Shown here in pieces: positions 1 to 34,565 of a DNA stretch of 34,565 bases. The position numbers and the translations under genes were made by a program. Under the pieces are notes generated by a model. That model worked only from the letters and a program-made list of their open reading frames with translations. It did not search any database and was not told where the DNA came from. Positions within the stretch are counted from its first letter, which is position 1. Each line of letters opens with the position of its first letter. This DNA comes from Oscillospiraceae bacterium (GTDB lineage: Bacteria > Bacillota > Clostridia > Oscillospirales > Oscillospiraceae): NCBI GenBank assembly GCA_015068395.1, contig SVKP01000034.1:1-34565 (forward strand), given 5' to 3'.

Positions 1-2
1 AG

Positions 3-125
3 GACGTGGTCTCCGTCGGCGACATGATCTGGGTCAAGTTCATGGAGATCGACGAGAAGGGCCGCTGGAACCTCTCGCGCAAGGATGCGCTGATGGATAT
101 CGAGGCCCAGCAGGCAAAGCAGTAA
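3..125 (+). CDS. pnp: Polyribonucleotide nucleotidyltransferase (PNPase), C-terminal S1-domain end, partial
   Basis: Open frame from the window start reads DVVSVGDMIWVKFMEIDEKGRWNLSRKDALMDIEAQQAKQ*, typical of the PNPase S1 C-terminus. Confidence 0.85.
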   Translation, partial: DVVSVGDMIWVKFMEIDEKGRWNLSRKDALMDIEAQQAKQ

Positions 126-135
126 TCTATTCAGA

Positions 136-162
136 GGGGCGGGCAGATGCCTGCCCCTTTTT
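136..162 (+). terminator. Rho-independent terminator after pnp
   Basis: GGGGCGGGCA / TGCCTGCCCC inverted repeat followed by TTTTT. Confidence 0.8.
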
Positions 163-184
163 GCATTTTGAAAGGACGGGAGCC

Positions 185-1549
185 ATGGACACCATAGCCG
201 CCATTGCGACGCCGCTCGCGCGCAGCGCGTTCGGCATCATCCGGCTCAGCGGACCCGACGCGCTGAACATTCTCGACAAGCTCTTCAAGCCCGTGAACGG
301 CAGACCGATCTCCGAGGCGCGAGCGCGCAGCATGGTCTACGGCTCGGTGTGCGACGCGGCGGGCCGCGTCATCGACCATCCGCTGGCGGTCTGGTTCGCC
401 GCGGGGAAATCCTACACCGGGGATGTGGACGCCGAGCTCCACTGCCACGGCTCGCCCGTGGTGCTCGGCGAGGTGCTTGCCGCCGCCTTTGCCGCGGGCG
501 CGCGGCAGGCGGAGCCGGGCGAATTCGCGAAGCGCGCGTTTTTGAACGGCAAGCTCGACCTCACCGAGGCGGAGGCGATCGTCGACCTTGTGGACGCGGA
601 GACCGCCGAGGCGGCGCGCAACGCAGCGGGACAGGTCGACGGCGCGCTGCGCCGTCTCGCGGAGGGCGCTTACGACCGGCTGCTGGATATCACGAGCCGC
701 TTTTACGCCGTGGTGGACTACCCCGACGAGGACATTGCCGACGCCGCGCCGGAGGAGGTAGACGCCGCGCTCGCGGAGATCGAGCGCGCGCTTTCCGACC
801 TGCTTGCAACCTACGCGCGGGGCAGGATCGTCAAGTCCGGCGTCGCGACCGCCATCCTCGGCGCGCCGAACGCGGGCAAGTCCTCGCTGCTGAACAGGCT
901 GGTGGGCTTCGACCGCGCCATCGTCACCGATATCGCGGGCACGACGCGGGACACCGTGGAGGAAAAGGCGGTGGTTGGCGGCGTGCTGCTGCGGCTTATC
1001 GACACCGCGGGATTGCGCGAAACCGACGACGCCGTGGAAAAGCTCGGCGTCGAGCGCGCGCGGCGGGCGGCGGCGGACGCGGACCTGATCCTCGCCCTTG
1101 TCGACGGCGCGTCGCGGGCGGGAGAGGCGGAGACGCTGCGCCTCGCGTCGGGCAGCGGCAAGCCGTGGATCCTGGTCGAGACGAAAAGCGACCTCTGCGG
1201 GGCGGATGCCGGCGCAGACCGCGCGCAGGATATCGGCGCGCCGCGCGTCCGGCTCTCCAACGTCACCGGCGCGGGGTACGACGCGCTGGAGGCCGCCGTT
1301 GCGCGGCTGTTCCCAGCGCCTCCGGCGCAGGGCGGCACGCTGCTGACCAACGCGCGGCAGGCGGACGCCGTGACCCGCGCGCTTGCGTCGGTGCGGGAGG
1401 CGCTTGCGGCGCTCCGGGGCGGCATGACGCCGGACGTCGTGCTCACCGAGGCAGAGGCGGCGGCAAACGCGCTGGGCGAGCTGACGGGCCGCACCGCCCG
1501 CGAGGACATGGTCGCGCGCATTTTTGAGCGCTTCTGTGTTGGAAAATAA
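185..1549 (+). CDS. mnmE: tRNA uridine-5-carboxymethylaminomethyl(34) synthesis GTPase MnmE
   Basis: MDTIAAIATPLARSAFGIIRLSG N-terminus, GxPNAGKSSLLN P-loop, DIAGTTRD, DTAGLR, C-terminal FCVGK (CxGK); start at 185 preferred over 161 (RBS, terminator overlap). Confidence 0.97.
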   Translation: MDTIAAIATPLARSAFGIIRLSGPDALNILDKLFKPVNGRPISEARARSMVYGSVCDAAGRVIDHPLAVWFAAGKSYTGDVDAELHCHGSPVVLGEVLAAAFAAGARQAEPGEFAKRAFLNGKLDLTEAEAIVDLVDAETAEAARNAAGQVDGALRRLAEGAYDRLLDITSRFYAVVDYPDEDIADAAPEEVDAALAEIERALSDLLATYARGRIVKSGVATAILGAPNAGKSSLLNRLVGFDRAIVTDIAGTTRDTVEEKAVVGGVLLRLIDTAGLRETDDAVEKLGVERARRAAADADLILALVDGASRAGEAETLRLASGSGKPWILVETKSDLCGADAGADRAQDIGAPRVRLSNVTGAGYDALEAAVARLFPAPPAQGGTLLTNARQADAVTRALASVREALAALRGGMTPDVVLTEAEAAANALGELTGRTAREDMVARIFERFCVGK

Positions 1550-1622
1550 CTGTCTTTTCTTTTTGACGCCTATGTGTTATGATAAAAAACAAAGAATAAC
1601 CCGAAAGGAGCTTTCCCCTGCC

Positions 1623-2498
1623 ATGCGCGACTATGTAATTATGACCGACAGCTGCTGCGACCTCTCCGATGCCGAGGTGAAGGAGTGCGAGCTGGTCGTT
1701 CTTCCGCTTACCTTTACCATGGAGGGCGTGACCCGGCGCGACACGCCCGACCACGCCGAAATGACGCTGGAAGCGTTCTATAAGCGCATCCGCGCCGGTG
1801 TGGAGTGCACGACCGCGGCGGTGAACGTGGGCGACTTTGCCGATGCCATGCGCCCGATCGTGGAGTCCGGGCGGGACGTCCTCTGCATTTGCTTTTCCAG
1901 CGCCCTGTCCACCACCTATCAGTCCGCGGTCATCGCGGCGGAGGAGCTGAAGGCGGAGTATCCCGGCGCAAAAATCGTCGTCATCGACTCCCTCTCCGCC
2001 TCGCGCGGACAGGGCATGCTGGTCTGGCACGCGGCGCAGGAGAAGAAAAAGGGCCGCTCCCTCGACGAGGTCGAGGAATGGGTCCGCGAGATGGTGCCCC
2101 ATCAGGACCACTGGTTCACGGTCGCCGACCTCGGCCATCTGCGCCGCGGCGGACGCCTGAACGCGACGAGCGCCGTGGTGGGCACGGTGCTCTCGATCAA
2201 GCCCGTCATGCACTGCGACGGGGAGGGCAAGCTGACGCCCGTGGGCAAGGCGCGCGGGATGAAGCAGGCGCTCACGGAGCTGGTCAACATGATGGGCGAG
2301 CTGGGCACCCGCCCGCTGGAGGACCAGACGGTGTTTATCTGCCACGCCGACGCGCCGGACAGCGTGGAATTTGTCAAGGGGCTTTTGAAGGAGCGCTTCG
2401 GCGTCACCGACGTGCGGGCGGACTTCATCGGGCCGGTCATCGGCTCGCACACGGGCGCGGGCACGCTCGGCCTGTTCTTCTTTGGGCGGGCGCGATGA
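1623..2498 (+). CDS. DegV family (fatty-acid binding) protein
   Basis: MRDYVIMTDSCCDLS..., CICFSSALSTTYQSA, SLSASRGQGMLV; RBS AAAGGAG upstream of 1623. Confidence 0.92.
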   Translation: MRDYVIMTDSCCDLSDAEVKECELVVLPLTFTMEGVTRRDTPDHAEMTLEAFYKRIRAGVECTTAAVNVGDFADAMRPIVESGRDVLCICFSSALSTTYQSAVIAAEELKAEYPGAKIVVIDSLSASRGQGMLVWHAAQEKKKGRSLDEVEEWVREMVPHQDHWFTVADLGHLRRGGRLNATSAVVGTVLSIKPVMHCDGEGKLTPVGKARGMKQALTELVNMMGELGTRPLEDQTVFICHADAPDSVEFVKGLLKERFGVTDVRADFIGPVIGSHTGAGTLGLFFFGRAR

Positions 2499-3448
2499 AG
2501 TGGCTGGAGCTTTCCGTCGACACGACGGAGACGGGCATCGACCCCGTGATCTCTCTGCTCGGCGACTACGGCGTGGATTCGCTGATTATCGACGAGGAGA
2601 ACGATTTTAAGCAGTTCCTCGAAAACAACCGGCAGTATTGGGACTATGTGGACGAGCAGCTTTTGGAGGAAAAGCGCGGCAAGAGCCGCGTGACCTTCTA
2701 TCTGCCCGAGGACGAGGACGGCTGGAGCCGCCTCGGCCAGATCCGCATTGCGCTCTCGGCGATGAAAAAACAGCATCCCGAATACGCGCCCCTGCTTCTG
2801 AGCATGAAAAACGTCGCCGACGAGGACTGGGAGAACAACTGGAAGGCGTTCTACAAGCCCATGGAGATCGGCGAGCGGCTGTTCGTCGTGCCGGAGTGGG
2901 AGCAGGTGCCGGACAACGGGCGCGTGAAGGTCATCCTGAATCCGGGGCTCACCTTCGGCACCGGCAGCCACGCCACGACTCGCCTGTGCCTGACGGTGCT
3001 GGACCGCCTGATCCGGGGCGGGGAGCGGGTGCTGGACCTCGGCTGCGGCAGCGGCATCCTCGCCATCGCAGCGCTGCGGCTCGGCGCGGAGCAGGCGTTT
3101 GCCTGCGACGTCGACCCGACCTGCGTGACCGTCGCAAGCGAGAACGCGGCGCTCAACGGCATCGGCGCCGACCGCTTCACCGTGCGCGCCGGGGACGTGA
3201 CGCAGGACCGGGAGCTGCGGCGCGAATTCGGCGGGGACTACGACGTCATTACGGCGAACATCGTCGCGGACGTCATCATCGCGCTCGCGCCGCGCGTCAG
3301 GCCGCTTTTGAAGCAGGGCGGCGCGTTCCTCTGCTCCGGCGTCATCGACGACCGCGCGGCGGAGGTCCGGGCAAGGCTTGCGGAGGCGGGCTGGAGGATC
3401 GAGGAGGAAAACAGCTCCGAGGGCTGGTTCTCCTTTCTGTGCCGCTGA
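2495..3448 (+). CDS. prmA: Ribosomal protein L11 methyltransferase
   Basis: WLELSVDTTETGIDPVISLLGDYG, NPGLTFGTGSHATTRLCL, VLDLGCGSGILAIAA; ATGA overlap with the degV-family gene. Confidence 0.95.
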   Translation: MKWLELSVDTTETGIDPVISLLGDYGVDSLIIDEENDFKQFLENNRQYWDYVDEQLLEEKRGKSRVTFYLPEDEDGWSRLGQIRIALSAMKKQHPEYAPLLLSMKNVADEDWENNWKAFYKPMEIGERLFVVPEWEQVPDNGRVKVILNPGLTFGTGSHATTRLCLTVLDRLIRGGERVLDLGCGSGILAIAALRLGAEQAFACDVDPTCVTVASENAALNGIGADRFTVRAGDVTQDRELRREFGGDYDVITANIVADVIIALAPRVRPLLKQGGAFLCSGVIDDRAAEVRARLAEAGWRIEEENSSEGWFSFLCR

Positions 3449-3487
3449 GAGAAGAAGAGACATCGCCATCTGAACAAGGAGGAAGCC

Positions 3488-4606
3488 ATGAAGATTCATA
3501 AGCTGTTGAGCGCGGCGCTTGCCGTTTGCCTTGCCCTTGCGCTCGGAAGCACCGCGGCGCCGGCAAAGGCGGGAAGCGCGGCGGGAAACGTCTACTCCAC
3601 GGATATCCGCGCCTTTATCAACGGCGTCGAGGTCCCGTCCTACAACATCGGCGGCAAGACCGCGATCGTTGTGGAGGACGTGCTGCCGCACACCTACAAC
3701 AACGCGCTGCGCACGCTGCTGCTGGGGAGCTTTGACCCCGCGGGGCTGCAAGGCGGCGAAAACAAGCGGGACGGTCAGATCGGGCGCGTCGTCGGGCATA
3801 TTTACGCGACCGACATCAAGACCTACGTCTACACAACGGCGCTGCAGGCGTACAACCTCGGCGGAAAGACCGCCGTCGCCATCGAGGACCTTGGCGGGGA
3901 CCGGGAGTTCAACGATATCGGAGGGCGCTATTTCTGGGACGGCGAGGCGCGCACGATCTCTCTGGAATTCCTCTATGACCGCCCTGCCAGACTCCCCGAG
4001 GGCGTGCTGTACGCCGTCAACCTGAAATCCTACGACGGGACGGTCACGCTGAACCGCAATGTGTTCAACCACGGGACGGTCACGGCGTCCTATGTGTGGC
4101 TCGATCCGCTTACCGAAAGGGTCTCGCCGCTGGTCATGGACGGAAAGTCGCTCGGCTGGTATGTCCACAAGCCGTGTTATGTGTTTGTGCGGGATGAAGA
4201 CGGCGTGAAGCTGGCGACGGACGTCGTCGACTTTGCTTACATCGACCCCGACATCCTTGGCGTCGCCGCGGAGAAGCTGAGCGTTTCGCCGCCGCCGCCC
4301 GCCGAGGTCGTCCGATACTACGAAACGGAGAAGCAGGCGAGGACCCTTCTGCACGCCGAGACGGACAACTGGAATTTCTTCTACATGAGCGGCGCGACAC
4401 CCAGAGGGACCACGGAGTACCTGCTCTACATCACCTCGGACGGCTATTACCACGACTACTCCCTCGACTTTGCTCCGACGGATTATTGGGGCAACATCAC
4501 CTTTACCAACGTGCGCGTTGACCGCGAGGGCGAAAAGGCGTACCTGAGCTGCCATTACAAGGACTATGTGATCGACCTCAGGACCGGTGAGATGACGCAG
4601 AGGTAA
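3488..4606 (+). CDS. Secreted hypothetical protein with duplicated copper-amine-oxidase-N/stalk-like repeats
   Basis: N-terminal signal peptide (MKIHKLLSAALAVCLALALGSTAAPAKA); internal repeat VYSTDIRAFINGVEVPSYNIGGKTAIVVEDV / IYATDIKTYVYTTALQAYNLGGKTAVAIEDL. Confidence 0.75.
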   Translation: MKIHKLLSAALAVCLALALGSTAAPAKAGSAAGNVYSTDIRAFINGVEVPSYNIGGKTAIVVEDVLPHTYNNALRTLLLGSFDPAGLQGGENKRDGQIGRVVGHIYATDIKTYVYTTALQAYNLGGKTAVAIEDLGGDREFNDIGGRYFWDGEARTISLEFLYDRPARLPEGVLYAVNLKSYDGTVTLNRNVFNHGTVTASYVWLDPLTERVSPLVMDGKSLGWYVHKPCYVFVRDEDGVKLATDVVDFAYIDPDILGVAAEKLSVSPPPPAEVVRYYETEKQARTLLHAETDNWNFFYMSGATPRGTTEYLLYITSDGYYHDYSLDFAPTDYWGNITFTNVRVDREGEKAYLSCHYKDYVIDLRTGEMTQR

Positions 4607-4620
4607 AAAGGATTAAAAAA

Positions 4621-4651
4621 TGCTGTCGGCATGCGTGCCGACAGCATTTTT
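4621..4651. terminator. Bidirectional hairpin terminator between convergent genes
   Basis: AAAAAA-TGCTGTCGGCA-TGCG-TGCCGACAGCA-TTTTT. Confidence 0.9.
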
Positions 4652-4674
4652 ATCAGGATTCGTTTGAGAGCGGA

Positions 4675-5130
4675 TCAGCGCTTGCGCAGCGCGACCTCCG
4701 CCTCGTCGATCATCTTCTGGTTCCGCTCGTTGAGCGCCTCCAGCTCCTCCCCGCTTGCGGCGGCAAGCTCCTTCTCGGAGTAGATGCGGATAAACGAGAC
4801 GGACTTCTTGTCGATCAGGCCCGCGAGGACCTTCAGCTCCGGGAAGCTCAGCTTTTCCAGAACGTCGTTCTCGTCCGCCACGACGATGTTGCAGGTGCAG
4901 GTGGCGGCGTCGAGCATCGCGAGGGCGTAGTTCTTCTGCGCGGTGTCGTAATAATAGCGGTGATAAAGCCCGTCCTCGCCCTTTGTCACCTCCGACACGC
5001 CGACCCAGCCGTCCGCCATCATGGCGTCGTCCAGAGCCGCCATCGGCGGGAGCTGAATGGTAAGGTTCTTGTACGCGATCAGCTTGAGTCCGACCGCGAG
5101 CTCGTCTTTGATGGAATCGATCATGGACAT
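4675..5130 (-). CDS. Hypothetical protein
   Basis: ORF with RBS (AAAGGGGG) before MSMIDSIKDELAVGLKL; C-terminal charged helix; no family recognised. Confidence 0.7.
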   Translation of the reverse strand: MSMIDSIKDELAVGLKLIAYKNLTIQLPPMAALDDAMMADGWVGVSEVTKGEDGLYHRYYYDTAQKNYALAMLDAATCTCNIVVADENDVLEKLSFPELKVLAGLIDKKSVSFIRIYSEKELAAASGEELEALNERNQKMIDEAEVALRKR

Positions 5131-5231
5131 ACTCGTTACCCCCTTTGCTGATATTTTACGGTACAAAGAGCGGGTTTGTCAAGAACGACATGCGCCAAAA
5201 GCGCCAAAACAAGGCAAAAATCCGATTGTGC

Positions 5232-5260
5232 TTGACGCTTGACGGAATACGCGATATGAT
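5232..5260 (+). promoter_or_regulatory. Sigma-A type promoter for the thyX-like gene
   Basis: TTGACG-N17-TATGAT. Confidence 0.75.
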
Positions 5261-5297
5261 TGACAGGAATCTGTCATATATTGTAGGAGATGAGTGC

Positions 5298-6647
5298 ATG
5301 TCGACCGCGAGGATCATCAGCTGCAACCAGTACGGCGAGGCGGTTTGCGCCAGCGCCGCCAGAATCTCAACGACAAAGGGAACCGCGCTGGAGATATTTG
5401 AGAACGCGGACCAGCCGGAGAAGAACCGGAGCCTGATCGGCAAGGTCCTTGCCTCCGGGCACAAGTCGCTGCTTGAGCATGCCGTGTTCACGCTGGCGCT
5501 GGAAAACGTCTCCGTGTTCGTCGAGGAATTTTTCATCGAGTGCCGCCTTGCGTCCTTCACGGTCAAGTCCAGACGCTACGTGGACTTTGGGGCGTCCGGC
5601 TACTATGTCCCGGAGGACCTGCGCGGTCCGGCGCTTGAGAATTACCGGCGCTACATGGAGCAGCTGTTCGACGCCTATCGCTCGCTTTTGGAGTTGGGTG
5701 CGCCGAAGGAGGACGCGCGCTTTCTGCTGCCCTACGCGTTTCACAGCAACTTCTACTGCACGGTGAACGCGCGCGAGCTCGCGCGGATGCTCAACGCAAT
5801 GCTCTCCGGGCGCTGCCGCGACATCCCGGAGCTTCGCGATCTGGCGCGGCAGCTTGTCTCGCAGCTGCGGGAGCTTTTCCCCGCCATGCTCGACGAGCTG
5901 GACGAGTCCGCCCCGGAGGGCGGCGCCGCGCCTGCGGATCTTCCCGACGCGGAGGCTTCGCTGCGCTTCCTCGGCTGTGAGGAGGCGGGGGCGGTGGAGC
6001 TGCTCTCCGCGCCCGCGCATCCGGAGGAGCTGCTGCGCGCCGTGTATCGCTGCGGCGGCGTGCCCTGCCCGGGGGAAATTGACTATCAGAGCCTGCTGCA
6101 CGCGGATAGGCCCCGGGAGCTGGAGCAGCTGCCCTACACCTTCGCGGTCCGCGGCGTCTCCCTCGCCTGCGTCACGCATCTGGTGCGCCACCGCATGCAG
6201 TCGATCCTTGTTCCGCCCATTCAGGCCATGCCCTGCGATCGGATGATCGTCCCCCCGACCGTACAGGCGGAGAAAAAACTGCTGACGCCGTATCGGGACG
6301 CCGCGCAGCGTGCCTTCGATCTCCGCGCCGCGCTTGTGCGCGAGGCGGAGTTGCGGCGGTACGCGTACTATTTTGCGCTCAGCGGCGCGCTGACGGACGT
6401 TGTGACCACGATGAACGCCCGCGAGCTGCTGCACTTCATCCGGCTGCGCAGCTGCAACCGCGCCCAGTGGGAGATCCGCGGCGTCACGCTCCGCCTGCTT
6501 GCCCAGCTGCGCGAGAGCTGGCCCGATCTGTTCCGTCTCGCCGGACCGTCGTGCTACATGGACGGCAAATGCCCGGAGGGCAGGCTTTCCTGCGGGCAGA
6601 TGAACAGCGTGGTCCGGCAGTTCTCCGACGAAGGTCCGGGACGATAA
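5298..6647 (+). CDS. Tandem-domain FAD-dependent thymidylate synthase (ThyX)-like protein
   Basis: Two ThyX-like halves: N-half ECRLASFTVKSRRYV and FHSNFYCTVNARELARMLN; C-half VRHRMQSILVPPIQAMP and MNARELLHFIRLRSCNRAQWEIR. Confidence 0.85.
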   Translation: MSTARIISCNQYGEAVCASAARISTTKGTALEIFENADQPEKNRSLIGKVLASGHKSLLEHAVFTLALENVSVFVEEFFIECRLASFTVKSRRYVDFGASGYYVPEDLRGPALENYRRYMEQLFDAYRSLLELGAPKEDARFLLPYAFHSNFYCTVNARELARMLNAMLSGRCRDIPELRDLARQLVSQLRELFPAMLDELDESAPEGGAAPADLPDAEASLRFLGCEEAGAVELLSAPAHPEELLRAVYRCGGVPCPGEIDYQSLLHADRPRELEQLPYTFAVRGVSLACVTHLVRHRMQSILVPPIQAMPCDRMIVPPTVQAEKKLLTPYRDAAQRAFDLRAALVREAELRRYAYYFALSGALTDVVTTMNARELLHFIRLRSCNRAQWEIRGVTLRLLAQLRESWPDLFRLAGPSCYMDGKCPEGRLSCGQMNSVVRQFSDEGPGR

Positions 6648-6675
6648 AAAGCCGCGACAAAAAGCGGTGGAATGG

Positions 6676-6704
6676 TTGATTATTCTTTTGCTATGTGATA
6701 TATT
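6676..6704 (+). promoter_or_regulatory. Sigma-A type promoter for the HAMP/GGDEF-like gene
   Basis: TTGATT-N17-TATATT. Confidence 0.65.
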
Positions 6705-6776
6705 GATTTTGTATACGGTATATACGGTAAGCGGTCCCTGACAATCGAACGCTTTTTATAAGGGAGGAACGCCTCT

Positions 6777-8195
6777 ATGTTAAATTGCAAAAAGCCCATC
6801 GGACGCACGGTCATGCTGTTCGGCAGCATCGGTCTTGTCTTATTGTGCATTCTCATGTCGGTGCAAAGCGCCACCATCCTGAACAGGGCGCTGAACATGA
6901 GATACACAAGCCATATGGAGAATGTGCTGGCCTACGTCGAGCACAATATTGACAGGGACGATTTGCAGGAGTGCCTCCGCACGCAGGTGCCCTCCGAAAA
7001 ATACAATGAGCTGCAAAAGCAGCTGAATCTCATGGTCGACGACTATGAACTGACCTATCTCTATATTATGCTGCCGATGGACGACGGGCTGGGAACGGTG
7101 TACAATGTGTGCAGCGCGACCAGCGAAGCCGAGCGAGCCATGGGAGAAACGGATTACCCGATCATGTACAAGCTGCCCGACGAGTATTACACGCAGCAGC
7201 AGCTGGTTCCGTACCTCAACGCAAAGAGCGTGCGCGACGCTTATTCGGTCATTAATGTCAGCTCTGATGAATATGGTACTACGCGAACGGTTTGCAAGCC
7301 GCTCTTCGCCTCCGACGGTACCTTTGTCGGCCTGCTGTGCGCCGACCTTAATCTGGGCGAGCTGAAAAACAGCGTCAACGTGTACATCCGCGCCAGCATT
7401 GCGCTGATCGTGCTTGCCAGCCTGGTCTTTGCCTTCCTATGCGGCCACTGGATATACAAGAACATTACCGCGCCGCTGCGCCTCCTGGAAGAGCGGACGC
7501 GTGAATTCGCCGAGAACAGCCGCGGCAAGCGCGATCTTTCCGCGCTCACATTCAACACGCCGGACATTCAGACGGAAAATGAGATCCAGTCCCTCTCGGA
7601 CGCCATCACCCAGATGTCCGAGGATATGAAGCACTATGTTGAGGATATTCTTGCCGCCGAAAAGCGCGCCGAAAGCGCGGAGAGCGAGATCGTGGACATT
7701 TCCCGTATCGCCTACGAGGATTCGCTCACGCGCGCCAAGAGCAAGGTGGCATACGACGAAAAGAAGATCGAGCTGGATAAAATGATCGAGGAAAAGACCG
7801 CGGAGTTTGCGGTCGTGATGGTCAACCTGCTCGATTCCAAGCGCATCGACGATATTTACGGCACCGAGGCGGGGCAGAAGTACATCATCAGCGGCTGTGA
7901 CCTTATTCGCAGCGTGTTCCCGTATTCTCTGGTCTACCGCACGGGCGACAACGACTTCGTCGTGATTCTGGAGGGCGAGGCGTATGCCGAGCGCGACGAG
8001 CTGTTCAACGACCTCAAGCAGGCGTTCCACGAGGCGCAGGAGAACCCGCAGCATGAGCCGTGGAACCGCTGCGCGGGCGTCGCGGGCATGACCGAGTTCA
8101 TCAAGGACGCCGACGAGAATTCCAGCCAGGTCTTCCGCCGCTGCGAAATGATCCTCTTCCGCAACAAGCGTATCATTTCCCAAAGCGCAAACTGA
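6777..8195 (+). CDS. Membrane sensor protein: extracytoplasmic sensor, HAMP, degenerate GGDEF domain
   Basis: Two TM segments flanking a ~180 aa sensor region; ITAPLRLLEERTREFAENS (HAMP); DSLTRAKSKVAYDEK...YRTGDNDFVVIL at the GGDEF position. Confidence 0.85.
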   Translation: MLNCKKPIGRTVMLFGSIGLVLLCILMSVQSATILNRALNMRYTSHMENVLAYVEHNIDRDDLQECLRTQVPSEKYNELQKQLNLMVDDYELTYLYIMLPMDDGLGTVYNVCSATSEAERAMGETDYPIMYKLPDEYYTQQQLVPYLNAKSVRDAYSVINVSSDEYGTTRTVCKPLFASDGTFVGLLCADLNLGELKNSVNVYIRASIALIVLASLVFAFLCGHWIYKNITAPLRLLEERTREFAENSRGKRDLSALTFNTPDIQTENEIQSLSDAITQMSEDMKHYVEDILAAEKRAESAESEIVDISRIAYEDSLTRAKSKVAYDEKKIELDKMIEEKTAEFAVVMVNLLDSKRIDDIYGTEAGQKYIISGCDLIRSVFPYSLVYRTGDNDFVVILEGEAYAERDELFNDLKQAFHEAQENPQHEPWNRCAGVAGMTEFIKDADENSSQVFRRCEMILFRNKRIISQSAN

Positions 8196-8213
8196 TTTTG
8201 AGTCAAGTCAAAA

Positions 8214-8249
8214 GGGGATGTGAAAAAACCTGCGTTTTTTCACATCCCC
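8214..8249. terminator. Bidirectional hairpin terminator between convergent genes
   Basis: Perfect 16-bp inverted repeat GGGGATGTGAAAAAAC-CTGC-GTTTTTTCACATCCCC. Confidence 0.85.
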
Positions 8250-8264
8250 AAAGTTTTAGAGTGT

Positions 8265-8786
8265 TTAAAACTCAATGCCGCGGCGCGCATCCATGCCCTG
8301 ATCGTAGGGATGGCGGAGCTTTTTCATCTCAGTGATGTAGTCCGCCACCTCGACCAGAGCGCTCGACGGGTCGCGCCCGGTGAGCACCAGCTCCAGCCCC
8401 TCCGGGCGGCAGGCGATGAAGTCCAGCAGCTCGCGCTGGGGCACCACATCGCAGTTGCACGCGGAGATCACCTCGTCGAGCACCAGCAGGCCGTAGCCGT
8501 TTTTCGATTCCTCCAGCGCGTCGCGCAGCAGCTGCGTATAGTCCCGCGCGGCGCAGTCGAATTCCTCCTTGTCCATGGTCCAGATAAAGCCGTAATGCTT
8601 CTCGCAGATGCGGACCTCGATGCCCTCGACGCCGCGCAGAACGCCCAGCTCGGAGGACGAGCCGTCCTTGAAAAACTGGACGAACAGCACCTTTTTCCCG
8701 GCGCCCGCAGCCCGCACCGCAAGCCCGACGGAGGCGGTGGTCTTGCCTTTGCCGTCACCGCAGTAGATATGGATCAAGCCTCTCAT
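8265..8786 (-). CDS. cobO: Cob(I)yrinic acid a,c-diamide adenosyltransferase
   Basis: MRGLIHIYCGDGKGKTTASVGLAVRAAGAGKKVLFVQFFKDG, LLVLDEV, RPEGLELVLTGRD. Confidence 0.95.
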   Translation of the reverse strand: MRGLIHIYCGDGKGKTTASVGLAVRAAGAGKKVLFVQFFKDGSSSELGVLRGVEGIEVRICEKHYGFIWTMDKEEFDCAARDYTQLLRDALEESKNGYGLLVLDEVISACNCDVVPQRELLDFIACRPEGLELVLTGRDPSSALVEVADYITEMKKLRHPYDQGMDARRGIEF

Positions 8787-8834
8787 TTTCTTCCTCTCCC
8801 GTTTCAATTCGAAATGTTCAATGGAGTAAAGCCG

Positions 8835-9626
8835 TTATTTGCGCGCCGCGTCAAGGTGCAAAACAGCCTCCAGCACGCCTCCGGCGACGGAGAGCGCCTT
8901 GTCGGAAACGAGCGCGCAGTAATCCGCTTCGCCGCGGGGGTCGACGTCGCCGGATTTCATGCCGCGCTTCACACGGACGCCGTCCGCGAGCAGCCCGCGC
9001 AGCACGCCGGAGATCGTCGCGCACATCGGCACGTTTGCAACAAAGCCGACGGTATCGCCCGCCTCGACCCTGTCGCCGATCGCTCGCGTCCCGCGGAACA
9101 CGCCGTCCGCCGGCGCGCGCAGCACCCGCTCTCCGGCGAAGCCGCCGATGAGGCCGGGCACGTTCGTGTTCGGCAGCGCAGAGCCCTCGTAGTACACGCG
9201 GCCCAGCGTGTGCCCGCGCATCGTCTCGACCACCGCGTGGCAGTCCGTGCCCGCGGTGAAGCCGGGACCGACGCCGACGACGATCGGCGCGTCGTCGATG
9301 TGCGTGCCGAGGTTGCGCTTGGCGAGAATGGCGTCGACGAGCGCGTCCGGGCGCAGCTGCGCGCGGCAGGCGCAGTCCGGGTCGACGAGGACCGGGATGA
9401 CGCCCTGCTCCAGATACAGGCATGCCTCCTCCCAGGTTTCCGCGCGCAGCGCCGTGACGTCCTCCACGGTCTGCCTGCCGGAGAGCACCGCGTCGGAGAA
9501 CGCGACGGTCCTGCGGATGGTCGTGGGGCGTTCGATCTCCGTCATCACAACGTCGAAGCCCGCGCGGTGCAGGCGCAGCGCAATGCCGCTGGCAATATCG
9601 CCCGCGCCGCGGATCAGCGTAAGCAT
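8835..9626 (-). CDS. yqeB: Selenium-dependent molybdenum hydroxylase maturation protein YqeB (EF2563 family)
   Basis: MLTLIRGAGDIASGIALRLHRAGFDVVMTEIERPTTIRRTVAFSDAV, GVGPGFTAGTDCHAVVETMRGH. Confidence 0.92.
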   Translation of the reverse strand: MLTLIRGAGDIASGIALRLHRAGFDVVMTEIERPTTIRRTVAFSDAVLSGRQTVEDVTALRAETWEEACLYLEQGVIPVLVDPDCACRAQLRPDALVDAILAKRNLGTHIDDAPIVVGVGPGFTAGTDCHAVVETMRGHTLGRVYYEGSALPNTNVPGLIGGFAGERVLRAPADGVFRGTRAIGDRVEAGDTVGFVANVPMCATISGVLRGLLADGVRVKRGMKSGDVDPRGEADYCALVSDKALSVAGGVLEAVLHLDAARK

Positions 9627-10282
9627 ACGTATACCCCCTTGTGCAGACTGCCCGCCGTGACCGGGCAGGAAAGGCGTTTGGAAAGCTCCTCCGCCGCGGC
9701 GTAATCCCCGGCGGATTCGACCTTGTTGACCAGCACGCGGTCGCCGAAGCCCTCGGCGCGGATGACGCGCGCCGCCAGCTCCGGCGTGACCGTGTCGTCC
9801 GGTGAAACCCCGGCGCGCTCGGCGTACAGCCCGGGGCGGTGGCAGACGTCCGAAATGCGCCGTCCGAACCCGTCCGCGCCGACGACCAGCACCACGCGCT
9901 GCGCGTTTGCGGGGATCACCGGCTCGTGCGGGGCGTGCGCCTTGAGCGGAAGGCCGCGCGAGCCGTCCGCCTCGACCAGCACATAGTCCGCGAGCTGCGC
10001 AAGCTGCTCGAAGCCTGCTGCCGGCGCGGTCAGCTTTCCGTCCTCGGCGGGCGTTCCCGCGCAGACGGCGCCGTGCGCCGCAAGCGCCGCGGCAAGCTCG
10101 TCCATGCCGCCCGTACACAGGGGGTACTGCGCCGGGACGAGGATGTGCGTCGAGGCGCACAGGACGACCGTGCCGGTTTTGCGCAGCTCCTCCGCGAGCG
10201 CGTAGAGCAGCGTCGTCTTCCCGCCGCCGCCAATGAGCGCGGTCACGCCGCGCCCGACCCGGAGCATGGACGATATCAGCAT
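9614..10282 (-). CDS. yqeC: Selenium cofactor biosynthesis protein YqeC
   Basis: VTALIGGGGKTTLLYALAEELR, YVLVEADGSRGLPLKAHAPHEPVIP; overlaps yqeB by 13 nt. Confidence 0.9.
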   Translation of the reverse strand: MLISSMLRVGRGVTALIGGGGKTTLLYALAEELRKTGTVVLCASTHILVPAQYPLCTGGMDELAAALAAHGAVCAGTPAEDGKLTAPAAGFEQLAQLADYVLVEADGSRGLPLKAHAPHEPVIPANAQRVVLVVGADGFGRRISDVCHRPGLYAERAGVSPDDTVTPELAARVIRAEGFGDRVLVNKVESAGDYAAAEELSKRLSCPVTAGSLHKGVYVCLR

Positions 10283-10320
10283 CCGCGTCTCCCCCTTCCG
10301 CCACTTTACCCAACAGTGTG

Positions 10321-10349
10321 ATTATAACCAACTCGATCACGCATTACAA
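10321..10349 (-). promoter_or_regulatory. Sigma-A type promoter for yqeC-yqeB(-cobO)
   Basis: Minus strand TTGTAA-N17-TATAAT. Confidence 0.75.
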
Positions 10350-10374
10350 GAATGAAAATCAGAGGAGGATCATC

Positions 10375-10749
10375 ATGGAGCAAGCGCTGCGCGCCGTACT
10401 CTCGATACGGCTTTTTACCGACCGGAAATGCTTTGGCCCCGGCATTGCGGAGCTGCTGCACCGCGTGGAGGAGCACCACTCTCTGCGTGCGGCGGCACAG
10501 TCGATGGAGATGGCATATTCGAAGGCGTGGACCATCACCAAAAACGCGGAGGCGGGGCTCGGCGTCAAGCTGCTCTCGTCCAGCACGGGCGGGCGGAACG
10601 GCGGCGGCGCGGAGCTGACCGACGAGGCGCGCCGCATCCTGGAGGCGTATGACCGCTACTGCGAAAAGCTGCGCGCCTACGGGGACGAGCTGCTTGCCTC
10701 GGAGTTCGCGTTTTTGCAGGACTTGTGCAGCTTCGACAATTCGAACTAG
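10375..10749 (+). CDS. ModE-like winged-HTH (LysR-type N-domain) regulator without molybdate-binding domain
   Basis: LLHRVEEHHSLRAAAQSMEMAYSKAWTITKNAEAGLGVKLLSSSTGGRNGGGAELTDEAR matches the ModE N-terminal domain; RBS AGAGGAGG. Confidence 0.88.
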   Translation: MEQALRAVLSIRLFTDRKCFGPGIAELLHRVEEHHSLRAAAQSMEMAYSKAWTITKNAEAGLGVKLLSSSTGGRNGGGAELTDEARRILEAYDRYCEKLRAYGDELLASEFAFLQDLCSFDNSN

Positions 10750-10792
10750 TAAATCCTATTTAATTTGACTCAATTTATTTTTGCTCAACCTA

Positions 10793-10821
10793 TTGTAATT
10801 TGCCGCCCTATAGGGTATAAT
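10793..10821 (+). promoter_or_regulatory. Sigma-A type promoter for the TrxR-like gene and trxA
   Basis: TTGTAA-N17-TATAAT. Confidence 0.8.
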
Positions 10822-10850
10822 ATGCTCAGAAAGAAAAAAACAGGGAGGCG

Positions 10851-11708
10851 ATGCGTATGAACTATGATCTGATCGTACTCGGAAGCGGCCCGGCGGGGCT
10901 TGCGGCGGCGGTCGCGGCGCGTTCGCGCGGAAAGAGCGCGCTGGTGATCGGCAATCGGTGGCAGGACAGCCCGCTCGCGAAGGCGGAGCGGATCGACAAC
11001 TATCTTGGGCTGCCCGGACGCACCGGCTATGAGCTTTTGGAGGAGTTTCAACGCCACGCGGAGACGGCAGGCGTCGACTTTGTCGTCGGCCGCGCCCTCT
11101 CGCTGATGGCATGGAACGGGTTCACGGTCACGGTTGGCTCGGATGCCTATCAGGGCGGCGCGCTGGTGATGGCGCCGGGCGTCGTGCGGCAGGCGAAGTT
11201 CCCCGGCGAGCAGGAGTACTTAGGCAGCGGCGTGAGCTACTGCGCGACCTGCGACGGGATGCTCTACCGCGGGAAGGACGTACTGGTCGTGGGCCGCACG
11301 GGCGACGCCCCGGAGGAGGCGGCGTATCTGCAAAGCATCGGCTGCCGCGTGACCTACACCGCGCCCAAGCGCCCGGAAAAGCTGGCGGAGGACATTCCCT
11401 TTCTCCCGGCGGGGAAGGTCGAGATCCGCGGCGAAAAGACCGTGACCGCCGCCGTGCTCGACGGTGTGGAGCACCCCTGTGCGTGCGTGTTCATTCTGCG
11501 CGCGTCGCTTGCGCCGACGGACCTGCTGCCCACGTTGGAGCTGGACGGCGGCTACATCCGGGTCGACCGCGCGATGCAGACCTCCGTGCCCGGCGTGTTC
11601 GCCTGCGGCGACTGCACAGGTACGCCGCTGCAAGTCGCCAAGGCGGTGGGCGAGGGGCATATCGCGGGACTCTCCGCGTGCGAATATCTGGACAGGCAAA
11701 AGGGTTAA
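10851..11708 (+). CDS. Thioredoxin-reductase-like FAD flavoprotein with CATC redox motif and degenerate NADPH site
   Basis: LIVLGSGPAGLAAAVAARSRGKSALVI, VSYCATCDGMLYRGKDVLVVG, GVFACGDCTGTPLQVAKAVGEG. Confidence 0.9.
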   Translation: MRMNYDLIVLGSGPAGLAAAVAARSRGKSALVIGNRWQDSPLAKAERIDNYLGLPGRTGYELLEEFQRHAETAGVDFVVGRALSLMAWNGFTVTVGSDAYQGGALVMAPGVVRQAKFPGEQEYLGSGVSYCATCDGMLYRGKDVLVVGRTGDAPEEAAYLQSIGCRVTYTAPKRPEKLAEDIPFLPAGKVEIRGEKTVTAAVLDGVEHPCACVFILRASLAPTDLLPTLELDGGYIRVDRAMQTSVPGVFACGDCTGTPLQVAKAVGEGHIAGLSACEYLDRQKG

Positions 11709-11740
11709 ACTAAAATAATAACGATAAAGGAGATCAAATT

Positions 11741-12058
11741 ATGGCACTGCAGCATTTTACCGAAGAGAGCTTTGACAAGGCGTTGGCGCAGCCCGGACTT
11801 CTGGTCGTGGACTTCTGGGCGGAGTGGTGCGGCCCGTGCAAGATGCTCGGCCCCGTGATCGAGCAGCTGGCAAACGACTATGACGGCAAGGCGGTCATCG
11901 GCAAGGTCAACGTGGACGACGAGCCGGACCTCGCCCAGCGCTACGGCATCATGTCGATCCCGACGGTCATGTTCTTCAAGGACGGACAGAACGTCGACAC
12001 GAAGATCGGCGTCATGCCCCCGCAGGAATTTGTCAAGACCATTGAAGCGAATCTGTAA
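11741..12058 (+). CDS. trxA: Thioredoxin
   Basis: VVDFWAEWCGPCKMLGPVIEQLA, YGIMSIPTVMFFKDG. Confidence 0.97.
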   Translation: MALQHFTEESFDKALAQPGLLVVDFWAEWCGPCKMLGPVIEQLANDYDGKAVIGKVNVDDEPDLAQRYGIMSIPTVMFFKDGQNVDTKIGVMPPQEFVKTIEANL

Positions 12059-12062
12059 GCAG

Positions 12063-12108
12063 AAAAACCGACGCCCCGCAGTCACACAAAAATGTGATTG
12101 CGGGGCGT
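12063..12108 (-). terminator. Hairpin terminator (minus-strand U-run)
   Basis: ACGCCCCGCAGTCACA / TGTGATTGCGGGGCGT with one GU pair; minus strand continues CGGTTTTT. Confidence 0.8.
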
Positions 12109-12131
12109 TGGACCGTTATACAGGAACAAGC

Positions 12132-13424
12132 TCACGTCGGGTCGGGCTGGTCGGTCATGATGCGCAGGATGGTGCGGTCGGTTTCGCGCATGCCCACGCG
12201 GCCCAGGCGTCCGACGTTGCGGATGGTCTCTTCCACGTCATCGCCGACGATGCCGTCGCCGCCCTCAAGTAGCTGCCGCCCGCGGGACATGTCCCAGCCG
12301 AGCAGGCCCGCCCAGACGGAGGTCGCGATCTTCGCGGCGCAGGACGCCTTCGCGCCGTCGCAGACCATGCCGGACACCGTGCCCAGCGAATTGACGAGCG
12401 TGCCGGAGACGCAGTCCACGTCTCCGCCGTTGAGCCACGCGATGGCGGCGCCCGCGGCGCAGCCGGCGCACACCGCGCCGCAGTAGGCGCTCAGGCGGCC
12501 GATGCCGGTCTTCATGTGGATCGCCAGCAAATCGCTGAGCGTGACCGCGCGGAGCAGCTTGTCGTGCGTAACGTCCAGCTCCTTTGCGTACTCGACCACC
12601 GGCACCGAGGCGGTGATGCCCTGGTTGCCGCTGCCGGAGACGATGACCACCGGCATTTCGCAGCCGTTCATCCGCGCGTCGGAGCCCGCCGCCGCCATGT
12701 ATCCGGCGCGCATGTACACGTCGCGCCCGGCAAAGTTGCGCATGGATTTGCCGACGTTCGCACCATAGCTGTTCGCCATGCCCTCCTGCGCGATGGCGTA
12801 GTTGTAGTCGATCTGGCGCTCCACCAGCGCGCGCACGTCGTCCACGTCCATCGTCTCGGCAAAGTCGACGATGTCCGCCACCGTGAGGCAGCTGTGGTCG
12901 GTCTCGCCGTCCGCGCTCTCCGTCCCCGGCTCGCCCTTGTCGAGCAGCTTTTCGCCGTTCTTTTCAATCAGGATGACGTTGGTGTGGTAATCCGCGATCC
13001 GCAGCCGGACGACGTCGTTCCCGGCGCGCACCGTCAGGATGATGTCGAAGACCACGTCGCCCTCCGCGGGCAGGACCTTGATCTTGTGGCTTTTGAGATA
13101 GGCGACGACCGCCGCCTTCTGCGTGTCGTCCACGTCGGCGATGACTTCCAGCAGGCGGTCGGCGCGGCCCGCCACGATGCCCGCGGCTGCCGCCGCTTCG
13201 ATGCCGCGCAGCCCGTCGGTGTGGGGAACGACCACGCTTTTGACGTTTTTGATGATGTTGCCGCTCGCCTCCACCGTCACCTGCTCGGGAAGGCAGCCAA
13301 GCACCTCGCGCGCCCTCGCGGCGCCGTAGGCGATGGCGATGGGCTCGGTGCAGCCCATCGCGGGGAGCAGCTCCTCCTTGAGTATCTCGACGTAGCTTGC
13401 GTACTTTGGATCGTTCTTTTGCAT
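12132..13424 (-). CDS. L-cysteine desulfidase family protein (CyuA / UPF0597)
   Basis: LLPAMGCTEPIAIAYGAARAREVLG, VEASGNIIKNVKSVVVPHTDG, SGSGNQGITASVPVVEYA, AYCGAVCAGCAAGAAIAW. Confidence 0.92.
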   Translation of the reverse strand: MQKNDPKYASYVEILKEELLPAMGCTEPIAIAYGAARAREVLGCLPEQVTVEASGNIIKNVKSVVVPHTDGLRGIEAAAAAGIVAGRADRLLEVIADVDDTQKAAVVAYLKSHKIKVLPAEGDVVFDIILTVRAGNDVVRLRIADYHTNVILIEKNGEKLLDKGEPGTESADGETDHSCLTVADIVDFAETMDVDDVRALVERQIDYNYAIAQEGMANSYGANVGKSMRNFAGRDVYMRAGYMAAAGSDARMNGCEMPVVIVSGSGNQGITASVPVVEYAKELDVTHDKLLRAVTLSDLLAIHMKTGIGRLSAYCGAVCAGCAAGAAIAWLNGGDVDCVSGTLVNSLGTVSGMVCDGAKASCAAKIATSVWAGLLGWDMSRGRQLLEGGDGIVGDDVEETIRNVGRLGRVGMRETDRTILRIMTDQPDPT

Positions 13425-13475
13425 GCCGCTTTCTCTCCTCCGTGAATCTATAGTAAGAGTTAACAGATGAGCTTA

Positions 13476-14291
13476 CTATATCAGCCAGTCCAGCTCCAGC
13501 GGGATGGCGGCGAGCGATACGTCCGGCTTGACGCGCTCGCCGTGGAAGTCGCTGCCGCCGGTGACGTGCAGGCGATACTTCTCCGCGAGGTGCAGGTAAT
13601 ACGACTCCTGCTCCGGGGTGAACTTAGGATAATGGCACTCGATCGCGTCCAGCCCGTAACCGACAAGCTCGCGCACGATGTCTTCCAGCGCGCCGTCGTC
13701 CACGCCGATTTGGTAGGGATGCGCCAGCGAGACCTTGCCGCCGGCGGCCTTGATCGTCTCCACGCATTCGCGCGCGGAGGGCTTCTGCCGCTCGACGCGG
13801 GCGTGAAATTCCTCCGTGTCGAGCCACTTGTCAAACGCCTCCCGGTTGTTTGCGACATAGCCGTGCCGGACCATCGCCTGCGCGAAGTGGGGGCGGCCCA
13901 CCACCTCGCCGCCGGCGATCGCCTCCACCTCCTCCAGCGTCAGCGCCATGCCGTGCTCCGCCAGATAGGCGAGCAGGCGCAGCGAGCGCTCGTCGCGCCC
14001 TGTCTTCATTCTGCCGCACAGCGCCGAAAGCTCCGGCGCGTATGGGTCAAAGCCATAGCCGAGGATGTGGAAGGTGTGGTACTCGCGCGCACTCAGCTCG
14101 ATGCCGGAGACGACGCGCAGCCCCAGCTCGCTGCCCGCCGCCATCGCCTCGCGGACGCCGTCCGCCGTGTCGTGGTCGGTGAGCGCCCAGACCTCCGCGC
14201 CGCGTTTTTTGACCAGCGCGGCAAGCTCCGCAGGGGTATACTGCCCGTCCGAGGCAGTGGAATGGGTGTGAAGATCACATATCCCGGTCAT
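13476..14291 (-). CDS. PHP domain phosphoesterase
   Basis: CDLHTHSTASDGQYTPAELAALVKKRGAEVWALTDHDT, SGIELSA, VTGGSDFHG. Confidence 0.93.
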   Translation of the reverse strand: MTGICDLHTHSTASDGQYTPAELAALVKKRGAEVWALTDHDTADGVREAMAAGSELGLRVVSGIELSAREYHTFHILGYGFDPYAPELSALCGRMKTGRDERSLRLLAYLAEHGMALTLEEVEAIAGGEVVGRPHFAQAMVRHGYVANNREAFDKWLDTEEFHARVERQKPSARECVETIKAAGGKVSLAHPYQIGVDDGALEDIVRELVGYGLDAIECHYPKFTPEQESYYLHLAEKYRLHVTGGSDFHGERVKPDVSLAAIPLELDWLI

Positions 14292-14335
14292 ATTTTCCCT
14301 TTCCGCGCAGCTGCGCCATTTGCCCGTTTTGGCTG

Positions 14336-14371
14336 AAAAACACCGTCAGGGGTTAGAGGACTCCCTGACGG
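14336..14371 (-). terminator. Hairpin terminator for the upstream minus-strand gene
   Basis: CCGTCAGGG / CCCTGACGG arms; minus strand continues TGTTTTTC. Confidence 0.7.
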
Positions 14372-14434
14372 CGCTGCTGTTTGTTTTATCCGAATATGCG
14401 TACCCAAGCCCTCCTTTGCAGGCGGGCGGGTGCT

Positions 14435-14998
14435 TCAGTTTGCCTTCACGCCGGAGAGCAGGGACATCATGTACATCTCGGTACGCTTGAACTTCTGCTT
14501 TTGGCGCGGGACCTTCATGGTTGCCTGATAGACGTGGTTGCGCGTGACGATGAAGGTCATGAAATTCGCCGCGACGTACAAATCGTTGGTGATATAGCCC
14601 GCCTTGATGTCCGCCGTGTCCTGCACGACCTTGAGCACGCTGTAATTCTCGCCGTCCGCGCCCGCCGACGCAGTGCCGACCGCGGCGCGCGAAAGCTTTT
14701 CGTCCGTGGAACGCTTGACGTTGGCGAGGAAGTCGCGGAACTGCATCTGCGCGAGCGAATCCGGGCTCAGCGCGTGCGTGAGCGTGAAATTGAGCACGTC
14801 GCCTTTTCCCGCGTCGCCGTAGGGCTGGAACGTGCCCTCGGTGTAGTTGGGGGGCAGCTCCTCAAAGCGCGTGACGCTCAACGCGACAAGCTGGTCGACG
14901 GACGTATCAAAGACGTCATAGCCCGCGCCGTAGGGGATGTGGATCGTGAAGTCACGGTTTACAAGAACGGTTTTCCCGTCGATAGAAGCACCAAGCAT
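14435..14998 (-). CDS. Hypothetical protein
   Basis: RBS GGGAG before MLGASIDGKTVLVNRDF; own promoter and terminator; family not recognised. Confidence 0.75.
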   Translation of the reverse strand: MLGASIDGKTVLVNRDFTIHIPYGAGYDVFDTSVDQLVALSVTRFEELPPNYTEGTFQPYGDAGKGDVLNFTLTHALSPDSLAQMQFRDFLANVKRSTDEKLSRAAVGTASAGADGENYSVLKVVQDTADIKAGYITNDLYVAANFMTFIVTRNHVYQATMKVPRQKQKFKRTEMYMMSLLSGVKAN

Positions 14999-15079
14999 AG
15001 CGTTTTCTCCCGTTACCGTTTCCGCACTCTCGCGGGTCATTGAGGCACAGTTTGGATACTCATGGTATTTGCAAGATTT

Positions 15080-15108
15080 ATTATACCGTATCGAAAAGGC
15101 GATTGCAA
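15080..15108 (-). promoter_or_regulatory. Sigma-A type promoter for the hypothetical gene at 14435-14998
   Basis: Minus strand TTGCAA-N17-TATAAT. Confidence 0.75.
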
Positions 15109-15145
15109 GAGGGAGTTTTCCATAGGCGGGCGGACGCCGCCGCGG

Positions 15146-15382
15146 TCAGCCGCCGGAGACGGGCAGGAAGAAGCCGATCACGTCGCCGTCATGAAGCGCA
15201 CGGGAAAGCGGCGCGCGCTCCCCGTTGACGCTCAGAAGCAGCAGCTTTGCCTTGAGGGGGCTCATGCGGATGCGCCTGAGCGCATCGCCCACCGTGCTGC
15301 CGTCCTCCAGCTCCATCCACGAGCGCTCGTCCAGCGCGCCGCGGTCGCACCCGAGAAGCGGGAATACCTTAACCCGGATCAT
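15146..15382 (-). CDS. MoaD/ThiS-family ubiquitin-like sulfur carrier protein
   Basis: 78 aa, MIRVKVFPLLG...TVGDALRRI...LLLSVNGERAPLSRALHDGDVIGFFLPVSGG with terminal Gly-Gly. Confidence 0.88.
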   Translation of the reverse strand: MIRVKVFPLLGCDRGALDERSWMELEDGSTVGDALRRIRMSPLKAKLLLLSVNGERAPLSRALHDGDVIGFFLPVSGG

Positions 15383-15596
15383 CCTGTGCTTCCTCCATCG
15401 CGATCACGCCCATGGGGCAGGCTCCGGCGCAGACGCCGCAACCGACGCACCCCGGCTTCACCAACTCCGGGAAGACGTTGCGATACTTCCCGGACAAGCC
15501 CTCCTTCCGCATGCCTAAGGCGGAGACGGGGCAGGCCTGGGCACAGATGCCGCAGCTGACACAGCTCTGATAATCAAATGTCGGATGTCGCTTCAT
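15369..15596 (-). CDS. 2x[4Fe-4S] ferredoxin
   Basis: CVSCGICAQACPVSALG ... CVGCGVCAGACPMGVI. Confidence 0.93.
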   Translation of the reverse strand: MKRHPTFDYQSCVSCGICAQACPVSALGMRKEGLSGKYRNVFPELVKPGCVGCGVCAGACPMGVIAMEEAQDDPG

Positions 15597-17575
15597 GTTT
15601 CCTCCTGCGCAAGCAGTTCGCCGAGCCCCAGCCGTTCCACAGTTTCGGGCAGGGGAACGCCGGTCGCCTCATCCCAGCCGAACGCGCGCCAATGGGCGTT
15701 GACCTGTGCACGGTTGTTCAGGCGCACCCCCTTGAGAGGCCCGTCGGGCAGCGGCGGGTCTCCCGCCATGCGCCGGGGCAGCGTGACGTCGGAGGGGTTG
15801 ATGCCCTGCCTGACGTTGAACAGCTGGCGCAGCGTCTGGATGCGCTCGCCGATCTCCATGTAGTGGTCCCCGTCGTACTGCCAGCCCTCGGCGGCGTTGA
15901 GGTAGTCCACCAGCTTCCACATGTGAACGCCCATCATCTGCCCGTAGTAGCAGCCGCCGGCGCCGTCGGTGAGCATGGTATAGCAGGCGTTTGCCTTGCT
16001 GACGAGCGCCATGGTCTCGGTATCCGTCAGATCGTCCTTCTTTGGGTGGATCTTTGCCGGAGGCGCCCAGGAGCAGATATCGCACAGGCTCATGGCGCCG
16101 TACTCGATGCCCATGCCCACGGTATGCTTTCCGGGCGCGGGCTCCGCCACATAATGTACGCCGAGCTGCGGATCGTTTCGGGCGTCGTGCATGCCCGGCT
16201 CCTGCCCGCCGACGTGCATGGCAAACTCCCTGCCGCCGAAGCGCTCCGATGCCCGCTTTACGCCGTCGGCAAGGGCGTCGCCGAAGCCCTCGCGGTCGAT
16301 CATCTTTCGCACCAGCGCGAGGATCGCGTCCGTGCTGCCCCATCTCAGTTCCAGCCCGTCGGTATCCTTCACGGTCAGCACGCCGCTTTCATAGCACTCG
16401 ATCGCCCACGCCACCGTGTTTCCCGCGGAGATGGTGTCCATGCCCGCGCGGTTGAGCAGCTCGTTGATCTGGCAGACGGAATCCAGGCTCCGATTCAGCA
16501 GCAGCGGCCCGAACGCCTGAACGGTCTCATACTCCGGCTTGTGCGTCTCGTCAAAGGTGGCGTACCTCCTGCCGCGGATGCTCAGCTTGCCGCCGCAGCC
16601 CAGCGGGCAGGAATAGCAGTGGTATTTGATCTTTTCAAGACGGTTGATGTGTCCGGGGCTGTAGACCGCGTCCATCAGCCGCGCGTCCCTGGGCGTGCCG
16701 CCCCAGTTTTTGATGGGGCCGTCCCCGCTGGTGATGGCGAGCGAGGTATTGGCCTGCGTGCCCCACTCCCGGAACATGTAGGCGGTGAGCGAGCCGTCCA
16801 TCGGGAGGTAGGGCATGCGCCCCATCATCCGCCCGCTCTCGCCGAGGAACGCGCCCAGCCCGGTGGGCAGCGACATTTTCAGCAGCTTTTGCCCCAGCTC
16901 GCGCGAGAGCGCCTTGACGGTCTCCGGATCGGCACAGCGCATGGGAAGCGAACCGGCAAGGACCACCGCCTTGAGCTTCTTGCTTCCCATCACCGCGCCC
17001 ACGCCGCTGCGGGCGGCGATCCGCCCGCCCTCGTTGCAGATGCCGGAGATCAGCGAGAGCTTTTCCCCCGCCTGACCGATGCAGGCGACGCAGGGGCGCT
17101 TGCGGCACTTGTCGTCCAGCTCGCGGTGCAGCGCTTCCTCCGTTTCCGTCGCGTCCAGTCCCCAATAGGCAGAGGCGTCGCGCACCTCCGCCTTTCTTCC
17201 GTCGCAAAAGAGATACACCGGCTTTTCGGAGACGCCGGAGACAAAGATCGCGTCATACCCGCACTGCTTGATGGCAGGGGCAAAGAGTCCGCCGCAGTTG
17301 GCGTCTCCCCAGCCGCCGGTCAGGGGGCTCTTGCAGGCGACCGTCCAGCGGCCGGTCAAAAACGCCCCCGTGCCGCACAGCGCGCCCGCCGCGAAGCCCA
17401 GAATGTTCTCCGGCCCCAGCGGGTCCGCTCCGGCGGGGATGTGGCGGTACAGGTACCATGCCTCCAGCCCCTTGCCCGCAAGCACCGCCTCATAGACCGC
17501 CTCGGGAACGCGGACCGCCTCAGCGGTACCGCTGCTCAGGTCCACCCGCAGGATCTTTCCGGCAAAGGAGGTCAT
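15593..17575 (-). CDS. Tungsten-dependent aldehyde:ferredoxin oxidoreductase family protein
   Basis: MTSFAGKILRVDLSSG, SPLTGGWGDANCGGLFAPAIKQCGYDAIFVSG, CYSCPLGCGGK (CxxCxxxC), GDGPIKNWGGT. Confidence 0.93.
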   Translation of the reverse strand: MTSFAGKILRVDLSSGTAEAVRVPEAVYEAVLAGKGLEAWYLYRHIPAGADPLGPENILGFAAGALCGTGAFLTGRWTVACKSPLTGGWGDANCGGLFAPAIKQCGYDAIFVSGVSEKPVYLFCDGRKAEVRDASAYWGLDATETEEALHRELDDKCRKRPCVACIGQAGEKLSLISGICNEGGRIAARSGVGAVMGSKKLKAVVLAGSLPMRCADPETVKALSRELGQKLLKMSLPTGLGAFLGESGRMMGRMPYLPMDGSLTAYMFREWGTQANTSLAITSGDGPIKNWGGTPRDARLMDAVYSPGHINRLEKIKYHCYSCPLGCGGKLSIRGRRYATFDETHKPEYETVQAFGPLLLNRSLDSVCQINELLNRAGMDTISAGNTVAWAIECYESGVLTVKDTDGLELRWGSTDAILALVRKMIDREGFGDALADGVKRASERFGGREFAMHVGGQEPGMHDARNDPQLGVHYVAEPAPGKHTVGMGIEYGAMSLCDICSWAPPAKIHPKKDDLTDTETMALVSKANACYTMLTDGAGGCYYGQMMGVHMWKLVDYLNAAEGWQYDGDHYMEIGERIQTLRQLFNVRQGINPSDVTLPRRMAGDPPLPDGPLKGVRLNNRAQVNAHWRAFGWDEATGVPLPETVERLGLGELLAQEET

Positions 17576-18711
17576 TTGTCGTACTCTCCGAATTCGCAGC
17601 CGACGCCGGTCGCCTCCACCTCGTCGATGAGCGTCTCCTTCCCGTGGAGCCCGCGCCTGTACAGCTTGAGCACGCCCGTGCCGTTGCCGCCGTTCCACAG
17701 GCGGTTATGGCGCTTGCGACCGGTGGGCGACTCGTAGTTGATGTGCAGCATGTCCGCCTTTTTGCAGCTGATTTGGGTGTCGAGCTTCGCGGTGGCGGTG
17801 GTCTGGATCACATGCCAGCGGATCTCGTCCTCCGTCTCCTCGCATTCAAACTCCGTGCCGGACATCGTCCAGAACTTGGAGAAGTTGAACTCGTAGTCCC
17901 TGCCCTCGTAATAGAATTCGCCGAGCAGCTTTCGGTTCAGCGCCACGGGGCCGATCTTGGGACGTCCGCCGCCGATGTTGAACACGCTGTTTTCCAGCTT
18001 CTTGCCGGTGATGCGGCTGCGGAGCTCGTTGCTGGACAGCCACACCCACGGGGAGGTGAAATCGCCGCCCCAGTTCTTGTCGGCGTAGCCGTTGCAGGTC
18101 TCGGGCCGGACGACGTACTTCACGCCGTTGAGGACGATCTCGCCGGAGTATTCGGTCTTCATGCCCTCGGCGTGCCAGAACATCTCAAAGGCGTTGCGGT
18201 CGCGGAAGAACTTGCCCGCGCCGTAGCCCACGTGGAAGGCGATTTTCTTGTCGATCTCCAGCTTCCACGTCATGCTTCCCGCGTCGCACATCCATTCGGG
18301 ATGCGCCTTCGCCTCCTCCTCGGTGACGGTCACGGTCCCCTCGGTGTGCGTTTCCGAGCAGGAGCAGCCGCCGCAGACGATGGAGTAGGGCGCTTCCGCG
18401 CGCATTTTGACGTCCTTCCAGGGATAGAACGCGTGCAGCTGCCCGTGCTCGGCGCCCCAGAAGCCCACGTTGACCATGAGGTAGGACGGTTTGACGCCCG
18501 CCTTCTGCTTCGCGGGGTCGTTCCATACGATGACGGGCTCGTCCTGGGCAAGCGCGGGGTTGCAGGTGAAAAATTCCACATAGAACGGCTTTTTCTCGCC
18601 CGTCTCCGCGTTTTCCGCCGTCAGGGAGTGCCACCACCAGTCATAGCCCTTTTTCGCCAGAGGCCCCCGCAGCATGAACGCGTCGCGGGAGATATCGTGA
18701 ATGTTCGCCAT
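17572..18711 (-). CDS. Tocopherol cyclase / CrtC-like (lipocalin-like double-domain) protein
   Basis: KKGYDWWWHSLTAENAETGEKKPFYVEFFTCNP and NGYADKNWGGDFTSPWVWLSSNEL resemble the tocopherol-cyclase motif region. Confidence 0.7.
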   Translation of the reverse strand: MANIHDISRDAFMLRGPLAKKGYDWWWHSLTAENAETGEKKPFYVEFFTCNPALAQDEPVIVWNDPAKQKAGVKPSYLMVNVGFWGAEHGQLHAFYPWKDVKMRAEAPYSIVCGGCSCSETHTEGTVTVTEEEAKAHPEWMCDAGSMTWKLEIDKKIAFHVGYGAGKFFRDRNAFEMFWHAEGMKTEYSGEIVLNGVKYVVRPETCNGYADKNWGGDFTSPWVWLSSNELRSRITGKKLENSVFNIGGGRPKIGPVALNRKLLGEFYYEGRDYEFNFSKFWTMSGTEFECEETEDEIRWHVIQTTATAKLDTQISCKKADMLHINYESPTGRKRHNRLWNGGNGTGVLKLYRRGLHGKETLIDEVEATGVGCEFGEYDK

Positions 18712-18717
18712 ATCGGA

Positions 18718-19551
18718 TCACTGCTCCTTTCCTTTTCTGTGCGCGATGAAACCCTCGATTTTCTTTTCCGCCGCCTGCTTGCGCTTCAAAAACCGCAGCA
18801 GCATGTTGTGCTGCGACTTGAGATAGAAGCTCCGAACCGGCGGCAGCGCGTTCATCAGGAAGCGGCTGGGCAGATAGATCGGGCAGGGGTAGATCTGCTC
18901 CTTTCCGTTTTCCACGCCGCGGATGACCGCCTTTGCCACCGAGTCCGCCGACTGGACGGGGAATGGCTGCTCCACCTTGTGTCCCGCGCCGCCCACCTCG
19001 AAAAAGTTGGTCTTGGTGGACACGGGGTACACGCAGGTGATCTTGAGATTCTTGGGGGTTTCGATGCGGATCGCCTGCTGAAAGCCCTTCATGGCGAACT
19101 TGGTGGAGGCGTAAATGGCGTAGCCGGGAAGCGCCATCTCGCCCATGGCGGAGATGGTGTAGACCAGATGCCCCTCCCGCCCGTTCAGATGATTGAGATA
19201 CTTGGAATAGCTGTACATGCACGAGAAGGTGTTGAGCCGGAAGATGCGCTCAATGCGCTTCCAGTCCTCGTAGTCATAGCGCTCGTAGTAGGGCGCGCCC
19301 GCGTTGCAGATCAGAATGTCGATCTTGTCAAACAGCTCCGCCGCCTTGGCAAAGAGGGCGTCCACGCCATCCTGCTCGCTGAGGTCGCAGGGAAAGAGCG
19401 TCACGTTTTCCCCAAAGCCCGTCAGCTTGCCGATGCTGCGGCTGGCGGCGATGATGCGGTTGTTGTTCTCCGGGGCGGAAAGCATTTCCAGAATGGATTT
19501 TCCGATCCCGCTGGATGCGCCGGTAATCACGATCCTCTGATTGCTTATCAT
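18718..19551 (-). CDS. SDR family NAD(P)-dependent oxidoreductase
   Basis: IVITGASSGIGKSIL, ILICNAGAPYYE, AIYASTKFAMKGF (YxxxK). Confidence 0.93.
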   Translation of the reverse strand: MISNQRIVITGASSGIGKSILEMLSAPENNNRIIAASRSIGKLTGFGENVTLFPCDLSEQDGVDALFAKAAELFDKIDILICNAGAPYYERYDYEDWKRIERIFRLNTFSCMYSYSKYLNHLNGREGHLVYTISAMGEMALPGYAIYASTKFAMKGFQQAIRIETPKNLKITCVYPVSTKTNFFEVGGAGHKVEQPFPVQSADSVAKAVIRGVENGKEQIYPCPIYLPSRFLMNALPPVRSFYLKSQHNMLLRFLKRKQAAEKKIEGFIAHRKGKEQ

Positions 19552-19586
19552 GTGCCTGTATCCCCCTTCTCAAGTCCGGCTTGCCG

Positions 19587-21665
19587 TCAGCGAATGGTCA
19601 TCACGGTATCGTAGGCGCTGTGGCAGGCGTTGGCGATCGTGCCGCTCTTCGCGGCGTCGCCCACGGCATAGACGCGCTGCACATTCAGCTCCTCCAGCTG
19701 CTCCCTGAGCTGTCCCGCGGGGCGGACGCCCAGCGCCAGCACCAGATAGTCCGCCGGTATCTTCCGAATCTCCTCGCTTTTTACGCTCTGCACCGTGACG
19801 CTCGCCTCGTCCACGGCAAGGAGCTTGGTCCCGGTCGCATAGACGGTCCCGGTGTCCTGCAAGCGCTCCATCTCGTCGTCGATGATCTGGAACCACGCGC
19901 CGGGCGCCAGCTGGTCCGCCATCTCGATGATCGTCACCCGGTTGCCGTCCGCGCAGAGGATTTCCGCCGTCTCCAACCCTGTGAGGCCGGAGCCCGCCAC
20001 CACCACGTCGGCGTCGCGGAGCACCTTCTTTTTGTGGATGATCTCCGGCGCGGTAAAGACGTTCTCGCCCTCGATGCCCTGAATGGAGCGGGGACGCACG
20101 GGCACGCCGCCGGTGGCAAGCACCACGGCATACGGCTCCATCGCCGCGATCTCCGCCGCGGTCGGCTCCCTGCCCAGCGTGATCTGCGCGCCCGCCTTCT
20201 TCGCCGCCGTCATCAGGTCCTCCACGCTCCAGAGCAGCTTGTCGCGATGGGGACACGCCGCGGCGGTGATTACCTGCCCGCCGGGCTTTTCCGCCTTTTC
20301 GAAAACCTGCACGTCGAAGCCGCGCCGGGCAAGCGTCTCGGCGGCGGTGAGCCCCGCGGGTCCCGCGCCGACAACGACGATCCTGCGGCCCGCGCCGTCC
20401 CGGGGCATGTTGAAATACTCTTTTTCATGGGCGACGCTCATGTTCAGGGCGCACTCTCCGGGCTTGCCCACTCCGGCGTTCGTCATGAACGAGCGGATGC
20501 AGTTGAGACAGCCGATGCACCGGCGTATTTCCTCCGGACGCCCCTCCTGCGCTTTCCGCACCCAATGGGGGTCGCAGATGAACGCGCGGGCGGAGGCGAT
20601 AAAGTCCTGGTCGCCCTCCGCAAGCTGATGCTCCGCCTGCTCCGGCGTGCGGATCACGTTGGCGGCGATCACGGGGATGGACACCACGCTCTTGATCTCC
20701 CGTGCCAGATACTTGCGCCAGCCCGGCTCAAAGGAGGAGGGCTCCAGCCAGTAGTTGTAGGCGTCGTAGCACGCGGAGGTCACGTTGATGGCGTCCACGC
20801 CCAGCTCCTCCAGCCGTTTTGCAATCTTCTTCCCCGTCTCCAGATCGTAGCCGACGCCCTTGCGGCCCACGCGGTCGTACATCTCATCCACCGTCAGGCG
20901 CACGGTCAGGGGATAGTCCCGCCCGCAGCGCGCGCGGATGCCCTGTATAATCTCCGTGATGAAGCGCATGCGCCGGTTGAAGCCGCCGCCGTATTCGTCC
21001 TTGCGGCGGTTGGTGTGCGGGGAGAGGAACTGCTGGATGATGTACCCGTGCCCGGCGTGAAGCTCCACGCAGTCCACGCCCGCCTTCTGACAGCGGACGG
21101 CGGCGGCGACAAAGTCGTCGATCAGGTCGTGGATCTCCTTTTTGGACATGGCGTGCATGCGCGTTGCGCCGTGCTTTGCCAGCTCGACCCTGGAGGGCGC
21201 CTGCATGGAGAAGCAGACGCCCTTTTCCTCCATGCCCAGCAGCAGGGGCGTGCACTTGAAAATGGAATCCATCACGCCCGGGAAACGGTTCGCGACAGGT
21301 ATGACCAACGGCAGGGAATTGGTGGCGCTTGCCATCCCCTGCCGTCCCGGATGATGGAGCTGGATGCACAGCTTCGCGCCGTGGCGGTGGATCCGCTCGG
21401 CAAACTCGTGCATGGGCTCAATATGATAATCGTGGCTCATGGAAAGCTGGGTAAACGTGGAGGCGCCGCCCATGTCATTGACGCGGCAAATGCCGGGGAT
21501 AATCATGCCGACGCCGCCCTTGGCGCGCTCCTCATAGTAGTCCATCATCCGCTCGGTGGGCTTCCCGTTGGGCTGGCCGAGCGAGAATTCCGCCGCAGCC
21601 ATGACCGTGCGGTTCTTCACCGTCATGGCGCCGATCTTCATCGGAGAGAACAGGGTGTCGTACAT
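19587..21665 (-). CDS. Old-yellow-enzyme family ene-reductase (2,4-dienoyl-CoA reductase / enoate reductase / BaiCD-like; FMN, [4Fe-4S], FAD)
   Basis: MYDTLFSPMKIGAMTVKNRTVMAA, ELHAGHGYIIQQFLSPHTNRRKDEYGG, CIGCLNCIRSF, VVVGAGPAGLTAAETLARRG. Confidence 0.94.
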   Translation of the reverse strand: MYDTLFSPMKIGAMTVKNRTVMAAAEFSLGQPNGKPTERMMDYYEERAKGGVGMIIPGICRVNDMGGASTFTQLSMSHDYHIEPMHEFAERIHRHGAKLCIQLHHPGRQGMASATNSLPLVIPVANRFPGVMDSIFKCTPLLLGMEEKGVCFSMQAPSRVELAKHGATRMHAMSKKEIHDLIDDFVAAAVRCQKAGVDCVELHAGHGYIIQQFLSPHTNRRKDEYGGGFNRRMRFITEIIQGIRARCGRDYPLTVRLTVDEMYDRVGRKGVGYDLETGKKIAKRLEELGVDAINVTSACYDAYNYWLEPSSFEPGWRKYLAREIKSVVSIPVIAANVIRTPEQAEHQLAEGDQDFIASARAFICDPHWVRKAQEGRPEEIRRCIGCLNCIRSFMTNAGVGKPGECALNMSVAHEKEYFNMPRDGAGRRIVVVGAGPAGLTAAETLARRGFDVQVFEKAEKPGGQVITAAACPHRDKLLWSVEDLMTAAKKAGAQITLGREPTAAEIAAMEPYAVVLATGGVPVRPRSIQGIEGENVFTAPEIIHKKKVLRDADVVVAGSGLTGLETAEILCADGNRVTIIEMADQLAPGAWFQIIDDEMERLQDTGTVYATGTKLLAVDEASVTVQSVKSEEIRKIPADYLVLALGVRPAGQLREQLEELNVQRVYAVGDAAKSGTIANACHSAYDTVMTIR

Positions 21666-21699
21666 AGCTGCTGTGTCCTCCTCTTTCAAGTTTTCCACA

Positions 21700-21728
21700 A
21701 TTTTACCATCATATACGGGCACCGTCAA
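21700..21728 (-). promoter_or_regulatory. Sigma-A type promoter for the OYE-SDR-TC-AOR operon
   Basis: Minus strand TTGACG-N17-TAAAAT, then RBS GAGGAGG before 21665. Confidence 0.85.
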
Positions 21729-21763
21729 GCGATTTGCCGGGGCGGGCGTGCCCGTTCCGCCGC

Positions 21764-23272
21764 TCATTCCGCCGCTTCGGACGTGAGGCAGACCGTGTTG
21801 GCGTCCGCATCCCAGAAGACCTGAAAGCCGTTGAGGGCGGCACAGTCCCTGAGCTTGACATATTCGGCTCCCCCATACACGAAATACGAAACGGCCTTCT
21901 CCTTCTCGCCGACGAGGACCTGCGCCGTGTTGACAAAGACGCGCGTCGCATTCCGTTCCGCGGCGTGCAGCTCCGGGGCTGTGCCGGGGCATGCCCAGAC
22001 GTCGGCCTCGCTTGCGAGGCAGCGCCTCGCCTCGTCTGTCGCAACGTAGTTCACGCCGTCGATCATCAGGAGCGGGCAGGCCACGCTTGCCCCGTCCACG
22101 GTCATCTGGGCGGAGGATTCCGTCGGTGACGCCAGCTCGGCAAGCAGTTGGCTCAGCGCGCGGGCAATGTCGATCCGATTGGTGTACTGTGTGAGCAGAT
22201 AGCTCATATCCCCGTCGGGAAAAGAGAACGTGAGGTCCGGCCTGCCGAGGCAGGCGAGCGTGTTCGAAATGATCTCCTGCGCGTCCTGACTGGATATATA
22301 TTTCTCCGGCTCGAAAAGCTCGTCTTCACATGCGCCGATCACGCCGAGCGATTTCGCCGTGAGAAGGGCGTCATAGTAGTCCGCCGCTTCGGGTACGTCG
22401 GCATACTGCGCCGTGCCGTCCTCGTATCCGCTCAGCTCATACAGCGTCATGATGCTTTTTACGAATTCGCCTCTCGTCATCCCGTACTTGGGGGAGAACG
22501 TAAAGGCGCTGGTTTTGCTCATGATCCCCGCGTCCACCAGCGCTTCGACCCCCGGCAGATCATCCGGGAATTCCGCCATGTCGACGTAGCTGCCGAGCTC
22601 AAGGACGGTGCGGTCCCCGTAGTTCGGGGCGGCGTAGCCGTGAATGCAGCGCTCGCTCAGGCGGTACTGCTTCACCGCAACATAGTCCGTTATGGATTCC
22701 GGCTCGACCTCGCGCAGCGGCAGGATGACCGAGCAATAGTCGTAATCCTGACGGGTGGTTCTGGTGTTGCCCTCGATGGTGCAGACGATATCCCCCTCCA
22801 CAAACAGGACGATACCGACGTGCAGAAGGACGTCGCCCTTAGGGTGCTTGTCCGCGTCATAGAAGAAAATCAGGTCGCCCTGCCGGGGGGTATAGTCTCC
22901 GCCTCTGGACTGGCTCGGATAATACTCGCCCATGCGCGCAAAGCTCTGCATGTGCAGGGTGCAGCTCTTGTTTCTGGGAAAAAACGATTTCGGGTATCCG
23001 GCCTTGCTCGCGCACCACGAGACGAACATGTCGCACCAGTAGGCGTTCGAGCAGCCATACCAGACCCCGTATTTTGAATAGTTGCTGTTTTCGCGCTCGC
23101 TGTATCCGAGCTCGCCCAGAGCGACGGATACGATGGACGCCGAGCGGTAGGAGTTCTTTCCGGCGGCGAGCGCCGATACGTTCAGCATTCCCGCCGCGAG
23201 TATTCCCGCAAGCAGTACTGCGATCAGCCTGTTGGCAACTGCACGCATTCTCTCAAGCCTCTTGTGATTCAA
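21764..23272 (-). CDS. Secreted CHAP-domain protein with SLH-like repeats and C-terminal copper-amine-oxidase-N/stalk-like domain
   Basis: Signal peptide (start 23272 or 23248); NAYWCDMFVSWCASKAGYP, GDLIFFYDAD..HVGIVLFVEGDIVCTIEGN; SLH-like ALVDAGIMSKTSAFTFSPKYGMTRGEFVKSIM. Confidence 0.85.
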   Translation of the reverse strand: MNHKRLERMRAVANRLIAVLLAGILAAGMLNVSALAAGKNSYRSASIVSVALGELGYSERENSNYSKYGVWYGCSNAYWCDMFVSWCASKAGYPKSFFPRNKSCTLHMQSFARMGEYYPSQSRGGDYTPRQGDLIFFYDADKHPKGDVLLHVGIVLFVEGDIVCTIEGNTRTTRQDYDYCSVILPLREVEPESITDYVAVKQYRLSERCIHGYAAPNYGDRTVLELGSYVDMAEFPDDLPGVEALVDAGIMSKTSAFTFSPKYGMTRGEFVKSIMTLYELSGYEDGTAQYADVPEAADYYDALLTAKSLGVIGACEDELFEPEKYISSQDAQEIISNTLACLGRPDLTFSFPDGDMSYLLTQYTNRIDIARALSQLLAELASPTESSAQMTVDGASVACPLLMIDGVNYVATDEARRCLASEADVWACPGTAPELHAAERNATRVFVNTAQVLVGEKEKAVSYFVYGGAEYVKLRDCAALNGFQVFWDADANTVCLTSEAAE

Positions 23273-23390
23273 ATTACTCTCTTCGGACGGCTTCCGGCGG
23301 AGTTCACAGAAAGCGCCGCCTAATTATCGACATCTTATCACAAAATGCCGCCGGAAGCAACCGGGAGATGTCCCCGGAACAGGCCTCGCA

Positions 23391-23427
23391 GAAAATGGGG
23401 AGGCCGCGCCGAAGCGCCGCCCCCCAT
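23391..23427 (-). terminator. Hairpin terminator for the small minus-strand ORF
   Basis: Minus strand ATGGGGGGCGGCGC-TTCG-GCGCGGCCTCCCCAT-TTTC. Confidence 0.7.
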
Positions 23428-23433
23428 CATCGC

Positions 23434-23832
23434 TTATAAACGGAATATGCTTTTCCAGCACCGAAAGTCCACCGGCTCAAAGCTGTCGCGCAGCTCCCTG
23501 ACCATCCGGTCGGGATCATCGTTCGTCAGAACGTGATCGTTGTTGGACCGAAGCCCAAAGGTGACGGTTTTCTCCGTCCCCAGCATGGCGGCAAGCTCCT
23601 TGAGCATGGCGGGCCGGGATACGCTCGCGTCGTAGATCTTCATAAAGGAGTAGCCCGCAAATTCTGAGTTTCCCTTCATCACGCGGTAGGCGTCGCTCCA
23701 CGGCTGCGCCGTCAGCTTCTCATAGCCCTCGGCAATGGCTTCGTCCGTGTCGACGACCAGCAGATAGACGATGTTTTCATACTGCTCCACGGGGGTCTTC
23801 AAATAGTTGCGGTAGGGGGAGCGCCGTTTCAA
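23434..23832 (-). CDS. Hypothetical protein, TTG start
   Basis: 132-codon ORF with stop-terminator arrangement, but no clear RBS and only a TTG start. Confidence 0.5.
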   Translation of the reverse strand: MKRRSPYRNYLKTPVEQYENIVYLLVVDTDEAIAEGYEKLTAQPWSDAYRVMKGNSEFAGYSFMKIYDASVSRPAMLKELAAMLGTEKTVTFGLRSNNDHVLTNDDPDRMVRELRDSFEPVDFRCWKSIFRL

Positions 23833-23915
23833 TACGGCGTTCGGCTTTTATTTGCTTTACGATGCAATTCATGTTATGCTGTTCTTATAATTAATAAAGA
23901 AGGGTGGCAGCGACG

Positions 23916-25280
23916 GTGCGAACGCAACAGAGCGTCGACTTTACGCGGGGGAACATTATCGGCAGCATTGTCGCGTTTTCCCTGCCCATTGTGCTCGGCG
24001 AGCTGCTGCAAAATCTCTACAACAGCGTGGACGCTATCGTCGTGGGGAACTTCGCCGGGAAGAACGCGCTCGCCGCGGTCACGGTTGGCGGCGTGATCTC
24101 CAACATGGTCGTCATGTTTTTCAACGGCATGTCCGTGGGCACGAACGTGACGATCTCCAAGGCGTACGGATTCGGCAACGCGGAGGAGCTGCGCGCCAAG
24201 GTGCGCGTGGCGTTCACGTTCTCGCTGCTGCTCGGCGTCGGGTTTTCGCTGCTGGGCATCCTGTTCACGCCGCAGCTGCTTGAGCTCGCGGGAACGCAGC
24301 CGGAGTATTACGCGGAGGCGCTGACGTATCTGCGCATCTACCTCGCGGGGCTGATGTTCACGGTCATTTACAACAACGCCGCGGGCATTCTGCGCGCTGT
24401 CGGCGATTCGCGCACGCCGTTTAACATCCTTGCGCTTGCCTGCGGCGTCAACATCGTGCTGGACGTCGCGCTCACCGGCGTGCTGCGCCTGGGGGTGACG
24501 GGCGTTGCGCTCGCGACCGTCTGCTCGCAGGCGCTTTCCACGGTGCTTGCCTACCGCGCCATCGGGCGCGGGCAGGGGACGCACTGCATCGACTTTGGCG
24601 AGCTTTGGCGCGCAGGCGCGCCGACCGTGCGCGAAATTCTCGGCATCGGCATGGCGGCGGGTATTCAAAGCGCGCTGATCGGCTTTTCCAACATCTTTGT
24701 GACGCGGTATACGAACCTGTTCAGCACGGCGTCCGTCGCCGGTATCGGCATCGCGCAGCGCATCGACCGCTTTGTGATCCTGCCCGCAAAATCCTTCGGC
24801 ATCACGATGACGACCTTCGTCAGCCAGAACCTCGGGGCGGGGCGGAACGAGCGCGTGCGCGACGGCGTGCGGCAATGCATGTTCACCGCGCTCGCCGCGA
24901 CGCTTGTGTTCAGCGTGCTCGTCTATGTTTTTGCGCGTGCCTGTGTGGCGCTGTTCAACCCGGAGGAGGAGGTCGTCGCCGTCGGCGTGGCGATGGTGCG
25001 CGTGCTGGCGCTGATGTTCTGGGTCATGGCGGTGCGCGAGGTGCTGCTGGGTTATCTGCGCGGTTACGGCAGGAGCTTTGTGCCGATGGTGCTCAGCCTG
25101 ATCGGCATGATCGGCGTGCGGCAGGTCTATCTGGCTGCCACGCTGTACACGGCGCAGCCGGAGATCAAACACATCTACCTCTGCTATCCGATCGGCTGGG
25201 CGGCGACGACTGGCCTGCTGCTCGTCTATTATCTGCTGGTCAGGGGAAAGCTCTCTCAAGGAATATCCGAGCCTGATTGA
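23916..25280 (+). CDS. MATE family efflux transporter
   Basis: ~12 hydrophobic segments; GNIIGSIVAFSLPIVLGELLQNLYNSVDAIVVGNFAG; GTG at 23916 spaced from AGAAGGG (23904 is the alternative start). Confidence 0.93.
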   Translation: MRTQQSVDFTRGNIIGSIVAFSLPIVLGELLQNLYNSVDAIVVGNFAGKNALAAVTVGGVISNMVVMFFNGMSVGTNVTISKAYGFGNAEELRAKVRVAFTFSLLLGVGFSLLGILFTPQLLELAGTQPEYYAEALTYLRIYLAGLMFTVIYNNAAGILRAVGDSRTPFNILALACGVNIVLDVALTGVLRLGVTGVALATVCSQALSTVLAYRAIGRGQGTHCIDFGELWRAGAPTVREILGIGMAAGIQSALIGFSNIFVTRYTNLFSTASVAGIGIAQRIDRFVILPAKSFGITMTTFVSQNLGAGRNERVRDGVRQCMFTALAATLVFSVLVYVFARACVALFNPEEEVVAVGVAMVRVLALMFWVMAVREVLLGYLRGYGRSFVPMVLSLIGMIGVRQVYLAATLYTAQPEIKHIYLCYPIGWAATTGLLLVYYLLVRGKLSQGISEPD

Positions 25281-25289
25281 CGCAAAACG

Positions 25290-26108
25290 TCATTGCAGGA
25301 GCTTCCCAACCTCCTCAGCGAATTTTTCCGGGGCGTTCGACACAAGCATGTGGTCGCTGTTTGGGAAGCGGACGGCTTTGTACGGCGTTTTCACATGCTC
25401 TCCGTACCACTCCGCGAGCTTGGGAGAGAACAGGGAGCCGGGGTCCGCGTAGAAGTAGGTCAGCGGTACGGTGATCTGTCCCACGGTTTCCCGGTTATCC
25501 TGCGCCTTCATGGAGGCGGAAAGGCTTTTCAGCACGGTTTCATCGCATGCCGCCAGCTTCTTTTTCAGCGGCTTTTTCAGCAGGAAGCCGGGAACCTTTG
25601 CCAGTCTCGGGATCGCCCCGACGGCAAACGCCTTATACAGGGAATAGAAATCCTTTCCGGCGTCCTTCTCCATATCCTGCGCGGTGTAGGCTCCCTGATA
25701 GAGCCCAAGCTTCCAATCATGGTCGTTCAGCTGCTTTGGCGTCATGTCGCAGAGCACGAGCTGCTTGAGCGCATCGCATCCATACAGTCGGACGTAAGTC
25801 ATCGCGACGCCCGCGCCCATCGACCAGCCTAAAAGCGTAACATTTTCAAGAGACAGCCCGCGGATCAGTTCGTCCAGATCGCTCGCGAGGGTCTCCATGG
25901 TGGGCTTTTCGCGGTTTGCCTCCTTGCTGCCGCCGTGGCCGCGGTGATCGTAGATGATGCAGCGCGCCTTTTGCCTGAGCGTTTTGACCGGCTGCAAAAA
26001 AATCTCGTGCGAGCTCGTCCAGCCGTGCATCATGACCAGTGTTTCCGGCCCGCTTCCAACGTCCTCATAGTACAGCTTTTCGCCGTTTTTCAATGTGAAG
26101 TAGCTCAT
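25290..26108 (-). CDS. Alpha/beta hydrolase
   Basis: VMMHGWTSSHEIF, IIYDHRGHGGS, LLGWSMGAGVAMTY (GxSxG), NSDHMLV. Confidence 0.95.
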   Translation of the reverse strand: MSYFTLKNGEKLYYEDVGSGPETLVMMHGWTSSHEIFLQPVKTLRQKARCIIYDHRGHGGSKEANREKPTMETLASDLDELIRGLSLENVTLLGWSMGAGVAMTYVRLYGCDALKQLVLCDMTPKQLNDHDWKLGLYQGAYTAQDMEKDAGKDFYSLYKAFAVGAIPRLAKVPGFLLKKPLKKKLAACDETVLKSLSASMKAQDNRETVGQITVPLTYFYADPGSLFSPKLAEWYGEHVKTPYKAVRFPNSDHMLVSNAPEKFAEEVGKLLQ

Positions 26109-26260
26109 GACCTGCCTCCTTGTTTTGCCGTGCAGCTCTTTTTCTGAATGTACTCTCCGTACATGGCCCTGCCGACGAGAAACGCGGCGATGCCGAAAAT
26201 CGACGAAGTCAGCAGCAGCGCAAAGAACCAAACCGCCTTGTTGCTGGATTTGTTTTTCAT
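26105..26260 (-). CDS. Small single-TM protein (51 aa)
   Basis: RBS GGGAGGA before MKNKSSNKAVWFFALLLTSSIFGIAAFLVGRAMYG; 4-nt overlap with the hydrolase. Confidence 0.75.
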   Translation of the reverse strand: MKNKSSNKAVWFFALLLTSSIFGIAAFLVGRAMYGEYIQKKSCTAKQGGRS

Positions 26261-26307
26261 AGAGTTTTCCTCCCAAACGATTACAAAATAGTCTGACATG
26301 GGCTCGT

Positions 26308-26336
26308 ATTATATCATGCCGCAGTCCGGTTTCCAA
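26308..26336 (-). promoter_or_regulatory. Sigma-A type promoter for the small-TM/hydrolase pair
   Basis: Minus strand TTGGAA-N17-TATAAT. Confidence 0.75.
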
Positions 26337-26455
26337 GGGCTGCGGGCTTTTTTTGCAAAGGCGTCCGGTTTTCCTCGTCATGATTTGCTTTTTCCTGCTT
26401 GCCACCTTGCCGCTTTTCGATTATAATTGCGCTGGAATTCCCCGGAGGAGGAACT

Positions 26456-27049
26456 ATGGTCATCAGAGAATATACCGATCACGACGAGCTGGCGTGGCTG
26501 AGGTGCAGGGTGCTTTCCTTCTTGGATTGCTCCTATTACAATGACGTCCTGACCCGCCGGGAAGCATATGAGAATGATTCCGTTTCCCTTGTCGCGGAGG
26601 AAGATGATAAGATCATCGGTCTGATCGACGCGGAGATTGAAAAGGAGGCCGGAAGCCTGTGCGTGGCGGGCAGCCAACGCGGCGCGGTCATTTGGCATCT
26701 TGCCGTGCTGCCGGAATATCGCAGAAGGCATGTTGCGGCTTCTCTGTGGAGCGAGGCAAAGGCGCGGCTGAAAAAAAGAGGCATCCCATACTGTGAGGTA
26801 TGGACACAGGAGGATGAAGCCGCCAACCGCTGGTATCAGGCGCAGGGCTTTGTGAATATCAGGGAAAAGAATTGGCTGCGCTGTTACGCCCGCCCGTCCA
26901 AAGCGGACTGGTTTTTGAACCGTGAAAATGTCGGTGAGCTGTACGGCGTGGAAGAGATGATATTTGAGATAAAGACCTCGCGGCGCGAGGAAATTGCAGA
27001 CTATTGCTACAGGATCGACGAAGTCAGACTTTACGCTACGGAGTTGTAG
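26456..27049 (+). CDS. GNAT family N-acetyltransferase
   Basis: MVIREYTDHDELAWL, VIWHLAVLPEYRRRHVAASLWSEAKARLKKRG; RBS GGAGGAG. Confidence 0.92.
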   Translation: MVIREYTDHDELAWLRCRVLSFLDCSYYNDVLTRREAYENDSVSLVAEEDDKIIGLIDAEIEKEAGSLCVAGSQRGAVIWHLAVLPEYRRRHVAASLWSEAKARLKKRGIPYCEVWTQEDEAANRWYQAQGFVNIREKNWLRCYARPSKADWFLNRENVGELYGVEEMIFEIKTSRREEIADYCYRIDEVRLYATEL

Positions 27050-27060
27050 GGGGAAAAACC

Positions 27061-27483
27061 ATGTCAGAACCAGTAATCAAACGCGTCAGCGAAGACGACA
27101 AGGAAATCGGTGATTTTATTCACGAAGGCTTCACCGCGTATGGCGAGCAAAACCATGTTGTGCTCAACTATGAGGCGTTCTGCTTTGCCGCCGAAAACGA
27201 CGACGGCAGCATCGTCGGAGCCGTCACCGGCCGCGCATACTACAACGAGGTCCACATCGGCGATCTGATCGTTCGCGAGGGATGCCGGAAAAGCGGCGTG
27301 GGGAGCAGGCTCGTCAAAGCCGTGGAGGACGCCTACCGGGGCAAGGGATACGACGTCATAACACTGTCGACCTTCGGCTTTCAGGCGCCGGAATTCTATA
27401 AAAAGCTTGGATTCAAGGTGGAATTCATTCGTGAGAGCCGCGATCCGAGGCTGAATAAAATATTTTTGAAAAAGGAATTGTGA
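27061..27483 (+). CDS. GNAT family N-acetyltransferase
   Basis: VHIGDLIVREGCRKSGVGSRLVKAVEDAYRGKGY, FYKKLGF. Confidence 0.93.
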   Translation: MSEPVIKRVSEDDKEIGDFIHEGFTAYGEQNHVVLNYEAFCFAAENDDGSIVGAVTGRAYYNEVHIGDLIVREGCRKSGVGSRLVKAVEDAYRGKGYDVITLSTFGFQAPEFYKKLGFKVEFIRESRDPRLNKIFLKKEL

Positions 27484-27589
27484 GGTCAAGGGCTTCGGAA
27501 AAGCAGGTATTATCCGGCGTCCCCCGTCTGTACGCGCATGGCGAGTCGGAAGGGGGACAGCCGCCGACTTGGACTGGGAGGCCGCTGCA

Positions 27590-29035
27590 ATGATCGATCT
27601 GAACAATCTCGCGCAGTATCGGGAGAATAACCGCATTGAAGCGAAAAAAGCGCTCGGCGGTCTGCCGCACAGCATTTGGGAAACCTACTCCGCCTTTGCC
27701 AATTCGCTGGGCGGCCTGCTCCTGCTGGGCGTCGAGGAGCTTCCCGACAAATCCCTCCGCGCGGTCGATCTGCCCGACCCGGAGGGGATGGTCCGGGAGT
27801 TCTGGGATCTGGTCAATAATCCGAATCAGGCAAGCGTCAACATCCTCTCGGCGAAGGACGTCACCATTGAGACCGTCGACGGGAAGCGCATCGTCGTCAT
27901 CAACATTCCGTGCGCGGAGCGGTTCGATAAGCCCGTCTATGTGAACGGCAGCCTGTCGAATACCTTCCGGCGCGACGGCGAGGGCGACCACCGCTGTTCC
28001 AAAGAGGAATTCCAGGCGATGGTGCGCGACGCCTCCGTCAAAACACAGGATATGCTTGTGCTGGAGGAAATGGACGTCGAGGTGTTCAACGAGGAGAGCG
28101 TGCACGCCTACCGCCGCCAGATGCAGCTTTCCCGGCCGGATCACGTCTGGGAGGCTCTGGAGGATGAAATATTTCTTCTGAAGCTCGGCGCGATCGGCGT
28201 CGGCGGCGACGGGCAGAAGCACCCTACCTCCGCCGGGCTTCTGATGTTTGGAAACGAGTATGACATCATCCGCGCGTTTCCGCAGTACGCTCTCGACTAC
28301 CGCGAGGAGGACAGCGACGCCCTCCGTCCGGCAGAACGGATCGTCTCCTCCTCCGGCGAGTGGAGCGGAAACGTCTTTGACTTTTACTTCCGCACATACA
28401 GCAGGCTGCAGCTGGTCCTCAACGACCTGTTTGAAATGCGGGGAGGCGTTCGCGTCGATGACACGCCGGTACACAAGGCGGTGCGCGAGGCGCTTGCCAA
28501 CTGCCTTGTCAATTCGGATTATTACGGCAGGGGCGGCGTTGCGGTCGTCAGGCGGAGGAATGGGATCGCCATGTCCAACCCCGGCAGCTTCCGCATCGGA
28601 ATCGCCGCCGCCAAAAGCGGCGGGCTGTCCGACCCGCGCAACGGCACCATGCAGAAGATGTTCAACCTGATCGACGTCGGCGAGCGTACCGGCAGCGGTA
28701 TTCCCAACATCTTCCGCGTCTGGCGGGAGCAGGGCTGGGCAGAGCCGACCATTACACAGGCTATCATGCCGGACCGCACGACGCTGTCGCTGGTCTTCGA
28801 AAAAAGCGGCAGGAAATTATCCATAAAAAAGAGCGATCTTCGCGTACGCGAGCGGCAGAGGAATGCCATCCTCGAATACCTGACCGACCACGCCTCCGCC
28901 AGAACCGCCGAGATCGCGGATGTTCTCGGCGTCAGCGCGGCACGCGCAAGGGCGGTGCTTTCCACGCTGATTGCCGAGGATATCGTCGTCGCCGAAGGCG
29001 GAAGCCACGGCAGGACATATCGGCTCAAAGCGTAG
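27590..29035 (+). CDS. AlbA_2-domain putative DNA-binding / ATP-binding protein with C-terminal HTH
   Basis: ENNRIEAKKALGGLPHSIWETYSAFANSLGGLLLLGVEE; HKAVREALANCLVNSDYYGRGG; NLIDVGERTGSGIPNIF; C-terminal winged HTH. Confidence 0.9.
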   Translation: MIDLNNLAQYRENNRIEAKKALGGLPHSIWETYSAFANSLGGLLLLGVEELPDKSLRAVDLPDPEGMVREFWDLVNNPNQASVNILSAKDVTIETVDGKRIVVINIPCAERFDKPVYVNGSLSNTFRRDGEGDHRCSKEEFQAMVRDASVKTQDMLVLEEMDVEVFNEESVHAYRRQMQLSRPDHVWEALEDEIFLLKLGAIGVGGDGQKHPTSAGLLMFGNEYDIIRAFPQYALDYREEDSDALRPAERIVSSSGEWSGNVFDFYFRTYSRLQLVLNDLFEMRGGVRVDDTPVHKAVREALANCLVNSDYYGRGGVAVVRRRNGIAMSNPGSFRIGIAAAKSGGLSDPRNGTMQKMFNLIDVGERTGSGIPNIFRVWREQGWAEPTITQAIMPDRTTLSLVFEKSGRKLSIKKSDLRVRERQRNAILEYLTDHASARTAEIADVLGVSAARARAVLSTLIAEDIVVAEGGSHGRTYRLKA

Positions 29036-29211
29036 CCGCTTGATTTTCAACCGACCATCTCCGCGACGGGGTCACGCAAAAACGCACGGGAAGCCGGTGC
29101 GGTATTGGGGAAAAGCGAGTAAATGAATCGAGCCGGGGACCGGGTCTACCGAGCGTAGGTTGCTTTCACCGCGGCGATATCGTATCCTTGCGGTGAAAGG
29201 AGCGATGAACC

Positions 29212-29835
29212 ATGAATCAATACATCACAGGGACCATGATAAAACGCCTGCGCGAGGGCAGGGGGCTGACGCAGCAGCGGCTTGCCGAGCTGGTGAACGT
29301 CAGCGACAAGACAATCTCCAAGTGGGAGACGGGCCGGGGATATCCTGATATCTCACTGGTCGAGCCGCTCTCCGCCGCGCTGGGCGTTTCGGTGATCGAG
29401 CTGTTTTCCGGCGAGGATGTGGTGAACACCAACCGCGCGGCAAACATGCTGCGGATGAAGCTCTATGTCTGCCCGCTGTGCGGGAACGTGATCCAGAGCA
29501 CGGGCGAGGCGGTGGTCAGCTGCTGCGGGATCGTGCTTCCGCCGCTGGAGGCGGAGCCCGCCGACGAGCAGCACCCCGTTCATGTGGAGCGCATCGAGAA
29601 CGAATACTATGTCACGGTCCGCCACGAGATGAGCAAGACGCATTACATCTCATTCCTCGCGGCGGCGAGGGACGACGGGTGGGAGCTCAAAAAGCTGTAC
29701 CCGGAGGGAGACGCGGAGGCGTGCTTTCCCATCGGCGGAACGCGGTATCTGTACTGCTGCTGCAACCGGCACGGCCTGTTCAGAATACCCGTGCCGCCCG
29801 CGCGGAACGGGACGGACGGCAAGGAAACGGCATAA
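29212..29835 (+). CDS. XRE HTH regulator fused to a desulfoferrodoxin/superoxide reductase-like domain
   Basis: HTH IKRLREGRGLTQQRLAELVNVSDKTISKWETGRGYPD; CPLCGNVIQSTGEAVVSCCG; EQHPVHVERIENEYYVTVRHEMSKTHYISF; CNRHGLFR. Confidence 0.9.
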   Translation: MNQYITGTMIKRLREGRGLTQQRLAELVNVSDKTISKWETGRGYPDISLVEPLSAALGVSVIELFSGEDVVNTNRAANMLRMKLYVCPLCGNVIQSTGEAVVSCCGIVLPPLEAEPADEQHPVHVERIENEYYVTVRHEMSKTHYISFLAAARDDGWELKKLYPEGDAEACFPIGGTRYLYCCCNRHGLFRIPVPPARNGTDGKETA

Positions 29836-29879
29836 CGGGACGGCGCGGCTTGCAGCCGCCGTAAAACAAGGAGGAGCAT

Positions 29880-30551
29880 ATGAGCGGAAAGCTGTTTGCA
29901 CAGGCGATCATAAAGGTTTTGAGCGGAGTTGTCATCGTGGGCGCGCTGCTCTTTCTCCCGGCAGGGACGTTCGCCTATCCGCAGGCGTGGCTGCTGCTCG
30001 GCATTTTGTTTCTGCCGATGTTCGCCGCGGGGTTCGTGATGATGGCGAAGTGCCCGGAGCTTCTGAAAAAGAGACTGAACGCAAAGGAGGAGCAGGCGGA
30101 GCAGAAAACGGTCGTGATGCTCAGCGGACTGATGTTCATCGGCGCGTTTGTCTTTGCGGGGCTGAGCTTCCGCTTCGGCTGGCTCATGCTGCCCGGATGG
30201 GCGTCCTGTGCGGCGGCTGCGGTATTCCTGCTGGGGTACGCGCTCTATGCCGAGGTGCTGCGCGAAAACGAATATCTCTCCCGGACCATTGAGATCCAGG
30301 AGGGGCAGAAGGTCGTCGACACGGGGCTGTACGGCGTGGTGCGCCACCCGATGTACATGACGACGCTGCTGCTGTTCCTCTCCATGCCGCTGGTGCTGGG
30401 CTCTGCGATCTCCTTTTTGATTATGCTCGCGTACATCCCCATCATCGCGAAGCGCATCCGAAACGAGGAGGAGGTTCTGGAAAAAGGGCTGGACGGGTAT
30501 ACGGCGTACAAGCAGCGCGTCCGCTACCGGGTGATCCCGTTTATCTGGTAG
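29880..30551 (+). CDS. Isoprenylcysteine carboxyl methyltransferase-like membrane protein
   Basis: Multi-TM; GLYGVVRHPMYMTTLLLFLSMPLVLGS, RIRNEEEVLEKGLDGYTAYKQRVRYRVIP. Confidence 0.9.
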   Translation: MSGKLFAQAIIKVLSGVVIVGALLFLPAGTFAYPQAWLLLGILFLPMFAAGFVMMAKCPELLKKRLNAKEEQAEQKTVVMLSGLMFIGAFVFAGLSFRFGWLMLPGWASCAAAAVFLLGYALYAEVLRENEYLSRTIEIQEGQKVVDTGLYGVVRHPMYMTTLLLFLSMPLVLGSAISFLIMLAYIPIIAKRIRNEEEVLEKGLDGYTAYKQRVRYRVIPFIW

Positions 30552-30594
30552 ACGAAATATACATATAGTAAGCGAATTTGCGGGGAGGCAGGCT

Positions 30595-31539
30595 ATGGTA
30601 AACGAAAAGATCGTTGTCGGGGAGGGCACGGAGTATCCGCTCCACGGAATGCTGACGCTGCCGGACGACACGGCGGAGAAGGTTCCCGCCGTCGTCTTTG
30701 TCCACGGCTCGGGGCCGAGCAACATGAACGAGCAGATCTATCAGCTGACGCCGTTCAAGGACCTCGCGGAGGGGCTGGCGGCGCGCGGGATCGCGTCGGT
30801 CCGCTATGACAAAAGGACCTTTGCCTACGCGGCGAAAATGAAAAACACGCTTATCACCGTCAAGGAGGAGACGATTGACGACGCGCTCCTTGCCGCGGAG
30901 CTGCTTCGCCGCGACATGCGCATCGACCCGGACGCCGTCTACATCGTCGGGCACAGCATGGGCGCCATGCTCGCGCCGCGCATCGACGCGGAGGGCGGAC
31001 GCTTCCGCGGGCTCATCCTTATGGCGGGCACGCCCTTCCGGCTTGAGGATATCGTCGTGCGGCAGCTGCGGCAGTCGGGGCGCTCCGGGCACGGGCTCAT
31101 GCGTGCGATCGCCCGGCTGGAGGACAAGCTGTTCAGCAAGAAGTTCGATGGGCTCTACGAGCTTTCCGACGAGGAGGCGAAAAAGAAAAAGTTTGCCGGT
31201 GCGGCGACGCTCTATTACTTCAAGGAGATGGGACAAAAGACGGCGGCGGACTACCTGCTGGAAAATGACACGCCCGCTTTGATCCTCCAGGGCGGCATGG
31301 ACTTTCAGGTGCTGCCGTCGGAGGACTACGCCCGCTTTCGGGAGCTGCTGAAGGACCGGCCCAACGTGGAATACCGCCTGTATGACGACCTCAACCACAT
31401 ATTTGTCAAGGGCATCTACAACAACATTCTGAAGGCGTCAAAGGAGTACAAGGTCGAGCAGCACATCGGCGCGGAGGTGATTGACGACATCGCCGCTTTC
31501 ATCCGTGGCACCCTGACTGAATCGGTAAAACCCGAATAA
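30595..31539 (+). CDS. Alpha/beta hydrolase
   Basis: VPAVVFVHGSGPSNMNE, YIVGHSMGAMLAPRI (GxSxG), DDLNHIF. Confidence 0.93.
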   Translation: MVNEKIVVGEGTEYPLHGMLTLPDDTAEKVPAVVFVHGSGPSNMNEQIYQLTPFKDLAEGLAARGIASVRYDKRTFAYAAKMKNTLITVKEETIDDALLAAELLRRDMRIDPDAVYIVGHSMGAMLAPRIDAEGGRFRGLILMAGTPFRLEDIVVRQLRQSGRSGHGLMRAIARLEDKLFSKKFDGLYELSDEEAKKKKFAGAATLYYFKEMGQKTAADYLLENDTPALILQGGMDFQVLPSEDYARFRELLKDRPNVEYRLYDDLNHIFVKGIYNNILKASKEYKVEQHIGAEVIDDIAAFIRGTLTESVKPE

Positions 31540-31543
31540 AAGG

Positions 31544-31591
31544 CAAAGCCTTCCGTTCTCGGCTGAAAACGGAAGGCTTTGATGCTTTTTT
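31544..31591. terminator. Hairpin terminator between convergent genes
   Basis: CAAAGCCTTCCGTT / AACGGAAGGCTTTG, then GCTTTTTT. Confidence 0.85.
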
Positions 31592-31595
31592 GATA

Positions 31596-32090
31596 TCAGA
31601 AGTCGATTTCCTTTCCGCAGCGGCGGTACATCGTCTTTTTGACCGCACGGAAGATGTTTTCGTAGCCTGTGCAGCGGCACAGGTGGCCGGAGAGCAGCTT
31701 GCGCAGCTCCTCGTCGCTGTAGAGCTTCCCGGTCTCCAGAATCTCCACCGCCGTCATGATGAAGCCCGGCGTGCAGAAGCCGCACTGGATCGCCGCCTCG
31801 TCGACGAATGCCTGCTGGATGTCGGACAGCTCGCCGTCGGGGCTGAGCAGGCCCTCCAGCGTGCGGATATCCTTGCCCTCCGCCCAGACCGCAAGATAGA
31901 TGCAGGAGTTGAACGCCTCGCCGTCGATGAGCACGTTGCATGCGCCGCATTCGCCGACCTCGCAGCCCTTCTTGACGGAGGTGAGGTGATAGTCGTTGCG
32001 CAGCATGTCGGTCAGCGACGCGCGCACGTCCACCATCTTCTCGGCTTCCTTGCCGTTGATCGTGCAGTGTATCAGCTTGTACTGACTCAT
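31596..32090 (-). CDS. xdhC: Xanthine dehydrogenase family [2Fe-2S] subunit
   Basis: CEVGECGACNVLIDGEAFNSC ... IQCGFCTPGFIMTAVEIL ... GHLCRCTGYENIF. Confidence 0.93.
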   Translation of the reverse strand: MSQYKLIHCTINGKEAEKMVDVRASLTDMLRNDYHLTSVKKGCEVGECGACNVLIDGEAFNSCIYLAVWAEGKDIRTLEGLLSPDGELSDIQQAFVDEAAIQCGFCTPGFIMTAVEILETGKLYSDEELRKLLSGHLCRCTGYENIFRAVKKTMYRRCGKEIDF

Positions 32091-32971
32091 GCCAACTCAC
32101 CTCCTGCCAGCTCCACGGCGCGCGCCAGCGCACGCTTCGCCATCTCAACCGCGATGTGCTGCCGGAACGCCTTGCTCGCGCGCCAGGAATCGCGGGGGTT
32201 GATGTCGTCGATCACCGCGCGGGAGAAGCGCTCCGCCAGCTCCCGCGTCGCCTGCGCGCCGTTCGCCGCGGCCTCGGCGGTGGGGCAGCGCATGGGCACC
32301 GGGCCCGCTACGCCGTAGGCGATGCGGCAGCGCTCGATGGTCTTCTTATCCGCCGCGAGGCGCACGTTCACGCTGCACCCCAGCGTCGCGATCTCCATCG
32401 CATTGCGAAGGCCGTACTTGATGTAGTGGCCGAAGGTGTTCTCCCAGCTCGCCTTGGGGATCAGGATCGCCGTCTGTATCTCATCGGGGTGAATGTCGAC
32501 CTGTCCCGCTTTGATGTAAAAGTCTCGGATGGGCAGGCGGCGGACGCCGTTTTGCCCGGTCAGCTCGACGATCGCCTCATACGCGTGGAGCGTGGAGGCG
32601 GAGTCGGCGGAGGTGACGCCGTTGCAGGTGTTGCCGCCGATGGTGCCGATGTTGCGGATCTGCGGCGAGCCGACCTGGTCCACCGCCTCGCCGAGCACGT
32701 TGCAGTATTTCTGGATCAGCGGGTCGCGCGTGATGTGGGAAAAGCTCGTCAGCGAGCCGATGCGCAGGTTTTCCTCGCCGTCCATCGTCACGCCGCGCAG
32801 CGCGTCGACGCCGTAGATCGAGATGAGCTCCTTCCCGGCACGGCGGCCCTCGCGCATCTGCACCAGCACGTCCGAGCCCCCGGCGATGATCTGCGCCTCC
32901 GGGTGCTCCACGCGGAGCCGGACGGCGTCCTCCACGCTCTGCGCCTCATAGAGCGCCTTCATATCATACAT
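32087..32971 (-). CDS. xdhB: Xanthine dehydrogenase family FAD-binding subunit
   Basis: IIAGGSDVLVQMREGR, VGSPQIRNIGTIGGNTCNGVTSADS. Confidence 0.93.
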   Translation of the reverse strand: MYDMKALYEAQSVEDAVRLRVEHPEAQIIAGGSDVLVQMREGRRAGKELISIYGVDALRGVTMDGEENLRIGSLTSFSHITRDPLIQKYCNVLGEAVDQVGSPQIRNIGTIGGNTCNGVTSADSASTLHAYEAIVELTGQNGVRRLPIRDFYIKAGQVDIHPDEIQTAILIPKASWENTFGHYIKYGLRNAMEIATLGCSVNVRLAADKKTIERCRIAYGVAGPVPMRCPTAEAAANGAQATRELAERFSRAVIDDINPRDSWRASKAFRQHIAVEMAKRALARAVELAGGELA

Positions 32972-32974
32972 GGG

Positions 32975-34565
32975 TCATGCCTCCTCTTGCCAGTCGTCGT
33001 GAATCAGCCCCGCCTTGGTGAACTCCGCGAACAGGACGTGCGGGTTGATCGGGTTGTGGTCGACGGCGACGCCCGTCGCGTTCAAAATCGCGTTGCGGAT
33101 CGCCGGCGCGCCCGAGCAGGCGGGCGGCTCGCCGAGCGCCTTGGTGCCGAACGGCGAGGTCGGCTCCGCGTTTTCCACGAACTCCGCCTCAAGATGCGGG
33201 TGGTCCAGGAAGGTGGAGAGCTTGTAGTCCAGCAGGTTGCCGTTGAGCGGCTTGCCGGTCTTTTCGTCGAAGATCAGCTGCTCGGAAAGACCGAAGCCGA
33301 TCGCCATCGACATACCGCCGTGGACCTGCGCCGCGGCGAGGGCGGGGTTGATAAGCCTGCCGCAGTCGTGGACGTTGACGATGTCCTTGACCGTGACCTT
33401 GCACAGCGGGATATCGACCTCCACCTCGGCAAAGGTGCAGCCGAAGGAGTAGGCATTGTTGCGGATGGTGAAGGTGCTCTCGGCGGTGATGTGCTCGCTG
33501 TGAACGGGGTTGTACTGCGCGGTCATTGCCAGCTCTGAGAGGTTCATGAGCGCCATGCCGTCCTCTTTTCGGACGATCTGCCCGTCCACAATGTCCATGC
33601 AGGCGACCGACTGCCGCGTGACCTCATTGGCATACTTGAGGATTTTTTCGCGCAGCAGATCCGCAGTCTGCCGGATGGAGAAGCCCGCCACATAGGTCTG
33701 GCGCGAGGCATAGGCGCCGAGACCCGTCGGCGTGATATCGGTGTCCTGGCAGGAGACGACGTGCACGTCGCGGTAGCTTTTGAGCCCCACCGCCTCGGCG
33801 ACCATCTGGGCGTAGGCGGTGTCCGCGCCCTGCCCGATCTCAGTCTCGCCGCACTGGAAGGTCACGGTGCCGTCGAGATTGAGCAGCATGCGGTTGGACG
33901 AGGTCTCCAGCGAAATGGGATAGACCGCGGTGTTGTACCAGAAGGTCGCCATGCCGATGCCGCGGCGGACGTCGCCGGTGTCGTTCGCGAATTCCTTCTT
34001 CTTGCGCTCGTAGTCGATGTACGCCGCGCCCTTTGCCATGCACTCGCGGAAGCTGTCGTAGTAATTGGTGTTGCCGGAAAACGCGTCGTGGAAGCCCTTC
34101 GGCATGACGTTCTTTTTGCGGAACTCGAAGGAGTCCATGCCCAGCGCCGCCGCGCAGTCCTCAATGTTGCTCTCGTCGGCAAAGCTCGCCTGCGGCATGC
34201 CGTAGCCGCGCATGGCGCCCGCGGCGGGGCGGTTGGTGAACACGGTCCACGCGTCGCACTCCATGTTCTCGCAGGGATAGTGCTGCGGGAAGGAGCCCAT
34301 CGCCTTGGCGACGATGGAGTGACCGTGGGAGGCATAGGCGCCCTGGTTGGAGAAGCACTCCACCTTGCGCGCGGCGATCGTGCCGTCCTTCCTGAGCCAT
34401 GTGACGATGTGGAAGCGGATGGCGTGGCGCACGCGGTTGCTGACGAAGGTCTCCTCGCGCGCGCAGTCGAGCCGGACGCAGCGCCCGCCGACCTGCGTGG
34501 AGCACCACGCGCACAGCGGCTCGTAGAGCGCGTCCTGCTTGTTGCCGAAGCCGCCGCCGATGTAG
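32975..34565 (-). CDS. xdhA: Xanthine dehydrogenase family molybdopterin-binding subunit, partial (5' end beyond window)
   Basis: Frame stays open past the listed start: YIGGGFGNKQDALYEPLCAWCSTQVGG...; AAGAMRGYGMPQASFADESN; PFGTKALGEPPACSGAPAIRNAI. Confidence 0.93.
   Translation of the reverse strand, partial: YIGGGFGNKQDALYEPLCAWCSTQVGGRCVRLDCAREETFVSNRVRHAIRFHIVTWLRKDGTIAARKVECFSNQGAYASHGHSIVAKAMGSFPQHYPCENMECDAWTVFTNRPAAGAMRGYGMPQASFADESNIEDCAAALGMDSFEFRKKNVMPKGFHDAFSGNTNYYDSFRECMAKGAAYIDYERKKKEFANDTGDVRRGIGMATFWYNTAVYPISLETSSNRMLLNLDGTVTFQCGETEIGQGADTAYAQMVAEAVGLKSYRDVHVVSCQDTDITPTGLGAYASRQTYVAGFSIRQTADLLREKILKYANEVTRQSVACMDIVDGQIVRKEDGMALMNLSELAMTAQYNPVHSEHITAESTFTIRNNAYSFGCTFAEVEVDIPLCKVTVKDIVNVHDCGRLINPALAAAQVHGGMSMAIGFGLSEQLIFDEKTGKPLNGNLLDYKLSTFLDHPHLEAEFVENAEPTSPFGTKALGEPPACSGAPAIRNAILNATGVAVDHNPINPHVLFAEFTKAGLIHDDWQEEA

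Follow-up and report, generated by a model that had tools for sequence, protein, structure and literature searches.

What does a protein do that joins an HTH DNA-binding domain to a superoxide reductase (SOR) domain in one chain, and which genes does it control? We address this question for a gene of an Oscillospiraceae bacterium (GenBank assembly GCA_015068395.1, contig SVKP01000034.1). The stretch of DNA analysed, referred to here as the window, comprises 34,565 nucleotides. A sequence-only reading of the window had described the gene as an XRE-type regulator fused to a desulfoferrodoxin domain and had proposed an iron- and redox-sensing regulator built on an SOR fold, or else an SOR with DNA-binding regulation. 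The gene and its parts are as follows.

29212 to 29835, + strand: HTH-Dx-SOR gene (P0001), an open reading frame of 207 aa.

29239 to 29403, + strand: HTH_3 (XRE/Cro-C1 type) DNA-binding domain, aa 10 to 64 (Pfam PF01381, E = 1.7e-14).

29452 to 29784, + strand: desulfoferrodoxin-like domain, aa 81 to 191 (TIGR00320, PDB 2ji2, Foldseek).

29470 to 29526, + strand: centre I, C87-x2-C90-x13-C104-C105, a desulforedoxin-type Fe(Cys)4 site, with ligands conserved in 100, 100, 100 and 94 of 100 homologues.

29566 to 29574, + strand: E119-Q120-H121, aligned with E47-K48-H49 of the D. baarsii SOR, with the His ligand kept (94 of 100) and the Lys replaced.

29623 to 29643, + strand: H138-E-M-S-K-T-H144, two equatorial His ligands of centre II (each 100 of 100).

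29761 to 29772, + strand: C184-N-R-H187, the axial Cys and a His ligand of centre II (100 and 97 of 100).

The fusion is real, and the open reading frame, strand and coordinates had been read correctly. Pfam, TIGR00320, PDB and AlphaFold2/Foldseek matches agree on an XRE-type HTH joined to a desulfoferrodoxin domain. The HTH_3 domain scores 54 bits against a gathering score of 23 bits. Residues 81 to 191 match the TIGR00320 desulfoferrodoxin model with E = 9.6e-12 and 45.2 bits, below its equivalog cut-off of 146.9 bits. The C-terminal part matches solved superoxide reductases (PDB 2ji2, 2ji1, 1dfx and 1vzg) with E of about 1e-8, which improves to 2e-16 with a profile built from 59 relatives. 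The AlphaFold2 model of the 207-aa protein (mean pLDDT 87) consists of a helical HTH part, with helices at residues 3-16, 21-28, 32-39 and 47-57, and a beta-rich domain that, among PDB structures, matches SORs best (Foldseek E = 1.9e-9; TM 0.70 to 0.74 on the target). Cro/C1-type HTH proteins were matched separately by the same model.

Every iron ligand of the solved superoxide reductases has an aligned counterpart in the window protein. In the PDB and profile alignments, CPLC, CC, (E)QH, HEMSKTH and CNRH fall on CEVC, CC, (E)KH, HPMEEKH and CNIH of the SORs, so that C87, C90, C104 and C105 correspond to the ligands of the Fe(Cys)4 site, and H121, H138, H144, C184 and H187 to those of the Fe(His)4Cys site. 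The alignment to desulfoferrodoxin, which had been suggested as a check, thus bears out the placing of the Cys and His residues, including EQH, HEMSKTH and CNRH at the iron-site positions. The spacing given for centre I needs correcting: CPLC-x15-CC is wrong and the actual arrangement is CPLC-x13-CC, 2 residues below the x15 of classical desulforedoxin.

Family statistics were drawn from 100 homologues, namely the best 80 of 183 relatives found by a genome-contig scan together with about 20 from 99 related genomes. Carriers of the HTH-Dfx gene include many Clostridia, Treponema and Sphaerochaetaceae, and so span Clostridia and Spirochaetes; close homologues occur in the cultured hosts Treponema ruminis (L090) and Peptostreptococcus faecalis (L120). 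Chance is ruled out for the ligand pattern because the ligands are near-invariant in these 100 homologues; C105 is replaced by His in 6, H121 is lost in 6 and H187 is lost in 3. The centre I spacer is 13 residues in 99 of 100, with the remaining one unmatched by the pattern. Positions 119 and 120, which correspond to E-K of the SOR E-K-H motif, are freely variable, with Lys in 2 of 100; the Gln seen in place of Lys in the window protein is therefore real and part of a family-wide loss. The Cys3His form of centre I arises at the same position every time (L093, L094, L097, L107, L114 and L118). The last centre II His (CNxH) is Asp in L205, L223, L224, L082 and L099, some of which are matches of the blind promoter scans described below.

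Stand-alone SORs from the same related genomes served as a control. The x15 spacing and the EKH motif were each present in 31 of 31, and the promoter element described below preceded 0 of the 30 that were testable. In a tree, the HTH-linked and stand-alone domains are wholly separate (100/100). The window genome also carries one stand-alone SOR (C122). Among 20 related genomes with the fusion, 10 have a stand-alone SOR besides it and 10, several of them incomplete MAGs, have no other detectable SOR.

Conserved gene neighbourhood was considered as a clue to targets and rejected, as no family adjoins the HTH-Dfx gene at more than 9 of the 99 loci. Downstream in the window, 29880 to 30551 and 30595 to 31539 encode an isoprenylcysteine-methyltransferase-like (ICMT-like) membrane protein and an alpha/beta hydrolase, the first of which begins 44 nt past the HTH-Dfx stop. 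These two genes are possibly cotranscribed with the HTH-Dfx gene here and are not recurrent neighbours in relatives.

The upstream region holds a conserved promoter element, represented in the window by two features.

29145 to 29162, + strand: conserved candidate operator TCTACCGAGCGTAGGTTG, a palindrome with a -35-like TTG, shared upstream of homologues.

29183 to 29188, + strand: -10 element TATCCT, 20 nt past the candidate operator, with a 17-nt spacer from TTGnnn.

The consensus TCTAC-N4-GCGTAGGTTG-N20-TAnnnT is present upstream of 88 of 93 homologues, and TCTACGNNGCGTAGGTTG lies 45 to 60 nt ahead of most homologue start codons. Its core is the palindrome CTACG-N3-CGTAG, which abuts the -35-like TTG and is followed by the 17-nt spacer; in the window the palindrome occupies 29146 to 29158, with one arm mismatched at C29150, and TTG adjoins at 29160 to 29162. 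The element was found in 86 of 93 distinct upstream regions at up to 3 mismatches and in 88 at up to 4, compared with 3 of 1,860 Markov controls at up to 3. Column information is 1.3 to 2 bits across most of TCTAC....CGTAGGTTG and next appears only at TAnnnT, exactly 20 nt on, the position of which is fixed in 83 of 88 homologous promoters. The element is conserved across two phyla.

Two further repeats were noted near the -10 element. A 17-nt inverted repeat at 29163 to 29199, 82% complementary and perfect in its outer 10 nt (CTTTCACCGC/GCGGTGAAAG), surrounds the predicted -10 of the window; it was rejected as the operator since it is absent as a conserved feature in relatives. Six Treponema loci (L090, L098, L101, L109, L110 and L111) have a second short palindrome, GYAGCTRC, just past the -10, the halves of which change in step (GTAGCTAC / GCAGCTGC); it is a possible second operator.

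Blind scans with the pattern CTACN5GTAGGTWG-N20-TANNNT covered about 1,070 genomes (391 of the class, 296 of the T. ruminis phylum and 399 of the window's phylum, a few of which overlap the class set). They returned 25 distinct matches, 19 of them directly ahead of an HTH-Dfx gene. Another lies ahead of an FMN-reductase gene that is followed about 11 nt later by the HTH-Dfx gene (the G225 operon). The others lie ahead of a cut-off gene remnant starting MNQY (L222), an unrelated XRE gene of 139 aa with a hydrophobic C-terminal part (L227) and a CatA-like ORF in T. ruminis (L204), and in two cases inside ORFs. In the three genome sets the reversed pattern matched 8, 2 and 5 times. The total is thus modest relative to the control, and the location of the matches is decisive: at the sequence level, the element is tied almost exclusively to the HTH-Dfx gene. 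In L222 the candidate operator, promoter and MNQY start look intact and are followed by stop codons, apparently the remains of an HTH-Dfx gene that has been deleted. L227 suggests that related HTH proteins may share the operator type. Sites in L183, L201, L221, L189 and L180, which are inside ORFs or have the wrong half-site, were taken as chance. Looser genome-wide scans (up to 3 mismatches) showed no excess of sites over the backwards control, so no large regulon is visible and a wide regulon was rejected.

A recurrent link is to an NADPH-FMN-reductase-like flavoprotein (FMN_red/Flavodoxin_2). Its gene shares an operon with the HTH-Dfx gene in G225, lies about 2 kb downstream of it in G101, and in a Treponema genome (G108) is on another contig with its own copy of the element. 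No iron-uptake genes were found among the conserved neighbours or targets of HTH-Dfx genes. Candidate operator and HTH also vary together: where WETG of the HTH is replaced by WERG or WECG, the right half-site is altered in 5 of 5 cases versus 1 of 83 others (Fisher p = 1.5e-7, a value that ignores kinship, the five being one clade). In L027 both arms of the palindrome have changed in compensation (CAACG...CGTTG).

The WETG codons are also where a mobile element splits the HTH-Dfx gene in three genomes (L022 and L228 of G001, L024 of G031, and L030/L232 of G094). The element encodes a large serine recombinase (Resolvase, Recombinase, Zn ribbon and DUF4368) and has imperfect terminal inverted repeats, GGTTCACTTAGATAAAGATA ... 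ATATCTTTAACTAAGGGAAACC. The G094 copy, for which the reading covered both ends, spans about 10.4 kb (L030/L232 668-11075) and further contains an AadA-type aminoglycoside adenylyltransferase gene together with RepA_N and Mob_Pre. It seems that this element uses the regulator gene as its site of attachment.

We propose that the HTH-Dx-SOR protein is probably an iron- or redox-responsive transcription factor that regulates its own gene and hardly any other, and that it may retain superoxide chemistry. The N-terminal Cro/C1-type HTH would bind CTACG-N3-CGTAG just upstream of the -35 of its own promoter, and the C-terminal domain would sense iron or redox state through its Fe(Cys)4 and Fe(His)4Cys centres. 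The signal would most likely be superoxide, O2/peroxide or NO, with iron also possible, and oxidation, ligand binding or iron loss would alter the dimer and with it the grip on the operator. The predicted regulon is tiny: the protein's own gene, joined in a few lineages by the flavoprotein gene. We infer from sequence that both centres carry iron, that the HTH binds the palindrome and that the iron sites control this binding, as well as what the signal is and whether control is positive or negative. Lambda CI activates PRM by contact with sigma. Activation of this kind seems slightly favoured here over repression by occlusion of the -35, because the palindrome is held in a fixed register (centre at about -43) and the -35 keeps only TTG; repression would be nearly as likely. 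We offer only tentatively the more specific account in which this family of transcription factors made the SOR active site a sensor that relays superoxide, O2 or NO to essentially its own promoter only, by a class-II RNA polymerase contact from the operator at about -43.

The E-K pair of SOR (Glu47 and Lys48) speeds catalysis. Because the family retains the ligands but has lost the catalytic Lys, a regulator is more plausible than an ordinary SOR; to that extent the sequence-only proposal of an iron and redox regulator on an SOR fold stands, its x15 spacing apart. It is unlikely that the protein is mainly a working superoxide reductase whose HTH only autoregulates its synthesis and whose metal sites have no sensor role. 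Such an enzyme would fit the retention of all Fe ligands, an operator found essentially only at its own gene, the 10 of 20 carrier relatives without another SOR match and a co-operonic flavoprotein that could donate electrons, but the E-K pair is not conserved (K in 2 of 100, against 31 of 31 in stand-alone SORs) and a regular SOR is also present in half of the carriers. Active-site variation alone need not abolish SOR chemistry, since the SOR of N. equitans, which has no Glu ligand, is reported still to reduce superoxide (PubMed 17968598, cited in PMC3116461). In the 10 of 20 carriers without another detectable SOR the fusion protein may be the working one, which counts against a pure regulator. 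Also counting against the regulator proposed here are the ligand losses in some members (C105, H121 and H187), the restriction of the HTH/operator covariation to one clade of five, and its predicted control of only its own gene, which is unusual for a sensor.

Two other explanations were weighed against the autoregulatory redox factor. The Fe (or Zn at centre I) could report metal supply, with superoxide irrelevant, and the retention of ligands but not of catalytic residues suits such a sensor, as does the change from Cys4 to Cys3His in six members, which is typical of Zn or structural sites. This is quite improbable, given that iron-uptake genes are absent among conserved neighbours and targets and that the His4Cys geometry of centre II is, to our knowledge, otherwise confined to SORs. 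Least probable of all is that the HTH is a structural leftover without DNA binding, as in HppE-type iron enzymes, and that another factor binds the element. Foldseek does also match HppE/MPnS, in which an HTH-like part accompanies an iron enzyme, but the element is tied to the HTH-Dfx gene across two phyla with few matches elsewhere, and in one clade a changed HTH goes with a changed operator.

The class HTH-Dx-SOR was defined in SORGOdb with 19 proteins (Lucchetti-Miganeh et al. 2011, PMC3116461), and the fusion itself is not new. The window gene belongs to this class by its architecture, a single chain in which a Dx-SOR module follows an N-terminal HTH, and by its SOR centre II ligands (4 His and 1 Cys, 94 to 100% conserved); PMC3116461 assigns the class no operator or target. 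Although the class has been listed since 2011, a full-text search of the literature, with most subscription papers outside its reach, found no functional or experimental study of HTH-Dx-SOR, no function or target for it, and no match to the candidate operator sequence. TrtA of Treponema denticola was rejected as a characterised homologue, since it is an XRE protein of 104 aa and lacks an SOR domain. The candidate operator, the Lys loss, the x13 rule and the flavoprotein link appear to be new here.

The nearest characterised systems each share part of this design. The window protein has the fold, the four Cys of centre I and the His4Cys centre II of desulfoferrodoxin/2Fe-SOR (TIGR00320 dfx_rbo; D. 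baarsii 2JI1), but adds the HTH; it differs from classical Dx-SOR in having CX2CX13CC instead of CX2CX15CC, EQH without the Lys of E-K-H, and a score of 45 bits, far under the equivalog threshold of 146.9 bits. HppE and MPnS likewise unite an HTH-type domain and a mononuclear iron site within a single polypeptide, but have a cupin fold and act in biosynthetic catalysis, and we know of no operator for them. With the Cro/C1-type (XRE) regulators lambda CI, P22 C2 and SinR, the protein shares HTH_3, a short palindrome by a sigma-70-type promoter and, as predicted here, autoregulation, but it has a two-iron SOR fold as effector domain. The candidate operator, the Lys loss and the flavoprotein link make DNA binding and superoxide sensing by the SOR site directly testable. 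If the proposal is true, strict anaerobes would possess a superoxide, O2 or NO sensor on an SOR fold, distinct from SoxR, PerR and Rex.
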